Under the pieces are notes generated by a model. The model saw only the letters and a program-made list of their open reading frames with translations. It searched no databases and was not told where the DNA came from. From assembly GCF_020400825.1 (NCBI RefSeq), contig NZ_JAINVH010000026.1, positions 1 to 64,000 on the forward strand: a DNA stretch of 64,000 nt. Reading direction: 5' to 3'. Made by a program: the position numbers and the translations under genes. This DNA comes from Streptomyces sp. HPF1205 (GTDB taxonomy: Bacteria; Actinomycetota; Actinomycetes; Streptomycetales; Streptomycetaceae). Numbering within the stretch: position 1 is the first letter of the stretch; each line of letters begins with the position of its first letter. Of this stretch, positions 1-64,000 are shown piece after piece.

Positions 1-70
1 TTCCGCGCACCCCTCCCCGCTGTGTGACGGAACCGGCCCCATCCCGTGGCCCGCGGGGGGAGGCGCGTGA

Positions 71-181
71 ATCGAAGCGAATCGAAGCGCTTCACCCACA
101 GGAGCCAGGACTGGCGCGAGACCGCTCCCGCGCCGGGAAACAGGCCAGCTGAGCGGATGTGCTCCGGTGTCGAAGCGGTTC
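71..181. promoter_or_regulatory. LacI-type operator cluster in gene-free left edge
   Basis: The first 214 bases carry no convincing gene. They contain a perfect 10-bp palindrome GAAGCGCTTC at 84-93, overlapping two direct copies of ATCGAAGCG at 71-79 and 81-89, and a related half-matching box GAAGCGGTTC at 172-181. GAAGCGCTTC-type palindromes are the usual form of LacI-family sugar-repressor operators in Streptomyces, so this is probably the control region of a gene lying to the left of the window, read on the minus strand. No LacI regulator is visible here. The assignment rests on motif form only. Confidence 0.45.
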
Positions 182-214
182 ACCGCAGCGATTCACCGCA
201 GCCTCACCGAAGGA

Positions 215-1396
215 CTATGGCGCGAGGGATCGCACGGCGGCGGCCACGGCCGACGGATCGGAGATGAGCGTGAGGTGGTGCGCGCCGGGGATCAACGTCG
301 GGGGCGGGGCACCGATGCGGGCGGCGGTCTCCCGGGGCGTCGCCTTGCTGAAGACCGAGTCCTCGGCGCCGAAGACCACGGCCTTGGGAACGCCGAGGCC
401 GCGCAGCCGCGCCACCTGGCCCGCGGGCAGTCCGGGGACACCCTCGCCCAGCATGCTCCACAACGCGCCCTCCGCGCCCGCGACCCGCAGCGGCCGGCGC
501 CACATGTCCAGCCCCGCGGCGTCCAGCCTCGGGCAGCGGGGCCCGCACTGGGCGCCGTAGATCCTGCGGATCAGCCAGTCCGAGCCGAGGCCGAGGCGCA
601 GCAGGGTGGTGCGATAGGGGTCGATCAGCAGGTAGCGCAGTCCGGAGGGCGGGCCCGCGCCGGTGTCCAGGGCGTCCCCGTCGAGGAACACCAGGCCGCC
701 GACGTGCCGCGGGGCGCGCAGGGCGGCCTCGGCGACCATCGCGGCGCCGCTGGAGTGCCCCACGAGCACGGGCCGGTCGCCTGGACCGCCGAGGTGCATG
801 GCGTCGAGGAAGCCCAGGAGCTGCCGCGTCATGTGGTCGACGGTGTAGGGGCCGCGGCGCTCGCTGTAGCCGCTGCCCGTCAGATCGAGCGCGTACACCC
901 GGTGGTTCCCGGCGAGCAGCGGAGCCACCCGCGACCATGTGTCGGCCGACTCGAACGCGCCGTGCACGAGGACGATCGGCGACCCTTGCGTGCCCCACGT
1001 CTCGTACCGCGTACGGATGCCGTCCGCCTGGACGTACGACAGCCCGGGCGGCGGCGAGGCGCGCCCGTCCGTGACGGCGTTGTACGTGAAGGACGCCGCC
1101 GTCACCACCACCAGCGCCGCGGCAGCGCCCACCGCGATCCGCCGCCCCCAGCGCCGCACCCGCGAACGGCGCCGGGGCGACGTCCCGCCGTCGGCGGGAG
1201 CGTCGGCTTCACCGGGGGCGTCGGCGGGAGCGCCCGGCGGGTCTGCGGCCGGACCGGCGGCGGGGCCGGGGGCGGCCGCGGACGGGCGGTCCGGGGTATC
1301 GAGGTCGGTGTCGGAATTGGTGTCGGTGTCGGGGTCGGTGTCGGTGTCGGCGTTGGCCGCGTCGGGGCCGGGGCCCGCGTCGCCGTCGGTGCTCAC
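215..1396 (-). CDS. membrane-anchored alpha/beta-fold hydrolase
   Basis: A 393-residue protein if the GTG at 1396 is used; the frame stays open to 1600 but its first codons run through the divergent control region. Residues 1-80 are disordered and rich in Asp, Thr, Pro and Ala, encoded by a short GTCGGT-type tandem repeat near 1300-1360. One membrane segment (about 87-103) follows a basic stretch, which predicts an extracytoplasmic hydrolase domain. That domain shows the LVHGAFES oxyanion strand, a GHSSG nucleophile elbow with Ser near 215, a late Asp in FGAEDS and His in PGAHHL, a full alpha/beta hydrolase triad. The substrate cannot be read from sequence; esterase, lipase or epoxide hydrolase are possible. 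It diverges from the permease at 1630. Confidence 0.8.
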   Translation of the reverse strand: MSTDGDAGPGPDAANADTDTDPDTDTNSDTDLDTPDRPSAAAPGPAAGPAADPPGAPADAPGEADAPADGGTSPRRRSRVRRWGRRIAVGAAAALVVVTAASFTYNAVTDGRASPPPGLSYVQADGIRTRYETWGTQGSPIVLVHGAFESADTWSRVAPLLAGNHRVYALDLTGSGYSERRGPYTVDHMTRQLLGFLDAMHLGGPGDRPVLVGHSSGAAMVAEAALRAPRHVGGLVFLDGDALDTGAGPPSGLRYLLIDPYRTTLLRLGLGSDWLIRRIYGAQCGPRCPRLDAAGLDMWRRPLRVAGAEGALWSMLGEGVPGLPAGQVARLRGLGVPKAVVFGAEDSVFSKATPRETAARIGAPPPTLIPGAHHLTLISDPSAVAAAVRSLAP

Positions 1397-1520
1397 GTGG
1401 TCCACAGGGGCTGTCCTGGTCCTCGTACGGTGGTCCTTCGCAGCGGCGCAGCCGTGCGCCGCGCCCGCCACTCTTCCAGCCCGCCGCGGGCGTGGCGTCG
1501 CGCGGGAGGCGGCGACCGCC

Positions 1521-1538
1521 GTACTCCCGAGGGAGTAC
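1521..1538. promoter_or_regulatory. perfect inverted repeat, candidate operator
   Basis: GTACTCCCGAGGGAGTAC has two perfect 8-bp arms around a GA centre. It lies between the hydrolase and permease starts, 25 bp from a second and different palindrome. The regulator is unknown. Confidence 0.45.
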
Positions 1539-1562
1539 TTCCGGCGACCCGCCCCCCGCGGA

Positions 1563-1579
1563 ATACCCCCTGGGGGTAT
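1563..1579. promoter_or_regulatory. CsoR-family type operator
   Basis: ATACCCCCTGGGGGTAT is a perfect 17-bp palindrome (arms ATACCCCC/GGGGGTAT around one T), ending 50 bp before the permease ATG. Palindromes with ATACCCC arms are characteristic of CsoR/RcnR/CstR-family metal or sulfur-species repressors. That family knowledge plus position suggests metal- or thiol-responsive control of the permease. No CsoR gene is in the window, so the repressor would act in trans. Confidence 0.55.
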
Positions 1580-1629
1580 ATGGTTCGGCACGGTGAACAC
1601 AGCCGCCGTCCCGGGGAAGGCGAACGACC

Positions 1630-2844
1630 ATGCACGCCGTACTGCACGCCCTGTCCATCACCGGATCCATGACCTGGGAGATCACCTGGGCGCTCGTCCT
1701 CGGCTTCGCCTTGTCCGCGGTGGTCCAGGCCGTGGTCCGCAAGTCCACGATCGTGCGGCTGCTCGGCGACGACCGCCCGCGCACCCTCGCCGTCTCGGCC
1801 GGGTTGGGCGCGGCCTCCTCGTCGTGTTCCTACGCGGCCGTCGCGCTGGCCCGCTCGCTGTTCCGCAAGGGCGCGGACTTCACCGCCGCGATGGCCTTCG
1901 AGATCGCGTCCACCAACCTCGTGATCGAACTCGGCATCATCCTCGCGCTCCTGATGGGCTGGCAGTTCACGCTCGCCGAGTTCGTCGGCGGACCGGTCAT
2001 GATCATCGTTCTCGCGCTGCTGTTCCGGCTTTTCCTGCGCGACAGGCTCCTGCGCGAGGCACGGGAGCAGGCCGGGCGCGGCGTGGCCGGGTCGATGGAG
2101 GGCCACGCCGCGATGGACATGTCGGTGACGCGCGAAGGGTCTTTCGCGCGGCGGCTGCTGTCGGGCGAGGGCTACACCTCGACCGCGCACGTCTTCGTGA
2201 TGGAGTGGGCCGCGATCCTGCGCGACCTCGTGATCGGGCTGCTCATCGCGGGCGCCATCGCCGCCTGGGTGCCGGACTCCTTCTGGCGGCACTTCTTCGT
2301 CGCGGGCCATCCGCTGGCGTCCAAGGTGTGGGGCCCGCTGATCGGCCCGCTCGTCGCCATCGCCTCGTTCGTCTGCTCGATCGGCAACGTGCCGCTGGCC
2401 GTGGTGCTCTGGAAGGGCGGCATCAGCTTCGGCGGCGTGGTCGCGTTCATCTTCGCCGACCTGCTGATCCTGCCGATCCTGAACATCTACCGGAAGTACT
2501 ACGGCGCCCGCATGACCCTGTTCCTGCTCGGCACCTTCTACGCCGCGATGGTGGTGGCCGGCTACGTCGTCGAACTCGTCTTCGGCGGCCTCGGCCTCGT
2601 CCCGGACCAGGCCGACGCGAAGGTCCCGATGGAACACGTGACGTGGAACTACACCACCGTCCTCAACATCGTCTTCCTCGTCCTGGCCGCCGCGCTGCTG
2701 GTCCGCTTCTTCCGTACGGGCGGCCGGGCGATGCTCGGGATGATGGGCGGCGCGCCGGACGCGGTCCACGACCACCACGGCGACGGCTCCCCCTCCTCCC
2801 ACTCCTCTCACGGCACGCACGGCACCCGCGGTCCGTCCGACTGA
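1630..2844 (+). CDS. UPF0718/ArsP-type (DUF318) permease
   Basis: A 404-residue integral membrane protein with about eight hydrophobic segments and the family signature ASSSCSYAAVALARSLF near residue 58-74, a cysteine in a Ser-rich turn typical of the COG0701/ArsP permeases. A GGGGAAGG ribosome-binding site precedes ATG 1630. The family is tied to export of trivalent organoarsenicals or other soft metal species, but most actinobacterial members are uncharacterised. The C-terminus is hydrophilic and His-rich (HDHHGD, SHSSHGTHG), plausible for metal binding. The CsoR-type palindrome upstream supports a metal or sulfur-stress role; this is inference. Confidence 0.8.
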   Translation: MHAVLHALSITGSMTWEITWALVLGFALSAVVQAVVRKSTIVRLLGDDRPRTLAVSAGLGAASSSCSYAAVALARSLFRKGADFTAAMAFEIASTNLVIELGIILALLMGWQFTLAEFVGGPVMIIVLALLFRLFLRDRLLREAREQAGRGVAGSMEGHAAMDMSVTREGSFARRLLSGEGYTSTAHVFVMEWAAILRDLVIGLLIAGAIAAWVPDSFWRHFFVAGHPLASKVWGPLIGPLVAIASFVCSIGNVPLAVVLWKGGISFGGVVAFIFADLLILPILNIYRKYYGARMTLFLLGTFYAAMVVAGYVVELVFGGLGLVPDQADAKVPMEHVTWNYTTVLNIVFLVLAAALLVRFFRTGGRAMLGMMGGAPDAVHDHHGDGSPSSHSSHGTHGTRGPSD

Positions 2845-3067
2845 GGCACCTCGGCGCCCGCCCAGAGATCGGATGACTGCCCTGCCGACCGCGGACCGGC
2901 CGCAGCAGCCGCGGGGCGCCGAGCACAGAGGCGGCCGGAGGAATCCCATAGGTCCGCCAGGCGGCGCAGGGTCACGACAGAGCGGCGCGCGGGCCGCCGC
3001 GCCGGGACGAACCCGGGCGTGGCGGCCCGCGGTACCCGCCGGCCGCGCTGATGCGGCCGGCGGAGGG

Positions 3068-4234
3068 CTACAGCGTGCCGTAACCGTCGTTGCCCAGGCC
3101 GGTCGCGGTCTGGCTGGTCCACAGGTTGCCGGACTTCCCCAGCGACGTGACGTCCGCGATGACCTGGGTGTCGACCTGGTCGCGCGGGAGGGCGCCTGCC
3201 TGCGCGATGTCGTGCGCGTACGCGGCGGACGCGCTTCCCGCCGAGGACGCCAGGCCCGGGGTCAGCGAGGACCAGGGGGCGCTCAGCGCCACGGCTCCGC
3301 CGCGCACTCCCAGCGACGAGCCGCCCAGGGCGCCGTTGCGGTCGGAGTCCAGCACGTTTCCGCTGTTGTACACGGACTGGTTGGTCATCTGGTAGTAGGC
3401 GTTGGACGGGCTGGTCGTCCTGGGCCCGGCGATGAAGTAGTTGTCGGCGACGTCATGGGTGAAGTGGCCACTGGAGTTCCCGGCCGTGTATCCGCCCTGG
3501 TAGTCGTACACCACGTTGCCCACGTACTGGGTGTTGCCCTTCGCCAGCGGGTTGCGGTTGTGGGAGTTGGCGAACACGTCGTGGTACCAGGTGAAGGGGC
3601 CGCCCTCGGTGTGGGCGGCGAACTGCTGGCCGATCGGGTCGGCGATGATGGATTCCTGCCAGGTGATGTTCTTGGCCCCGACCGCGTCGATGTCGTCCCA
3701 CTTGGCGAATTCCACCGAGACGTGGTCGAAGATCATGTCGCTGCTGTTCGCCAGGGCCAGGCTCGCCTTGCCGCCGGCCGGGTCGAGGGTGCCCTCCCGG
3801 AAGCGGACGTTGCGCACGACGACGTTGCTGGAGTTGGAGAACGACACCTCCCGGCCCATGAAGCCGATGCCGTGGCCGGGCGCGGTGGTGCCGTCGATGG
3901 TGATGTCGCTCTTGACGGACACGGCGGAGGACAGGTTGACGTAGCCGCCGACGTCGAACACCACGATCCGGTGCGAGGAGCTGACCGCGTCGCGGAAGGA
4001 GCCGCTGCCGGAGTCGTTGAGGTTGGTGACGTGGTACGTGGTGCCGCCCGCGCCTCCGGTGGCCGCCGCGCCGTAGCCGACCGCGCCGGGGAAGGCGGCG
4101 GCGGGTGCGGCGGACACGGCGGTGGCCGCCGGCGCCTGGACGCTCACGGCGGCGCCGACCAGCCCGGCGACGGCCGCCGCGAACGCGAGGGCGCGCCGCC
4201 GGCGGGCGGCATGACGCTCGGTGTGAAGTGACAT
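3068..4234 (-). CDS. secreted pectate lyase (PL1-like right-handed beta-helix)
   Basis: A 388-residue secreted enzyme. ATG 4234 follows GGAG at good spacing and opens a signal peptide (basic HAARRRR, then an Ala/Val-rich core and an Ala-rich cleavage zone before AAFPGAVGYG). The mature part starts with the AFPGA.GYGA...GG opening seen in pectate lyases and has the repeating turns of a parallel beta-helix (SSNVVVRNVRFREG, NSSDMIFDHVSVEFAKWDD, WYHDVFANSHNRNP). It would cleave polygalacturonate by beta-elimination outside the cell, with Ca2+. Direct repeats at 4401-4432 lie in its promoter, shared with the dehydrogenase. The exact PL family is uncertain. Confidence 0.85.
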   Translation of the reverse strand: MSLHTERHAARRRRALAFAAAVAGLVGAAVSVQAPAATAVSAAPAAAFPGAVGYGAAATGGAGGTTYHVTNLNDSGSGSFRDAVSSSHRIVVFDVGGYVNLSSAVSVKSDITIDGTTAPGHGIGFMGREVSFSNSSNVVVRNVRFREGTLDPAGGKASLALANSSDMIFDHVSVEFAKWDDIDAVGAKNITWQESIIADPIGQQFAAHTEGGPFTWYHDVFANSHNRNPLAKGNTQYVGNVVYDYQGGYTAGNSSGHFTHDVADNYFIAGPRTTSPSNAYYQMTNQSVYNSGNVLDSDRNGALGGSSLGVRGGAVALSAPWSSLTPGLASSAGSASAAYAHDIAQAGALPRDQVDTQVIADVTSLGKSGNLWTSQTATGLGNDGYGTL

Positions 4235-4400
4235 GTGGACTCCATGTGGGGGGATATGAAGGCGTACGGGAACGCCGCGCCGCGCCGGCTGCCCCTGCGA
4301 CGAGGCGACCGACTTGTGGTGCCCCTCGGCTGCTGACGACCCGTCCGACGAAGGACGGTACGAGCGATGAGTCGGTCTGGCAACCCCATTGGTGGGATGA

Positions 4401-4432
4401 ATGCGCTTACTGCATGCGCTTACCACGCTTAC
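4401..4432. promoter_or_regulatory. three direct repeats of GCTTAC type in divergent promoter
   Basis: ATGCGCTTAC occurs at 4401-4410 and 4414-4423, followed by ACGCTTAC at 4425-4432. On the minus strand these read GTAAGCG(CAT) and sit about 170 bp before the pectate lyase ATG and about 145 bp before the dehydrogenase ATG. They look like binding sites for one regulator acting on either or both genes. The GCTTAC core is the same as the half-site of the TetR palindrome at 7049-7064. Confidence 0.45.
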
Positions 4433-4575
4433 TCAGGCGGCCCCTCGGAAACGCGTCGAACCGGCGCGGGTGGCCGGGGCCGGGACGGCACGGCCGCCGT
4501 CGCGCGGTACACGGGCGTATGTGGTTTCGTGGTGGAAGGGGCCAATACCGGCACAGTTGCTCGGGAGAGGTCCTC

Positions 4576-5601
4576 ATGAACACATATCGAGTCGCGCAAG
4601 TGCCCGCCGCCGGCGGGTCGTTCGAGATCGCCGAGCGGGGCGCGGCGGCGCCGGGGCCCGGCCGTGTACGGGTGGCCGTGGAGGCCTGTGGGATCTGCCG
4701 CAGCGACGTCGGGTTCGTCGAGGGCGCCTTCCCCGGTGTCCGGTTCCCGGTGGTTCCCGGGCACGAGATCGCCGGGCGCGTCGACGCCCTCGGCGACGGC
4801 GCCGGGGACTTCGGCTGGCAGGTGGGCGACCGGGTCGTCGTCGGCTGGTTCGGCGGGAGCTGCCTGCACTGCACGCCCTGCCGCCAGGGCGACTTCATCG
4901 TGTGCGACAACCTGAAGGTTCCGGGCTGGGCGTACGAGGGCGGTTTCGCGGAATCCGTGACCGTTCCCGTGGACGCGCCGGCCCGCGTCCCGGACGGGAT
5001 GACCGCCGTGGACGCGGGGCCCATGGGGTGCGCGGGCGTGACCACGTACAACGGCCTGCGGCGCAGTTCGGCGCTGCCCGGCGACCTGGTCGCCGTCCTC
5101 GGCATCGGCGGCCTCGGCCACCTGGGCGTGCGGTTCGCGGCGGCGATGGGCTTCGAGACCGTCGCCATCGCGCGGGGCCCGGAGCGGGCCGACCTCGCCA
5201 AGAGCCTGGGCGCGCACCATTACGTGGACGCGACCGCCGGCGGCGGTGTCGCGCAGGCGCTGCGCGCGCTGGGCGGTGCGAAGGTCGTCCTGGCCACGGC
5301 CGGCGACTCGGCGGCGGTCGCCGCGACCGTCGACGGGCTGTCGCACCGCGGTGAACTGGTGGTCCTCGGCGTGTCCCCCGACGCGCTGGGCATCACCCCG
5401 CTGCAGCTCATCCTCAAGGGCCGCGTCGTGCGCGGCCACCCGTCGGGTACCGCGCAGGACGTGACCGACACGCTGGCGTTCGGCGCGCTGCACGGGATCC
5501 GCCCGATCACCGAGGTGGTGCCGCTGGAGGAGGCGAACGCCGCGTACGGCCGGATGCTTTCCGGCGCCGCCCACTTCCGGATGGTGCTCACTCCGCGGTG
5601 A
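4576..5601 (+). CDS. zinc-dependent alcohol dehydrogenase (MDR, cinnamyl-alcohol type)
   Basis: A 341-residue medium-chain dehydrogenase. ATG 4576 follows GGGAGAGG at 4563-4570. The catalytic zinc ligands are Cys41 (CGICRSD), His63-Glu64 (PGHE) and a later Cys (GCAGVT). The structural zinc loop is complete, C-x2-C-x2-C-x7-C at Cys96, 99, 102 and 110. The cofactor motif is GIGGLGHLG in the Rossmann half. It matches the short NADP-dependent AdhA/YahK-like alcohol dehydrogenases that interconvert aldehydes and primary alcohols; the substrate is unknown. It shares a 341-bp divergent region with the pectate lyase. The last 26 bases of the gene, including the stop, are tandemly duplicated downstream. 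Confidence 0.88.
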   Translation: MNTYRVAQVPAAGGSFEIAERGAAAPGPGRVRVAVEACGICRSDVGFVEGAFPGVRFPVVPGHEIAGRVDALGDGAGDFGWQVGDRVVVGWFGGSCLHCTPCRQGDFIVCDNLKVPGWAYEGGFAESVTVPVDAPARVPDGMTAVDAGPMGCAGVTTYNGLRRSSALPGDLVAVLGIGGLGHLGVRFAAAMGFETVAIARGPERADLAKSLGAHHYVDATAGGGVAQALRALGGAKVVLATAGDSAAVAATVDGLSHRGELVVLGVSPDALGITPLQLILKGRVVRGHPSGTAQDVTDTLAFGALHGIRPITEVVPLEEANAAYGRMLSGAAHFRMVLTPR

Positions 5602-5650
5602 ACCGCCGGGCAGCGTCCGGATGGTGCTCGCTCCGCGGTGAACCGCCGGG
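5576..5650 (+). repeat. 35-bp tandem duplication over the dehydrogenase stop codon
   Basis: Bases 5576-5610 recur at 5616-5650 with one mismatch (A at 5590, G at 5630) and a 5-bp spacer, so the copy offset is 40 bp. The unit covers the final codons and TGA of the dehydrogenase plus downstream bases. The second copy is a decayed echo of the gene's tail and is not part of any gene. Confidence 0.85.
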
Positions 5651-5717
5651 GCCGGGGCGCGATCCGGCCCCGGCGGCGCGCGGCGGCGCGGGCCGGCGGA
5701 GGTTCGCGGCGGCGCGG

Positions 5718-6008
5718 TCAGCCCCGGCCGGGGTCGTTCGGATGGGGGTCGACCGGGGTGACGGCGAAGGTCATCCAATCCCGCAGCGGCAGCGTGCCGA
5801 GCACCTTCTCGCGCAGCTCGTCCTCGTCGGCGGCGCGCCACAGGCCGATGCTGCGCCGCTCGCCGACCGGGCGCCACAGCCGGCCCAAGTTGCCGGTGGC
5901 GGCCAGCTCCCGCGCCCGCACCGCCTCGGCGGCACGCCTGCGGTCGACCTCGGCCGGATCGGTGCCCTCGGGGATCGAGGTGGTGATCTCCACCAGGAAC
6001 TCGCGCAT
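5718..6008 (-). CDS. muconolactone delta-isomerase family protein
   Basis: A 96-residue protein with a GGGAG site before ATG 6008. The opening MREFLVEITTSIPEGTDP and the LWRP.GERR.IGLW core, followed by LPLRDWM.F.VTPVDPHPND, match the small ferredoxin-like muconolactone isomerase family (CatC, COG4829). True CatC isomerises muconolactone in the catechol branch of the beta-ketoadipate pathway. No other catechol genes are nearby, so it may be a paralogue with another small-molecule role. It lies 109 bp downstream of the 85-residue coupled gene on the same strand. Confidence 0.8.
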   Translation of the reverse strand: MREFLVEITTSIPEGTDPAEVDRRRAAEAVRARELAATGNLGRLWRPVGERRSIGLWRAADEDELREKVLGTLPLRDWMTFAVTPVDPHPNDPGRG

Positions 6009-6117
6009 GGCCTGCTCCCTTCGTCCGGACGCCGTCCGGCGCCGCCGGGTCTCCCCACCTCCAGGGTGCGCCCGCCGCGGTGCCGCCCGCGCGTCGGGCC
6101 GCCGTACGCGCCCGGCC

Positions 6118-6375
6118 CTACGAGGTGGCCAGCTTGCCGCGCAGGTGGCCGCGGGCGGGGGCATCGGCCTGGAGGAGGGCGGTGCGGGCCTGGGTGACGG
6201 TGACGGCGGCGGCGAAGTTGGTGGCCGCGGTGCTCATCACGGCCTCGATCAGGTCCGGCGGCGGGGGCTCCTGGCGCAGCACGATGTCGGCCGCGGCTCT
6301 GGCCGCGATCGCGGGATCGAGGTCCACGCCCGGGTCGTTGAGGTGGCGCAGCAGGAGCAGCCAGTGGGAGGTCAT
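6118..6375 (-). CDS. small hypothetical protein coupled to TetR gene
   Basis: An 85-residue protein starting at ATG 6375, one base after the TetR stop (TGACATG), so it is probably translated by coupling. The sequence is helical and Ala-rich with no Cys, no signal peptide and no membrane segment (DPAIAARAAADIVLRQ, AATNFAAAVTVTQARTALLQ). I do not recognise a family. Cotranscription with the TetR gene makes it part of the same autoregulated unit; it might modulate the regulator or its ligand, but nothing in the sequence shows this. Confidence 0.6.
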   Translation of the reverse strand: MTSHWLLLLRHLNDPGVDLDPAIAARAAADIVLRQEPPPPDLIEAVMSTAATNFAAAVTVTQARTALLQADAPARGHLRGKLATS

Positions 6376-6376
6376 G

Positions 6377-7024
6377 TCAGCGCACCTCCTCGGGGATCCG
6401 GGCGCCGAGGGTGCCGAGCGTCAGCCGGGTCAGCTCGCGCGCGAGGGCCGCGGGGGTGACCCGCGAGGAGGGCGAACGGCTCCAGTGCGCCAGCACCTCG
6501 TTGACCGCGCCGATCAGGCCGACGATCGCCAGCGAGTGGTCGCGGTCGTCGGCCTCGCCCCGGGCGACGGCCCGCTCGATCTCCGAGGAGAAGAAGGCGG
6601 TCCACAGCGAACGCCACATCAGGCGGTGCTCCTCGACCTCCCGGCCGGCCGCCAGGACCTCCACGAAGGCGACTTTGGCGGCGGCCGGGTCCTCGGTCAC
6701 CGCCGCCGTATAGGCCCCGAACAACAGGCCGATTCTTTTCGCGGTGGTGAGATCGTCGATATCCGGCCGCCGCATTACCACGCCGACGGCGTCCATCCCC
6801 GCGACGGTGACTTTTTCGTGCACCGCGAGCAGCAGGGCCTGTTTGGAGGCGAACTCCTCGTAGAACGCCCGCATGGAGACCCGCGCGACGGCGCAGACCT
6901 GCCCGATCGTCGTCCTGTCGTATCCCTGGCCGGCGTAGAGATCCCGCCCCGCGGCCGTCAGTCGGGCCCGGCGCTCGTCCCGGCGCCTGGCCCGCAGTCC
7001 GGCCGCGCCCTCGCTTTCCACCAC
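6377..7024 (-). CDS. TetR/AcrR-family transcriptional regulator
   Basis: A 215-residue regulator from GTG 7024, chosen because GGAGG lies 7 bases upstream; the frame is open to 7108 but that would cover the operator. The N-terminal helix-turn-helix is clear (LTAAGRDLYAGQGYDRTTIGQVCAVARVSMRAFYEEFASKQ read in pieces: YDRTTIGQVCAVARVS and RAFYEEFASK). The rest is the all-helical ligand and dimerisation domain. A perfect palindrome 25 bases upstream of the start is very likely its own operator, so autorepression is expected. Candidate targets are itself, the 85-residue gene and possibly the isomerase-like gene, with the MFS pump just upstream on the same strand as another possibility. Confidence 0.85.
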   Translation of the reverse strand: MVESEGAAGLRARRRDERRARLTAAGRDLYAGQGYDRTTIGQVCAVARVSMRAFYEEFASKQALLLAVHEKVTVAGMDAVGVVMRRPDIDDLTTAKRIGLLFGAYTAAVTEDPAAAKVAFVEVLAAGREVEEHRLMWRSLWTAFFSSEIERAVARGEADDRDHSLAIVGLIGAVNEVLAHWSRSPSSRVTPAALARELTRLTLGTLGARIPEEVR

Positions 7025-7048
7025 CGCGCACCCTCCGCCCCATAGTTC

Positions 7049-7064
7049 GGTAAGCCTGCTTACC
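7049..7064. promoter_or_regulatory. TetR operator palindrome
   Basis: GGTAAGCCTGCTTACC is a perfect 16-bp inverted repeat (GGTAAGC/GCTTACC around CT) in the gap between the MFS stop and the TetR start. Its form and position fit an autoregulatory TetR-family operator. Confidence 0.7.
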
Positions 7065-7180
7065 CAGTCTTGCAGAACACCTCGGGCGGCACGTACGAAA
7101 TGAGCCATTTTTCCCGCGGGGCAGGCGCAATTTGCCGGGTGATGCCGGAGGTGTGCCGTTGACAGGGCCGGTAGGACGCC

Positions 7181-8626
7181 TTACCGCACGTCCGCGGTAT
7201 CGCGGTCCTCGGCCGTCTCCCGGCCCTTCCCCGTCCGCGCGAGCGAGCGGTCGGCGACGGTGACCACCAGGAACAGCCCGGCGACGGCCAGCAGGAAGAA
7301 GACCAGGTGGTGCAGTCCGGCGGTGTCCGCCCGGCGGGGGAAGAAGGCGCCGTCGGCGGCGGAGGCGACGATCGCGCCCAGGTACCCGAAGGTCCGCAGC
7401 AGCCCCGCCGAGGAGCCCATCCGCTCGGCCTGCGCCTGCCGGTAGACGGAGTTCTGCAGGGCCAGGCTGTTCAGCCCCTGCGGCAGGCCCATCAGGACGG
7501 CCACCGCGAGCAGGAGCGCCATCGGGCTGCCGGGGCCGAGCAGCAGCAGCGTCGAGCAGGCGGCGATCTGCCCGACGGCCCCCGCCATCAGCTTGCCGCG
7601 CAACTCCTTGCGCCGCCCGGTGGCGGTGGACACCGCTATGCCGACCAGGAACATGGGCAGTTGCGCGAGCCCGGCCCTCGACGCGCTGAGCCCGCGCCCG
7701 TCCTCCAGCCACTGCGTGTAGCCGTACAGGAAGGAGTACGAGACGGTGTACGCGAGCAGGCTGCGGATGTAGGTGAGCAGCAGCGGGGGGTTGCCGCCCA
7801 GTACCCGCAGGTCGATGAAGGGCTGGTCCGCGCGCAGTTCGCGGACGGCGAGGCCGGCCGCGGCGACGGCGGTGAGAACGGGCAGGTACCAGGCGCCGGC
7901 CCGCGGGTGCATCACGAAGAGCAGCAGGCTGACGAGCATGGCCGCGAACAGCGCCATGCCCGGCGCGTCCAGCCGCACCTGCCGCGACGGCGGGCGCGGC
8001 AGGGCGCGGGGCAGCCGCAGGGAGCCGAGCACCAGGCAGGCCAGCGACAGCGGGATGTTGACGGCCATGGTGGTGCGCCACCCGCCCAGGCCGATCAAGA
8101 GGCCGCCGAGGGACGGACCGATGACGGCCACGGTCTGGTTCGAGACCGCCAGGGCCGTGAGGACCCCGTCGGGGCTGTCCCGGCCGGTGCGGCCGGCCTC
8201 GCTGCGTATGAGGTACATCGAGGCGGGGTAGCCGGCGCAGGTGCCGAAGCCGAGCAGCACCCGGGCGGCGACGAGCGTGCCCAGGTCGGGCGCGAGGGTG
8301 CCGAGCACCCCGGCCGCTCCGGCCAGCGCGGTGCCGGCCAGGAACAGGCGGCGGGGGCCGAACAGGTCGATCAGCCGGCCCACCACCGGCTGGCCTATGG
8401 CGGTGGCCAGGTACAGGGCCGAGATCAGCCACGCGGTACGCGACGGTGACGCGCCGAACGCCTGCCCGATCGGCACCAGAGCCACCGAGATGATCGAGGA
8501 GTTCACCGGGTTGAGTACCGACCCCAGGATCATCGGCGCCAGCAGCCGCCGGTCGAAGGCGCCGCGCGTGCCCGTGCCGGGCCCCTTCACCGTGTCCGTG
8601 GCGTCCCTGGCGTTCCTGGCGTCCAT
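7181..8626 (-). CDS. MFS transporter, DHA2-type drug efflux
   Basis: A 481-residue membrane protein with about 14 hydrophobic segments, the count expected for DHA2 drug:H+ antiporters. Family motifs are visible: LVPIGQAFGASPSRTAWLIS in TM1-2, GQPVVGRLIDLFGPRRLF (motif A) and LLGFGTCAGYPASMYL in TM4. It probably exports a toxic compound across the membrane using the proton gradient; the substrate is unknown. ATG 8626 follows GTGGAG. An imperfect inverted repeat at 8643-8674 sits right at the promoter, so expression is likely repressor-controlled, but no MarR or PadR gene is adjacent. Confidence 0.87.
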   Translation of the reverse strand: MDARNARDATDTVKGPGTGTRGAFDRRLLAPMILGSVLNPVNSSIISVALVPIGQAFGASPSRTAWLISALYLATAIGQPVVGRLIDLFGPRRLFLAGTALAGAAGVLGTLAPDLGTLVAARVLLGFGTCAGYPASMYLIRSEAGRTGRDSPDGVLTALAVSNQTVAVIGPSLGGLLIGLGGWRTTMAVNIPLSLACLVLGSLRLPRALPRPPSRQVRLDAPGMALFAAMLVSLLLFVMHPRAGAWYLPVLTAVAAAGLAVRELRADQPFIDLRVLGGNPPLLLTYIRSLLAYTVSYSFLYGYTQWLEDGRGLSASRAGLAQLPMFLVGIAVSTATGRRKELRGKLMAGAVGQIAACSTLLLLGPGSPMALLLAVAVLMGLPQGLNSLALQNSVYRQAQAERMGSSAGLLRTFGYLGAIVASAADGAFFPRRADTAGLHHLVFFLLAVAGLFLVVTVADRSLARTGKGRETAEDRDTADVR

Positions 8627-8642
8627 GGCTCCACGGTAAATT

Positions 8643-8674
8643 CTTCAGCCCAATCTTTCCAGTTTGGACTGAAG
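8643..8674. promoter_or_regulatory. inverted repeat at MFS promoter
   Basis: CTTCAGCCCAATC and GTTTGGACTGAAG form 13-bp arms with two mismatches around a 6-base spacer. The right half also contains the self-complementary AGTTTGGACT-like core. The repeat starts 17 bp upstream of the MFS ATG, where repressor binding would block transcription. Confidence 0.5.
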
Positions 8675-8746
8675 GCTTTCGGTCCCCGGGCGCCGGGCAC
8701 CACGTCCCGCGCGCCGGGCGGCGCCCGGTCCGGCACGCGGGAGGGC

Positions 8747-9661
8747 TCAGCGCACCACGTCGGACAGGCGCACGAACCGGTGGCCGCTCGCCAGCAGGCG
8801 GGGCACGGCCTCGGCGATGCCCCGGGCGGTGCCGTGCCCGGGCTGGTTCATGTGGCCGATCACCACCGAGCCGCTCGGCGCGGCCTCCACGGTGACGCGC
8901 ACCTGGGCGGGGGTGAAGGTGGCGCCGCCGTCGCCGTTCACCGAGAAGGTGACCGGCCGTTCCCCGAGGGCGCGGACGATGCGGGCGGCGACATCGTCGT
9001 AGTACGCGGTGCCCGAGCGGAAGAACCGGGGCGGGGCGCCGAGCAGCCGGGTGAGCTTGAGGTGGTTGCCGTGGACCTCGTCGTACACCTCGCCGGCGTC
9101 GCGGGTGCCGGGGATGCCGTACGCGGAGCGCCCGGACACCGACAGCGGGCGGTGGCGGGTGCCGTGGTTGGCGATCTCGAACAGCGGCTCGCGGGCGAGC
9201 CGGCCGAAGACGGCCGGGTTGGCGTCGATCCAGCGCGAGTTGATGAACAGCGTGGCGGGCACGTCGTGACGGCGCAGGAAGTCGATCAGTGCCCGGTCGT
9301 AGCCGCTGCCGCCCGGACCGCCGCAGGCGTCGAAGGTCAGCGCCACCTCCCGCCGGCCGGCGCCGCCCGGCAGCGCGCGCAGCACACCGGGGGCGTCGAA
9401 ACCCCAGGTGCGAGGGACGCGGTGCCCGTAGCGGGCGACGATCCAGGCGCGGGTCACCAAGGGCGCGGCGACCGCGGGCGGCCGGGCCGCCGCCGGTCTC
9501 GTACCACCGCCGCGGGACGCGGACGCCGTGGACGACGGCGCCCCCGGCAGCGTGGCGACGGCCGCGTGACCCCCGTGGCCGCCGCCTCCCCCGCAGCCGG
9601 CGCAGGCGGCCAGGACGCCCCCTCCCAGCGCTGCCAACAGCGTGCGGCGGCCGGGTGTCAT
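8747..9661 (-). CDS. lipoprotein polysaccharide deacetylase (NodB-fold)
   Basis: A 304-residue exported enzyme. ATG 9661 follows GAGGGGAC and opens a short signal (GRRTLLAALGGGVLAACAG) with a lipobox LAAC, so it should be lipid-anchored outside the cell; the paired Arg allows Tat export. After a Gly/Ala-rich linker, the NodB homology domain has TFDACGG (the Asp motif, here TFDA rather than TFDD), the metal His motif NHGTRH, and RSGTAYYD and GHMNQPGHGT in place of later motifs. It would deacetylate an N-acetylated cell-wall or exported polysaccharide with a divalent metal. It appears monocistronic. Confidence 0.85.
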   Translation of the reverse strand: MTPGRRTLLAALGGGVLAACAGCGGGGGHGGHAAVATLPGAPSSTASASRGGGTRPAAARPPAVAAPLVTRAWIVARYGHRVPRTWGFDAPGVLRALPGGAGRREVALTFDACGGPGGSGYDRALIDFLRRHDVPATLFINSRWIDANPAVFGRLAREPLFEIANHGTRHRPLSVSGRSAYGIPGTRDAGEVYDEVHGNHLKLTRLLGAPPRFFRSGTAYYDDVAARIVRALGERPVTFSVNGDGGATFTPAQVRVTVEAAPSGSVVIGHMNQPGHGTARGIAEAVPRLLASGHRFVRLSDVVR

Positions 9662-9865
9662 GTGCCACGTCCCCTCTGATCGCATCGACCGAATTGATCG
9701 GTTTTGTCATGCTGATGATCGCTTCGTCCGCCCGGGAGCGCGCGGAGGCGCCCGGGACGGACCCCGAGGGAAGAGGGTGATGCGAGCCGTCGCGTTCCGG
9801 ACGGGCGGCGGCGGACGGCGGCCGTTCCCACGTCCGCCGTCGGACACCCGAGCGGATGTCCGGAA

Positions 9866-10258
9866 ATGTCACGTGTGGTGAGGCCGGTGGGGCGCCGTGC
9901 CCGCACGGCAGAGCCCGCGGCACGGCGAACCGCCCTCGCGAACCACGACCGGCTGCCGGTGGGCACGGTCGGGCACCGCATCCGCTCGCCGGCCGCGGAC
10001 GAACCGGAGACGCTGCCGGCTTGCGAGCACGAGCACGCCGACCGCGCCCCGGTGACGCGGGTGCCGGACGAACGCCTGGCCCGGGTCCGCTCCGGCAGCG
10101 AGCCCTCCCCCGGCGGCGACGCCTCCCCGCCGCGACGCCCCACGCCGACCGGCGGAGGATCCGAAATCGCCCTGGCGTCGCCCCCGGAGCCGATGGGACC
10201 GCCGCCGCACGGCGCCCCCGCCCGGCCTGCCCGCCCCAAGGCGGACCGCCCCCGCTGA
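9866..10258 (+). CDS. possible hypothetical protein
   Basis: A 130-codon frame from ATG 9866. Support is only compositional: third positions are clearly richer in G/C than second positions, as in real genes here. Against it, the product is Pro/Arg/Ala-rich without predicted secondary structure or family, and the ribosome-binding site is poor. It may be a non-coding stretch in a high-GC genome. Confidence 0.25.
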   Translation: MSRVVRPVGRRARTAEPAARRTALANHDRLPVGTVGHRIRSPAADEPETLPACEHEHADRAPVTRVPDERLARVRSGSEPSPGGDASPPRRPTPTGGGSEIALASPPEPMGPPPHGAPARPARPKADRPR

Positions 10259-10447
10259 CGCCTCGGTGACCGTCCGCCTGCCGCCCCGCCCGGCGCGCGC
10301 GCCGATGGGGGCGGCGGACCGCGCGAGCCGCAGGTCAGCGCGTCATGACGAGGGGCCGCGGCCGGTCATGACGCCTTGCCGGTGCTTGCTCGCCTCCGGG
10401 CGCCTGGATCCGGTGCCGACGGTCGATCACGCTCGATCGCTCTCCCC

Positions 10448-10488
10448 CTGCCTCCGGCGGGGGGACCCCCACCTGCCTCCGGCGGGGG
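10448..10488. repeat. duplicated CCTGCCTCCGGCGGGGG element
   Basis: The 17-base unit occurs at 10448-10464 and 10472-10488, with GGGGGACCCCC between and inside the copies able to form a hairpin. Such TGCCTCCGGCGGGGG elements are scattered between genes in many Streptomyces genomes. It lies 54 bp downstream of the DUF5959-like stop and could act as a terminator. Confidence 0.55.
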
Positions 10489-10541
10489 ACCCATCACGAT
10501 CTGCGCGTGTTCTCCCTCTCGACACCGGCGCGCCCTCTGGC

Positions 10542-10955
10542 TCACCCGCAATAGGTGCGCCGCGCCTCGTCGAGGCGGTGGTAGGCGTCGTCGAACCACG
10601 CGTCGGTGAGCGTGACGTCCAGGGCCACCGTCACGGGCGAGGCGGCGTCGCCGGCCACGGTGACGTGCGCCCGCCCGCCCCCGGGGCCGGGTTCCACCTC
10701 CACGACCAGCCCGGCGGCGCGCTCGCCCTCCAGCCAGGCGACGTCCTTCCCCGTGTCGAGCGCGTCCAGCGCGTCCTGCCACTCGGCCAGGTCCGCCGGG
10801 ACCAGCGACATCGTCGCGCTGCCCTGTACGAAGGGTGTGTCCACCACGACCTGGGCGGCCAGTGCCGCGCCCTCGGCGCGTCCCGTGATCAGCACGGTCA
10901 CGCTGCCGCTGTCGCCCACCAGGCGTATGAACTCGCCCGCCCCCTCGCCGGCCAT
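10542..10955 (-). CDS. DUF5959-like hypothetical protein
   Basis: A 137-residue cytoplasmic protein; GGGGAG precedes ATG 10955. The pattern IRLVGDSGSVTVLITGR, then VVVDTPFVQGSATMSLVPADLAEWQDALDAL and a beta-rich end is that of the streptomycete DUF5959 family, whose function is unknown. No catalytic motif is visible. It lies 72 bp downstream of the GerMN lipoprotein on the same strand and may be the last gene of the regulator operon. Confidence 0.6.
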   Translation of the reverse strand: MAGEGAGEFIRLVGDSGSVTVLITGRAEGAALAAQVVVDTPFVQGSATMSLVPADLAEWQDALDALDTGKDVAWLEGERAAGLVVEVEPGPGGGRAHVTVAGDAASPVTVALDVTLTDAWFDDAYHRLDEARRTYCG

Positions 10956-11027
10956 CGGCGCTCCCCTCTTCCCGTCGGTCCCGACCGTGATCAGGACCCT
11001 ACCGGGCGGCGGCCGGCCGTCATGGCG

Positions 11028-11810
11028 TCAGGGGCAGTCGAGGGACGACCCGGTCCGCCTCCAGGCGGGTGTGGTGACGGCGACGAGGACCGGCACATGC
11101 GCGGTGGGCACGGCGAGGGAGGTTTCGCCCGACGTCGCGGGAGTGTCCTGGCGGGAAGAGGGCGGACCGTCGGGGTAGCTGCGACGCACGGCGTCGGCGG
11201 CCGTGCACACGACTTGGCGCATGGCCGTGGGGCGCAGGGGGCCCACGGCCTCGGACAGTGCGACGATCACCAGCATCCCGTCCTTGACCTGGACCTGGAC
11301 CGGGGTGCGCAGCCTGGGGAGTTCGCTGCTGTACCCCTTGGCGGCGTACACGGCGGTGGAGCCGTCGAACAGGAGGGTGAGCGCGGTGGTGACGCTGGGG
11401 TCGCCGGGGGTCTGCCGGGGGACGGCGACGACCTGGCCGCCGCGCACGAGATACACGTTCACCGTGGCGGAGGGCGCGGTCGCGGCCTCACCCGCCTCGA
11501 TGACCCCGGTGGTCGAGACGCCGCAGGAGGCGAGCCCGAGCACGGCGACCACCGCGGGCAGCGCCCGGACGAGCCCGCGCGCCCGGGGGCGGGGACCGGC
11601 GGGAGGCCTTACGGACGGCGGGCGCTTGGCCGGCGGGCGGGCGGGGAACGGGCCGGTCGGCGACGGACCGGTCGCGGCGCCGGGGGCCGCGGGGGCGGGC
11701 GCAGGGGTCGCGAAAGCGCCGTGGGGCGCGGGGATCGCGGGGCGATCGGCGCGAGAGGCGGACGGGCCGCGGTCGCGCGGGGCGCGGGACGGGCGGGGTT
11801 CGGGGATCAT
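11028..11810 (-). CDS. GerMN-domain lipoprotein (LpqB-like, no propeller)
   Basis: A 260-residue protein whose ATG overlaps the kinase stop (ATGA), so the two are translationally coupled. About 75 disordered Pro-rich residues precede a hydrophobic segment ending in a lipobox (LGLASC, Cys near 96), unusual for a lipoprotein; a later start is possible. The exported part has the GerMN pattern (VNVYLVRGGQVVAVPR, ..SVTTALTLLFDGST.., KGYSSELP). Kinase-lipoprotein pairs of this kind are known in actinobacteria: MtrAB with LpqB and the AfsQ and Cse systems. By analogy it tunes the kinase at the membrane; this is inference. Confidence 0.7.
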   Translation of the reverse strand: MIPEPRPSRAPRDRGPSASRADRPAIPAPHGAFATPAPAPAAPGAATGPSPTGPFPARPPAKRPPSVRPPAGPRPRARGLVRALPAVVAVLGLASCGVSTTGVIEAGEAATAPSATVNVYLVRGGQVVAVPRQTPGDPSVTTALTLLFDGSTAVYAAKGYSSELPRLRTPVQVQVKDGMLVIVALSEAVGPLRPTAMRQVVCTAADAVRRSYPDGPPSSRQDTPATSGETSLAVPTAHVPVLVAVTTPAWRRTGSSLDCP

Positions 11811-13525
11811 GGGCGGGGCTCTTCGGGGCGGTGGGAGGTCGACGAGGGGTCGGGGGACCGTCTGGGCCGGGGTGGCCCTTCGGGCGCGGCGCTGTCCTCG
11901 TCCGGGCAGGGCTCCCGCGTGTGCGGCTCGTGCGCGTGCAGGGGCAGTTCCACGCTGAAGACCGCGCCGCCCCCGGGGCGGTTGGCCGCACGGATCCGGC
12001 CGCCGTGCAGGTGGACGTTCTCGGCCGTGATCGCCAGGCCCAGGCCGCTGCTCTCGCTCCGGCTGCGCGAGGCGTCGGCCTTGTAGAAGCGTTCGAAGAT
12101 GTGCGGCAGGTCGGCGGCGCGGATGCCCGGGCCGGCGTCGCCGACCTCGATCAGCGCCCAGCGGTCCGCCGGGGTCCGCGCGTCGGGGGCCGTGAGCCGG
12201 AGGGTGACCGGGGGCGCGCCGTGCCGCAGCGCGTTGCCGACGAGGTTGGCGACGACCACGTCCAGGCGGCGCGGGTCCACCCGGCCGCGCAGGGCGCCGG
12301 GAGCGGGCAGGTCGGCGGCCACCTGGTCGAGCCAGCCGCGGGAGGCGAGGGTGCGGCGGACCGACTCGGCCAGGTCGATCTCGTCCAGGCTGAGCCGGGC
12401 CACCCCTGCGTCGAACCGGGAGATCTCCATCAGGTCGCCGACCAGCCGGGTGAGCCTGATCGTCTCCTCGCTGATCAGCCGGACCGCGTCCGCGGTCTCG
12501 CCGTCGAGGCTGGGCGCCTGCTCGTCCAGCACATCGGTGACCGCCGACATCGCGGCCAGGGGCGTACGCAGCTCGTGGGAGACGTCGGCGGCGAAGCGCC
12601 TGGCCTGCGCCTCCATGCGGCGCAGCTCCGAGACGGAACGTTCCAGGGCCGCGGCCGTCTCGTTGAACGCCCGGGACAGGTCGGCCAGTTCGTCCGAGCC
12701 CCGCACGGCCAGCCGTACGTCGAGCTGGCCCGCGGCCATCCGGCGGGTCGCCCCGCGCAGCGCCCGTACCGGACGCAGCACGCCCCGCGCGGCCAGCAGC
12801 GCCAGCAGGACGGCCAGCCCGAGGGCGGGGAGCGTGGCCCGTTCGATGGCGCGGACCAGCGCCTTGACGTACGCCTCCTCGGTGTCCTGCGGCACCACCA
12901 GGTAGACCGACAGACCGGACAGCGTCGTCCCGCCCTCCGCCTCGTACGCGACCGGCACCCCGACCACCAGCTCGGGGGTGCCGCGGCGGTTCACCCGCTG
13001 GAAGACCGCGGCCGTCCTGGTCTCCACGGACCGGCGCAGCTCGGGGGTGAGTTCGTCGAAGGCGTCCTGCCCGTCGGAGGTGGCGCGCAGGCCCTTGTAG
13101 GTGGCCAGCACGCGCCGGTGCTGCGAGGGGGTGACCCGGGCCAGGTCGGCCACGAAGACGTTCAACCGGCCCTGGTCCGGCGGCACCTGGATGCCCGGTA
13201 CGAGGGCGTCGATGCTGTCCCGGAACTGGTTGACCACGGCGTCCTGGCTCTGCTGGAGCACACCGGTGCGCGCCTCGCGGAAGGTCAGCGCTCCCGTGCT
13301 GAGCGCGCTGACCGCGGCGACCAGGGCGAAGGCGACCACCAGCCGGAAGCGCAGGCCGCCCAGGCCCAGCAGCGCCCTGGTCCGGCGGGCGGCGGGCGGG
13401 CGGGAGGCGGCCGGCGGCTGCCCGGCGGCGAGCGGATCGGGGGTGAGCGGATCGGGGGTGAGCGGATCGGGGGTGAGCGGATCGGCCGCGAGGGGATCGG
13501 CCGTGATCGGCTGATCGGCCTTCAT
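11807..13525 (-). CDS. sensor histidine kinase, AfsQ2/MtrB-like
   Basis: A 572-residue membrane kinase, start overlapping the regulator stop (ATGA). Order: a repetitive cytoplasmic tail (three repeats of a 5-residue ADPLT/PDPLT-type unit), TM1 near 60-82, an extracellular domain of about 155 residues, TM2 near 235-255, HAMP (RGVLRPVRALRGATRRMAAG), HisKA with FAADVSHELRTPLA carrying the phospho-His, and HATPase_c with N, G1 (GDAGPGI), F (FERFYK) and G2 (GLGLAI) boxes. The TM1-flanking LTFREART and the extracellular GLSVYLVVP strand resemble AfsQ2. It would autophosphorylate in response to an envelope or nutritional signal and pass phosphate to the regulator at 13522. Confidence 0.88.
   Translation of the reverse strand: MKADQPITADPLAADPLTPDPLTPDPLTPDPLAAGQPPAASRPPAARRTRALLGLGGLRFRLVVAFALVAAVSALSTGALTFREARTGVLQQSQDAVVNQFRDSIDALVPGIQVPPDQGRLNVFVADLARVTPSQHRRVLATYKGLRATSDGQDAFDELTPELRRSVETRTAAVFQRVNRRGTPELVVGVPVAYEAEGGTTLSGLSVYLVVPQDTEEAYVKALVRAIERATLPALGLAVLLALLAARGVLRPVRALRGATRRMAAGQLDVRLAVRGSDELADLSRAFNETAAALERSVSELRRMEAQARRFAADVSHELRTPLAAMSAVTDVLDEQAPSLDGETADAVRLISEETIRLTRLVGDLMEISRFDAGVARLSLDEIDLAESVRRTLASRGWLDQVAADLPAPGALRGRVDPRRLDVVVANLVGNALRHGAPPVTLRLTAPDARTPADRWALIEVGDAGPGIRAADLPHIFERFYKADASRSRSESSGLGLAITAENVHLHGGRIRAANRPGGGAVFSVELPLHAHEPHTREPCPDEDSAAPEGPPRPRRSPDPSSTSHRPEEPRP
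13430..13474. repeat. 15-bp tandem repeat in kinase 5' end
   Basis: Three perfect copies of GAGCGGATCGGGGGT (plus strand) at 13430-13444, 13445-13459 and 13460-13474, with further degenerate copies to about 13500. In frame they encode the repeated TPDPL/ADPL unit of the cytoplasmic tail. Copy number is likely to vary between strains. Confidence 0.9.
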
Positions 13526-14265
13526 GAACCGGCGCTACGGGCGGCGGTCCCCGCGGTACGGGCGGAGCCGTCCGCGGCCGGCGCGACGAACCGGTAGCCG
13601 AAGCCGCGGACGGTGTGGATGTAGCGGGCCTCCCCGCCCGGTTCGCCGAGCTTGCCGCGCAGCCGCTTGACGCAGGCGTCGACCAGCCGGATGTCCCCGT
13701 GGTAGCTGTGCTCCCAGACCGCCTCCAGCAGCTGCTGGCGGCTGAGCACCTGGCCCGGGGAGGCGGAGAGGGTGAGCAGGAGGCGCAGTTCCGACGGGGC
13801 GAGCAGAACCGGTTCGCCGCGCAGGGTGACCGTCAGTCCGGCCCGGTCGACGGCCAGGTCGCCGTGGGTCTCCGGGCGGGGCCGGGCGCTGGTGGAGGCG
13901 GGCGGACCGAGCCGGCGCAGCACCGCGCGTATGCGGGCCTCCAGGACCCTGGCCCGTACCGGCTTGACCACGTAGTCGTCGGCGCCGGCCTCCAGGCCGA
14001 CCACCACGTCCACGTCGTCGCCGCGGGCCGTGACGATGATGATCGGGACCTGGTCCTGCTCCCTGATCCGCCGGCACACGTCCAGGCCCGCGATCCCGGG
14101 CAGCATGAGGTCCAGGACGACGACTTCGGGGCGGATGAAGCGGAAGCGCTCCAGCCCCTCCTCGCCGCTGGCCGCGGCGAACACCTCGTGCCCCTCGTGG
14201 CGCAGGGCGAGCTGCACTCCGCGCCGCACGGCCGGGTCGTCTTCTATGAGCAGGACTCGGGGCAT
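13522..14265 (-). CDS. OmpR-family response regulator, AfsQ1/CseB-like
   Basis: A 247-residue regulator. Receiver: acidic pair Glu8-Asp9-Asp10, phosphoacceptor Asp52 (VVLDLMLPG), Thr in IIIVTARGDD and Lys in DDYVVKPV. C-terminal winged helix: LLLTLSASPGQVLSRQQLLEAVWEHSYHGD and LVDACVKRLRGKLGE ending in IHTVRGFGYRF. VVGLEAGADDYVVKPV..RVLEARIRAVLRR is close to AfsQ1 as I recall it. The ATG at 14265 has no Shine-Dalgarno sequence but a CATACT -10-like box 6 bases upstream, so the message is probably leaderless. It heads a three-gene coupled operon with the kinase and lipoprotein. Confidence 0.88.
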   Translation of the reverse strand: MPRVLLIEDDPAVRRGVQLALRHEGHEVFAAASGEEGLERFRFIRPEVVVLDLMLPGIAGLDVCRRIREQDQVPIIIVTARGDDVDVVVGLEAGADDYVVKPVRARVLEARIRAVLRRLGPPASTSARPRPETHGDLAVDRAGLTVTLRGEPVLLAPSELRLLLTLSASPGQVLSRQQLLEAVWEHSYHGDIRLVDACVKRLRGKLGEPGGEARYIHTVRGFGYRFVAPAADGSARTAGTAARSAGS

Positions 14266-14271
14266 GCGGTC

Positions 14272-14343
14272 AGTATGGGGGGCGGCGCGCCGGGCACCGG
14301 CCGCCGATTCCCGCCACCCGCCCAACTGTTACAGAACGATCAC
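14272..14343. promoter_or_regulatory. divergent promoter with near-match AfsQ1 box
   Basis: On the minus strand a CATACT box (14277-14272) ends 6 bases before the regulator ATG, as in leaderless promoters. On the plus strand GTTAC-AGAACG-ATCAC lies at 14328-14343, one base off the published AfsQ1 consensus GTnAC-n6-GTnAC. The site sits in the 187-bp gap shared with the DUF3152 gene at 14453, so the system may control both directions. The match is by eye. Confidence 0.45.
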
Positions 14344-14452
14344 ACTGGCGGCGCGTGCGCTGATCGCGGCCCCGCGACCGGCCGGACACCGTTGTCGTTT
14401 CGTGATCCGTTGGGCCAGGAGCCATCACATCCGGCGCTCAGGGTGAGCCGGC

Positions 14453-15352
14453 ATGAACGGGCACGGCCGCACCAGGCGGCCTGGAAAACACAGCGAGGCG
14501 GCGGCCGCCTCCAGGCGCCGCGGCCTCGGACCGGCGGCCACGGGCGCCGCCGGTCTCGTCCTCCTCCTCGTGATCGGGGCCGCGGCGGCGGCGAGCGTGT
14601 TCGCCAGGAGCGGCGGGAGTTCCGCCGCCTCCCGGGACGGGCGGCCCCCGGTCGGTACGGACGCCTCGATCGCGCCTGCGGGGGCGGCCGGCGGCGCCCG
14701 CGACCGGCCGGGGCAGGCGTCGCCTTCCCACCCCTCCGGCACCGCCGGGAAGACCGGCCTCCCCGACGCCTCCGGCATCCCGCTCACCGGCCCGGGCACC
14801 TTCGTCACCGCGCCCGGCCACAGCGCCACGGTCGGCGCGGCGGGCGCCCGCAAGGTGCTGCGCTACGAGGTGGAGGTCGAGAACGGCACCGGCGTCTCCC
14901 CCGCCGCCGCGGCCGCGCAGATCGAGCGCGTCCTGGCCGACCCGCGGGGCTGGACCGCCGACGGCACCTCGGCCTTCGCCCGCGTCTCCTCGGGCACCCC
15001 GGACTTCGTGGTGGAGATCGCCACCCCGGGCACCGTGGACAGGATCTGCGGCACGTACGGCCTGGACACCGGGGGCGAGGAGAACTGCGACGTCGGACAG
15101 CACGTCATGGTCAACCTGAAGCGGTGGCTGCTGGCCACCCAGTACTACGCCCACGACGTGACCTCGTACCGCGCGCTCATCATCAACCACGAGGTGGGTC
15201 ACTTCCTCGGCCACGGCCATGTGACGTGCCCGGGCCCGGGCGAGCCGGCGCCGGTGATGATGCAGCAGATCAAGGGGCTGCACGGCTGCCGGACGAACGT
15301 GTGGCCGTACACCTCCGACGGCACCTACCTCACCGGGCCGCCGCTGAAGTGA
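14453..15352 (+). CDS. DUF3152 membrane-anchored metzincin-like protein
   Basis: A 299-residue protein with one N-terminal membrane anchor (about 31-51), an Ala/Gly/Pro linker and an extracellular domain from about 115. That domain carries H246-E247-x2-H250-x2-G253-x2-H256, the HExxHxxGxxH zinc signature of metzincin proteases, inside INHEVGHFLGHGH. DUF3152 (PF11350) proteins are common in actinobacteria and not well characterised; the intact motif supports a zinc peptidase acting at the envelope. A downstream Met pair (VMMQQIKGLHGC) could be the Met-turn. It diverges from the two-component operon, which suggests control by it. Confidence 0.82.
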   Translation: MNGHGRTRRPGKHSEAAAASRRRGLGPAATGAAGLVLLLVIGAAAAASVFARSGGSSAASRDGRPPVGTDASIAPAGAAGGARDRPGQASPSHPSGTAGKTGLPDASGIPLTGPGTFVTAPGHSATVGAAGARKVLRYEVEVENGTGVSPAAAAAQIERVLADPRGWTADGTSAFARVSSGTPDFVVEIATPGTVDRICGTYGLDTGGEENCDVGQHVMVNLKRWLLATQYYAHDVTSYRALIINHEVGHFLGHGHVTCPGPGEPAPVMMQQIKGLHGCRTNVWPYTSDGTYLTGPPLK

Positions 15353-15445
15353 ACGCCCCGTCAGGTCCGGCGTGTGCCACACTTCTGGGCGAACGGCCCC
15401 CTTGCATCCATGGGCGGACACGTCTCACCAGCCGAGGGAGCACAC

Positions 15446-16330
15446 ATGCCCCGCCGCCCGTGGCACAGGACCGCCGTCCGCACCGCCGTCGCCGCCCTCG
15501 CCGCGGCCGGCCTGCTGACGGCCGCGGGGCTGGGCTCCACCGCCCGGGCCACCGGCGAGTGGCGGCAGACCGGCAGCGGCCTGCAGAGCAGTCTCGGCGC
15601 CGGTGAGGGCGTCACCACGGTCCAGCGGCCGGGAGGCGGCGAACGCGTGCTGTACCGGGGGGTGGCGTCGATCCCGCCCGCCCTCCGGCTGCGCGGCTGG
15701 AGCCACATCGGCGACCCGGACTCCGCCCGCGGCTACGTCGTCGACGCCTACCAGAGCCGCGGGGCCGCGCCCACCCGCAAGATGTTCCGGGTCACCACGC
15801 CGTCGGGCCGCTCGTACGAGTACACGCACACCCTGGCGCCCGGCGAGATGTACAACAACTCCTTCGCCGCGGTCTCCCCCGACACCCGCTGGATGGTGGC
15901 CGGCGAGTGGGGCGTCATGGACCACCTGCAGGTCTACCCCACGCCTCTGCTCAACCCGGCGACCGCCCGCACCGGTGGCGGCCTCGCCCTGAGCGGCCTG
16001 GTCCGCCTGGACAAGCCGGTCGGGAACGTCCAGGGCTGCGACTTCGTCACCGCCACCGAGCTGGTGTGCGCCTCGGACGACTCCTCCCTCGCGTACTTCC
16101 CCGAGGACAAGCCGCTGCTGCGGATCGACCTGGAGCACCCGCTGTCGGGCGGCGACGTCGCCGGGCACGTCACGGACCTGGGCCCGATCCCGCAGGACAG
16201 CGAGTGCGCGGGCGCGTCGGAGGCGGAGGGCGTGGACTACGACGCCACGACCGGGGTGCTGCGGGTGGAGATGATCCAGCCGTCGGTGTGCGCGGCCGTC
16301 ACCACGGTGTACCGGTTCCGCCGCGGCTGA
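15446..16330 (+). CDS. secreted hypothetical protein
   Basis: A 294-residue exported protein. ATG 15446 follows GAGGGAG. The signal peptide (MPRRPWHRTAVRTAVAALA, then AAGLLTAAGLGSTARAT) ends near an ARA-T site. The mature part has YTHTLAPGEMYNNSFAAVSPDTRWMVAGEWG-like strands and several Trp and Gly turns (DLQVYPTP, DKPVGNVQGCDFVT, CASDD), suggestive of a beta-propeller-like fold. Four Cys could form two disulfides. I do not recognise a named family and assign no function. It follows the DUF3152 gene by 93 bp on the same strand. Confidence 0.7.
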   Translation: MPRRPWHRTAVRTAVAALAAAGLLTAAGLGSTARATGEWRQTGSGLQSSLGAGEGVTTVQRPGGGERVLYRGVASIPPALRLRGWSHIGDPDSARGYVVDAYQSRGAAPTRKMFRVTTPSGRSYEYTHTLAPGEMYNNSFAAVSPDTRWMVAGEWGVMDHLQVYPTPLLNPATARTGGGLALSGLVRLDKPVGNVQGCDFVTATELVCASDDSSLAYFPEDKPLLRIDLEHPLSGGDVAGHVTDLGPIPQDSECAGASEAEGVDYDATTGVLRVEMIQPSVCAAVTTVYRFRRG

Positions 16331-16533
16331 GCGGGGGCGGCGGCCCCTGCCCGGCGCTCGGCGTCCGCCGCCATTGTGACGGGTCCGCCGCCCGGCACCT
16401 GGCGTCGGCCGCGCCCTGCGGCACCCGGCCCCTGGCGGAGTGGGCCCCCGCGACGCCGGTGTCCGCGACAATGGCGTCGGCGACGACCCCCGGCACCGGC
16501 CGGGGCCGGCCACAAGGTCTCGGGAGGCGCGGG

Positions 16534-17955
16534 ATGCGGTTCGGGCGGGCGCCGGGTGCCAAGCCGCTGCTTGGGCACTTCCTGGAACTGCGGCGCAGAC
16601 CGCTGGACTTCCTGGGGTCGCTGCCGGAGCACGGCGACCTCGTGGAGATCCGGCTCGGGCCGCGCCCCGCCTACATGCTGTGCCATCCGGAACTGGCGCA
16701 CCGCGTCCTCACCGACTTCCGCGGCTTCGACCGCACGGGACCGGTGTACGACCGGGTGCGGCTGGCGATGGGCAACGGCCTGGCCACCGCCCCGTACCGG
16801 GACCACCGCAGGCAGCGGCTGGTCATGCAGCCGGCGTTCCGCCACGAGCACCTGCGCGGCTACGTGGGGGTGATGCGGCAGGAGGTCGCGGCCACGATGG
16901 CCGGCTGGGGCGACGGGGACGTCGTGGACATGGTCGCGGCGATGTTCGAGCTCACCACGGGCGTGGCGCTCAAGTCGCTGTTCTCGGCGCGGATCGGCGC
17001 ACGGGAGGCGGACGAGTTGCGCGCGGCCTTCGACGTCTTCCTGCGCGGCATCTACACCCGCGCGGCGCTCCCGGCGGCGGGGCGGCTGCCCACGCCCGCC
17101 AACCGCCGCTACGAGAAGGCACTCGCCCGCTGGCGCGGCCAGGTCGAGCGGCTCATCGCGGAGTACGGCCGACCCGGCGCCGACGACCCGGGTGGCGACC
17201 GGGCCGGATACCAAGGCGGCGGCCAGGACAGCGGCCGGGGCGGCGACCTGATGTCCCGGCTGCTGGCGGCGCGCGACGAGGACGGGCGGGCGATGCCGCC
17301 CGAGGAGCTGTCCGACCAGGTCGCGGTGCTGCTGCTGGCCGGTGGCGAGACCACGTCGGCGGCCGTGGTGTGGGCGATGCACCTGCTGGCCGGGCACCCC
17401 GGTGTCCGCGCCGCGCTCCACGCGGAGGTCGACACGGTCCTCGGTGGGCGAACGGCCGGCTGGGAGCACCTGCCGCGACTGGACCTGACCGGCCGCGTGG
17501 TGAAGGAGGCGCTGCGGCTGTACCCGCCAGCCTGGGTGACCGTCCGTACGGCCGTGCGGGAGACCAGCCTGGCCGGCCGGACCCTGCCGACCGGCAGCAT
17601 GGTGCTGTTCAGCCCGTACGTCCTGCACCGCAGGGGCGACTTCCATGCCGGGCCGGACGAGTTCGACCCGGACCGGTGGCTGGACGGCGCGGGCCCGGGC
17701 GCCGGCCACCGCGGCGCCTACCTGCCGTTCGGGGCGGGCGCCACCAAGTGCCTCGGCCAGGAGTTCGGCGAGGCGGAGGCCACGGTCGTCCTGGCCTCGG
17801 TCGCCGCCCGATGGGAGCTGACGCCGGTGGGCGGGCCGGTCGCGCCGTCGGCGCGGGCGGTGCTCGTGCCCAAGGCGTACCCCGTGCGGCTCGCCCGGCG
17901 GGGCGCGTCCGCGGCCGAGGCGTCACTCGACGGGGGTGAGCGCCACTCCGCGTGA
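16534..17955 (+). CDS. cytochrome P450
   Basis: A 473-residue soluble P450; ATG 16534 follows GGGAGG at 16522-16527. Diagnostic elements in order: C-helix QPAFRHEHL, I-helix LLLAGGETTSAAVVW, K-helix ExxR (KEALRLYPPAW), FDPDRW, and the heme-thiolate loop FGAGATKCLGQEF. The architecture is nearer to the pentalenene-oxygenase/CYP102-like branch than to the small CYP105-type class. It needs a ferredoxin and reductase, none encoded here. No terpene synthase or polyketide genes are adjacent, so a stand-alone hydroxylase of unknown substrate is the best reading. A weak hairpin (CCGCCGG 17957-17963 with CCGGCGG 17981-17987) follows the gene. Confidence 0.88.
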   Translation: MRFGRAPGAKPLLGHFLELRRRPLDFLGSLPEHGDLVEIRLGPRPAYMLCHPELAHRVLTDFRGFDRTGPVYDRVRLAMGNGLATAPYRDHRRQRLVMQPAFRHEHLRGYVGVMRQEVAATMAGWGDGDVVDMVAAMFELTTGVALKSLFSARIGAREADELRAAFDVFLRGIYTRAALPAAGRLPTPANRRYEKALARWRGQVERLIAEYGRPGADDPGGDRAGYQGGGQDSGRGGDLMSRLLAARDEDGRAMPPEELSDQVAVLLLAGGETTSAAVVWAMHLLAGHPGVRAALHAEVDTVLGGRTAGWEHLPRLDLTGRVVKEALRLYPPAWVTVRTAVRETSLAGRTLPTGSMVLFSPYVLHRRGDFHAGPDEFDPDRWLDGAGPGAGHRGAYLPFGAGATKCLGQEFGEAEATVVLASVAARWELTPVGGPVAPSARAVLVPKAYPVRLARRGASAAEASLDGGERHSA

Positions 17956-18387
17956 GCCGCCGGGTGCGGGGTCGCCTTTACCGGCGGTGATCGGGCGACA
18001 CACATCGAGCGCATCGGGACATTCCAGGCACTCGGGTGGTACCGCGCACGGACGGACACCGGGACCCCGGCCCGGTCCGCGCGCCCGGGGTCGTCATGTC
18101 CCCGGCCATTGCGGCGGGTTGGCACCACGGTCATAATCCGGTACTCGGTAGGTAAAACGTTGAACCATGCCTTGTGTCGCCGTTCGGGGCGACATGCCCG
18201 GACATGGCGGCAGGTACGGGGGCGGTGATACGGGCCAGCCGCACAGCGCTGCCGCGACGGCCGGTCGTACGCGGGCAGCGGGACGCGCTCCGTACACATC
18301 CCGTACGCGATCCGCACGCGACGCGTTCGCGAGGGCGCGACGGGCGGGCGCGGAATCCGGGGCAAGGCGGGTTGGGGGGCGGTGCCG
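17956..18387. other. 432-bp intergenic region
   Basis: No supportable gene. Apart from the weak hairpin just after the P450 stop, the stretch has several degenerate CCGTACGCGATCCG-type repeats near 18285-18330. The promoter of the CATASP-like gene should lie at its right end, where G-rich GTTGGGGGGCGG serves as ribosome-binding region. Confidence 0.4.
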
Positions 18388-18711
18388 ATGGCCGGGGTCG
18401 ATGTACACGTTGTCCTGACCACGCTGGAGAACCTGGGCGGGTGGCGGATGCGGGACGACCGCGCCTGGTGGGAGGTCGGCACGGCGCTCGACGAACTGCG
18501 GGTGGCGGTCGACCGGGACGACAGGGACGCGCTGCGCGCGGCTCACCGGGCGCTGGCCTTCCTCACCCCGGGCGGCGCCCGCGCCGAGCCGGGCCCGGCC
18601 GGCATCCCGCCCCATCTGCGGGCCCAGCGCGACCTGCTGCTCAACGACCTCGCGGCGCTAGCGGCGGAGGAGGCCGCCGGGGACGTGCGGCACGGTGACA
18701 GTGGCCGGTGA
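18388..18711 (+). CDS. CATASP-like small protein (CATRA-associated), orphan
   Basis: A 107-residue protein from ATG 18388 (GTG 18382 is an alternative). The pattern VLTTLENLGGWRM..DRAWWEVGTALDELRVAVDRDD.DALRAAHRALA followed by a Pro-rich turn and PPHLRAQRDLLLNDLAAL matches my recollection of the CATRA-associated small protein family: a VL..L..W motif, a W..V..ALD.L..A helix and a final R..RN.L helix. CATRA systems are predicted caspase/TPR conflict systems. No CATRA core protein or caspase is nearby, so this copy is orphaned or works in trans. The family call is tentative. Confidence 0.5.
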   Translation: MAGVDVHVVLTTLENLGGWRMRDDRAWWEVGTALDELRVAVDRDDRDALRAAHRALAFLTPGGARAEPGPAGIPPHLRAQRDLLLNDLAALAAEEAAGDVRHGDSGR

Positions 18712-18814
18712 GACGCCCGGCGGACGGCCACCGCACGGCCCGGCCGCGAACCGCTCCGCCGCAGGCCGCGGGCCTTCGGCGCGCCTGCGGCGGCGTGTCA
18801 CCGTACGATCGCAG

Positions 18815-18884
18815 CGAGCCGTACGCGGCCGTACCGAGCCGTGCGCGGCCGGACGAAGGCGTGCCGAGCCGTACGAGGCCGTAT
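18815..18884 (+). repeat. 20-bp direct repeats before DUF427 gene
   Basis: CGAGCCGTACGCGGCCGTAC at 18815-18834 recurs as near-copies at 18835-18854 (2 changes) and 18865-18884 (2 changes), the last after a 10-bp half-length spacer. The array ends 25 bp before the DUF427 start, over its likely promoter. Confidence 0.8.
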
Positions 18885-18909
18885 CCGCTGCCGGACCGAG
18901 GAGAGCGAC

Positions 18910-19695
18910 ATGGCGGACGAAGGACGCAAGGAGCCCGCGCCGGACTATCCCGCGGCGATCGTCCCGGCCGGGCACGTGGAACCGGTGCCGCGGCGGATCC
19001 GTGCCTTCGCCGGCGGCCGGCCGGTGCTGGACACCCGGCGGGCGCGGTACGTGTGGGAGTGGCCGCCGTATCCGCAGTACAGCATTCCGCTGGAGGACCT
19101 GGACGGCGCCGAACTGGAGGACGAGGGGCACGAGGAGAAGCGGGCGCCCGGGACGGCCCGGCGGCACTCCCTGCGGGTGGGCGACGAGGTACGGGCGGGC
19201 GCCGCGTGGGTGTGGGGCGAGGACGCGGCCGACGGGCTGGCGGGCACGGTCCGCTTCGAGTGGGGCGCCCTGGACGCCTGGTTCGAGGAGGACGAGCAGG
19301 TCTTCGTCCACCCCCGCAACCCCTACACCCGGGTGGACGCCCTGCGCTCCGGCAGCCCCGTCCGGGTGGAGGTGGACGACGTGGTGCTGGCCGACGCGCC
19401 CTCGTGCGTCAAGGTCTTCGAGACCGGCCTGCCCACCCGCTACTACCTGGACCGCGTCCACCTCGACCTGAGCCGGCTCACGCCGAGCGACACCGTCACC
19501 GCCTGCCCGTACAAGGGCAACACCAGCGGGTACTGGTCCGCGCGCACCGCCCGCGGCACCCGCAAGGACATCGCCTGGGCCTACGATTTCCCCACCCGCC
19601 AGCTCCTGCCCATCGCGGGCCTCGTCGCCTTCTACAACGAGCGGGTCGATCTGTACGTGGACGGCGAACGGCTGCCCCGGCCTTCGCGGGACTGA
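18910..19695 (+). CDS. DUF427 domain protein (tandem repeat)
   Basis: A 261-residue cytoplasmic protein; GAGGAGAG precedes ATG 18910. It has two DUF427 repeats: about 25-120 (PVPRRIRAFAGGRPVLDTRRARYVWEW) and 145-250 (GSPVRVEVDDVVLADAPSCVKVFETGLPTRYYLDRVHLD, CPYKGNTSGYWSA, AYDFPTRQLLPIAGLVAFYNERVDLYVDG). DUF427 is a widespread beta-tent domain of unknown biochemistry; the CPYKG motif of the second repeat is the family hallmark. It lies 198 bp downstream of the CATASP-like gene. Confidence 0.85.
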   Translation: MADEGRKEPAPDYPAAIVPAGHVEPVPRRIRAFAGGRPVLDTRRARYVWEWPPYPQYSIPLEDLDGAELEDEGHEEKRAPGTARRHSLRVGDEVRAGAAWVWGEDAADGLAGTVRFEWGALDAWFEEDEQVFVHPRNPYTRVDALRSGSPVRVEVDDVVLADAPSCVKVFETGLPTRYYLDRVHLDLSRLTPSDTVTACPYKGNTSGYWSARTARGTRKDIAWAYDFPTRQLLPIAGLVAFYNERVDLYVDGERLPRPSRD

Positions 19696-19762
19696 CCGGC
19701 GGGCGGCGCCATGTCCGATTCGTTCAAGACCCCGGGGTCGCCGGACGCCTAGCGTGAGGGGC

Positions 19763-20179
19763 ATGACAGCGCACAGCACCTCACGCGGCACCGCTCCCCG
19801 GTTCGGCATGATCGGCCTGGTCGTCCGGGACATGGCGGCCTCGCTCGCCTTCTACCGGCGCCTGGGCGTCGAGATCCCCGAGGACGCCGACGCCCAGCCC
19901 CACGTGGACACCCTGCTGCCCGGCGGACTGCGCCTGGCCTGGGACACCGTCGACACCATCCGCTCGTTCGACCCCGACTGGTCGCCGGCCGTCGGCAGCC
20001 GGGTCTCGCTCGCCTTCGACTGCGGCTCCCCCGAAGGCGTCGACGCCGTCTACGCCGAGCTGACCGAGGCCGGGTACGAGGGCCGGCTGAAGCCGTGGGA
20101 CGCCTTCTGGGGCCAGCGGTACGCCACCCTCCACGACCCGGACGGCAACGGGGTCGACCTGTACGCGCCGAATACCTGA
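19763..20179 (+). CDS. VOC-family (glyoxalase/dioxygenase-fold) protein
   Basis: A 138-residue single-module protein. MIGLVVRDMAASLAFYRRLGVEIP and the C-terminal GQRYATLHDPDGNGVDLYAP are standard vicinal-oxygen-chelate half-modules with beta-alpha-beta-beta-beta folds. Functions in this family range from glyoxalase to drug binding; nothing specifies one here. ATG 19763 is preceded by TAGCGT and GAGGGG, so initiation could be leaderless or SD-driven. It converges on the AraC-type regulator, a gene pairing often seen in Streptomyces. Confidence 0.82.
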   Translation: MTAHSTSRGTAPRFGMIGLVVRDMAASLAFYRRLGVEIPEDADAQPHVDTLLPGGLRLAWDTVDTIRSFDPDWSPAVGSRVSLAFDCGSPEGVDAVYAELTEAGYEGRLKPWDAFWGQRYATLHDPDGNGVDLYAPNT

Positions 20180-20217
20180 CCCGCGCCGGGCCGCACCGGG
20201 GCCCTCGGCCCGCGCCT

Positions 20218-20904
20218 TCACCCGTCCAGCAGCTCGCTCAGGGGTACGCCCGCGAGGGACCTGACGTCCCGGGCGAGGTGGGGCTGGTCCGCGTAGCCGG
20301 CCGTGACGGCGACGGTCGCGAACGGCACGCCCCGCCGGGCCAGCGCCAGGGCGCGCTGGAGGCGCAGGACGCGGGCCAGGGTCTTGGGGCCGTAGCCGAA
20401 GGCGGCCTCGCAGCGGCGGCGCAGCTGGCGTTCGCCGAGGCCGGACCCGGCGGCGACGGAGGCGACCGGGTGCCCCGCGGACAAAGCGCGGGCCAGGCCG
20501 GCGGGGAAGGGGTCGGCGGGACCGGTGGCGCGGGCCCGGGCGACCGCCCACGCCTCAAGGGCGCCCGCGGGGTCGTCGGCGGCCCGCTCGGCCAGCCGCC
20601 GGACCGCCGCGGCGGGCCACAGGGCCTCCAGCGGCACCCGCTGGTCGCGGAGCTCGGCCGCGGGCACCCCCAGCAGCAGCGGCCCGGTCCCCGCGGCGAA
20701 CCGCAGTCCGGCGTACGACCCGGCGGCGCGCTCGTCGGCCACGTGGGCCACCGTGTCGGGGCCGGCGACCAGCAGCCGGCCCTCGTGCCAGATCAGGTCC
20801 ATGCAGCCGTCGGGCAGCACCCGGTAGCGCCCCGCGCTCTGTCCCCGCGTCCACAAGGTGACCGCGGGCACGCGCGCGGCCCGCTCCCGGTACCGGCCGT
20901 CCAT
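20218..20904 (-). CDS. AraC-family regulator with DUF6597-type N-domain
   Basis: A 228-residue regulator. The N-terminal half (YRVLPDGCMDLIWHEGRLLVAGPD..) is the DUF6597 sensor domain that precedes AraC helix-turn-helix modules in actinobacteria. The C-terminal half has the two HTH motifs: VASVAAGSGLGERQLRRRCEAAFGYGPKTLARVLRLQRAL and FATVAVTAGYADQPHLARDVRSLAGVPLSELL. ATG 20904 has GAGGGT very close upstream. The target is probably the converging VOC gene or the regulator itself. Confidence 0.85.
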   Translation of the reverse strand: MDGRYRERAARVPAVTLWTRGQSAGRYRVLPDGCMDLIWHEGRLLVAGPDTVAHVADERAAGSYAGLRFAAGTGPLLLGVPAAELRDQRVPLEALWPAAAVRRLAERAADDPAGALEAWAVARARATGPADPFPAGLARALSAGHPVASVAAGSGLGERQLRRRCEAAFGYGPKTLARVLRLQRALALARRGVPFATVAVTAGYADQPHLARDVRSLAGVPLSELLDG

Positions 20905-20920
20905 ACCCTCATGGTGCCCC

Positions 20921-22378
20921 TCACCGCTCGCCCTGGTCACCTTTCTCTCCCGGCCAGGGGCCGGGGATGCGCGGGGGCGCCGGCGGCAGCGGAGGGGGCG
21001 GCGGCGCGGCGCGTGGCGGCGCGGGCCGGTACGGCGGCCACGGCGGCGGAACGGGGGGCCCGGGCGGTGCCCCCTGGGAGCCGGGGCGCGGCCGCGGTCC
21101 GGCGGGCGGCCGACGGTGGGGAACCGGCTGCCCGTACCCACCGCGCGAGTCGTCCGGCGGGGCCGCGTGCGCCCCAGGGGGGCCGGGCAGGTGCGCCCGG
21201 CCCTGCCCGGCCGGGTCGTCCGGCGCGAGATCCTGCGGCCGGCGGGGGCGCAGCCGGGAGCGTACGTCGCGGTGCGGGAGGAAGTCCGCCCAGCGCTCGG
21301 GGTATTCGGCGGGCGGGTCGGCCGCGATGTCGCCGAGGGCCAGTTCGCCCGTGTCGTCTGCCGCGGCCGCGGCCTGGCGGGCGCGGCGGGCCGCCGCACG
21401 GGCGACGACCTCGGCGGCCACCGCCTCCTTGAGCCGGTCGTTCTCCTCGCGGGCCGCGGCGGTGGCCAGCGACGGCCACACCCGGTCCACGGCGGCGTTG
21501 ACGGCCGCGCCCACCAGCACGGCGAACGCCGACACGCCGATCCACAGCAGGACCGCGACCGGCGCGGCCAGCGACCCGTAGATCGTCGGGCCCTCCACCG
21601 CGTGCGTGAGGTAGATGCGCAGCACGAAGCTGCCGATCACCCACATCAGGACGGCGATGAGCGCGCCCGGCACGTCCTCGTACCAGGGCGCCCGTACCGG
21701 CACGGACACGTGGTAGAGGGTGGTCAGGAAGGCGACCGAGGCCACGAGGACGAACGGCCAGTACAGCACCTGGACGGTGACGGCCCCGCCGGGCACGAGG
21801 TGGGCCGCCGCGCTGGGCCCTGCGACTATCAGCGGCAGCACCGCCGCGCCCAGCACGAGCGCGACCACGTACAGCGCGAGGGACATCAGCCGGGTCCTGA
21901 CGATGCCGCGGCGGCCCTCCAGCCCGTACATGATCGTGATCGTGTCGACGAAGACGTTGACCGCGCGGCTGCCCGACCACAGGGCGATGAGGAAGCCGAG
22001 GGAGATCAGGTCGGGGCGGCGGCCGTGGAAGACGTCGTCCACGAGCGGCTTGACGAGCTGGTTGACGCCCTTGTCCGACAGGACGGTACTGGAGGCGGCG
22101 AGGATGTTGTGCCGGATGTGGTCGATGGTGTCCAGGCCGATGACGGTGTCGACGTAGCCGAGCGCGCCGACCAGTCCGAGCAGCAGCGGCGGCAGCGAGA
22201 GCAGGACGAAGAAGGCGGCCTCGGCGGCGAGGCCGGTGACCCGGTACTCCATGCAGGAGTCGACGGTGTCCTTCAGCAGCAGCCAGGCGACTTTGCGCGG
22301 TGAGACGTTCCGGTACAGGGCGCGCGCCCTGCGCCAGCGGCCCGGTCGCCGGTGGCTTCTTTCTTCTGCTGCTTGCAC
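20921..22378 (-). CDS. YihY/BrkB-family inner-membrane protein
   Basis: A 485-residue membrane protein with about six membrane segments between residues 50 and 300. Signature parts: SCMEYRVTGLAAEAAFFVLLSLPPLLLG, SGSRAVNVFVDTITIMYGLEGRRG, PGALIAVLMWVIGSFVLRIYL and YGSLAAPVAVLLWIGVSAFAVLVGAAVNA. The last 130 residues are a cytoplasmic Pro/Gly/Arg-rich tail. The family (formerly misnamed ribonuclease BN) has no settled function; membrane integrity or transport roles are suggested. GTG 22378 has no leader: a TAACGT box ends 6 bases upstream. It diverges from aidB with only 18 bp between start codons. Confidence 0.85.
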   Translation of the reverse strand: MQAAEERSHRRPGRWRRARALYRNVSPRKVAWLLLKDTVDSCMEYRVTGLAAEAAFFVLLSLPPLLLGLVGALGYVDTVIGLDTIDHIRHNILAASSTVLSDKGVNQLVKPLVDDVFHGRRPDLISLGFLIALWSGSRAVNVFVDTITIMYGLEGRRGIVRTRLMSLALYVVALVLGAAVLPLIVAGPSAAAHLVPGGAVTVQVLYWPFVLVASVAFLTTLYHVSVPVRAPWYEDVPGALIAVLMWVIGSFVLRIYLTHAVEGPTIYGSLAAPVAVLLWIGVSAFAVLVGAAVNAAVDRVWPSLATAAAREENDRLKEAVAAEVVARAAARRARQAAAAADDTGELALGDIAADPPAEYPERWADFLPHRDVRSRLRPRRPQDLAPDDPAGQGRAHLPGPPGAHAAPPDDSRGGYGQPVPHRRPPAGPRPRPGSQGAPPGPPVPPPWPPYRPAPPRAAPPPPPLPPAPPRIPGPWPGEKGDQGER

Positions 22379-22382
22379 CCCC

Positions 22383-22390
22383 TTACGTTA
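22383..22390. promoter_or_regulatory. shared bidirectional -10 element, two leaderless starts
   Basis: The plus strand reads TTACGTTA. It gives TACGTT (22384-22389) 7 bases before the aidB-like ATG at 22397, and on the minus strand TAACGT (22390-22385) 6 bases before the yihY GTG at 22378. Both genes can thus be read from one AT-rich core as leaderless messages; the -35 regions would lie inside the opposing genes. Geometry is seen directly, transcription is inferred. Confidence 0.55.
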
Positions 22391-22396
22391 GCTGGC

Positions 22397-24052
22397 ATGA
22401 CCACCCCCACTCACACGGTGACGAATCAGCCTCCGCCCCTGGTCGGCCATGACGTGTACCGCACCGACGCCGTGCTGACCGAGGCCGTCGCGCGGCACGC
22501 GGACCGCTCCCGGCAGGCGGAGATCGACCGGGAGCTGAGCGAACTGGGCGTCTCGGCCGGCTCGGCCCAGGCACAGCGCTGGGCCGAGGAGTCGAACACC
22601 TACGGGCCGGTGCTGCGCACCCACGACCGGTACGGCAACCGCATCGACGAGGTCGACTTCCACCCCTCCTGGCACCGGCTGCTCGGGCACGCGGTGAGCT
22701 CGGGCCTGACCGACGCCTGGTCGCGGCCCGACGGGCACCTGCGGCGGGCCGCCGGGTTCCTGGTGTGGTCGCAGGCCGAGGCCGGGCACGGCTGCCCGGT
22801 GTCGATGACCCACGCCGCGGTGCCCGCGCTGCGCGCCGACCCCGAGCTGGCCGCCGAATGGGAGCCGCGGCTGGGCGCGCACACCTACGACCCGCAGCTG
22901 CTGCCGCCCGGCCGCAAGCCCAGCGCGCTGTTCGGGATGGGCATGACGGAGAAACAGGGCGGCTCCGACGTGCGCGCGAACACCACGCGGGCCGAACCGC
23001 TCGCGGAGCCGGGGACGTACGCGCTGACCGGGCACAAATGGTTCTGCTCCGCGCCGATGTCGGACGGCTTCCTGGTGCTGGCCCAGGTGCCGGAAAGCAG
23101 CCGCGGGGGCGGCGGGCTCACCTGCTTCCTGCTGCCGCGGGTCCTTCCCGACGGCACGCGCAACGTGTTCGCGATCCAGCGGCTGAAGGACAAGCTGGGC
23201 AACCGCTCCAACGCCTCCTCGGAGGTGGAGTTCCAGGGCACCTGGGCGCGCCGGGTCGGCGAGGAGGGCCGCGGCGTGGCCACCATCATCGGCATGGTCG
23301 CGGCGACCCGGCTGGACTGCGCGCTGGGGTCGGCGGCGCTGATGCGGCAGGCGGTGGCGCAGGCGGTGCACCACGCGACGTACCGCAGCGCGTTCGGCGG
23401 GCCGCTGGTCGACAAGCCGCTCATGCGCAACGTGCTGGCCGACATGGCGCTGGAGTCGGAGGCGGCCACCACGACCGCGATGCGCCTGGCGGCCGCCTAC
23501 GACGCGGACACCGAGCAGGAGCGGGCGCTGCGGCGGCTCGCGGTGGCCGTCACCAAGTTCTGGGTCACCAAGCGGTGTCCGGCGCTGGTGGCCGAGGCGC
23601 TGGAGTGCCTGGGCGGCAACGGCTACGTGGAGGAGTCGGGGATGCCCCGCCTCTTCCGCGAGTCGCCGCTGAACTCGGTGTGGGAGGGTTCGGGCAACGT
23701 CCAGGCGCTCGACGTCCTGCGCGTGCTCCAGCGCGAGCCGCAGGCGCTGAACGCCTTCCTGGGCGAGCTGGGCCTGGCGCGCGGCGCCGACCACCGTCTC
23801 GACGCGGCGGTCAAGGACCTGCTGGGCGAGCTCGCCGACCTCGACGGCATCGAAGGCCGGGCCCGGCGCGTCGTGGAGCGTATGGCGCTGGTCCTGCAGG
23901 GCTCGCTGCTGGTGCGCTTCGCCCCGCCCGCCGTCGCCGACGCCTTCTGCGCCTCGCGGCTGGGCGGCGAATGGGGCGCGGTGTTCGGCACCCTGCCGTC
24001 CGGCCTGGACCTGGCGTCGGTCGTGGAGCGCGCGCGACCGGTGGCCCGCTGA
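22397..24052 (+). CDS. aidB: AidB-like acyl-CoA dehydrogenase
   Basis: A 551-residue flavoprotein closely following E. coli AidB along its length: the N-terminal HTVTNQPPPLVGHDVYRTD, GMGMTEKQGGSDVRANTTRAE, GHKWFCSAPMSD, RLKDKLGNRSNASSEVEF, R.DCALGSAALMRQA, ECLGGNGYVEESGMPRLFRE and NSVWEGSGN are all retained. AidB belongs to the adaptive response to alkylation; it binds FAD and DNA and is thought to shield promoters or inactivate alkylating agents. No ada or alkA gene is nearby. ATG 22397 is chosen over an in-frame upstream ATG at 22352 because of a -10 element 7 bases before it. It shares the promoter core with yihY. Confidence 0.9.
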   Translation: MTTPTHTVTNQPPPLVGHDVYRTDAVLTEAVARHADRSRQAEIDRELSELGVSAGSAQAQRWAEESNTYGPVLRTHDRYGNRIDEVDFHPSWHRLLGHAVSSGLTDAWSRPDGHLRRAAGFLVWSQAEAGHGCPVSMTHAAVPALRADPELAAEWEPRLGAHTYDPQLLPPGRKPSALFGMGMTEKQGGSDVRANTTRAEPLAEPGTYALTGHKWFCSAPMSDGFLVLAQVPESSRGGGGLTCFLLPRVLPDGTRNVFAIQRLKDKLGNRSNASSEVEFQGTWARRVGEEGRGVATIIGMVAATRLDCALGSAALMRQAVAQAVHHATYRSAFGGPLVDKPLMRNVLADMALESEAATTTAMRLAAAYDADTEQERALRRLAVAVTKFWVTKRCPALVAEALECLGGNGYVEESGMPRLFRESPLNSVWEGSGNVQALDVLRVLQREPQALNAFLGELGLARGADHRLDAAVKDLLGELADLDGIEGRARRVVERMALVLQGSLLVRFAPPAVADAFCASRLGGEWGAVFGTLPSGLDLASVVERARPVAR

Positions 24053-24502
24053 CCGGGGCGGTGCCCCACCGGCCGGGGTCGGCCGACCTGGTCCGCCGGA
24101 CGGCGCGAGGAAGGCGCGGCAGCGGTCCCCCCGCGTCCTCGGGGGATGGACACGGAGGGGTTGCGCTGCCGCGCCGCGGGGTGGCGCCGCGCCGACTCGG
24201 CACCACCCCGGTCCGTGGGGCCGCGGGGGGACCGCCGTGGCGGGATTCGGGAGCGGACACCGGTCCGCCGGTCCGTCCCGGCCGCTCAGCGGGCCCGCGG
24301 CACAGGTACTGACGCGCCGTCACCGTACCGCCGCCTGCGCGTAGGCTCGCAACTGTTGCATTCCGTTGCACTCGGTGCCTGACACACGCAGTCCGGCGGG
24401 CGGGGTCGCCCGGCGGGCCCGGCGGCCGGGTCCGGGGCGGCACCATGGGCATGGGGGCCGGCGGCGGCACGGCGGGCCGGGCGATCAGGGGCGGGTGAAG
24501 GC
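24053..24502. promoter_or_regulatory. 450-bp control region of GAF regulator with GTTGC half-sites
   Basis: No gene is supported. GCAAC-T-GTTGC (24349-24359) is a perfect inverted repeat, and a third half-site GTTGC follows at 24365-24369, exactly 10 bp after the second, so three sites lie on one helix face. This is a likely operator for the adjacent GAF regulator, about 130-150 bp before its start. Confidence 0.45.
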
Positions 24503-25918
24503 ATGTCACATCCTTCGGGCGGGTTCGGGCGGCTGGACGCTGTGGACGTGCGTGTCTCGCCGCATCTGCTCGCGTCGGTACGGGAGGCGGCGCTGGCGGG
24601 CCGGGTGCCGCCGGAGCCGCCGCGCACGGTGATCGGCGAGTCGTGGCGCCGGTCGCTCGACCTGGGCGTCGACCCGGACACGGGCGGACACGACGGGCTG
24701 ATCAGCACCGAGGAGATCGAGCACCGCCGGCAGTCCTCCGCGCTGGGCGAGGTGCTGCCGGTGCTGCGCGACGGACTGGTCAGGATCGCCGACGCGGCCT
24801 GGCACATCATGGTGATCAGCGACGCGGAGGGCCGGCTGCTGTGGCGGGACGGCAGCGTCCCGGTGCGCAGGAGCGCCGACCGGCTGGGCTTCGCCGAGGG
24901 CGCCTCGTGGGCGGAGCACGTGGTGGGCACCAACGCGATCGGGACCGCCCTGATCACCCGTGCCCCGCTGCAGGTGCACTCGGCCGAGCACTTCGTACGC
25001 ACCCACCACGGCTGGACCTGCGCCGCCGCGCCGCTGCACGACCCGCGCGACGGGCGGCTGCTGGGCGTGGTGGACATCAGCGGGCCCGCGGCCCACGTGC
25101 ACCCGGCGGCGCTGCTGCTGGTGTCGGCGGTGGGGCGGGTCGCCGAGGGCGAGTTGCGCACCCGGCACCGGGCGGCGGTGGACCGGCTGCGGTCGATCGC
25201 GGCGCCGCTGCTGTCCCGGGTCGGCGGGCAGGCCCTGGCGGTGGACCGCAATGGCTGGACGGCGGCGGTGACCGGCATGGCGCCGCCGGACCGGGTGGCC
25301 CTGCCTGCTTCGGTACGGGCCGGTCAGACGTGGCTGCCGTCGCTGGGCATGTGCTGGCTGGAGCCGCTGCCCGGCGGCTGGCTGATACGGATGGCGGGAC
25401 CCGAGCGGCCGCCGGGCGCGAGCCGGGTGGTGCTCGACGTGAGCCGGCCGCGCAGTTGGGCGGTGACCGTGTCGGGCGCCGCCGGCAGTTGGGGCCAGCA
25501 GCTGAGCCCGCGCCACGCCGAACTGCTGTTCGTGCTGGCGGTGCACCCGGCGGGCCGCACGGCCGCGGAGCTGGCGGACGACCTGTTCGGCGACCCGAGC
25601 CGCACGGTCACGGTGCGCGCGGAGGTGTCCCGGCTGCGCCGCAACCTGGCCGGGGTCCTGGCCCACCGTCCCTACCGCTTCGCCGACGGGGTGGACGTGG
25701 AGGTCGTCCGCCCGCGCCGTCCGCGGGACCTGCTGCCACACTCGGTGGCGCCCGCGGTGCTCGCGCAGCGCGGTGACGCGGCCCGGGACGCCGGAACGGA
25801 CGCGCCCCCGCGAGGAGGCGGCGGGCCGGTACGGGAGGACCGGGCTCGGACCCCCGGGCGGCGCCCGCGCCCCGGGTCCGCCCAGGGCGGAGGACGCCGC
25901 TTCCGCGACACGCCTTAG
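24503..25918 (+). CDS. GAF-domain transcriptional regulator
   Basis: A 471-residue regulator. The N-terminus (PRTVIGESWRRSLDLGVDPD) is typical of AcoR-like GAF sensors. A GAF domain occupies about 95-215 (HIMVISDAEGRLLWRDG, FAEGASWAEHVVGTNAIGTAL, HHGWTCAAAPLHDPRDGRLLGVVDISGP). Instead of an AAA+ domain there is a C-terminal winged helix (LSPRHAELLFVLAVHPAGRTAAELADDLFGD, TVRAEVSRLRRNLAGVL) like SARP-type DNA-binding domains, then a disordered basic tail. Relatives often control aldehyde or alcohol dehydrogenases, but no such gene is adjacent. Its stop codon is part of the -10 element of the next gene. Confidence 0.82.
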   Translation: MSHPSGGFGRLDAVDVRVSPHLLASVREAALAGRVPPEPPRTVIGESWRRSLDLGVDPDTGGHDGLISTEEIEHRRQSSALGEVLPVLRDGLVRIADAAWHIMVISDAEGRLLWRDGSVPVRRSADRLGFAEGASWAEHVVGTNAIGTALITRAPLQVHSAEHFVRTHHGWTCAAAPLHDPRDGRLLGVVDISGPAAHVHPAALLLVSAVGRVAEGELRTRHRAAVDRLRSIAAPLLSRVGGQALAVDRNGWTAAVTGMAPPDRVALPASVRAGQTWLPSLGMCWLEPLPGGWLIRMAGPERPPGASRVVLDVSRPRSWAVTVSGAAGSWGQQLSPRHAELLFVLAVHPAGRTAAELADDLFGDPSRTVTVRAEVSRLRRNLAGVLAHRPYRFADGVDVEVVRPRRPRDLLPHSVAPAVLAQRGDAARDAGTDAPPRGGGGPVREDRARTPGRRPRPGSAQGGGRRFRDTP

Positions 25919-25928
25919 CCTGGACGGC

Positions 25929-26456
25929 ATGAGCACGCCCGTGACCACCTGGTACCTGGAGCAGACCGCGCCCGGCGACCTGCGCCCGGCCGCCGTACCC
26001 CCGGCGGAGGCGGGCGTGCGGATCGAGCGGGCCGAGGTGCCGTCGGCGGAGCTGGGCCGCTTCCTGTACACGGCCGTGGGCGGGGACGTGTCCTGGATCG
26101 ACCGGCTGCCGTGGCCGCCGGAGAAGTGGCAGGCGCATCTGGAGGAGCCCGGCCGCGAGCTGTGGGTGGCCTACGAGCGCGGCACCCCGGCGGGATACGC
26201 GGAGTTGGAGGGGCGCGGCGGCGGCGTGACGGAGCTCGCGTACTTCGGGCTGCTCCCGGCCTTCCGCGGCCGCGGCACAGGCGGCCACCTGCTGTCCTGC
26301 GCCGTCGCGCGGGCCTGGGACCTGGCGGCGCGGTGGCCGGGGCGGCCGCCGACCACGCGTGTGACGGTCAACACGTGCTCACTGGACGGGCCGTGGGCGC
26401 TGCGCAATTACCGGCGGCGGGGATTCCGGGTGACGCACACCACAGTGTCTCAATAA
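25929..26456 (+). CDS. GNAT-family N-acetyltransferase
   Basis: A 175-residue acetyltransferase. The acetyl-CoA loop is LLPAFRGRGTGGHLLSCAV (R/Q-x2-G-x-G/A form), after the strand VTELAYFG; the end TVNTCSLDGPWALRNYRRRGFRV is typical of GNATs that act on small molecules or N-termini. It lacks a Shine-Dalgarno site: TAGCCT at 25916-25921 ends 7 bases before ATG 25929, predicting a leaderless message. The substrate is unknown. Confidence 0.85.
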   Translation: MSTPVTTWYLEQTAPGDLRPAAVPPAEAGVRIERAEVPSAELGRFLYTAVGGDVSWIDRLPWPPEKWQAHLEEPGRELWVAYERGTPAGYAELEGRGGGVTELAYFGLLPAFRGRGTGGHLLSCAVARAWDLAARWPGRPPTTRVTVNTCSLDGPWALRNYRRRGFRVTHTTVSQ

Positions 26457-26470
26457 GCGGGATGTTCCCG

Positions 26471-26483
26471 TCCACATAGTGGA
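26471..26483. promoter_or_regulatory. small inverted repeat upstream of sulfur operon
   Basis: TCCAC-ATA-GTGGA is a perfect 5-bp inverted repeat 43 bp before the leader-peptide ATG and is a candidate operator for sulfur-responsive control. The short arms make it weak evidence. Confidence 0.35.
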
Positions 26484-26525
26484 AGCCGGTGGACTGGCCC
26501 GAGACGGCCGTGCCACGCTTTCGTC

Positions 26526-26609
26526 ATGTCGCGCACTGGAATCGCCTTGGTAGGTCGGCCGCACGTCGACTTCTGCCGCGTGTCCAGCGCCATCTGTCCG
26601 GCGAGCTGA
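26526..26609 (+). CDS. cysteine-containing leader peptide of sulfite reductase operon
   Basis: A 27-codon frame from ATG 26526 to TGA 26609, followed after 156 bases by cysI. The product carries HVDFCRVSSAIC, the arrangement (HVD..R.SSA.C) of the putative leader peptides found before sulfur genes in many actinobacteria, with two Cys codons. In mycobacteria, Cys-rich upstream peptides have been shown to mediate cysteine-responsive attenuation. Ribosome stalling at the Cys codons when cysteine is scarce would raise cysI expression. I could not find one decisive terminator or anti-SD hairpin in the following bases; a small stem (GAGCA 26697-26701 with TGCTC 26713-26717) is present. Confidence 0.75.
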   Translation: MSRTGIALVGRPHVDFCRVSSAICPAS

Positions 26610-26765
26610 CAGCGCCACCCCCCGCCACCGCCATCCCCGTCGTCGTGGATGCGCGGGAGTCCGCCCGCCGTCCGCCTGCGTGGCCCCGCCTGCCGTGAGC
26701 AGGGCGCGAGCGTGCTCCTGTGCCCGTATCGACCGTATTCGAGCCTGCCAGAAGGACGCATCGCC

Positions 26766-28490
26766 ATGGCTTCCAGCCCCGACTCCCCGACGCCCCCGGC
26801 CGGGAGCACCGCAAAGGCGGCCGCGGCCGCGCGCCGCAAGACCGGGCGCCACCGCGGCGAAGGACAGTGGGCGATGGGGCACTTCACCCCGCTCAACGGC
26901 AACGAGCAGACCAAGAAGGACGACGACGGTCTCAATGTGCGGACACGCATTGAGACGATCTACGCCCAGCGGGGCTTCGACTCCATCGACGGCGCCGACC
27001 TGCGCGGCCGGATGCGCTGGTGGGGGCTCTACACCCAGCGCCGCCCCGGGATCGACGGCGGCCGCACGGCTGTCCTGGAGCCGGAGGAGCTGGACGACAC
27101 CTTCTTCATGATGCGGGTGCGCGTCGACGGCGGCCGGCTGACGGTGGCCCAGCTGCGCGTCATCGGCGAGGTCTCCCAGGAGTTCGCCCGCGGCACCGCC
27201 GACATCACCGACCGGCAGAACATCCAGCTGCACTGGATCCGGATCGAGGACGTGCCGGAGATCTGGCGCCGGCTGGAGGCGGTGGGGCTGTCCACCACCG
27301 AGGCGTGCGGCGACGTGCCGCGCGTGATCATCGGTTCGCCGGTGGCCGGCGTCGCCGAGGACGAGATCATCGACGGCACCTCGGCGATCGAGGAGATCCA
27401 CTCCCGCTACATCGGCAGCAAGGAGTTCTCCAACCTGCCGCGCAAGTTCAAGACCGCGATCTCCGGCTCCCCGCTGCTGGACGTCGTCCACGAGATCAAC
27501 GACATCGCGTTCGTCGGCGTCGAACACCCCGAGCACGGCCCCGGTTTCGACCTGTGGGTCGGCGGCGGCCTGTCCACCAACCCGCGGCTGGGCGTGCGGC
27601 TGGGCGCGTGGGTGCCGCTGGCCGAGGTGCCCGAGGTGTGGGCGGGGGTCACCGGCATCTTCCGCGACTACGGCTACCGGCGGCTGCGGTCCCGGGCGCG
27701 GCTGAAGTTCCTCGTCGCCGACTGGGGCGCGGAGAAGTTCCGCCAGGTGCTCCAGGACGAGTACCTGCGGCGCCCCCTGGTCGACGGCCCGGCGCCCGAG
27801 CAGCCGGCCGGCGGCTGGCGGGACCACCTCGGGGTGCACCGGCAGAAGGACGGCCGCTTCTACGTGGGCTTCGCCCCGCGCGTGGGCCGCGTCGACGGCG
27901 CCACCCTGACGAAGATCGCCGAGATCACCGCCGCCCACGGCTCGGACCGGCTGCGCACCACGGTGGACCAGAAGCTGATCGCGCTCGACGTCGAGGAGGA
28001 CCGGGTCGACTCGCTGATCGCGGCCCTGGAGGCGCTGGACCTGCAGGTCAGGCCGTCGGCGTTCCGGCGCGGTGTCATGGCGTGCACCGGCATCGAGTTC
28101 TGCAAGCTGGCCATCGTGGAGACCAAGGCGCGCGGCGCGTCGCTCATCGACGAACTGGAGCGCAGGCTCCCGGAGTTCGACGTGCCGATCTCGATCAACC
28201 TCAACGGCTGCCCCAACTCCTGCGCGCGCATCCAGGTGGCGGACATCGGGCTGAAGGGCCAGCTCGTCACCGGGCCCGACGGCGAGCAGGTCGAGGGCTA
28301 CCAGGTGCACCTGGGCGGCGGCCTCGGCCTCGACTCGGGCTTCGGCCGCAAGGTGCGCGGCCTGAAGGTCACCGCCGCCGAACTGCCGGACTACGTCGAG
28401 CGGGTGCTCACCCGCTTCCAGGCCGAGCGCGCCGAGGGCGAACGGTTCGCCCAGTGGGCGGCGCGCGCCTCCGAGGAGGCGCTGTCGTGA
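26766..28490 (+). CDS. cysI: ferredoxin-dependent sulfite reductase
   Basis: A 574-residue siroheme/4Fe-4S enzyme that reduces sulfite to sulfide with six electrons. The cluster and siroheme ligands are complete: C-x5-C in ACTGIEFCK and C-x3-C in NGCPNSCAR. The repeated half-domains carry TDRQNIQLHWI and HLGVHRQKDGRFYVGF. A Tyr in WGLYTQR and a Cys in TEACGDVPR correspond to the pair cross-linked in mycobacterial SirA, which favours sulfite over nitrite. There is no flavoprotein CysJ, so ferredoxin is the expected donor. It is the first structural gene after the leader peptide; its stop overlaps the next start. Confidence 0.93.
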   Translation: MASSPDSPTPPAGSTAKAAAAARRKTGRHRGEGQWAMGHFTPLNGNEQTKKDDDGLNVRTRIETIYAQRGFDSIDGADLRGRMRWWGLYTQRRPGIDGGRTAVLEPEELDDTFFMMRVRVDGGRLTVAQLRVIGEVSQEFARGTADITDRQNIQLHWIRIEDVPEIWRRLEAVGLSTTEACGDVPRVIIGSPVAGVAEDEIIDGTSAIEEIHSRYIGSKEFSNLPRKFKTAISGSPLLDVVHEINDIAFVGVEHPEHGPGFDLWVGGGLSTNPRLGVRLGAWVPLAEVPEVWAGVTGIFRDYGYRRLRSRARLKFLVADWGAEKFRQVLQDEYLRRPLVDGPAPEQPAGGWRDHLGVHRQKDGRFYVGFAPRVGRVDGATLTKIAEITAAHGSDRLRTTVDQKLIALDVEEDRVDSLIAALEALDLQVRPSAFRRGVMACTGIEFCKLAIVETKARGASLIDELERRLPEFDVPISINLNGCPNSCARIQVADIGLKGQLVTGPDGEQVEGYQVHLGGGLGLDSGFGRKVRGLKVTAAELPDYVERVLTRFQAERAEGERFAQWAARASEEALS

Positions 28491-28666
28491 CCGAGCGCGC
28501 CGCGCCGTTCCACTGCCCCTACTGCGGGGACGAGGACCTGCGGCCCTCCGAGGAGGGCCACGGGGCCTGGGAATGCCGGGCCTGCAACCGCGCATTCCAG
28601 CTGAAGTTCCTCGGGCTGCTGGCCAGGGGCCCGCGAGCCGAATCCCCGCGTGGAGGCGCTTCATGA
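28487..28666 (+). CDS. small zinc-ribbon protein in sulfur operon
   Basis: A 59-residue protein from GTG 28487, overlapping the cysI stop (GTGA) and ending on the cysH start (ATGA). It contains C-P-Y-C and C-R-A-C pairs (FHCPYCGDE..., WECRACNRAFQLKFLG), a zinc ribbon or rubredoxin-like knuckle. Position between cysI and cysH is conserved in Streptomyces as far as I recall. It may help assemble or feed electrons to sulfite or APS reductase; this is inference from location only. Confidence 0.8.
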   Translation: MTERAAPFHCPYCGDEDLRPSEEGHGAWECRACNRAFQLKFLGLLARGPRAESPRGGAS

Positions 28667-29409
28667 GCACCGCACAGCACACATCCGACGACGCACGGCG
28701 GAACCGGCCGGCCCCGCGGCACACCCCCGAGGAGCTGCGGGAGCTGGCCGAGCGGGCCGGGCGCGACCTGGAGGACGCCGACGCGCTCGACATCCTGCGC
28801 TGGGCCGCCGGCACCTTCGGCGGCCGGTTCTGCGTGACCTCCTCCATGGAGGACGCCGTCGTCGCCCACCTCGCCTCGCGCGCGATGCCCGGCGTCGACG
28901 TGGTGTTCCTCGACACCGGCTACCACTTCCCCGAGACGATCGGCACCCGCGACGCGGTGGCCGCCGTGATGGACGTCAACCTCATCACGCTCACCCCGAA
29001 GCAGTCCGTCGCCGAGCAGGACGCCCAGTACGGCCCGAAGCTGCACGACCGCGACCCCGACCTGTGCTGCGCGCTGCGCAAGGTCGCCCCGCTGGAGGAG
29101 GGCCTGCGCGGGTACGACGCCTGGGCGACCGGGCTGCGCCGCGACGAGTCCCCGACCCGCGCCGGCACCCCGGTGGTCGGCTGGGACGCCCGGCGGCAGA
29201 AGGTCAAGGTCGCCCCGATCGCCCGCTGGACGCAAGCCGACGTGGAGGCCTACGTCGCCGAGCACGGCGTGCTGACCAACCCGCTGCTGATGGACGGCTA
29301 CGCCTCCATCGGCTGCGCGCCGTGCACCCGCCGGGTGCTGGAGGGCGAGGACCCCAGGGCCGGCCGCTGGGCGGGGTCGGCCAAGACCGAGTGCGGGATC
29401 CACCAGTGA
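28663..29409 (+). CDS. cysH: APS/PAPS reductase
   Basis: A 248-residue thioredoxin-linked reductase that turns adenylylsulfate into sulfite and AMP. The nucleotide-binding part shows VTSSMEDAVVAHLA and VVFLDTGYHFPET. The 4Fe-4S cysteines that mark APS-specific enzymes are all present: CC in DLCCALRKVAP and C-x2-C in GCAPCTRRV. The C-terminal catalytic motif is ECGIH. Because cysC is also present, the cell may still make PAPS for other sulfations while reduction runs from APS. Start ATG 28663 overlaps the upstream stop. Confidence 0.94.
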   Translation: MSTAQHTSDDARRNRPAPRHTPEELRELAERAGRDLEDADALDILRWAAGTFGGRFCVTSSMEDAVVAHLASRAMPGVDVVFLDTGYHFPETIGTRDAVAAVMDVNLITLTPKQSVAEQDAQYGPKLHDRDPDLCCALRKVAPLEEGLRGYDAWATGLRRDESPTRAGTPVVGWDARRQKVKVAPIARWTQADVEAYVAEHGVLTNPLLMDGYASIGCAPCTRRVLEGEDPRAGRWAGSAKTECGIHQ

Positions 29410-29993
29410 CGGCGATCCAGCCGGCGCCCGTGCCGGCCGACCAGGAGCGGGAGACGACGACCGGGGCCACCGTATGGCTCACCGGCCTGCCGAGCGCGGG
29501 CAAGACCACCATCGCGTACGCGCTCGCCGAGCGGCTGCGGGCCGGCGGCCACCGGACCGAGGTCCTCGACGGCGACGAGATCCGCGAGTTCCTGTCCGCC
29601 GGGCTGGGCTTCTCCCGCGAGGACCGGCACACCAACGTGCAGCGGATCGGCTTCGTCGCCGAACTGCTCGCCTCGCACGGCGTGCTGGTGCTGGTCCCGG
29701 TGATCGCGCCGTACGCCGACAGCCGCGAGGCGGTACGCAAGCGCCACCAGGCCAACGGCACCGGTTACGTGGAGGTCCACGTGGCCACCCCGGTGGACGT
29801 CTGCGCGGTCCGCGACGTCAAGGGGCTGTACGCCAAGCAGGCGGCAGGCGAGCTGACCGGCCTGACCGGGGTGGACGACCCGTACGAGGTTCCGCTGCAC
29901 CCGGACTTGCGGATCGAGACGCAGGGGCACACCGTCGAGGAGTCCGCCGCGGCCGTACACGCGCTGCTGGCCGAAAGGGGTCTGACGACATGA
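29406..29993 (+). CDS. cysC: adenylylsulfate kinase
   Basis: A 195-residue kinase that phosphorylates APS to PAPS. P-loop GLPSAGKTT, substrate loop FSREDRHTNVQRIGFV, and the lid region RDVKGLYAKQAAGELTGLTGVDDPYE are as in the family. GTG 29406 overlaps the cysH stop (GTGA), and its own stop overlaps the cysD ATG, so translation is coupled through the operon. Confidence 0.94.
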   Translation: MTAIQPAPVPADQERETTTGATVWLTGLPSAGKTTIAYALAERLRAGGHRTEVLDGDEIREFLSAGLGFSREDRHTNVQRIGFVAELLASHGVLVLVPVIAPYADSREAVRKRHQANGTGYVEVHVATPVDVCAVRDVKGLYAKQAAGELTGLTGVDDPYEVPLHPDLRIETQGHTVEESAAAVHALLAERGLTT

Positions 29994-30925
29994 CGACGAC
30001 CGTCACGCACGGCGAGGCGACCGACAGCCCGTACGCGCTGACCCACCTGGACGCGCTGGAGTCCGAGGCGGTGCACATCTTCCGCGAGGTGGCGGGCGAG
30101 TTCGAGCGGCCGGTGATCCTGTTCTCCGGCGGCAAGGACTCGATCGTCATGCTGCACCTGGCGCTGAAGGCGTTCGCGCCGGCGCCGGTGCCGTTCTCGC
30201 TGCTGCACGTGGACACCGGGCACAACTTCCCCGAGGTGCTCGGGTTCCGGGACCGTACGGTGGCCGAGCACGGCTTGCGGCTGCACGTGGCGAAGGTGCA
30301 GGACTACATCGACGACGGGCGGCTGCGCGAGCGGCCGGACGGCACCCGCAACCCGCTGCAGACCGTGCCGCTGACCGACGCGATCCGCGAGCACCGCTTC
30401 GACGCCGTCTTCGGCGGCGGCCGGCGCGACGAGGAGAAGGCCCGGGCCAAGGAGCGGGTGTTCAGCCTGCGCGACGAGTTCTCGCAGTGGGACCCGCGCC
30501 GGCAGCGCCCCGAGCTGTGGCAGCTCTACAACGGCCGGCACGCGCCGGGTGAGCACGTGCGGGTCTTCCCGCTGTCGAACTGGACCGAGCTGGACGTGTG
30601 GCAGTACATCGCCCGGGAGTCGATCGCGCTGCCGGAGATCTACTTCGCGCACGAGCGCGAGGTGTTCAACCGCGGCGGCATGTGGCTGACCGCGGGCGAG
30701 TGGGGCGGGGCCAGGGACGGCGAGCCGGTGGAGACGCGGATGGTGCGCTACCGCACGGTCGGCGACATGTCCTGCACCGGCGCGGTCGACTCCGACGCCA
30801 CCACGCTCGACGCGGTGATCGCCGAGATCGCCGCCTCCCGGCTCACCGAGCGGGGCGCGACCCGGGCCGACGACAAGCTGTCGGAGGCCGCGATGGAGGA
30901 CCGCAAGCGCGAGGGGTACTTCTAA
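29990..30925 (+). CDS. cysD: sulfate adenylyltransferase small subunit
   Basis: A 311-residue ATP-PPase subunit. The PP-loop is FSGGKDSIVML; LLHVDTGHNFPEVL, FGGGRRDEEKARAKER and PLSNWTELDVWQYI follow in family order, and it ends in the typical MEDRKREGYF. With CysN it makes APS from sulfate and ATP, the first step of assimilation, driven by GTP hydrolysis. The stop is one base pair short of overlapping the cysN start region (2-base gap). Confidence 0.95.
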   Translation: MTTTVTHGEATDSPYALTHLDALESEAVHIFREVAGEFERPVILFSGGKDSIVMLHLALKAFAPAPVPFSLLHVDTGHNFPEVLGFRDRTVAEHGLRLHVAKVQDYIDDGRLRERPDGTRNPLQTVPLTDAIREHRFDAVFGGGRRDEEKARAKERVFSLRDEFSQWDPRRQRPELWQLYNGRHAPGEHVRVFPLSNWTELDVWQYIARESIALPEIYFAHEREVFNRGGMWLTAGEWGGARDGEPVETRMVRYRTVGDMSCTGAVDSDATTLDAVIAEIAASRLTERGATRADDKLSEAAMEDRKREGYF

Positions 30926-30927
30926 CC

Positions 30928-32286
30928 ATGACGAGCACCACCGGGCACGGCCCGCTGACCGCCGAGCAGTTGTCGGCGACCACCCTGCTGCGCTTCGCCA
31001 CCGCCGGTTCGGTGGACGACGGCAAGTCCACCCTGGTCGGCCGGCTGCTGCACGATTCCAAGTCGGTGCTGGCCGACCAGTTGGAGGCGGTCGAGCGGGC
31101 CTCGCTCAACCGCGGCCAGGAGGCTCCCGACCTGGCGCTGCTCACGGACGGTCTGCGGGCCGAGCGCGAGCAGGGCATCACCATCGACGTGGCCTACCGC
31201 TACTTCGCCACTCCCCGGCGCCGGTTCATCCTGGCCGACACGCCGGGCCACGTGCAGTACACCCGCAACATGGTGACCGGCGCCTCGACCGCCCAGCTCG
31301 CCGTGGTGCTGGTGGACGCGCGCAACGGCGTGGTCGAGCAGACCCGCAGGCACGCCGCGGTCGCCGCGCTGCTGCGGGTGCCGCACGTGGTGCTGGCGGT
31401 CAACAAGATGGACCTGGTGGGCTACGCGGAGCCGGTGTTCGCCGCCATCGCCGAGGAGTTCACCTCGTACGCGGCCTCGCTGGGCGTCCCCGACGTGACC
31501 GCGATCCCGATCTCGGCGCTGGCCGGCGACAACGTGGTGGAGCCGTCCGCGCACATGGACTGGTACGGCGGCCCGACCGTGCTGGAGCACCTGGAGACCG
31601 TGCCGGTCAGCCACGACCTGACCGGATGCCCGGCGCGCTTCCCCGTGCAGTACGTGATCCGTCCGCAGACCCCCGAGTACCCGGACTACCGCGGTTACGC
31701 CGGGCAGGTGGCCTCCGGGATGCTGCGGGTCGGCGACCAGGTGACCGTCCTCCCGTCCGGCAGGACGACCACCATCTCGGGCATCGACGCGCTGGGCCGC
31801 GGCGTGGACACCGCGTGGGCGCCGCAGTCGGTGACGGTGCTGCTCGCCGACGACCTCGACGTCTCGCGCGGCGACCTGATCGCGCCCACCGCGACCGCGC
31901 CGGCCGTGACCCAGGACATCACCGCCACCGTGTGCCACCTGCACGAGCGGCCGCTGCGCATCGGCGAGCGGGTCCTGCTCAAGCACGCGACCCGCACGGT
32001 GAAGGCCCTGGTCAAGGCCATTCCCTACCGGATCGACCTCTCCCACGGCCTCGCGCACGAGAACGAGCCGGCCGCCCTGGAGGTCAACGACATCGGCGCG
32101 GTGGTGCTGCGCACGGCCGAGCCGCTGCCCATGGACTCCTACGCCGTCTCGCGGCTGACCGGGTCGTTCCTGCTGATCGACCCGGCGGACGGCACCACGC
32201 TCACCGCGGGCATGGCGGGCGAGCCCTTCGCCGCCGCCCCGGACGGCGAGGCCGCCGAGGCCGCCGACGAGGGATGGGACTTCTGA
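30928..32286 (+). CDS. cysN: sulfate adenylyltransferase large subunit (GTPase)
   Basis: A 452-residue EF-Tu-like GTPase. G1 GSVDDGKSTL, G2/switch region EREQGITIDVAYRYF, G3 ADTPGHVQY and G4 NKMD are intact; beta-barrel domains 2 and 3 follow. There is no fused CysC domain, consistent with the separate cysC gene. It partners CysD. The C-terminus is acidic (EAAEAADEGWDF). Confidence 0.95.
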   Translation: MTSTTGHGPLTAEQLSATTLLRFATAGSVDDGKSTLVGRLLHDSKSVLADQLEAVERASLNRGQEAPDLALLTDGLRAEREQGITIDVAYRYFATPRRRFILADTPGHVQYTRNMVTGASTAQLAVVLVDARNGVVEQTRRHAAVAALLRVPHVVLAVNKMDLVGYAEPVFAAIAEEFTSYAASLGVPDVTAIPISALAGDNVVEPSAHMDWYGGPTVLEHLETVPVSHDLTGCPARFPVQYVIRPQTPEYPDYRGYAGQVASGMLRVGDQVTVLPSGRTTTISGIDALGRGVDTAWAPQSVTVLLADDLDVSRGDLIAPTATAPAVTQDITATVCHLHERPLRIGERVLLKHATRTVKALVKAIPYRIDLSHGLAHENEPAALEVNDIGAVVLRTAEPLPMDSYAVSRLTGSFLLIDPADGTTLTAGMAGEPFAAAPDGEAAEAADEGWDF

Positions 32287-32288
32287 CG

Positions 32289-32456
32289 ATGCATCAGGAC
32301 GGGGGCGGGTCCGGCGGGCTGCCCCGGCGGCCCGGGACCTGGACGGCGGCCCGGATGGCCAGGGAGGCGTTCTCCGGCTTCGCGAAGGAGGGCGGCCGCA
32401 TCGGCAGCGGCTCGCTCGGCTCGGGCACGGGCGGGGTCGCGCGATGTGCGCGCTGA
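32289..32456 (+). CDS. possible 55-codon gene between cysN and ABC importer
   Basis: ATG 32289 lies 2 bases after the cysN stop and the frame runs 55 codons. The product is Gly/Arg/Ser-rich without a recognisable fold. Coupled position is the only support; it may be a non-coding extension. The remaining gap to 32631 shows nothing else I can name. Confidence 0.3.
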   Translation: MHQDGGGSGGLPRRPGTWTAARMAREAFSGFAKEGGRIGSGSLGSGTGGVARCAR

Positions 32457-32630
32457 CGCCGCGCGCGGCGGCCGGTAGGCCCGCCGCGACCGCCGCCGTC
32501 CGCGCGCACCGCACCGCCGTACGCGCCCTGCCGTACCGCGACCGCCATCGAAGACCTGACGCTCCTCCGGCCGCGCCCCAGCCGCCTGGCTGACCGCGCG
32601 AGACGCCGGGCCCCACGAGAGGACACCCAC

Positions 32631-33761
32631 GTGCCCGCCCAGACCCGACCCGCGCCGCGGGACCGCCGCCGCAGGCTCCTCGCCGCGGCGGCCGCCCTGC
32701 CGATGCTCGCCGGCGCCCTGGTCGCCTGCGGCTACGGCTCGCAGAGAGCGTCGGACGGCCCGGCCGCCGTGGTGCCCCCGGCGAACGCCAAGAAGCTCTC
32801 GGCCGACCAGGTGAGGATCGGCTACTTCCCGAACCTGACCCACGCGACCGCCCTGGTGGGCCTCAGGGAGGGCTTCTTCCAGCGGGAGCTCGGCGGGACG
32901 CGGATCAAGCCGTACACCTTCGACGCGGGCCCGGCCGAGATCGAGGCACTCAACGCCGGCTCGATCGACATCGGCTGGATCGGCCCCTCCCCCGCGATCA
33001 ACGGCTACACCAAGTCGGGCGGCACCGATCTGCGGATCATCTCGGGCTCCGCCTCGGGCGGCGTCAAGCTGGTGGTGGACCCGAAGAAGATCAAGACCGT
33101 GGACGACGTCAAGGGCAAGAAGATCGCCACCCCGCAACTGGGCAACACCCAGGACGTGGCACTGCTCCACTGGATCGCCTCCAAGGGCTGGAAGGTCGAC
33201 CCGCAGAGCGGCAAGGGCGACGTGTCGGTGGTCCGTACCGACAACAGGATCACCCCGGACGCCTTCAGGAACGGCTCCGTCGACGGAGCCTGGGTGCCGG
33301 AGCCGACCGCCTCGAAGCTGGTCGCCGAGGGCGGGAAGGTGCTGCTGGACGAGAGCGCGCTGTGGCCGGGCGGGAAGTTCGTGATCACCAATGTGATCGT
33401 GTCGCAGAAGTTCCTCGCCAAGCACCCGGACGTGGTCGAGGCGGTGCTGCGCGGCTCGGTGCGGACCAACGCGTGGATCGGGGCGAACTCCGCCAGGGCC
33501 GAGGCGGACGCCAACGCCGCCTTGAAGGAGCTGACCCAGAAGGCGCTTCCGGCCGACGTGATCGACCCGGCCTGGCGGTCCCTGCGCATGCTCGACGACC
33601 CACTGGCCGCCACCGCGCGGAGCGAGGCGCTGCACGCGGCCTCGGCGGGGCTGCTCGCCTCGCCCAGGCTGGACGGGATCTACGACCTCACGCTGCTGAA
33701 CAAGGTCCTGCGGGAAGAGGGCGGACCCACCGTGGACGCGGCCGGGCTGGGCGCGCAGTAG
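32631..33761 (+). CDS. ssuA: sulfonate-type ABC transporter substrate-binding lipoprotein
   Basis: A 376-residue lipoprotein; GTG 32631 follows GAGAGGA. Signal with RRRR and lipobox LVAC at Cys33. The periplasmic-binding fold is of the SsuA/TauA/NMT1 type: VRIGYFPNLTHATALVGLREGFF, YTFDAGPAEIEALNAGSIDIGWIGPSPAING, ATPQLGNTQDVALLHWI. It would deliver an organosulfonate or similar anion to the importer encoded next. Location in the cys operon supports a sulfur substrate; the gene symbol is by family and context. Confidence 0.82.
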   Translation: MPAQTRPAPRDRRRRLLAAAAALPMLAGALVACGYGSQRASDGPAAVVPPANAKKLSADQVRIGYFPNLTHATALVGLREGFFQRELGGTRIKPYTFDAGPAEIEALNAGSIDIGWIGPSPAINGYTKSGGTDLRIISGSASGGVKLVVDPKKIKTVDDVKGKKIATPQLGNTQDVALLHWIASKGWKVDPQSGKGDVSVVRTDNRITPDAFRNGSVDGAWVPEPTASKLVAEGGKVLLDESALWPGGKFVITNVIVSQKFLAKHPDVVEAVLRGSVRTNAWIGANSARAEADANAALKELTQKALPADVIDPAWRSLRMLDDPLAATARSEALHAASAGLLASPRLDGIYDLTLLNKVLREEGGPTVDAAGLGAQ

Positions 33762-33833
33762 CGGCCGTCCGGCCGGCGGGAGCGGCCGCCCCGCACAGCT
33801 GACCGTATCGAAGGACCCCAGGAGGTGACACCG

Positions 33834-34628
33834 ATGACCGACACCCTCACCGGTGCCGAGGCACGCCCGGCGCGGCAGTCCGCCTACGCGGCCCGGCTGG
33901 ACCGCGTGTCCAAGGCGTTCGGCGGGCCCGGCGCGCGGCAGCCCGTGCTCGACGGCATCACGCTCGACGTGCGGCCGGGTGAGTTCGTGTGCCTGCTGGG
34001 CGCCTCGGGCTGCGGCAAGTCGACGCTGCTGAACCTGGTCGCGGGTCTGGACAAGCCGTCCGCCGGGACCATCACGACCCCCGGCGGACGCCCGGCGCTG
34101 ATGTTCCAGGAGCACGCCCTGTTCCCGTGGCTGACCGCGGGCAAGAACATCGAACTGGTCCTGCGGCTGCGCGGGGTGCCGCGCGAGCAGCGCCGCCCGG
34201 AGGCCGAGCGGCTGCTGTCGCTGGTCCGGCTCGGCGGGGCGTACGGCAAGCGGGTGCACGAACTGTCCGGCGGCATGCGCCAGCGGGTCGCGCTGGCCCG
34301 GGCCCTGGCGCAGGACAGCCGGCTGCTGCTGATGGACGAGCCGTTCGCGGCGCTGGACGCGATCACCCGCGACGTGCTGCACGACGAGCTGACCCGTATC
34401 TGGTCCGAGACGGGCCTGTCCGTCCTGTTCGTCACGCACAACGTACGGGAGGCGGCCCGGCTCGCCCAGCGCATCGTGCTGCTGTCCTCGCGGCCCGGGC
34501 GGATCCGCCGCGAGTGGACGGTCGGCATCCCGCAGCCGCGCCGTATCGAGGACGCGGCCGTCGCGGACCTGTCCGTGGAGATCACCGAAGAACTGCGTGG
34601 GGAGATCCGGCGTCATGGCCAGCACTGA
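33834..34628 (+). CDS. ssuB: sulfonate-type ABC transporter ATPase
   Basis: A 264-residue ATPase; AGGAGGTGA precedes ATG 33834, so an in-frame GTG at 33825 inside that site is rejected. Walker A GASGCGKST, Q-loop MFQEHALFPWL, signature LSGGMRQRVALARAL, Walker B LLLMDEPFAALD and switch His in FVTHNVREAARLAQR are complete. It energises the permease encoded next, whose start it overlaps by 14 bases. Confidence 0.88.
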   Translation: MTDTLTGAEARPARQSAYAARLDRVSKAFGGPGARQPVLDGITLDVRPGEFVCLLGASGCGKSTLLNLVAGLDKPSAGTITTPGGRPALMFQEHALFPWLTAGKNIELVLRLRGVPREQRRPEAERLLSLVRLGGAYGKRVHELSGGMRQRVALARALAQDSRLLLMDEPFAALDAITRDVLHDELTRIWSETGLSVLFVTHNVREAARLAQRIVLLSSRPGRIRREWTVGIPQPRRIEDAAVADLSVEITEELRGEIRRHGQH

Positions 34629-35679
34629 GACCGGAACGGGAACGGGCACGGAGACCGGCGCGGAGACCGGCCCGCAGGACGCGGCCGCCGCGTCCCCCGA
34701 GGAGGGCGGCTCCCAGGACGCGGGCGGCCAGGGCGCCGGCGGTCAGGGCACCGGCGGTCAGGGCACCGGCGGTCAGGGCACCGGCGGTGAGGAGGGCCCG
34801 GCCGGGCGCCGGCGGTCGGCCGCGGACGACCTGTCCGGCCTGGAGGCGGGCCTGGACGCGCTGGAGACCGTCACCGTGCGGCGGGCGCCGCTCGGGCAGT
34901 TGCTGCTGAAGAAGGTGCTGCCGCCGGTCACCGCGGCGGTCGTCGTGCTGGTGGCCTGGCAGCTGGCGGTGTGGGCGGGCGCGGACCCGACGAAGCTGCC
35001 CAGCCCGCACGCGGTCGGCCGGGCGTTCGCCGAACGGTGGCGGGCCGGCGACCTGTTCTCCATCATCTGGACCAGCGTGGAGCGCGGCATGCTGGGGTTC
35101 CTGGCCGCGCTGGCCCTCGGCACCCCGCTGGGCCTGCTGGTGGCGCGGGTGCCGTTCGTACGGGCGGCGATCGGCCCGATCCTGTCCGGGCTGCAGTCGC
35201 TGCCGTCGGTGGCGTGGGTGCCTGCCGCGGTGATCTGGCTGGGCCTGAGCGACTCGGCCATGTACGCGGTGATCCTGCTCGGCGCGGTGCCCTCGATCGC
35301 CAACGGCCTGGTCTCGGGCGTCGACCAGGTCCCGCCGCTGTACCTGCGGGCGGGCCGGACGATCGGGGCCACCGGGCTGCGCGGCGCCTGGTACGTCCTG
35401 CTGCCCGCCGCGCTGCCCGGTTACGTGGCGGGGCTCAAGCAGGGCTGGGCGTTCTCCTGGCGCTCCCTGATGGCCGCCGAGCTGATCGCCTCCTCCCCCG
35501 ACCTCGGCGTGGGCCTCGGCCGCTACCTGGAGAACATGCGGGAGGGCTCGGACATGGCCGGGGTCTTCCTCGGCATCCTGCTGATCCTGTTCGTCGGCAT
35601 CGCCATCGACCAGATCGTCTTCAGCCCGCTGGAGCGCTGGGTGCTGCGCAGCCGCGGGCTGTCCGCGAGGAGCCAGTGA
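34615..35679 (+). CDS. ssuC: sulfonate-type ABC transporter permease
   Basis: A 354-residue permease with six membrane segments and the EAA-like loop GATGLRGAWYVLLPAALPGYVAGLKQGW. Unusually, the first about 100 residues are a hydrophilic tail with four GGQGT-type repeats, absent from typical SsuC proteins of about 260 residues. Start ATG 34615 overlaps the ATPase gene. The set of binding protein, ATPase and single permease is a complete importer. Confidence 0.87.
   Translation: MASTETGTGTGTETGAETGPQDAAAASPEEGGSQDAGGQGAGGQGTGGQGTGGQGTGGEEGPAGRRRSAADDLSGLEAGLDALETVTVRRAPLGQLLLKKVLPPVTAAVVVLVAWQLAVWAGADPTKLPSPHAVGRAFAERWRAGDLFSIIWTSVERGMLGFLAALALGTPLGLLVARVPFVRAAIGPILSGLQSLPSVAWVPAAVIWLGLSDSAMYAVILLGAVPSIANGLVSGVDQVPPLYLRAGRTIGATGLRGAWYVLLPAALPGYVAGLKQGWAFSWRSLMAAELIASSPDLGVGLGRYLENMREGSDMAGVFLGILLILFVGIAIDQIVFSPLERWVLRSRGLSARSQ
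34723..34782 (+). repeat. 15-bp tandem repeat in permease 5' end
   Basis: Four in-frame copies of GGCGGTCAGGGCACC (first copy with two changes) at 34723-34737, 34738-34752, 34753-34767 and 34768-34782. They encode a Gly-Gln-Gly linker before the membrane domain. Confidence 0.92.
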
Positions 35680-36464
35680 GCCGCGTGCCGGTGCCCGCCC
35701 CCCGCCCCGCCCTGCTCGTCATCGCGCACGGCTCCCGCGACCCGCGGCACGCCGCGACCGTGCGCGCCCTGACCCGGCGGGTGGCGCTGGCGCGCCCCGG
35801 GCTGCGGGTGGAGACCGCCTTCCTCGACTTCTGCACACCCTCGGTACCGGCGGCGGCGCGGCGGCTCGCGGCCGAGGGCGTGCGGGACACGGTGGCCCTG
35901 CCGCTGCTGCTGACCCGGGCCTTCCACGCCAAGGCCGACATCCCCGCCGTACTGCGCGAGTGCGCCGCCGCGCTGCCCTCGCTGCGGCTGCGCACCGCCG
36001 ACGTGCTCGGTCCCTCGCCGCTGCTGACCGCCGCGCTGGAGCGGCGGCTCGCGGAGGCCGGGCTGGCGCCGGGCGACCGCGCCTCCACCGGAGTCGTCCT
36101 GGCCTCCGCGGGGTCCACCGACCCGCAGGCACGCGCGGTGATCGACGCGATCGCGCGACGCTGGCGGCGCAGCGGCGGCTGGCAAGCCGTGGAGCCCGCG
36201 TTCGCCTCCGCGTCCTTGCCGCGCACCGCCGACGCGGTACGCGCGCTGCGCGCGGCCGGCGCCCGCCGGATCGCGGTGGCGCCGTACGTCCTCGCGCCCG
36301 GTTTCCTGCCGGACCGTATCGCCGCCGGCGCGCAGGAGGCGGGCGCGGACGTGCTGGCGCCGGTCCTCGGCGACGCGCCCGAGGTCGTGGAACTCCTCCT
36401 GCGCCGGTACGACCGGGTTGACGCGCCCGCTGCCTTGCCGTGGGGCGACTTGATGATCGCCTGA
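35676..36464 (+). CDS. sirohydrochlorin chelatase (CbiX/SirB-like)
   Basis: A 262-residue two-repeat chelatase. The first half has the metal-binding His in VIAHGSRDPRH (His18) and PLLLTRAFHAKADIP; the second repeat carries VLASAGSTDPQA and APYVLAPGFLPDRI. It inserts iron into sirohydrochlorin to make siroheme, the sulfite reductase cofactor, or cobalt in B12 synthesis; operon context favours siroheme. GTG 35676 overlaps the permease stop (GTGA). It ends the operon. Confidence 0.87.
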   Translation: MSRVPVPAPRPALLVIAHGSRDPRHAATVRALTRRVALARPGLRVETAFLDFCTPSVPAAARRLAAEGVRDTVALPLLLTRAFHAKADIPAVLRECAAALPSLRLRTADVLGPSPLLTAALERRLAEAGLAPGDRASTGVVLASAGSTDPQARAVIDAIARRWRRSGGWQAVEPAFASASLPRTADAVRALRAAGARRIAVAPYVLAPGFLPDRIAAGAQEAGADVLAPVLGDAPEVVELLLRRYDRVDAPAALPWGDLMIA

Positions 36465-36518
36465 GGGCGATTCGAGGGCGACTTCCCTCGATGAATGTAG
36501 GGGCCAACCATGAGGGAA

Positions 36519-36552
36519 GGGTGGGGTTCTCCCCACCCCCGAGGGGGAGAAC
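36519..36552 (+). terminator. overlapping hairpins after sulfur operon
   Basis: GGGTGGGG-TTCT-CCCCACCC (36519-36538) forms a perfect 8-bp stem. The overlapping GTTCTCCCC (36526-36534) can instead pair perfectly with GGGGAGAAC (36544-36552). Both cannot form at once. No T-tract follows. It lies 55 bp after the chelatase stop and 122 bp before the MMPL start, so terminator is the simplest reading. Confidence 0.5.
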
Positions 36553-36673
36553 GCCCTCCCCGAAGTCACCGGTAGGCCGGATGGGTCGGTGCCCGCGCGG
36601 CCCATACCGTCATGGGTGAACGAAGCGGCAGGTCAGCCGCCACCCACGACGAATCCTTACAAGGGGGCACCCC

Positions 36674-38959
36674 GTGAGTCGCGCACGCGCACACGGCAGC
36701 AGATTGGGCATCGCGGCGGCGATGGGCGGTTGGAGCGCCCGTCACCGCTGGGCGGCGGTGGGCGGCTGGCTGCTTTTCGTCGTCCTCGTCATGCTTCTCG
36801 GGCAGGCAGCGGGCCGGCACGACGTCGACGAGGACCGGTCGATGCCCGGCGAGGTCAGCCAGGCCGCCACCATCCAGGACGACGCCGGGCTGCGGGGCAA
36901 GGCGGGCGAGATGGTGCTGATCCAGGTCAGGGGCGGCACGGGCACCACCGCCGACCCGGCCTTCCGCGGCGCCGTCGGCGATGTCGTCACCGCCATCAAG
37001 GCGACCGGCAAGGTGACCGCGGTGACCTCGCCGTACGACACCAAGGCCGTCTCCGCCGACCACCGCAGCGCGCTCGTCAAGTTCGACATGCTCGGCGACA
37101 AGAAGACCGCGGCGGACCGGGTGCAGCCGGTGCTGGACGCGGTGGCCGGGGTGCAGGCCCGGCATCCGTCCCTGCGGATCGAGGAGTTCGGCGACGCCAG
37201 CTCCGACAAGGCGGTCAGCAACGCCTTCGGCAGCGACTTCAAGACCGCCGAGTACTCGGCGCTGCCGCTGGCGCTGGGCATCCTGCTGATCGCGTTCGGC
37301 GCCCTGGTGGCCGCGCTGCTGCCCGTGATGCTCGCGATGACCGCGTTCCTCGGGGCGACGGGCGTGGTGGCGCTGGTCAGCCACTCGGTGCCGATGAGCG
37401 ACACCGCCAACTCGGTCATGCTGCTGGTCGGCCTCGCGGTCGGTGTCGACTACTGCCTGTTCTACCTGCGCCGGGAGCGCGAGGAGCGGGCCGCGGGCCA
37501 CGACCCGGCGACCGCGCTGCGCATCGCGGCCGCCACCTCCGGCCGGGCGATCCTGATCTCCGGTGTCACCGTGATCGTCGCCATGGCCGGCATGCTCTTC
37601 ACCGGCATCGGCGACTTCAAGGCGATGGGCGTGGCCACGATGATCGTCGTCGCCATCGCCATGGTCGGCTCGGTCACCGTGCTGCCCGCCCTGCTGTCGC
37701 TGCTCGGCGAGCGGGTCGAGAAGGGCCGCGTGCCGCTGCTCGGCCGGATCGCCAGGTCCCGCACCGGCCGCACCGGCGGCACCGGCGGCAGCCGCTTCTG
37801 GCGGACCGTGCTGCGCCCGGTGCTGCGTCACCCCAAGGGCGCCACGCTGCTGGCCGGCGGCGCGCTGATCGCCATCGCCCTGCCCGCGTTCGGCATGCAC
37901 TCCGCGAACCTGTCCACGGACCAGGAACTCGGCGACCACCTGCCGATCATCCAGACCTACGACCGGATCAACGCCGCCTTCCCCGGCGGCCCCGACCCCG
38001 CCCACGTCGTCGTCAAGGCCGACGCGATCGACTCCCCGGCGGTACGCAAGGCCATCTCCGACTTCCGCACCGAGGCCGTCGCCTCCGGGGCCAGCCGCGG
38101 CCCGGTCACGGTGACCGTGCACACCCCGCAGAACATCGCGGAGATCGACGTGCCGCTGGCCGGCGGCACCGACCACGACAAGGCCGAGTCCGACCTGCGG
38201 CTGCTGCGCGACCACGTGCGGCCGGACACGCTCGGCCGGGTGGCCGGACTCCAGGCGCCGATCACCGGAGAGACGGCGGGCTCGATGGACTTCACCCACA
38301 AGATCACCAGCAGTGTGCTGCCGGTCTTCGCCTTCGTGACCGTCTTCGCCTTCCTGCTGATGCTGCTGTCCTTCCGGTCGCTGACCATCGCGCTGACCTC
38401 GATCGCGCTGAACCTGCTCTCGGTGGGCGCCGCCTACGGCATCCTGACCGTGGTCTTCCAGCACGGCGTCGGCGCCTCGCTGGTCGGCGCCACCGGGACC
38501 GGCGCGGTGGTGGCCTGGCTGCCGCTGTTCCTGTTCGTGATCCTGTTCGGCCTGAGCATGGACTACCACGTGTTCGTCGTCTCCCGGATCCGTGAGGCCA
38601 GGATGCGCGGGCTGACCACCAAGGGCGCCATCGAGCACGGCATCACCACCACCGCCGGTGTCGTCACCAGCGCCGCCGTGATCATGGTCGCGGTCTTCGC
38701 GATCTTCGGCACGCTGTCGATGCAGAGCATGAAGCAGATGGGCGTGGGCCTGGCCTTCGCGGTGCTGATCGACGCCACGGTCATCCGCGGGGTGCTGCTG
38801 CCGTCGGTGATGTCGCTGCTCGGCGAGCGCAACTGGTACCTGCCGCGCTGGATGCACCGGCTGCCCGACCTGACCCACGACGAGTCGGCCCTCCCCGTGC
38901 CGCCGGTGGCCGCCGACCGCCCGAGCACCCCGCTCCACGACCCGGTCTACCGCGCCTGA
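36674..38959 (+). CDS. MMPL-family RND-like transporter
   Basis: A 761-residue membrane protein with two repeats, each one membrane segment, a large extracellular loop and five more segments. GTG 36674 follows AAGGGGG. Motifs: [20 protein letters not shown] in the first half and [19 protein letters not shown] in the second, whose Asp residues carry protons. Typical members export lipids or small toxic compounds by proton exchange. There is no adjacent biosynthesis gene or TetR, so the substrate is unknown. A strong terminator follows. Confidence 0.9.
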
Positions 38960-38975
38960 CCTGCGCGTATCCCGA

Positions 38976-39013
38976 ACAGTGCCCCCGTGCCGACTTCGGT
39001 GCGGGGGCACTGT
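38976..39013. terminator. strong hairpin terminator after MMPL gene
   Basis: A 16-bp stem with two G-T pairs: ACAGTGCCCCCGTGCC (38976-38991) pairs with 38998-39013 around a GACTTC loop. No long T-run follows, as is usual in Streptomyces terminators. It separates the MMPL gene from the sigma factor gene 27 bp further on. Confidence 0.8.
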
Positions 39014-39039
39014 CAGTGGGGTTGAGTACGGTGGGGACC

Positions 39040-40068
39040 ATGACCGTACGGGAGAGCGCGGGCGGCGGCGCGGTAGCCGCCGCGGAGGTCGAGGACCGGC
39101 TGGAGGAGCACAGGTCCGAGCTGACGGGGTACTGCTACCGGATGCTCGGATCGGTCTTCGAGGCCGAGGACGCGGTGCAGGAGACGATGGTGCGGGCCTG
39201 GCGGGCCGCGGACCGCTTCGAGGGGCGGTCCTCGCTGCGCTCGTGGCTGTACCGGATCGCCACGAACGTCTGCATGGACAGTCTGAACGCGGGCAAGCGC
39301 CGGGCCAGGCCGATGGACCTGTCCCCCGCCTCGCACCACGACGCGGCACTGCCGGCCGCCACCCCGGAATCGGTGTGGGTCGAGCCGGTGCCCGACGCGC
39401 GGGCGCTGCCGTCCGGCGGGGACCCGGCGGACCTGGTGGTCGCCCGGGAGACCATCCGGCTGGCATTCGTGGCCGCGCTGCAGCACCTGCCGCCCCGGCA
39501 GCGGGCGGTGCTGATCCTGCGCGAGGTGCTGGCCTGGCGGGCGTCCGAGACCGCGGAGCTGCTGGGCACCACGGTCGCCTCGGTCAACAGCGCGCTGCAG
39601 CGGGCCCGGGCCACGCTCTCGGCGGCGGGCGTCGCGGCGCCCGGCACGTCGCCGGACGGGGACGCGGCCGCGGTGCCCGCGCCCGCGATGGACGACGAGC
39701 GGGAGGCGCTGCTGGCCCGCTACGTCGACGCCTTCGAGCGGTACGACATGGAGTCGCTGACCAAGCTGCTGCACGAGGACGCCACCTTGTCCATGCCGCC
39801 CTACCCGCTGTGGCTGCGCGGCCACGAGGACATATGCGGCTGGATGCTGGGCACGGGCCACCAGTGCGAGGGATCGCGGCTGCTTCCCGTGGCGGCGAAC
39901 GGCTCGCCCGCCTTCGCCCAGTACCGGCTTGCCGAGGACGGCAGCCACTACGCCTGGGCGCTGCAGGTGCTGGAGATCGCCGACGGGAAGATCACCGGGC
40001 TCAACTCATTCCTGGACACCGCCCGGCTGTTCCCCCTCTTCGGCCTCCCACTCGAACTCCCCGGCTAA
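39040..40068 (+). CDS. ECF sigma factor with C-terminal SnoaL-like domain
   Basis: A 342-residue sigma factor. Region 2: [30 protein letters not shown] and [16 protein letters not shown]. Region 4: [42 protein letters not shown] SnoaL/NTF2-like domain follows from about 215 ([37 protein letters not shown]). This is the SigG/SigX5-type group, whose fused C-terminal domain replaces a classical anti-sigma factor in control. No anti-sigma gene is adjacent. Its last 63 bases overlap, on the other strand, the STAS gene. Confidence 0.88.
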
Positions 40069-40677
40069 ACCGGTCAGTTCGAGCATCCGCCGCACCTCGG
40101 GGGAGGCGCCGCGCAGCCGGATCCGGCGGCCGGCCCGGCGCGCGGCCAGCCGCAGCCTGGCCAGGGCGGCAACCGCGCCCAGCCCCCCACCGGACCCCCA
40201 CACCCCGCCCGGCCCGGGCAGACCCCCCAGTCCGCGGATGTCGATGACGACCTCGGCGCCACGCGCCGGAGGCGGGCAGGCGGGCGAACCCGCGGCGGGG
40301 CCCGCGGGCGGGCAGGCGGGCGGCTCCGGGGCGGGGTTCACGGACGGGTCGGTGAACGGGGCGGCCGGTTTTGCGGGCGGGCCGGGGGCCGGGTCCGCGG
40401 GCTGGTCCGTGGCCGTCGCGGCAGGCGGACCAGCACCCGGGCACGCAGGGGGGCCGGCACCCGGACCGGCCGCCGCCTCTGGCGGCGGGTCGGTGAACGG
40501 GGCGGCCGGGTCCGCGGGCGGGCCGGGGGCCGGGCCGGGGGCCGGGCCGGGGGCCGGGCCGGGCCGCCGCTCGGGGGCGGCAGGCGGGGCGCTCGCCGCC
40601 GGGCCGGGCCGCGGCGGGCCCGCGCCCTGGCCCGGATCCGGTCGGTCCTGATCGCCTTGCCCCCCGGCCGCCGTCAC
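40006..40677 (-). CDS. STAS-domain protein with long repetitive N-tail
   Basis: A 223-residue protein; GTG 40677 is chosen because AAGGAGG sits 5 bases upstream, although the frame is open to ATG 40719. The first about 130 residues are Pro/Gly/Ala repeats. The last about 90 ([53 protein letters not shown]) resemble the anti-sigma-factor-antagonist (STAS) fold common in Streptomyces, but the usual phosphorylatable Ser/Thr is not evident. Its 3' end runs 63 bp into the convergent ECF sigma gene. Role in sigma control is an inference from domain and neighbour. Confidence 0.65.
40523..40558. repeat. 12-bp tandem repeat in STAS gene
   Basis: Three perfect copies of CCGGGGGCCGGG (40523-40534, 40535-40546, 40547-40558) encode an (APGP)n stretch. 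A larger imperfect duplication in the same gene repeats the peptide PAAPFTDP (near 40347-40370 and 40487-40510), so the tail grew by several duplication events. Confidence 0.88.
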
Positions 40678-40912
40678 GAGTTCCTCCTTGTCGCGGCCCC
40701 CCTTGGGCCTCCCCGACATACGGACCCGCCGCGAGGCGGTAACTCATCGGTGGCGGCACTTTGTATTCGCGGCGAGTTGGCAGGAAACCCGGAGTAAAAC
40801 GGGGGCGCGCGGATGCAAGACTTTCCTTGTCCGAACGTTCCGCCGATGACGCGGGCATATCCGCGGGCATCGGCGGGCACCGGCAGGTGGCGGCGACTTC
40901 GAGAGGCGGGGC

Positions 40913-41776
40913 ATGGCGGACGCGTTGTTCACAGAGGACAGGGCGCGGGCGGTGCTGGAGGCCGCCGGGCACCCGGAGGCCGAGCTGCTCTCCTTCGGGG
41001 AGAACGCGGTCTTCGCCGCCGGGCGTCTGGTGATCAAGGTGGGACGCGGGGCCGAACTGCTGGAGCGGGCCAGGCGCGAGGTTCGGGTGGCCGACTGGCT
41101 CGCCAAGCACGACGTGCCGGCCGTGCGGTCGGCCGAGTCCGAGGTACGGCTGGTCGAGAGCCATCCGGTCACGTACTGGCAACGCCTGCCGGAGTCGCTG
41201 CGGCCCGCCGAACCGGCCGACGTGGCACCGCTGCTGACGTTGGTGCACGCACTGCCCGAGCCGGACTTCGGACTGCCGTCCCGGGACCTGCTGGGCGGGA
41301 TGGAGCGCTGGTTGCGCTCGGCCGGAACCGCCATCGACCCGGCGGACGCGGCCTACCTGCGCAAGAGGCGGGACCGCTTCGCCGAGCAGGCCGCCGCCCT
41401 GGTCCCCCGGCTGCCACGCGGGCCCATCCACGGCGACGCGCTGCCCCGCAACGTCCACATCGGCCCGGACGGCCCCGTCCTGGTCGACCTGGAGACCTTC
41501 TCCTCCGACCTGCGCGAGCACGACCTGGTCGTCCACGCGCTCAGCCGGGACCGCTACGGGGTGCCGACCGCGGCTTACGACGCCTTCACCGCCGCTTACG
41601 GCTGGGACGTCCGGGAGTGGGAGGGCTACGAGGTACTGCGCGGCGCCCGCGAGACCGCCGCCTGCGCCTGGGTGGCCCAGCACACCCCCACGAACCCGTC
41701 CGCCCTCACCGAGTTCCGCCGAAGAGTCGCCTCCTTGCGCGCGGGCGACCCGACCGTCCGCTGGTACTCCTTCTGA
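40913..41776 (+). CDS. APH-family phosphotransferase
   Basis: A 287-residue small-molecule kinase fold. The N-lobe has GENAVFAAGRLVIKVGRG; the catalytic loop is IHGDALPRNVHIG (His-Gly-Asp...Asn) and the metal Asp lies in VLVDLETF. This family covers antibiotic, choline, homoserine and other kinases; the substrate is not evident and antibiotic resistance should not be assumed. GAGAGGCGGGG precedes ATG 40913. It stands alone between the STAS gene and the exonuclease. Confidence 0.85.
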   Translation: MADALFTEDRARAVLEAAGHPEAELLSFGENAVFAAGRLVIKVGRGAELLERARREVRVADWLAKHDVPAVRSAESEVRLVESHPVTYWQRLPESLRPAEPADVAPLLTLVHALPEPDFGLPSRDLLGGMERWLRSAGTAIDPADAAYLRKRRDRFAEQAAALVPRLPRGPIHGDALPRNVHIGPDGPVLVDLETFSSDLREHDLVVHALSRDRYGVPTAAYDAFTAAYGWDVREWEGYEVLRGARETAACAWVAQHTPTNPSALTEFRRRVASLRAGDPTVRWYSF

Positions 41777-41956
41777 GCCGTTCCCGCTCCCGCGCGCCCC
41801 CCGGGGGGCGCGGGGCCTCGTTCGCGACCCGTCCGGGCCCGCGTACGCATCCCGGCCGTCCGCCCGGCGCGCCCGTACGGCCCCCGTTCCCTCGTACGGC
41901 CCCCGTTCCCCCGTGCGATCCGCGGCCCAACCGCACGTACGGGTCGCGGGGCCGCG

Positions 41957-42658
41957 CTACGCCGCTCGCAGCGGCCAGTGCGGGTCGACCACGGCGTCGG
42001 CGGTGCCCTTGCGGCGCAGCCACGCCCCGAAGTCCTCGGCCCAGGCCGCGTACCACCCGGACTGGGACTCGTGCAGCTCGGCGGGGGCGGCGGCGCCGAC
42101 CTCCGGGAAGCGCACGGCTATCGCGCGGGCCACCCGCACCGCGGCCAGCGCGTCGGCGCCCGCCTCGTGGGCGCCTTCCAACGGCACCCCGTAGACCCGG
42201 CAGGCGGCCTCCAGGGTTCGCTTCCCGCGGCGGTACTTGTCCAGGGCGCGGTCCATCACCAGCGGGTCGATCACCGGCCCGGTCCGCCCGCCGGGGGCGA
42301 CCAGCGGGGGCAGCGCGTACCGCCGCAACTCCTCGTCGAGCAGGGTCAGGTCGAAGGGCGCGTTGTAGACCACGACCGGCACCTGGGCGGCCCAGTAGCC
42401 GCGCACCGCGTCGGCGATCTCGGCGGCGACCTCAGGGGCGGGACGGCCCTCGGCTGCCGCGCGCTCGGTGCTGACCCCGTGGATCGCCGTGGTCTCGGGC
42501 GGGATCGGCACCCCCGGGTCGGCCAGCCACTTCCGGTGCCGCACCGGCTCTCCCCCCTTGACCTCGGTGACCGCGGCGGTCACGATCCGTGCGTGCCGCG
42601 GATCCGTCCCCGTGGTCTCCAGGTCGAAGCCGACCAGCAGATCCTCGTGCCATGCCAT
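41957..42658 (-). CDS. DnaQ-like 3'-5' exonuclease (DEDDh)
   Basis: A 233-residue exonuclease. Motif I FDLETTGTD (Asp-x-Glu), motif II region VVYNAPFDLTLLDEEL and motif III HEAGADALAA with its upstream His define the DEDDh group, as in the epsilon subunit of DNA polymerase III or RNase T. It is a free-standing domain, so repair, proofreading in trans or RNA trimming are possible. AAGGAC precedes ATG 42658. Confidence 0.87.
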   Translation of the reverse strand: MAWHEDLLVGFDLETTGTDPRHARIVTAAVTEVKGGEPVRHRKWLADPGVPIPPETTAIHGVSTERAAAEGRPAPEVAAEIADAVRGYWAAQVPVVVYNAPFDLTLLDEELRRYALPPLVAPGGRTGPVIDPLVMDRALDKYRRGKRTLEAACRVYGVPLEGAHEAGADALAAVRVARAIAVRFPEVGAAAPAELHESQSGWYAAWAEDFGAWLRRKGTADAVVDPHWPLRAA

Positions 42659-42801
42659 GGCGAGTCCTTCCCACCCGATTCCCCCTGTGCCCTGCCATCA
42701 TCCCGTGCGCCACTGACAATTCCGCCGCCGCGGGATCTTCACGGGTGAATCGCAGGACGAAAGTTGACGCTCCCTCGGCAGATCCCCCCGGAGAACCACT
42801 T

Positions 42802-44046
42802 TCAGGACACCGGCCGCGAATCCCCCCAGATCCCCTCGAACTCCTCGCGGTACACCTCGAAGAGCCCGCTCTCCGCCGGCCGGTCGCTCTCCACCACCCG
42901 GCTGGAGGAGCCGCGCAGCACCATCACCGGCACTTCCATGCCGCGCGCCCGCCGCAGGTACGTCTGCACCACCGCCAGCCCGTCGCCGCCGTCCCCGGCG
43001 ATCAGGTAGGCGGTGAAGCGGGGCGTCTCGTCGTACACCTGGATCTCGAAGGCGCCCTGGTCGCGCAGCCGGGCACGGACCCGGCGCATGTGCATGATGT
43101 TCATCTCCACCGAGCGGCTCAGCTCACCGCGGCCCAGGCCCAGTTCGCGTTCGCGGCGGCGCACCGCGCTGCTGGCCGGATTGAGGAACAGCAGCCTGAC
43201 CCGGCAGCCGGACTCCACGAGCCGGACCAGCCGCCGCCCGGAGAAGTTCTGCACCAGCAGGTTCAGACCGATGCCCACGGCGTCCAGCCGGCGCGCGCCG
43301 GAGAAGAGGTCCTCGACCGGCAACTGGCGCTGCAGCCGCACCCGGTCGGGGTAGACGCCGATGACGTCGGAGTAGCGGTCGGCGACCAGCTCCTCCACCG
43401 CGTCCACCGGCAGCCGCTGAGCCGCCGTACGGGAGGGGCCCGCGCCCAGCAGCTCCAGCACCTTGGCCGAGGCGCGCTCGGCCTGGTCCAGCACCGTCCT
43501 GGACAGCGCCCGGTTGCGGGAGACGACGTGCCGGGCCACTTCCAGCTCGTCCAGGGCCAGTTCCAGCTCGCGCCGGTCGTCGAAGTAGGGCTCGAAGCAG
43601 GGCCAGTGCTGGACCACCAGTTCGCGCAGCTGCGGCAGCGTCAGGAAGCTGAGCACATTGTCGTCGGCCGGGTCGAGCAGGTAGCCCTTGCGGCGGCTCA
43701 CCTCCCGTACGGCCACCGCGCGCTGCACCCATTCGTGGCCCGCCGGGCCGGCCGCGGCGACCACCCACTCCTCGCCGTGCACCGGTTCGTAGATCGGGCG
43801 CAGCACGGCGTTCACCACGGACCGCAGCCGCTGCTCGACGAGATTCAGCCACACATATGCCCGGCCGGCCCTGGTGGCGCGGGTGCGCACCTCGGCCCAG
43901 ACGTCGGCGCCCCAGTCCAGTTCCGCTCCGATCTCCAGCGGCGCGGCGAGGGAGACCGCGCCTGCCGCCCCTTCGCCGCCGTCGGGGACGTGCCGGTCAC
44001 CCTGCTCACCACCACCCGGGAGCATCAGACCTCCGGACGTCTCCAC
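42802..44046 (-). CDS. SAV2148-family HEPN domain protein
   Basis: A 414-residue protein from GTG 44046 (GGGAGG 7 bases upstream; ATG 44025 with GGAGG is an alternative). After a Gly-rich lead, residues 31-200 match the SAV2148-type HEPN protein: LDWGADVWAEVRTRATRAGRAYVWLNLVEQRLR, then R83-PIYEPV-H90, an intact R-x6-H motif as in HEPN ribonucleases. The C-terminal part (LNLLVQNFSGRRLVRLVESGCRVRLLFLNP, DETPRFTAYLI) resembles sensor or PLD-like domains tied to such effectors. It is conserved and usually single-copy in Streptomyces to my knowledge. RNase activity is an inference. Confidence 0.82.
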   Translation of the reverse strand: METSGGLMLPGGGEQGDRHVPDGGEGAAGAVSLAAPLEIGAELDWGADVWAEVRTRATRAGRAYVWLNLVEQRLRSVVNAVLRPIYEPVHGEEWVVAAAGPAGHEWVQRAVAVREVSRRKGYLLDPADDNVLSFLTLPQLRELVVQHWPCFEPYFDDRRELELALDELEVARHVVSRNRALSRTVLDQAERASAKVLELLGAGPSRTAAQRLPVDAVEELVADRYSDVIGVYPDRVRLQRQLPVEDLFSGARRLDAVGIGLNLLVQNFSGRRLVRLVESGCRVRLLFLNPASSAVRRRERELGLGRGELSRSVEMNIMHMRRVRARLRDQGAFEIQVYDETPRFTAYLIAGDGGDGLAVVQTYLRRARGMEVPVMVLRGSSSRVVESDRPAESGLFEVYREEFEGIWGDSRPVS

Positions 44047-44321
44047 GTAACCGCCTCCCACCCCCCGTCCACGATCAAGGAAGGGTACAGCGGCGGGCAG
44101 GGCATCGCAGCCTTAACGACCCTACTTGACTACTACCGGACAACCTCATCACCTCCGCGGTCGCTGCCTGTTGTGGCTGTGTCACCCTCGGGTGGGACCG
44201 GATGGGAGGATGCCCCTTCGGCAAGGTAACTGCCGGACGGGCGGTCCGGGGCCTGTGAGCGCCAGAATGAACCGCACAGGAACAGCCGCCGTGTCCGGTA
44301 CGGGAGTGGAAGAGTCACGAC
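44047..44321. promoter_or_regulatory. divergent control region, HEPN gene / glgX
   Basis: The 275-bp gap holds the less GC-rich stretch 44110-44160, a likely promoter zone. TTGACT at 44126-44131 could serve as a -35 element for glgX. I find no clear palindrome. Confidence 0.35.
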
Positions 44322-46460
44322 ATGCAAGTCTGGCCGGGTCATTCGTACCCCCTCGGGGCCACCTTCGACGGGGCGGGGACGAACTTCGCCGTCTTCTCCG
44401 AGGTCGCCTCGCGCGTCGAGTTGTGCCTGCTGCACGACGACGGCTCCGAGACGGCGATCGAGCTGCGCGAGGCGGACGCCTTCGTGCGGCACGCCTATCT
44501 GCCGGGCGTGATGCCCGGTCAGCGGTACGGGTTCCGGGTGCACGGCCCGTACGACCCGCCCCGCGGTCACCGCTGCAACTCCGCGAAACTGCTGCTGGAC
44601 CCGTACGCCAAGGCGATAAGCGGCGACATGGACTGGGACGAGGCCGTCTACGGCTACCACTTCGGCGAGCCGGACTCCCGCAACGACCTGGACTCCGCCC
44701 CGCACACGATGACCTCGGTCGTGGTCAATCCGTACTTCGACTGGGCCGACGACCGCCCGCCGCGGATCGACTACCACAAGACGATCCTGTACGAGGCCCA
44801 CGTCAAGGGCCTGACGATGACCCACCCGGAGCTGCCGGAGGAGATCCGCGGCACTTATGCCGCGCTCGCGCACCCGGCGGTGATCGGCCATCTGGTGGAA
44901 CTCGGGGTGACCACCCTGGAGCTGATGCCGGTGCACCAGTTCATCCAGGACCACCGGCTGGTGGACGCGGGGCTGGCCAACTACTGGGGTTACAACACCA
45001 TCGGCTTCTTCGCGCCGCACCACGCGTACTGCTCGCTGGGCGACCGCGGCCAGCAGGTGCTGGAGTTCAAGACGGCGGTGCGCGCCCTGCACCGGGCCGG
45101 CATCGAGGTCATCCTGGACGTGGTCTACAACCACACGGCGGAGGGGAGCCACCTGGGCCCCACCTTGTCGCTGCGCGGCATCGACAACGCCTCGTACTAC
45201 CGGCTGGCGGGCGACAAGCGTTACTACATGGACACCACGGGCACCGGTAACTCGCTGCTGATGCGCAGCCCGCACGTGCTGCAAATGATCATGGACAGCC
45301 TGCGCTACTGGGTGACCGAGATGCACGTCGACGGCTTCCGCTTCGACCTGGCGGCCACCCTGGCCCGGCAGTTCCACGAGGTGGACCGGCTGTCGTCCTT
45401 CTTCGACCTGGTGCAGCAGGACCCGGTGGTCTCCCAGGTCAAGCTGATCGCCGAGCCGTGGGACGTGGGCGAGGGCGGCTACCAGGTCGGCAACTTCCCG
45501 CCGCTGTGGACGGAGTGGAACGGCAAGTTCCGCGACACGGTACGGGACCTGTGGCGGGGCGAGAGCGCCACGCTCGCGGAGTTCGGCTCCCGGCTGACCG
45601 GCTCCTCCGACCTCTACCAGGACGACGGCCGCCGCCCGCTGGCCTCCATCAACTTCGTCACCTGCCACGACGGGTTCACCCTGCGCGACCTGGTCTCGTA
45701 CAACGACAAGCACAACGAGGCCAACGGCGAGAACAACCAGGACGGCGAGAGCTTCAACCGGTCCTGGAACTGCGGCGCGGAGGGCGAGACCGACGACGAG
45801 GGGGTGCGCGCGCTGCGCGCCCGGCAGATGCGCAACTTCATCGCCACCCTGATGGTGTCGCAGGGGGTGCCGATGCTCTCGCACGGCGACGAGTTCGGCC
45901 GCACCCAGCGCGGCAACAACAACACCTACTGCCAGGACAACGAGCTGACGTGGGTGCGCTGGCCGGACAAGGCGGGCGGCACGGCGGAGGACGCCGAGGC
46001 CCTGCGCATGCACGACTTCCTGCGCTCCATGGTGTGGCTGCGCCGCGACCACCCGGTCTTCCGGCGCCGCCGCTTCTTCCACGGCCGGCCCGTGGAGGGC
46101 ACCCACGACGAACTGTCGGACATCGCCTGGTTCACCCCGGAGGGCCGCGAGATGACGCGCTCCGACTGGCAGGCCGCGCACGCCAGGTCACTGGTGGTCT
46201 TCCTCAACGGCAACGCCATCTCCGAGCCCGGCGCGCGCGGTGAGGCCGTCGTCGACGACTCCTTCCTGCTGATGTTCAACGCGGCGCCCCGCCCCCAGGA
46301 GTTCCTGGTGCCGGTCGACCACGGCAAGGAGTGGCACCTGGTGGTGGACACCGAGCGGCCCGACGGCGTGGCGCCCGGCACGGGCGAGCGGGTCCAGGCC
46401 GGCGACCGGCTGCTGCTCGCGGACCGCAGCATGGTGGTCCTGCGGCGTCCGGCGGACTGA
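44322..46460 (+). CDS. glgX: glycogen debranching enzyme GlgX/TreX
   Basis: A 712-residue GH13 isoamylase-type enzyme that cuts alpha-1,6 branches of limit-dextrin glycogen. N-terminal CBM48 (GATFDGAGTNFAVFSEVASRVELCL), then the TIM barrel: DVVYNHTAEG, the nucleophile Asp in DGFRFDLA, acid Glu in LIAEPWD and the transition-state Asp in TCHDGFT. GGAAGAG precedes ATG 44322. Followed by treY and treZ, it supplies linear maltooligosaccharides for trehalose synthesis. No glgP, glgB or glgE is in view. Confidence 0.94.
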   Translation: MQVWPGHSYPLGATFDGAGTNFAVFSEVASRVELCLLHDDGSETAIELREADAFVRHAYLPGVMPGQRYGFRVHGPYDPPRGHRCNSAKLLLDPYAKAISGDMDWDEAVYGYHFGEPDSRNDLDSAPHTMTSVVVNPYFDWADDRPPRIDYHKTILYEAHVKGLTMTHPELPEEIRGTYAALAHPAVIGHLVELGVTTLELMPVHQFIQDHRLVDAGLANYWGYNTIGFFAPHHAYCSLGDRGQQVLEFKTAVRALHRAGIEVILDVVYNHTAEGSHLGPTLSLRGIDNASYYRLAGDKRYYMDTTGTGNSLLMRSPHVLQMIMDSLRYWVTEMHVDGFRFDLAATLARQFHEVDRLSSFFDLVQQDPVVSQVKLIAEPWDVGEGGYQVGNFPPLWTEWNGKFRDTVRDLWRGESATLAEFGSRLTGSSDLYQDDGRRPLASINFVTCHDGFTLRDLVSYNDKHNEANGENNQDGESFNRSWNCGAEGETDDEGVRALRARQMRNFIATLMVSQGVPMLSHGDEFGRTQRGNNNTYCQDNELTWVRWPDKAGGTAEDAEALRMHDFLRSMVWLRRDHPVFRRRRFFHGRPVEGTHDELSDIAWFTPEGREMTRSDWQAAHARSLVVFLNGNAISEPGARGEAVVDDSFLLMFNAAPRPQEFLVPVDHGKEWHLVVDTERPDGVAPGTGERVQAGDRLLLADRSMVVLRRPAD

Positions 46461-46648
46461 GGCGGCGGCGGGAACGGGCCGTACGGCGGACCGCGGCGGC
46501 GGGCTGAGGCGGCGGCTGAGGCGGCGCGTCCCGGGGGCCGACCGGCTGCCCGGGGCGGATCGGCCCCGGGGCGGATCGGGGCGGATCGCGGCGCCGATCG
46601 GACCCGCCGGGCGCGCCATGGCGGCCGATTCGGGGTAGGGAGAAGGCC

Positions 46649-49138
46649 ATGACAGCACACTCCGCGACTCCCGCCGCGACCTACCGGATCCAGGTGCAGC
46701 CGCGCTTCACCTTCGCCGACGCCATGGTGATGGTGCCGTACCTCGCGGAGCTGGGCGTCACCCACCTGCACCTGTCGCCGGTGCTGGAGGCGGTGCCCGG
46801 CTCCACTCATGGGTACGACGTGGTGGACCACACGCGGGTGCGGGCGGAGCTGGGCGGCGAGGAGGGGCTGCGCGAGCTGTCCCGTACCGCCCGCCGGCAC
46901 GGGCTCGGGCTCGTCCTGGACGTCGTCCCCAACCACATGGCCGTCCCGGCGCCCGAGTACCTCAACGGCCCGCTGTGGGCCGTGCTGCGCGACGGTCCCG
47001 ACTCGCCCCGCGCTGCCTGGTTCGACATCGACTGGGCCGCCCAGGGCGGCAAGGTGCTGCTGCCGGTGCTCGGCGAGCCGCTGGAGGACGTCCTCGGCGA
47101 GCTGTCGGTCGTTGACGACGAGGCGGCCGGCGGCCGGGTGCTCCGCTACTACGACCACAGGTTCCCGCTGCGGCCCGGCACCGAGGACCTGCCGATGGCC
47201 GAGCTGACGGCGGCGCAGTGGTACCGGCTCGCGTACTGGCGCGAGGCCCGCACCGAGCTGAACTACCGGCGCTTCTTCACCATTTCCGACCTCGTGGCGG
47301 TCCGGGTGGAGCGGCCCGAGGTGTTCGAGGCCACGCACGCCACCGTGCTGCGGCTGCTGCGCGACGACGTCGTCGACGGGCTGCGGATCGACCATCCCGA
47401 CGGGCTCGCCGACCCGGCCGGCTACCTGAGGCGGCTCGCGGAGGCGACCGGGGGCCGCTGGACCATCGTGGAGAAGATCCTCCAGCGCGACGAGCGGCTT
47501 CCGGCCGATTGGGCGTGCGCGGGCACCACGGGCTACGACGCGCTCGACCGCGTCGACGGCCTGTTCACCGATCCCGCCGGGGTCGCGGACCTCGCCGCCT
47601 TCTACCGCGACTTCACCGCCGTCCCCGACGACCGCGGCGGCCGCTGGGAGGCGACCGCCCGCCGCGCCGCCTACCGCGTCGTCACCCGGGACCTGGCGGC
47701 CGAGGTCTCCCGGCTGGCACGCGCGGCGGCCCGCGCCCAGGAAGCGGGTACGGCGGCTCCGGCAGCCAGTGGCACGGTAAGGGCCGGCGATCAGTACGGC
47801 GCCCCTTACCCGCAGGGCGCCCTGGAGAACGCGCTGCGCGAACTGCTGGTGCGCGTGCCCGTGTACCGCCCGTACGTCCGGCCGGGTGTCCCGGCCTCCC
47901 CCGGCGACACCGCGCTGCTGGAGGAGGCCGCGCGGCGGGCCCGCGCGGCGGGCGGGCCGGAGGCGTCGGGGCCGCTGAACCTCGTACGCGACCTGGCGCT
48001 CGGCCGGCTGCGCGGCCCGGACGCCGACGACTTCACCGTACGCTTCGCCCAGGTCGCCTCCGCCCTGCACGCGAAGGCGGTCGAGGACTGCGCGTTCTAC
48101 CGCTACGTCCCGCTGCTGTCCCTGTGCGAGGTCGGCCGCGATCCGGCGCACCCGGCGACCACCCCTGAGGAGTTCCACGCCTACTGCGCCCGGATCGCGC
48201 GCGACCACCCGGCCACGGGGACGGTGCTGTCCACCCACGACACCAAGCGCAGCGCCGACCTGCGGCTGCGGCTCGCGGTGCTGTCCGAGCTGTCGGGCGC
48301 GTGGCGGGACTGGCTGTCCGGGCGGCGTGAGCACACGCAGCGGCTGGGCGGGCCGCCCGCGCCCGACCGCCACACCGAGTACACCGTCTTCCAGACGGCC
48401 GTCGGCCTGGGCTTCTGCGACGCCGACCGGCTCGTGCCGGCCGCCTTGAAGGCCGTCCGGGAGGCGGCCCTGCACACGACGTGGACCGAGCAGGACGAGG
48501 CCTACGAGAAGGCCGTCGCGGACTTCACCGGCAACGGCCCCTGCGGCCCGCAGGTCTACGACCTCGCCGAGTTCGGCCGCCGTCTGGATCCGTACGCCAC
48601 CGCCAACTCGCTCGGTGCCGCGCTGCTGCACCTGACCATGCCGGGCATCCCGGACGTCTACCAGGGCACGGAGTTCCCCGTCCACACCCTGGTCGACCCC
48701 GACAACCGGGGCCCGATGGACCGCCCGGCGGACGGTGTCAGGCGCTTCGGCGTCGACGAGACGCTGCGCCGCCTGCTGGACGGCGGCACCCCGCACAACT
48801 CCGACGAGGTGAAGCTGCGCCTGACGGCCGTGGCGCTGCGGCTGCGCCGCGACCACCCCGAGTGGTACGGGCCGGCGGCCTCGTACGAGCCGCTGCCCGC
48901 CCGGGGGCCCGCGGCGGCCCACTGCGTGGCGTTCGTGCGCGGCGGTGGCGCCCTCACCGCGGTGACCCGGCTCTCCCGCCGCCTTGAAGAGGCGGGCGGC
49001 TGGCGCGACACGGTCCTCCCGCTGCCGCAGGGCCGCTGGCACGACCGCCTTGGCGGCGGGGTGTACGAGGGCGAGGTGCCGCTGGCCGGGCTCCTGGCAT
49101 CGGGCGGCTCGCCCGCGGCGCTGCTCACCCGCGAGTGA
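46649..49138 (+). CDS. treY: maltooligosyltrehalose synthase
   Basis: An 829-residue GH13 intramolecular transglycosylase that turns the reducing-end alpha-1,4 bond of maltodextrins into alpha,alpha-1,1. Family marks: RIQVQPRFTFADAMVMVPYL, STHGYDVVDHTRVR, LDVVPNHMA, nucleophile in VDGLRIDHPDGLADP, IVEKIL with the acid Glu, LSTHDTKRSADLR with the third carboxylate, and MPGIPDVYQGTE near the end. Length fits the family. It lies 188 bp after glgX on the same strand. Confidence 0.95.
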   Translation: MTAHSATPAATYRIQVQPRFTFADAMVMVPYLAELGVTHLHLSPVLEAVPGSTHGYDVVDHTRVRAELGGEEGLRELSRTARRHGLGLVLDVVPNHMAVPAPEYLNGPLWAVLRDGPDSPRAAWFDIDWAAQGGKVLLPVLGEPLEDVLGELSVVDDEAAGGRVLRYYDHRFPLRPGTEDLPMAELTAAQWYRLAYWREARTELNYRRFFTISDLVAVRVERPEVFEATHATVLRLLRDDVVDGLRIDHPDGLADPAGYLRRLAEATGGRWTIVEKILQRDERLPADWACAGTTGYDALDRVDGLFTDPAGVADLAAFYRDFTAVPDDRGGRWEATARRAAYRVVTRDLAAEVSRLARAAARAQEAGTAAPAASGTVRAGDQYGAPYPQGALENALRELLVRVPVYRPYVRPGVPASPGDTALLEEAARRARAAGGPEASGPLNLVRDLALGRLRGPDADDFTVRFAQVASALHAKAVEDCAFYRYVPLLSLCEVGRDPAHPATTPEEFHAYCARIARDHPATGTVLSTHDTKRSADLRLRLAVLSELSGAWRDWLSGRREHTQRLGGPPAPDRHTEYTVFQTAVGLGFCDADRLVPAALKAVREAALHTTWTEQDEAYEKAVADFTGNGPCGPQVYDLAEFGRRLDPYATANSLGAALLHLTMPGIPDVYQGTEFPVHTLVDPDNRGPMDRPADGVRRFGVDETLRRLLDGGTPHNSDEVKLRLTAVALRLRRDHPEWYGPAASYEPLPARGPAAAHCVAFVRGGGALTAVTRLSRRLEEAGGWRDTVLPLPQGRWHDRLGGGVYEGEVPLAGLLASGGSPAALLTRE

Positions 49139-49427
49139 ACCGCCGCATAGGCGTCGCCTACCCGCGCCCACGCCCCGGCGTCTGGCGTCGGGCGCCCGGT
49201 GCCGGGCACGCGCCCTCCTCGCACCTGGCCGGTCGGCAGGACGATCGCACCCGAACGGGCGCCTTGCGGCTGCCGGGGAGGCGGCGCTCACCCGGAAGAG
49301 GGATTCGTCTCACCCGTCCGGGGTGACATGGGACCCGGGCCTGGGCAGGGATATGCCGGGGCATGACGGAGGATCGACCGGGCTTTGACCGGACCTTGAC
49401 CGCTGCTGGACCAGAGGGGAGCCGGGT

Positions 49428-51163
<1,736 letters not shown>

Positions 51164-51167
<4 letters not shown>

Positions 51168-51367
51168 CGCAGAGCGAAGCGCGGACCCAGGACCGGACCG
51201 CCCAGGAGCACATTGCCCAGGAGCAGGCCGACGGGCGGCGGGAACCGCCGCCGGCGGACTGCGTGCTGTGCGGCGAACCCACGGAGTACCCGGCGAGCAC
51301 CCGCGGGGCGACGCTGTGCCCGGTGTGCGAGTGGCAGGAGGCGCAGCGCACGGCCTGCTCGGGCTAG
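51164..51367 (+). CDS. small zinc-ribbon protein coupled to treZ
   Basis: A 67-residue protein from GTG 51164, overlapping the treZ stop (GTGA). It has a hydrophilic Gln/Glu/Arg lead and a C-x2-C...C-x2-C knuckle (CVLCGEPTEYPASTRGATLC, then PVC). The start is set by the overlap. No family is recognised; coupling suggests expression with trehalose synthesis but not necessarily a shared role. Confidence 0.7.
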
Positions 51368-51428
51368 GAGTCAGGAGCGCGGGCCGCGGCCGGGAGGCTT
51401 CACGATCTCGGACCCTCGGGCCGGACGC

Positions 51429-52328
51429 TCAGGTCGCCAGCAGCCGGGCGCGGGCCGCCGCCACGTCGAAGTCCGCCGGCGGGTAGGCGGGGCCGAGCTG
51501 TTCGAGATGTTCCAGCAGCAGCCGGCTCACCGCCCAGTTGCGGTACCACTTGCGGTCGGCCGGGACCAGGTACCAGGGCGCGGCCTGCGTCGAGCAGCGC
51601 TCCAGCACGGCCTCGTACGCCTGCTGGTACGCCGGCCACAGCGCGCGCTCGGTGACGTCGCCGGGGTCGAACTTCCAGTGCTTGTGCGGCTGGTCGAGCC
51701 GGGCGAGCAGCCGGTCGCGCTGCTCGGCGTACCCGATGTGCAGGAACACCTTGACCATGGTCACCCCCTCGTCGGCCAGCGACCGCTCGAAGCGGTTGAT
51801 GGCGGCGTAGCGGCGGCTCCAGGTGGCGCGCGGCACCAGGTCGTGGACGCGGGCGATCAGCACGTCCTCGTAGTGCGAGCGGTCGAACACCCCGATCTCG
51901 CCCGGGCCGGGCAGCGCTCTCCTGATCCGCCACAGGAAGGGGTGCGCGCGCTCCTCGGGCGTGGGCGCCTTGAACGCCGTGACCCGTACGCCGGTGGGGT
52001 TCAGCCCTGTGACGACGTGCTTGACGGTGCCGCCCTTGCCCGAGGTGTCCATGCCCTGCAGTACGAGCAGCAGCCGCCGGCCGTCCCCGGCCGTGCTCTG
52101 CGCGAACAGGCGCTCCTGCAGCGAGGCGAGGCGCTCGCGCGTCCGCGCGGTCTCGGCCTGTGCCCGCTTCTTGCCCGGCGCGCCGGGCGTCGCCCCGGTG
52201 TCGTACGCGGCCAGGCGCACCGGCCCGCCGCCGGGCGGAACGCGCAACCGCGACCGCAGACCGCCCCCGCTGCCCTTGTCCCCGCTGCCGCTGTCGCTCC
52301 TGTGCCCGCCCTGCTCGTCCCTGGCCAT
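51429..52328 (-). CDS. ppk2: PPK2-family polyphosphate kinase
   Basis: A 299-residue polyphosphate:nucleotide phosphotransferase. Walker A is GMDTSGKGGTVKHV, Walker B DRSHYEDVL, with the lid KAPTPEERAHPFLWR and the C-terminal W..P.DRKWYRNWAV block, all family hallmarks. It moves phosphate between polyphosphate and nucleotides. GGAGGAT precedes ATG 52328; the first about 45 residues are a disordered Gly/Ser tail. It converges on the treZ unit. Confidence 0.92.
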   Translation of the reverse strand: MARDEQGGHRSDSGSGDKGSGGGLRSRLRVPPGGGPVRLAAYDTGATPGAPGKKRAQAETARTRERLASLQERLFAQSTAGDGRRLLLVLQGMDTSGKGGTVKHVVTGLNPTGVRVTAFKAPTPEERAHPFLWRIRRALPGPGEIGVFDRSHYEDVLIARVHDLVPRATWSRRYAAINRFERSLADEGVTMVKVFLHIGYAEQRDRLLARLDQPHKHWKFDPGDVTERALWPAYQQAYEAVLERCSTQAAPWYLVPADRKWYRNWAVSRLLLEHLEQLGPAYPPADFDVAAARARLLAT

Positions 52329-52404
52329 GCCCCGATCCTCCGCCGGATCGGGTGCGGGGACCAGTGGCGTCCGGGCGCGGCCGGACGGGAGGGCCACCGG
52401 GCCG

Positions 52405-53508
52405 CTACCGCGCCAGGCGTCCCGCGTCGCGGGCCAGCGCGGTGAGCCGCGAGACGGCGCGGAAGTACTTCTTGCGGTAGCCGCCGGCCAGCATCTCCTC
52501 GGTGAACAGGCGGTCCAGGGCGACTCCGGAGGCCATGACGGGGATCTCGCGGTCGTAGAGGCGGTCGGCCAGGACCACCAGGCGCAGGGCGGTGGCCTGG
52601 TCGGTGACCTGCTCGACACCGCGCAGGAAGACGGCCTCGACGCCGTCGCAGAGGGCTCCGTAGCGGCTGGGGTGAACGGTGGCGAGGTGGGCCGCCAGCG
52701 CGCGGAAGTCGTCCAGGGCCGCGCCGGGAGTACGGTGGGCCGCCGCGTCGACCTGCTCGTCGGTGTACGGGGCCGGGGCCGCGGGCAGGCCGCGGTGGCG
52801 GTAGTCCTCGCCGTCGATCCGCAGCGAGGTGAAGCGGGCGGACAGTCCCTGGATCTCCCGCATGAAGTCGGCCGCGGCGAACCGGCCCTCGCCCAGCCGC
52901 CCCGGCAGCGTGTTGGAGGTCGCGGCCAGCCGCACCCCGGCGTCGGCGAGCCTGCCCAGCAGGGTGCTCACCAGGACGGTGTCGCCGGGGTCGTCCAGCT
53001 CGAACTCGTCGATGCACACGAGGCGATGGCCGCGCAGGGCCTCGACGGCCCGCTGGAAGCCGAGGGCGCCGACGAGGTTGGTCAGCTCGACGAAGGTGCC
53101 GAATGCTTTCTGCTCCCTGGGCGCGGGCGTGGCGTGCCACAGGGAGGCCAGCAGGTGGGTCTTCCCGACGCCGTACCCGCCGTCCAGGTAGACCCCGCCC
53201 GGCGTCGCCGCGGCGGCCCGCGGCTGCCGGCGGAACCACTTCTTCCGGCCCTGCTCCGGTCCGCCGGCCGACGAGGCGGCGAACGCCCGCAGCCGCTCCA
53301 CCGCCTCGGTCTGGCTGGGCCGCGCCGGGTCGGGCTCGTACGTCTCGAAGCGCACCGCGTCGAACCGCGGCGGCGGCACCATCTCGGCGACCAGCCGCCC
53401 CGCGTCCGCCCGCGGGGTCCGCTCGCTCAGGGCGACCGGCCGCACTGCGGCGCCGCCGGTCTCCCCGGCCGCCGCCCCGGTTTCCGAACGTTCGAGAGAG
53501 GTCGTCAC
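52405..53508 (-). CDS. zapE: ZapE/AFG1-like AAA+ ATPase
   Basis: A 367-residue P-loop ATPase from GTG 53508 (start uncertain; GGGAGG is only 2 bases away, and the frame is open to 53541). Walker A is LDGGYGVGKTHLL and Walker B LVCIDEFELDDPGDT, with RLAATSNTLPGRLGEGRF and FTEEMLAGGYRKKYFRAVSRL downstream, as in the ZapE/LACE1 family. ZapE assists division-ring function in proteobacteria; in actinobacteria its role is not settled. It lies 76 bp upstream of ppk2 on the same strand. Confidence 0.85.
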   Translation of the reverse strand: MTTSLERSETGAAAGETGGAAVRPVALSERTPRADAGRLVAEMVPPPRFDAVRFETYEPDPARPSQTEAVERLRAFAASSAGGPEQGRKKWFRRQPRAAAATPGGVYLDGGYGVGKTHLLASLWHATPAPREQKAFGTFVELTNLVGALGFQRAVEALRGHRLVCIDEFELDDPGDTVLVSTLLGRLADAGVRLAATSNTLPGRLGEGRFAAADFMREIQGLSARFTSLRIDGEDYRHRGLPAAPAPYTDEQVDAAAHRTPGAALDDFRALAAHLATVHPSRYGALCDGVEAVFLRGVEQVTDQATALRLVVLADRLYDREIPVMASGVALDRLFTEEMLAGGYRKKYFRAVSRLTALARDAGRLAR

Positions 53509-53687
53509 GGCCTCCCACCGTACTCCGTTCGGAGGTGTCACCCGTCACCCGTGTGGCGCACCCCACTCAGGGCCGACCCGGGCGGGGCGAGGGCGGCGGG
53601 GCGAGGGCGGCGGGGCGGGCGGCGGGCGGCTCGCGGCACCGTGCCCGCACCGGGCGCGGGCCCCGCGGCGCGTGCCACACTGCCCGC

Positions 53688-54449
53688 ATGCAGCGGCTCT
53701 ACCCCCCTCCCTCCCCCGGCGACGACGAGGATCTGGACGCACTGCCCGGGCTCGCGCGGGCGTACGCCTACCCCGAGCCCGTGACGCGGCCGTACCTACG
53801 GGCCAACATGGTCGGCTCGCTCGACGGTGCCGCCCGGGCCGAGGGGAGGTCGGCCCCGCTGTCCTCACCGGCGGACATGCGGATCTTTGGCGTGCTGCGG
53901 GCCCTGGCGGACGTGGTCCTGGTGGGCGCGGAAACGGTCCGGCAGGAGGGCTACCGCCCGGCGAAGGCGCGCCCTGCCTTCGCCGGAGCGCGCGAGGAGC
54001 GCGGCCAGGCGCCGGCCCCCGCCGTCGCGGTGCTCTCCCGGCGCCTGGACCTGGACTTCTCCGCCCCGCTCTTCCGGGACCCCGTGGTGCCGACCATGGT
54101 CGTCACGGGCGCGGGGGCGCCGCGGGAGGGGCAGGATGCGGCGCGCGCGGCCGGCGCCGAACTGGTGTTCGCGGGCGAGGGCCCGGACGTCGACCCGGTA
54201 CGGGCGGTGCGCGAGCTGGCGGACCGGGGCTTCGTACGCCTCCTGCACGAGGGCGGCCCGCGCGTCCTCGCCCAGTTCGCGGCCGCCGGGGTGCTCGACG
54301 AGCTGTGCCTGACCATTTCCCCGCGGCTCACCGGGGGTGACGCCCCCCGGATCATGAACGGTCCCGGCGTTCCGGGACCGGCCCGCTACACCCCGCTGTC
54401 CGTCCTGGAGGAGGACGGTTTCCTCTTCACCCGGTACGTGCGCCGCTGA
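53688..54449 (+). CDS. RibD C-terminal-type pyrimidine reductase family protein
   Basis: A 253-residue dihydrofolate-reductase-fold enzyme: RPYLRANMVGSLDGAARAEGRSAPLSSPADMRIF, VLVGAETVRQEGYRP, LLHEGGPRVLAQFAAAGVLDELCLTISPRLTGG. It corresponds to the reductase half of RibD without the deaminase. Stand-alone members may act on riboflavin precursors or other pyridine-type substrates. There is no clear Shine-Dalgarno before ATG 53688, so initiation may be leaderless. Confidence 0.82.
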   Translation: MQRLYPPPSPGDDEDLDALPGLARAYAYPEPVTRPYLRANMVGSLDGAARAEGRSAPLSSPADMRIFGVLRALADVVLVGAETVRQEGYRPAKARPAFAGAREERGQAPAPAVAVLSRRLDLDFSAPLFRDPVVPTMVVTGAGAPREGQDAARAAGAELVFAGEGPDVDPVRAVRELADRGFVRLLHEGGPRVLAQFAAAGVLDELCLTISPRLTGGDAPRIMNGPGVPGPARYTPLSVLEEDGFLFTRYVRR

Positions 54450-54646
54450 GCGGCCGCACATACCGCGTGTACCGGGTGCCCGGTTCCGCGACAGGAGCGG
54501 AATCGTTCATTCCGTTCAGTTCCGCTTCGCGTCTCGCGGGAACACTTACCGGCGAGTCCCGTGAAGATCGGGGCAGGATGGTTTCCGTGGCGGCCCGCGG
54601 CCCGCGGCCGGTGAGCCCCGGGGCCGGCCAGAAAGAAGGAAGCTCC

Positions 54647-55114
54647 GTGTTCACGACCGTACTCATGATCGAGAAGCCGCTCACCCAGGCCGACGTGGAG
54701 CTGGTGACCACGCTCCACGGCGACGAGCCGGTCTCCTTCGTCGTCCTCATGCAGCCGCGCGGCGACCAGGACCGGCTGCTGCGGGCCGTCGACGACGTGG
54801 CCCTCGGCTACCTGGAGGAGGCCGCGCGCGAGAACCGGGTGCCCGAGGGCGAGGAGGCCCGGCCGCCCGCCGAGCGGGGCCTGGCGCACTCCGTCGAGGC
54901 GCTGCGCGCGGCCGGCGCGCGGGCGGACGGCCAGGTCGTGGAGCACCATCCGCTCGACGCCCTGCGCACGGCGGTCGAGGAGAGCCACGCCGACGAGGTC
55001 ATCGTCCTGACCGCGCCGCACTTCCTTGAGGAGTTCTTCCACCGCGACTGGACCTCCCGGGCGCGGCACAAGGTGGGGGTGCCGGTGCTCAAGCTCTTCG
55101 CGCAGCAGGAGTAG
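54647..55114 (+). CDS. small alpha/beta protein, possibly USP-like
   Basis: A 155-residue protein from GTG 54647, preceded by AAGGAAG. The strands and helices FTTVLMIEKPLTQADVELVTTLHG, ..VSFVVLMQP, GLAHSVEALRAAGARADGQVV and AVEESHADEVIVLTAPHFLEEFFHRDWTSRARHKVGVPVLKLF suggest the alpha/beta fold of universal stress proteins, although the G-2x-G-9x-G(S/T) nucleotide motif is absent. Relatives have been mis-annotated in databases. Role unknown. Confidence 0.65.
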   Translation: MFTTVLMIEKPLTQADVELVTTLHGDEPVSFVVLMQPRGDQDRLLRAVDDVALGYLEEAARENRVPEGEEARPPAERGLAHSVEALRAAGARADGQVVEHHPLDALRTAVEESHADEVIVLTAPHFLEEFFHRDWTSRARHKVGVPVLKLFAQQE

Positions 55115-55218
55115 CGGCCGGGCGGCCCGGGTCCGCGCGGGCCGCCCGAGGACGCGGGCGTGCCGCGCGACCGTTCACACCTGCCGGTGGCGCCCGGCCG
55201 CGGTGCGAGCCCAGGTGC

Positions 55219-55245
55219 AAGCCGAGGTGCGACAAGCCGAGGTGC
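55219..55245 (+). repeat. 12-bp direct repeat upstream of murC
   Basis: AAGCCGAGGTGC occurs at 55219-55230 and 55234-55245, within a run of GGTGC-rich near-copies from 55203 to 55250. It lies 55-80 bp before the murC start, in its promoter zone. Function unknown. Confidence 0.75.
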
Positions 55246-55299
55246 AAGAATCGGAACCCGCGTCCATGCCGACCACGACCCACCCCGGGAGATCCGCGT

Positions 55300-56703
55300 A
55301 TGAGCCCGTCCGTTCCCCCCGCGATGGACCGACCGCACTTCATCGGCATCGGCGGCGCCGGGATGTCGGGCATCGCGAAGATCCTCGCCCAGCGCGGGGC
55401 GCGGGTGGCCGGCAGCGACGCCAAGGACTCCGACACCGCGCGGGCCCTGCGCGCGCTCGGCGTCACCGTGCACATCGGGCACGACGCCGCCCACCTCGCC
55501 CCCGACGCGACCTGCGTGGTGGTCTCCAGCGCGATCCGCGCGGAGAACCCGGAGCTCGCGGCGGCCCGGGAGCGGGGGGTCGCGGTGGTGCACCGCAGCG
55601 ACGCCCTGGCCGCGCTCATGGCGGGCACCCGGCCGATCGCGGTGGCCGGCACCCACGGCAAGACGACCACCACCTCGATGCTCGCCGTGGCCCTGACCGC
55701 GCTCGGCCTGGAGCCCTCGTACGCCATCGGCGGCGACCTGGACGCGCCCGGCTCCAACGCCCACCACGGCGGCGGCGAGGTCTTCGTCGCCGAGGCCGAC
55801 GAGAGCGACCGCAGCTTCCACACCTACTCACCCGAGGTCGCGGTCGTCCTCAACGTGGAGCTGGACCACCACGCCAACTACGCCTCGCTGGAGGAGATCT
55901 ACGACTCCTTCCTGACGTTCGCCGGCAAGATCCGGCCCGGCGGCACACTGGTGATCTCCGCCGACCAGCCGGGCGCCGTCGAACTGACCCGCCGGGTGCG
56001 GGAGGCGGGGGGCCCGCGGATCGTCACGGTCGGCGAGTCCGGGTCCGCCGACCTGCGCGTCACCAGGATCGAGCCGCGCGGCCTGACCAGCGAGGTCACG
56101 GTCCTCCTCCCGGGCGCGGACGGCGGCCCGCTCACCTTCACGGTGTCGGTCCCCGGCCGGCACTACGCGCACAACGCCGCCGCCGCCCTCGCGGCCGGTA
56201 TCGCGATCGGCGCCCCGGCGCGCGAGCTGGCGGCCGCGCTGGCGACGTACACCGGGGTCAAGCGCCGCCTGCAGCTCAAGGGCGAGGCGGCCGGTGTCCA
56301 GGTGATCGACTCCTACGCCCACCACCCCACCGAGATGGCCGCCGACCTGGAGGCGATCCGGGGCGCGGCCGGCGACGCGCGGGTCCTGGTCGTCTTCCAG
56401 CCGCACCTGTTCAGCCGCACCAGGGAGCTGGGCGCGCAGATGGGAGCGGCGCTGGCGCTGGCCGACGCCTCGGTGGTGCTGGACATCTACCCGGCGCGGG
56501 AGGACCCGGTTCCCGGGGTGACCAGCGAGCTGATCATCGACGCGGCGCGGGCGGCGGGCGCGGACGTCACGGCGGAGCACGACAAGGAGGCCGTCGCGGA
56601 CGTCGTCGCAGGAATGGCCAAGCACGGCGATCTCGTTCTCACCATGGGCGCCGGCGACGTGACCGATCTCGGTCCCCGGATCCTGGCCCGCCTCGACGCA
56701 TGA
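55300..56703 (+). CDS. murC: UDP-N-acetylmuramate--L-alanine ligase
   Basis: A 467-residue Mur ligase that adds L-Ala to UDP-MurNAc, the first peptide step of cell-wall precursor synthesis. N-domain HFIGIGGAGMSGIAKIL, ATP loop GTHGKTTTTSML, EADESDRSF, NVELDHHANY and the C-domain YAHHPTEM and VVFQPHLFSRTREL are as expected. ATG 55300 is used; ATG 55324 is possible. In Streptomyces murC lies apart from the division cluster, next to msrB, exactly as here. Confidence 0.95.
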   Translation: MSPSVPPAMDRPHFIGIGGAGMSGIAKILAQRGARVAGSDAKDSDTARALRALGVTVHIGHDAAHLAPDATCVVVSSAIRAENPELAAARERGVAVVHRSDALAALMAGTRPIAVAGTHGKTTTTSMLAVALTALGLEPSYAIGGDLDAPGSNAHHGGGEVFVAEADESDRSFHTYSPEVAVVLNVELDHHANYASLEEIYDSFLTFAGKIRPGGTLVISADQPGAVELTRRVREAGGPRIVTVGESGSADLRVTRIEPRGLTSEVTVLLPGADGGPLTFTVSVPGRHYAHNAAAALAAGIAIGAPARELAAALATYTGVKRRLQLKGEAAGVQVIDSYAHHPTEMAADLEAIRGAAGDARVLVVFQPHLFSRTRELGAQMGAALALADASVVLDIYPAREDPVPGVTSELIIDAARAAGADVTAEHDKEAVADVVAGMAKHGDLVLTMGAGDVTDLGPRILARLDA

Positions 56704-56713
56704 GGAGAACCCG

Positions 56714-57118
56714 ATGCCGTACGAAGTGAACAAGACCGAAGAGCAGTGGCGTGCGGAGCTGTCGCCGCAGGAGTACGCGGTCCTGCGCGAGGCCGGCACC
56801 GAGCGTCCGTTCACCGGTGAGTACACCGACACCAAGACCGAGGGCGTCTATTCCTGCCGCGCCTGCGGCGCCGAGCTCTTCCGCTCCGACACCAAGTTCG
56901 AGTCGCACTGCGGCTGGCCGTCCTTCTACGACCCGGCCGACTCCAAGGCGGTGGAGCTGATCGAGGACCGCTCGCTCGGGATGGTGCGGGTCGAGGTCCG
57001 CTGCGCGCGCTGCGGCTCGCACCTGGGCCACGTCTTCGAGGGCGAGGGCTACCCGACCCCCACCGACCAGCGCTACTGCATCAACTCGATCTCGCTGCGG
57101 CTGAGCCCCGAGGAGTGA
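56714..57118 (+). CDS. msrB: peptide-methionine (R)-S-oxide reductase
   Basis: A 134-residue repair enzyme. The zinc ligands are Cys48, Cys51, Cys97 and Cys100; the catalytic Cys122 is in PTDQRYCINS, and HCGWPSFYDP and GHVF are conserved. It reduces Met-R-sulfoxide in proteins using thioredoxin. GAGGAG lies upstream of ATG 56714, 10 bases after the murC stop, so the two are cotranscribed. Confidence 0.95.
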   Translation: MPYEVNKTEEQWRAELSPQEYAVLREAGTERPFTGEYTDTKTEGVYSCRACGAELFRSDTKFESHCGWPSFYDPADSKAVELIEDRSLGMVRVEVRCARCGSHLGHVFEGEGYPTPTDQRYCINSISLRLSPEE

Positions 57119-57230
57119 CCCGCGGCCGTCCCCCGGCGGCCGGTCGCCCCGTGGCGTCCGGCCGCCCGGGGCCCGTTCCGTCAGCGGTACGGGTGGCCCG
57201 GCCGCCCCGGGCCGGTGGCAGACTGGGCGG

Positions 57231-57926
57231 GTGAGCAGCCCGTTCCAGCACCAGGCCGCGGACCGTGACGCGGCACCGCAGTTCGTCCTTCCCCTCGTCG
57301 TCCGGCTGGAGCGGGACGCACCGCCGCACCGCACCGACGCCCTGGAGACCGCCGCGCGGGCGGTCCTGACGCTGCTGTCGGACGAGCGGGCGACCGCCGA
57401 GGACGGCGAGTGGACGCGGGCGGTGCGCGACTGGCAGGACGCCCGGATCCGCAAGGTTGTGCGGCGGGCCCGCGGCGCCGAGTGGCGGCGGGCGGAGGCG
57501 CTGCCGGGGATCACGCTGACCGGCGGCTCGGCGCAGGTGCGGGTCTTCCCGCCGGTCCCGCTGGACGGCTGGCCGAAGGACCTCGCCAGGCTGCAGGTCT
57601 CCGGCACCGAGCTGGAGGACCCCGAGCCCCCGCCGCCCGCCGACCCGGCGGAGCCGGTGCTCTGGCTGAACCCCGACATCACCATGTCGGCGGGCAAGGC
57701 GATGGCACAGGCCGGGCACGGCGCCCAACTGGCCTGGTGGGAGCTGTCCGACGCCGAGCGGAAGTCGTGGCGCGAGGCCGGTTTCCCGCTGGCCGTGCGG
57801 ACCGCCGCGCCGCAGGCGTGGGCCGGTCTGACCGGCTCCGGTCTGCCGGTGGTCAGGGACGCGGGCTTCACCGAGATCGCCCCCGGCTCCTGCACGGTCG
57901 TCGCGGACCACCCGGCGCTGCGCTGA
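57231..57926 (+). CDS. peptidyl-tRNA hydrolase Pth2-like protein
   Basis: A 231-residue protein from GTG 57231. The C-terminal part has the Pth2 pattern: LNPDITMSAGKAMAQAGHGAQLAWWELS, then FPLAVRTAAPQAWAGL, GLPVVRDAGFTEIAPGSCTVVAD. The N-terminal 110 residues are an extra helical and beta region found in streptomycete members. It may hydrolyse peptidyl-tRNA; housekeeping Pth1 is the main enzyme in bacteria, so this is likely auxiliary. Confidence 0.78.
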   Translation: MSSPFQHQAADRDAAPQFVLPLVVRLERDAPPHRTDALETAARAVLTLLSDERATAEDGEWTRAVRDWQDARIRKVVRRARGAEWRRAEALPGITLTGGSAQVRVFPPVPLDGWPKDLARLQVSGTELEDPEPPPPADPAEPVLWLNPDITMSAGKAMAQAGHGAQLAWWELSDAERKSWREAGFPLAVRTAAPQAWAGLTGSGLPVVRDAGFTEIAPGSCTVVADHPALR

Positions 57927-57940
57927 CGGCGCCCGGCGCG

Positions 57941-57985
57941 GACCGCGCGGCTACGGGACGCGGCTACGGGACCGCGCGGCTACGG
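57941..57985. repeat. triplicated tail of the quinone oxidoreductase gene
   Basis: GACCGCGCGGCTACGG at 57941-57956 and 57970-57985, with a 13-bp shortened copy GACGCGGCTACGG at 57957-57969 between. The unit includes the stop codon (CTA on this strand) of the minus-strand gene ending at 57980, so two extra copies of its last codons lie downstream of it. Confidence 0.88.
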
Positions 57986-58912
57986 CAGCAGCACCAGCCG
58001 TCCCCGTACGCCCCCGGCGGCGAGCCGGGCGTGCGCCTCGGCGGCCTTCTCCAGGGGGTAGGTGCCGGCGACGCGCAGGGTGATCCGGCCGGCGTCGGCG
58101 AGGGCGGACAGCTCGGTCAGGCGCGGCCCGTCGGCGCGCACCCAGACGTTGGAGACGCGGGTGCCCCGCCGCGGGACCGGGTCGGCGCCGTGATTGACCG
58201 CCACGAACGAGCCGCCGCCGCGCAGAGCCTCCAGCGCTTCCGTCTTGAGCATGGCGGCGTCGAGGACACCGGCCACCCCGCCGGGGACCAGGGCGCGTAC
58301 GGCGTCGGCGAGGTTCGTGCCGCGCGGCACGAAGTGCTCGGCGCCGAACCCCCGGACCAGTTCCTCGTCCCGCGCCCCGGCCACGGCGACGACGCGCAGG
58401 CCGCGCAGGGCGGCGAGTTCGACCGCGAAGCCGCCCACCCCGCCGGCCGCGCCCGTGACCAGGACCGTCTCGCCCTCGGACAGGCCCAGCAGGTCCAGGC
58501 CCTGATCGGCGGTGAGCGCGTTCAGCGGAATGGTGGCCGCCTCGGCGTCGCTCGCGCCGCGCGGCGCGTGGCCGACGTTCCCCCGGTCCAGGACGGCGTG
58601 CTGCGCGTACCCGCCCAGCGGCAGGTCGAGGCGGTCGATCAGCCCGATCACCCGGTCGCCGACCGCGAAGCCGGCGCCCTCGCCGACGGCGTCGACCACT
58701 CCGGCGACGTCCCAGCCCACCCCGGACTGCTCGCGGGGCTCGGTGAACCCGATCCTGACCAGCACCCCGCCGCGCACCGCGAGGTCCACGGGGTTGACGC
58801 CCGCGGCGGCCACGGCGATCCGCACCTGCCCTGGCCCCGGCTCCGGCAGCTCCGCGTCGACGGTCATCAGTGCCTCGGGACCGCCGAAGCCGCGGACGAC
58901 GACTGCGCGCAT
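57980..58912 (-). CDS. NADP-dependent quinone oxidoreductase (MDR, zinc-free)
   Basis: A 310-residue zeta-crystallin-type reductase: ELPEPGPGQVRIAVAAAGVNPVDLAVRGG, GWDVAGVVDAVGEGAGFAVGDRV, Rossmann motif VTGAAGGVGGFAVELA. It lacks structural zinc cysteines. It reduces quinones or enones with NADPH. GGGAG precedes ATG 58912. It diverges from the HxlR regulator across 160 bp with a palindrome, the usual electrophile-responsive pair. Confidence 0.88.
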   Translation of the reverse strand: MRAVVVRGFGGPEALMTVDAELPEPGPGQVRIAVAAAGVNPVDLAVRGGVLVRIGFTEPREQSGVGWDVAGVVDAVGEGAGFAVGDRVIGLIDRLDLPLGGYAQHAVLDRGNVGHAPRGASDAEAATIPLNALTADQGLDLLGLSEGETVLVTGAAGGVGGFAVELAALRGLRVVAVAGARDEELVRGFGAEHFVPRGTNLADAVRALVPGGVAGVLDAAMLKTEALEALRGGGSFVAVNHGADPVPRRGTRVSNVWVRADGPRLTELSALADAGRITLRVAGTYPLEKAAEAHARLAAGGVRGRLVLLP

Positions 58913-59007
58913 GATGATTTCTCCCTGGTCCGTGTACGTGTGCGCGCGGCACCGCTGTGCCGCGCGGCGCGCCCGCCGCACGGCGGCGCGCTGGTTACGA
59001 ACCTATG

Positions 59008-59020
59008 GAGAGCTGCTCTC
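59008..59020. promoter_or_regulatory. HxlR-type operator palindrome
   Basis: GAGAGCTGCTCTC is a perfect 13-bp palindrome in the shared promoter of the quinone oxidoreductase and HxlR genes. A second, smaller one, TTCT-GGTA-AGAA, follows at 59021-59032. Both are candidate sites for the adjacent regulator. Confidence 0.55.
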
Positions 59021-59072
59021 TTCTGGTAAGAAGGCACCTGGAAGTGCGTATCCCACCCGCAGGGAGGTTGCC

Positions 59073-59501
59073 ATGCCCACCCGCACCGCTGCCCAGCGCC
59101 GTGCCGAGGCCCGCGTCGCGTACGACGCGTTCATCGCCGCCTGCCCGTCCCGGCAGCTGCTCGACCGGCTCAGCGACAAGTGGACGACGCTGGTGATCAG
59201 CGCCTTGGCCGGCGGCCCCCGGCGGTACGCGGAGCTGGCCAGGACCATCGCCGGGGTCAGCCAGAAGATGCTCACCCAGACCCTGCGCTCGCTGGAGCGG
59301 GACGGTCTGGTCACGCGCACGGTGACGCCGGCCGTCCCGGTCCGGGTCGACTACGAGCTGACGGCGATCGGCAGGGAGCTGCTGCCGGTGCTCGGCGCGG
59401 TCAAGGAGTGGTCCGAGCGGCACATCGAGCGGGTGCTGGACTCGCGGGAGGAGTACGACTCCCGGGCCACCCGGGAGGAGGGCGCGGCCGCGTCCCGGTG
59501 A
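59073..59501 (+). CDS. HxlR-family transcriptional regulator
   Basis: A 142-residue winged-helix regulator with the HxlR core: CPSRQLLDRLSDKWTTLVISAL, GPRRYAELARTIAGVSQKMLTQTLRSLERDGLVTR, VRVDYELTAIGRELLPVL. The Cys at the start of the domain is the redox or electrophile sensor in many relatives. AGGGAGG precedes ATG 59073. It probably represses the divergent quinone oxidoreductase until quinones or aldehydes appear. Confidence 0.88.
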   Translation: MPTRTAAQRRAEARVAYDAFIAACPSRQLLDRLSDKWTTLVISALAGGPRRYAELARTIAGVSQKMLTQTLRSLERDGLVTRTVTPAVPVRVDYELTAIGRELLPVLGAVKEWSERHIERVLDSREEYDSRATREEGAAASR

Positions 59502-59524
59502 GACGCGGCCCGGCCGCCGCGGGG

Positions 59525-60262
59525 CTACGCCAGCCCCGCCACCAGCTCGCCGATCTCGCGGCGGCGGCCGGTGAAGAACGGCACCTCCTCGCGGACGTGC
59601 CGCCTCGCCTCGGAGCCGCGCAGGTGCCGCATGAGGTCCACGATGCGGTGCAGCTCGTCGGCCTCGAAGGCCAGGATCCACTCGTAGTCGCCGAGGGAGA
59701 ACGAGGCGACGGTGTTGGCCCGCACGTCGGGGTAGCCGCGCGCCATTTTGCCGTGGTCGGCGAGCATGCGGCGGCGGTCCTCGTCGGGCAGCAGGTACCA
59801 GTCGTAGGACCGCACGAAGGGGTAGACGCTCACGTAGGCGCGCGGGGTCTCCTCGGCGAGGAACGCCGGGACGTGGGACTTGTTGAACTCGGCGGGGCGG
59901 TGCAGCGCCATGTTCGACCACACCGGCTCCAGGGTGCGGCCGAGCCGGGTGCGGCGGAAGAGGTTGTACGCCTCCTGGAGCGCGTCCGAGGTCTCGGAGT
60001 GCCACCAGATCATCAGGTCGGCGTCGGCCCGCAGACCGGACAGGTCGTAGGTGCCGCGTACGGTGACGTCCTTCGCGGCGAGCTGGGCGAACAGCTCCGC
60101 CACCTCGTCGGCGTAGCCCGTACGGTCCTCGGGCAGCGCCTCCCGCAGGCGGAACACCGACCAGAGGGTGTACCGGATGACCTCGTTGAGGTCCTTCGCC
60201 TTCTTGCCCGCGTTGGGGACCTTGGCAGGGGTGGTGTCGGGGGTGCCGGTCGAGTCGCTCAT
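59525..60262 (-). CDS. hemQ: coproheme decarboxylase HemQ
   Basis: A 245-residue chlorite-dismutase-fold enzyme that oxidatively decarboxylates coproheme to protoheme b, the last step of the coproporphyrin-dependent pathway of Gram-positive bacteria. [68 protein letters not shown] and [13 protein letters not shown] fit, including the catalytic Tyr region. Four bases separate it from the upstream hemY stop, so the two form an operon. Confidence 0.94.
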
Positions 60263-60266
60263 ACCC

Positions 60267-61739
60267 TCATTCTCCCGCGCCCGCCGCGCCGCCCGGCACC
60301 AGGGTGCCCGGCGCCAGGGTCCGCAGCACCCCGGCCGCCGCGGCGCGCCCGCTGCCGACGCACGCCGGGATGCCCACCCCGTCGTAGACGGCGCCGCACA
60401 CCGCGAGGCCGGGCAGTTTGCCGACCTGCTCGCGGATCCGGCGGACCCGGTCGGTGTGGCCGACCGCGTACTGCGGCAGCCCGGCCTCCCAACGGGTGAC
60501 ACGGGCGGCGACCGGGGCGGCCCGCAGGCCGGTGGCCTCGCCGAGGTCGTCCCGGGACAGCCGCACCAGGTCGGTGTCGTCCCGGGCGATCACCGCCTCG
60601 TCGCCGTAGCGGCCGACGGAGGTGCGCAGCACGAAGGTGTCGCCGCCGGCCTTGTCCAGCCAGCCCCACTTGTGGCTGGAGAAGGTGGACGCCTTGATGG
60701 TGCGGCCGTCGACGGGCGGGACCAGGAAGCCGCTGCTGCGGGGCAGGCCGAGCAGGTCGCGGCGACGGAAGGCCATGGTGATCAGGGCCATGCCGGCGTA
60801 CTCCACGGCGGCGAGCCCGGCCGCGGCCGCCGGTGCCTCGGCGGCCAGGAGGCGGGCGGCGGCGGGCGCGGGAACGGCCAGCACCACGGCGTCGGCGGTG
60901 AGGGTCCGGTCGTCGAGCCCGACCTGCCAGCGGTGCGCGCCGGTGCGGCGCAGTTCGCGCACGGCGGCCCCCGTCTCGATGGTGACGCCGGCCGCGCGGC
61001 ACGCCCGCGCCACGGCGAGCGGCAGGCGGCCGACGCCGCCGCGGATCCCGTTGAAGACCGGGCCGGCCGGGCCCGCGGCGGCCGCCTTGCGCTGCAGGCC
61101 GCGGGCGGCCTCGATGAGGGAGCGGCCGTCGTGGGCGGCGTTGAACAACTGCGGCACGGCGGCCCGCAGCGAGATCTCGTAGGCGTCGCCCGCGTAGACG
61201 CCGCCCAGCAGGGGTTCGACGAGGCGGTCGACGACCTCGTGGCCGAGGCGGGCGGCGACATAGCGGCCCACGGCGACGTCGTCGCCCATGTCGGTGCGCG
61301 GCAGCACGTGGTCGAGCGGGAGCCGGGCCAGTCCGGCCGCGGACAGCAGTCCGGAGGCCGCGAGCGGGCGCAGGTCGCCGGGAACGCCCATGACGTGGCC
61401 GGACGGCAGGGGCCGCAGCCTGCCGCGGGTCCACACCGTGGCGCCGAGGACGGCCGGCGGTTCGAGGTCGTCGCCGAGCCCGGTCTCGCGGGCGAGCGCC
61501 ACCGCCTCGGGCCGCCGGGCGAGTATCGACTCGGCGCCCAGGTCGACCGGCACGCCGGCGATCTCGTCCGCGTGGAGCTTGCCGCCGAGCCGCCGCGAGG
61601 CCTCCAGCAGGGTCACCGCGGCTCCGCCGCCGGCCAGCTCCCAGGCGGCGGCGAGTCCGGCGATCCCCCCGCCGACGACGACCACGTGGGCGCCGCCGGC
61701 CTGCCCCGCGGCACCGGCCGCGCTTCGCGTCTGGCTCAT
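60267..61739 (-). CDS. hemY: coproporphyrinogen III / protoporphyrinogen oxidase
   Basis: A 490-residue FAD oxidase (also called cgoX or hemG in actinobacteria). FAD-binding [21 protein letters not shown] and [48 protein letters not shown] and the C-terminal [19 protein letters not shown] are family signatures. In the coproporphyrin pathway it oxidises coproporphyrinogen III before iron insertion. It lies directly upstream of hemQ. Confidence 0.93.
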
Positions 61740-61870
61740 CTCCCCACTGTCTCAGACGCCGGATCGAGGCCCGACCGTGACCCCTTCGCAGCCGCGGCCG
61801 GAAACCGGGCGGGAGGGGGCCGCGTCGAATGCGTGACGGATTCCAACAGCCCTGTCATCGGGGGGACTTC

Positions 61871-63160
61871 ATGAGGCGTACGAGGGCGGGCCGCGCGACG
61901 GCCGCCGGCGGGTCGGGGAGACCGGGCGGACCGGGGGCGGGCGGACCGGTGGGCGGTACGGGACGGCGAAGGGGGGCCGCGGCGCTGGGGGCGCTGCTGC
62001 TGGCGGCATCGCTGGGGGTGGCCGGGTGCGGCTCGGGAAGCGGCGGGAGCGGCGCCTCGCACGCCGACAACGCGGCCGCGGGCCCCGCCGCCCGCGGCGC
62101 GGCGCCGGACCTGTCCGGCCCGAACGCGTCCGGCTCGAACGCCTACGGCCCGAGCGGCGCGCCCGCCGGCGTCCCGTCCGCGACCGGCACCGGCACCGGC
62201 ACCGGCAGTAAGGCGGCTGCGGGCGGCACACCGTCCGCCCGAGGGCAGGCGCAGGCGACGTACCTGGCGCGCACCGCGAACCTCACCGTCCGCACCCCGC
62301 ACGTGGAGGACGCGCTGGACCGGGCCCGGCGGCTGGCCGCGTCGGCGGGCGGGTACGCGGGCGACGAGGACACCGCGGTGGACGACCGCGGCCACGTCCA
62401 GTCGACGGTGCAGCTGCGGGTGCCGCCGGCGGCCTACGACAGCCTGCTCACCGAGCTGGCCGGGCTCGGCACGCTGCTGGAGCGCAAGGTGAGCGTCGAG
62501 GACGTCACCGGCCAGGTGGTGGACGTCACCAGTCGCGTCAAGTCGCAGCAGGCGAGCGTGGCGCGGGTGCGGGCGCTGATGGACCGGGCCGGGTCGCTGA
62601 CCGACGTGGTGGCGCTGGAGAGCGAGCTGAGCACCCGCGAGGCGGCGCTGGAGTCGATGGAGGCCGAGCAGGCGGCGCTGAAGTCGCGGGTGGACCTGGC
62701 GTCCGTCACGCTGCGGCTCGTCGAGCCCGCGGCCAAGGCGGCGCCCGCGGCGCCGGAGCGCGAGAAGGACCACGGCTTCTGGACCACCGTCGGCCACGCC
62801 CTGCGCGACGGCTGGCACGCGTTCTGCGTGGTCGTGCGCACGGTGCTCGTGGTGCTGTCCGTGGTCGCGCCGTTCGCGGCGGTCGCGGCGCTGGTGTGGT
62901 GGGTGTACCGGCTGGTACGGCGGCGGCTGCCGCGTACTGGAGCGGTCCCGCGGGCGGCGTCCTCGCTTCGCGGCCCGGCGGGCGCGGGCAGGGGCGCGGA
63001 CGCGGACGTGCCGAGAGTGCCCGCGTACCCCGCGTATCCCGCGGCGCCCGCCGCCGCACCCTCCGGTGCGGATACCGGCACGGGCGCGGGCACGGGAACG
63101 GACGCGAACAGAACCGCGGACGGGAACGCGAGCGCGGACCGGGAGCCGCCCGGGGCGTGA
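61871..63160 (+). CDS. DUF4349 lipoprotein
   Basis: A 429-residue exported protein. GGGGGGA precedes ATG 61871. The signal ends in a lipobox (SLGVAGC). A disordered Gly/Ala/Ser linker leads to the DUF4349 domain: YLARTANLTVRTPHVEDALDRARRLAASAGGYAGDED, VQLRVPPAAYDSLLTELAGLG, a coiled coil (SRVKSQQASVARVRALMDRA, ESELSTREAALESMEAEQAALKS) and a C-terminal membrane helix. It may be held at the membrane at both ends. Function unknown. It interrupts the heme genes on the opposite strand. Confidence 0.85.
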   Translation: MRRTRAGRATAAGGSGRPGGPGAGGPVGGTGRRRGAAALGALLLAASLGVAGCGSGSGGSGASHADNAAAGPAARGAAPDLSGPNASGSNAYGPSGAPAGVPSATGTGTGTGSKAAAGGTPSARGQAQATYLARTANLTVRTPHVEDALDRARRLAASAGGYAGDEDTAVDDRGHVQSTVQLRVPPAAYDSLLTELAGLGTLLERKVSVEDVTGQVVDVTSRVKSQQASVARVRALMDRAGSLTDVVALESELSTREAALESMEAEQAALKSRVDLASVTLRLVEPAAKAAPAAPEREKDHGFWTTVGHALRDGWHAFCVVVRTVLVVLSVVAPFAAVAALVWWVYRLVRRRLPRTGAVPRAASSLRGPAGAGRGADADVPRVPAYPAYPAAPAAAPSGADTGTGAGTGTDANRTADGNASADREPPGA

Positions 63161-63190
63161 GGCGCCGGGCGACTCATGCCCCCGGGCCGT

Positions 63191-63224
63191 GCGACGCCGG
63201 CCGGGCGGGACCGGCCGGCGTCGC
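63191..63224. terminator. bidirectional hairpin terminator
   Basis: A perfect 14-bp stem, GCGACGCCGGCCGG (63191-63204) with CCGGCCGGCGTCGC (63211-63224), closes a 6-base loop between the convergent DUF4349 and hemE genes, ending 2 bases before the hemE stop. It can serve both strands. Confidence 0.85.
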
Positions 63225-63226
63225 GT

Positions 63227-64000
63227 TCAGCGTTCCGTGGCGCGGTGCACGAACTCCACGAGGCGGGTCAGCTTGTCCGGGTCGGTGCTGGGCATCACGC
63301 CGTGTCCGAGGTTGAAGACGTGGCCGCCCCCGGCGGCGGTCACGGCCGCGGCGGACTCCAGCACCTCCCGGGCCTTCGCCTCGACGGCCGCCGTCGGGGC
63401 GAACAGCACCGTCGGGTCGAGGTTGCCCTGCAGCGCCTTGCCGGGCCCGACCCGGCGGGCCGCCTCGTCCAGCGGCACCCGCCAGTCGACGCCGACCACG
63501 TCGGCGCCCGCCTCGCCCATCAGGCGCAGCAGTTCGCCGGTGCCGACGCCGAAGTGGATGCGCGGGACACCGTAGGAGGCGACCGCGTCGAAGACCTTCG
63601 CCGAGGCGGGCATCACGTACCGCTCGTAGTCGACGGGGGCCAGCGCCCCGGCCCAGGAGTCGAAGAGCTGGACCGCGCTCGCGCCCGCCTCGATCTGCAC
63701 CTTCAGGAACGCGGCGGTGATCTCCGCGAGCCGGTCCAGCAGCGCGGACCACAGCTCGGGCTCGCCGTACATCATGGCCTTGGTGTGCTCGTACGTGCGC
63801 GAGGGCCCGCCCTCGATGAGGTAGCTGGCCAGGGTGAAGGGCGCGCCCGCGAACCCGATGAGGGGGGTGGCGTCCAGTTCGCCCGTGAGCATGCCGACGG
63901 CCTCGGTGACGTACGGGACGTCGTCCGGCTCCAGGTCGCGCAGCCGGTCCAGGTCCGCGCGGCCGCGGATCGGCTCGGCGACGACCGGGCCCACGCCGGG
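63227..64000 (-). CDS. hemE: uroporphyrinogen decarboxylase, 5' end outside window
   Basis: About 258 C-terminal residues are visible; the N-terminal third lies beyond the right edge. [65 protein letters not shown] and [19 protein letters not shown] are the family motifs. It decarboxylates uroporphyrinogen III to coproporphyrinogen III, the substrate of the hemY product nearby. Confidence 0.95.

Follow-up and report, generated by a model that had tools for sequence, protein, structure and literature searches.

A probable cysteine leader peptide with a near-invariant UGU codon in front of the sulfite reductase operon of Streptomyces sp. HPF1205

Cysteine-rich upstream peptides that attenuate sulfur operons are known from mycobacteria, a precedent that the original prediction had invoked for this locus and that is stated in PMC9031893. 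Cysteine attenuation was proposed by Shell et al. from profiling of M. smegmatis (PMC4633059), and polycysteine leaderless short ORFs were tested by Canestrari et al. in 2020, according to PMC9031893, PMC9094748 and PMC13236596. Earlier, Seliverstov et al. (2005) predicted cys leaders without terminators in Mycobacterium and Propionibacterium, and suggested Rho (PMC1262725). For Streptomyces, the leader-peptide passages of a reannotation of S. lividans give eight leader peptides, none of them assigned to cysteine (PMC8079986). Neither a UGU rule nor an experiment on the streptomycete leader was found in the literature searched, a search whose coverage excludes most subscription journals.

The window analyzed here is a stretch of 64,000 nucleotides from Streptomyces sp. 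HPF1205. A frame of 27 codons followed by a stop lies on its forward strand at 26526..26609 (translation MSRTGIALVGRPHVDFCRVSSAICPAS), and 156 bases separate it from the cysI ATG at 26766. The original prediction had located a leader frame there, and its coordinates are right; translation and family match agree with them. The peptide matches the NCBIfam model NF042934 with 35.6 bits and an E-value of 4.7e-9 (hmmscan, cut-off 27), which puts the frame far beyond chance. This kind of leader is already an NCBIfam family (cis_reg_atten), recorded simply as ‘putative leader peptide’, and given that NCBI now has such a model, the remark that the frame is too short for standard gene calling holds only in part. 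Two Cys-rich families, NF042936 (Ms4527A) and NF042933 (Ms5788A), gave the leader 24.1 and 13.2 bits in the hmmscan search of NCBIfam, below their cut-off of 45. Pfam gave no match to the leader peptide, and Rfam gave nothing at gathering score within the window.

The first structural gene downstream is cysI, encoding sulfite reductase (26766..28490, forward strand, ATG start; Pfam NIR_SIR and NIR_SIR_ferr). Its Shine-Dalgarno sequence, AGAAGGA at 26750..26756 on the forward strand, was read from the sequence, and GAAGGAC is conserved in the locus alignments. The rest of the assimilatory operon occupies 28690..32286 in the same direction, with approximate gene starts, and comprises by Pfam cysH (PAPS_reduct), cysC (APS_kinase), cysD (PAPS_reduct domain) and cysN (GTP_EFTU). 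Importer genes follow on the forward strand at 32631..35679, namely an NMT1-like substrate-binding protein, an ABC ATPase and a permease by Pfam; the importer is probably of the sulfonate type. An in-frame ATG at 26649 would add 39 codons to cysI, and gene callers may pick that start; it was rejected, the cysI frame being open back to the leader stop in merely 49 of the 80 cysI loci compared below.

The reading we favor, to which we give a probability of about 0.47 as a whole, is that a ribosome translating the leader would pause at its UGU codon 24 when Cys-tRNA is short, helped by a conserved nascent chain, and that the pause would block Rho. The sequences themselves show the frame, its conservation, the UGU rule, a C-rich stretch as a group property, the lack of an intrinsic terminator in the scan, and the presence of rho and of one tRNA-Cys gene; from these we infer translation, pause, cysteine response and Rho output.

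The upstream regions of cysI genes were compared, a check proposed with the original prediction. A scan with the CysI protein had at least 586 relatives, of which the best 80 were kept; the 80 loci are hence close relatives (76 named Streptomyces, three Actinacidiphila and one ‘[Kitasatospora] papulosa’). A leader of the same design stands 5' of cysI in 79 of the 80 loci, which is every testable one, since locus L090 has only 116 bases upstream and is too short to test. The 79 leaders together with the window's own are the 80 cysI leaders counted in what follows. Their peptide is nearly constant, MSxxGIALVSRRHVDLGRMSSAICPA. The prediction had pointed to Cys codons 17 and 24 alike, and both are present in the window, codon 17 as UGC (26574..26576, forward strand) and codon 24 as UGU (26595..26597, forward strand), but they do not carry equal weight: position 17 is Gly in 67 of the 80 cysI leaders and Cys in 10, whereas position 24 is Cys in all 80. 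Of the two Cys codons, Cys24 alone is conserved.

Compared without gaps, the 80 cysI loci show conservation of promoter and leader but not of the spacer sequence, and the distance from the leader stop to the start codon after the Shine-Dalgarno sequence ranges from 112 to 240 bases. Fourfold sites differ by 0.150 in cysI leaders versus 0.356 in cysI genes. A hairpin inside the leader (26536-26587) was examined in cysI-type leaders only; it is mostly invariant and therefore uninformative, with one pair that changes on both sides (TA 40, CG 22) but fails to pair in 14/80 distinct leaders. This hairpin may account for the extra wobble conservation of the cysI leaders.

The family extends well beyond cysI. 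At an E-value of 0.01, NF042934 has matches in all 35 genomes of the genus, with 3 to 15 in each. It was found in 121/121 sampled genomes of the bacterial family (17 genera), and in 199/296 sampled genomes of the class (80/115 genera); copies per genome are lower bounds in these two samplings, where part of the candidates was scored. In these samplings none of 14 control genomes had an NF042934 match; in a search at an E-value of 1 six of them gave matches, none over the cut-off. In the source genome three matches exceed the cut-off, and they stand before cysI, a rhodanese-type gene and a cysteine synthase-like gene. The idea that the HVD..R.SSA.C version is widespread is thus borne out across genus, family and class.

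The genes downstream of the leaders are mostly tied to sulfur. For 176 such genes, chosen by codon-position GC, the largest clusters are rhodanese (39), luciferase-like monooxygenase (38), cysI (24) and cysM-like (17), followed by ABC permease (11), FMN reductase (7), acyl-CoA-dehydrogenase-like (4), sulfatase (3) and PAPS reductase (3); among the smaller remaining clusters, SBP_bac_5 (3), POR (2) and SDF (2) have no obvious sulfur link. Pfam names come from one representative of each of ten clusters, and the names cysI and cysM-like were read from sequence. Taken together, the NF042934 match, the comparison of cysI loci and the wider genome sampling support the prediction of a cysteine leader peptide before the sulfite reductase operon, and 26526-26609 is very probably a translated cysteine/sulfur leader. 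Homology, gene context and the mycobacterial precedent (PMC9031893) suggest that it regulates in a cysteine-dependent manner.

Loci L158, L171, L173, L187, L237, L244 and L278 carry leaders on both strands, and there are more such pairs in the genus listing; each leader apparently heads one of two divergently transcribed operons. Leaders with the same core also precede pyruvate/oxoacid:ferredoxin oxidoreductase-like genes (L301 by Pfam, L302 by membership in the same cluster) and a dicarboxylate-type symporter (L286), where links to Fe-S and cystine are possible.

The most marked property of the family is at the level of the codon. Cys24 is encoded by TGT in 80/80 cysI leaders; the cysI genes behind them use TGC 417 times and TGT six times. 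Because the cysI context is itself conserved, leaders beyond cysI were collected so that the codon could be judged apart from it. In the genus, a residue-pattern scan of 118 loci yielded 109 matches, 97 of them distinct and 86 of these not of the cysI-peptide type, with TGT in 97/97. A looser pattern found leaders in 108 of the 118 loci, with 116 matches and TGT in 116/116; the ten loci without a match include L004 to L008, which are weak matches of the source genome. The family set gave 28 leaders in 28/29 loci, all with TGT, and the class set gave 65 leaders in 62/64 loci, with TGT in 64 and TGC in one; both sets include cysI leaders of other genera. The single TGC exception is L291 of the class set, and the gene next to its leader looks like a sulfite reductase. 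In L142, L149 and L156, which are also among the ten genus loci without a match, a core with its Cys is visible, but it fails the start or tail limits of the pattern and stands outside the codon count.

Removing identical cores from the 179 leaders leaves 157 distinct DNA cores (88 distinct peptides), all outside the 80 cysI loci, with TGT in 156 and TGC in one. The divergence from genomic codon use at this position is 3.71 bits, while that of the other residue sets listed is at most 0.56 bits, except for Ala -11 (1.84), Ser -3 (1.35) and Ser -4 (0.76), positions being counted from the core Cys. In the genomic background TGT accounts for 62 of 855 Cys codons (7.3%), taken from 267 genes selected by a codon-position rule in the window and in 400 kb of two genomes of the genus. 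The other Cys codons in the same leaders are TGC in 109 cases and TGT in 18 (poly-Cys leaders excluded; Fisher p 5e-58, uncorrected for relatedness). At position -7, Cys is TGC in 15/15 of the 86 non-cysI genus leaders and UGC in 46/48 among the 157 distinct leaders.

The codon was never a selection criterion, since both the HMM and the pattern act on residues. The leaders are homologous and the counts are therefore not independent, yet the synonymous sites beside the codon differ widely and the UGU codon does not: the 86 non-cysI genus leaders have GAC in 59 and GAT in 27 for the Asp, and five different Arg codons at -13. In the set of 157, the codons of R, D, V and L vary at the wobble base (e.g., GAC 110, GAT 47) while the residues they encode stay, which indicates selection at the level of the peptide. 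The near-constant UGU indicates selection at the level of the codon as well, and suggests that UGU24 is a likely sensing codon for sulfur or cysteine supply.

Weaker codon biases were seen for Ser -3 (AGC in 81/94), Ala -11 (GCA or GCG in 30/32) and Asp -9 (GAT in 47/157, compared with 5.5% in the genome), and these may matter too. Frameshifting at the UGU was rejected, as the 80 cysI leaders have no alternative frame of common length.

The residues in front of the codon are conserved as a block. In the window, the core from R11 to C24 lies at 26556..26597 on the forward strand (RPHVDFCRVSSAIC). Over the 157 distinct leaders the conserved block opens at -16 (Leu) and closes with the Cys; the residues past it are variable, and 112/157 leaders have 1 to 4 of them. 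The pattern required the residue sets at -11 (H/A-type) and -10 (V/I), Asp -9, Arg -6 and Cys 0, which are hence not evidence, and the genus scan also required a set of small residues near -2. At the free positions, Arg -13 is found in 157/157, Leu -8 in 155/157, Val -5 in 128/157 and Leu -16 in 123/155. The block would suit a nascent chain that occupies the upper exit tunnel while the Cys codon stands in the A or P site; a drop in conservation past Cys is what such a stall would be expected to leave.

TnaC and SpeFL are ligand-sensing arrest peptides, and the leader could be another, with a chain that binds cysteine or a sulfur compound and a UGU kept for geometry or timing rather than as a gauge of charging. 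The peptide is indeed conserved beyond what a run of codons would call for, as the free positions -13 and -8 show, and the 67 of 80 cysI leaders with Gly17 keep one Cys codon, with at most one further at the C-terminal end. An operon that makes cysteine should, however, respond to shortage, so that a ligand-induced stall would need to reduce expression, contrary to what happens at tna; we regard this account as unlikely.

The choice of codon in attenuators is normally explained by isoacceptors that selectively lose their charge (Elf and Ehrenberg, PMC1183508). The genome has one GCA-type tRNA by a loose pattern, which ARAGORN calls tRNA-Cys (gca). A genome search with its sequence revealed no second copy, and a loose pattern scan revealed no tRNA-Cys with another anticodon; a tRNA-Cys with anticodon ACA is not known to occur. 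Given the single tRNA-Cys copy found, selective charging of isoacceptors, which needs two tRNAs, does not account for UGU: with a single tRNA, why UGU rather than UGC is used has no isoacceptor explanation, and the rule calls for wobble decoding, tRNA modification or pause geometry.

The anticodon loop of the tRNA-Cys in the source genome is U-GCA-A-A-A, and both miaA and miaB are present. An A36-A37-A38 pattern is modified by MiaA and MiaB to thiolated ms2i6A. It is conceivable, if improbable, that across the class (presumably Actinomycetes) the UGU, wobble-read by a single tRNA-Cys, senses sulfur-dependent modification of that tRNA as well as its charging. Sulfur shortage would then leave A37 under-thiolated and slow UGU more than UGC, and the sulfur operons would be opened before charging fails.

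Upstream of the leader, two hexamers are conserved over the 80 cysI loci, a -35-like TGGACT at 26490..26495 (forward strand, -36 to -31 relative to the leader ATG) and a -10-like CACGCT at 26514..26519 (forward strand, 18 bases after the -35 and six bases before the ATG). A strict consensus promoter scan of 26440-26800 found no promoter at the leader. Judged by the conserved hexamers, transcription is predicted to begin at the leader ATG or directly beside it, so that the transcript is probably leaderless, as are 21% of primary starts in S. coelicolor (PMC4895711). Further 5', a block gtctC.c..t.CG.GAc at 26447-26463 (-79 to -63 from the leader ATG) is conserved over the 80 cysI loci; it contains an inverted repeat GTCTC-N-GAGAC in many loci, degenerate in the window, and sits 5' of the operator described next.

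A candidate NdgR-like operator, GTCCACATAGTGGAA, lies on the forward strand at 26470..26484 and matches the published 15-base NdgR motif (PMC4340878) at 13 positions. The best match to this motif within 100 bases 5' of the leader stands at the same offset, -56, in 76/80 cysI loci, and scores over the 80 loci range from 11 to 15 for a motif length of 15, in a comparison made without a shuffled control. NdgR binds upstream of S. coelicolor cysI (PMC4340878), and the site upstream suggests that the cysteine genes are probably under promoter control in addition. This bears against the favored reading, since NdgR acts at the cysI promoter (PMC4340878) and the cysteine control could act there. In its extreme form, NdgR would do all the controlling at the promoter and the leader would merely sustain translation initiation or operon coupling, without sensing; that would leave unexplained both the UGU rule and the recurrence of one core in front of many unrelated sulfur genes, and appears very improbable.

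Past the leader, the predicted lack of an obvious terminator hairpin was confirmed, as a terminator scan of 26440-26800 returned no terminator-like site. Classical terminator attenuation is rejected, given that no hairpin followed by a U tract lies between leader and cysI. Directly after the leader stop there is instead a C-rich, G-poor, rut-like stretch of about 30 bases (26610..26639, forward strand): the 20-base segments at 26610 and 26620 hold 14 C and three G each, and that at 26640 holds four C and ten G.

Across the group, the C/G ratio changes at the leader stop: over the preceding 90 bases it is 1.0 to 1.3, and over the following 60 it exceeds 2 for cysI leaders and is 1.5 to 1.8 for other genus leaders. 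The C minus G value over the 60 bases after the stop is 0.256 for the 80 cysI leaders, 0.193 for the 86 other genus leaders and 0.128 for the 65 class leaders, versus 0.027 for controls (Mann-Whitney p 2e-20, 5e-13 and 8e-7, respectively, uncorrected for relatedness). The controls are 69 ordinary same-strand gaps from two genomes of the genus, in which promoters and intra-operon gaps are mixed, and they suit the class set poorly. While 47 of 80 cysI spacers lie above the 95th percentile of the controls, the window's own value, 0.233 over 60 bases, is reached by five of the 69 control gaps. C-rich, G-poor RNA after the leader stop is thus a property of the group, less clear in the window.

Two findings weigh against the favored reading. 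In the other genus leaders the 60 bases richest in C lie a median of 48.5 bases past the stop, compared with eight in the cysI leaders. And in those 13 of 151 genus and class leaders whose Cys has at least nine codons behind it, the stop among them, the C-rich stretch tracks the stop and not the Cys. A composition that is kept on average without conservation of sequence is as expected of a Rho-loading stretch. The genome has a rho gene over the cut-off, and U-lacking 3' ends with a stem have been ascribed to Rho in S. lividans (PMC6742748). Rho as the output nevertheless remains a tentative proposal, with odds somewhat short of even, our estimate having been lowered because the window's own spacer is not exceptional against the controls. 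A second Rho-like frame, G000:C110:64939-66024 (L321), scored 463 bits, under the rho cut-off of 509; the main rho is on C120.

Translational attenuation would instead have a fold of the mRNA mask the cysI ribosome-binding site, and a ribosome stalled at the Cys codon open that fold. Mycobacteria, in the same class of bacteria, have related leaders before like downstream genes, the M. smegmatis cases are termed ‘translation attenuation’ (PMC13236596), and 36/80 cysI loci have the sequence of a small hairpin, GTCC-CGAA-GGAC, at the Shine-Dalgarno site. Folding tests, which are weak, gave no excess over shuffles: pairing of the Shine-Dalgarno 7-mer averages 0.594 over the 80 cysI loci versus 0.624 with shuffled spacers, its pairing with the leader exceeds 0.5 in six of 78 loci (two set aside), and duplexes between the leader tail and the ribosome site show no clear gain in strength over those made by shuffled tails (p 0.056). 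Moreover, the spacer is conserved neither in sequence nor in length. Masking of the cysI ribosome site was therefore set aside as a candidate, and we consider it somewhat unlikely as the mechanism.

Other RNA structures fared no better. Neither the spacer fold (mean z -0.69, 5/80 below -2) nor the leader fold (mean z -0.53, 5/80 below -2) is unusually stable. In 46/80 cysI spacers, an element of the type GCAGGTCAGAG follows a GC-rich hairpin that lacks a U tract; in most of them it lies some 33 bases from cysI. That hairpin was rejected for weak covariation, with four two-sided pairs in 36 aligned loci versus 2.1 in shuffled alignments and five in a slid control; RNAalifold on its alignment gave four pairs, none changed on both sides.

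Under the favored reading of a pause at UGU24 that keeps Rho off, transcription would begin at the leader ATG or right beside it, and the 27-codon leader would be translated by a ribosome. Residues R11 to I23 would lie in the upper exit tunnel as UGU24 enters the A site, to be wobble-read by the sole tRNA-Cys found (anticodon GCA). With plentiful Cys-tRNA, the ribosome would pass the UGU and leave at the stop four codons on, exposing C-rich, G-poor RNA on which Rho would load, ending transcription before cysI. With Cys-tRNA short, the ribosome would be held at UGU24 and Rho kept off, so that cysI-H-C-D-N would be transcribed. Given the size of the ribosome footprint, a ribosome with UGU24 in the A site should reach only about as far as the leader stop; stalled there, it would cover no more of the C-rich stretch than its edge, and so shield less than a stalled TnaC ribosome does.

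The results suggest that one synonymous codon is kept almost without exception class-wide, against strong GC pressure and though there is apparently one tRNA-Cys. Such invariance points to decoding itself as the sensor, be it through wobble, tRNA modification or a nascent-chain pause. In practical terms, the HMM combined with the UGU is a marker for sulfur-controlled operons in actinomycetes. What is new here is the codon invariance at one Cys, the lost weight of the other Cys, and the rut-like stretch after the stop as a property of the group.

In comparison with the mycobacterial polycysteine leaders, the window's leader shares a predicted leaderless start, a Cys codon near the end and a sulfur operon downstream. 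Those leaders have contiguous Cys codons, whereas in the window Cys17 and Cys24 are apart and only one is conserved; one slow codon with a sensitizing nascent chain could replace the mycobacterial runs. Class members of NF042934 with Cys runs (e.g., L228) carry UGU at the core position too. Masking of the ribosome site, as in the polycysteine leaders, left no signal at the cysI leaders in the weak folding tests.

The cys leaders of Seliverstov et al. (PMC1262725) likewise are leader peptides without terminators, accompanied by polypyrimidine motifs that are not conserved, but they have runs of Cys codons near the stop, and the passages on cysteine in that work name no Streptomyces. The alpha-proteobacterial cysS leader uORFC-8-2 (PMC8632094) shares the presence of Cys codons in a short upstream frame, and differs in having two tandem Cys codons, a dominance of UGC and an intrinsic terminator.

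With the other members of NF042934, which in this study stand mostly 5' of sulfur genes, the window's leader has the same core. The model describes residues only and takes in neither the UGU rule nor the base composition past the leader stop; nothing excludes membership.

TnaC, in the tna leader of E. coli, is a conserved arrest peptide that stalls at the stop codon with free tryptophan; behind it lies C-rich RNA on which Rho acts. The window's leader resembles it in being a conserved peptide followed by C-rich RNA. It differs in that its conserved end is a sense codon and that shortage, rather than abundance, should be the signal.
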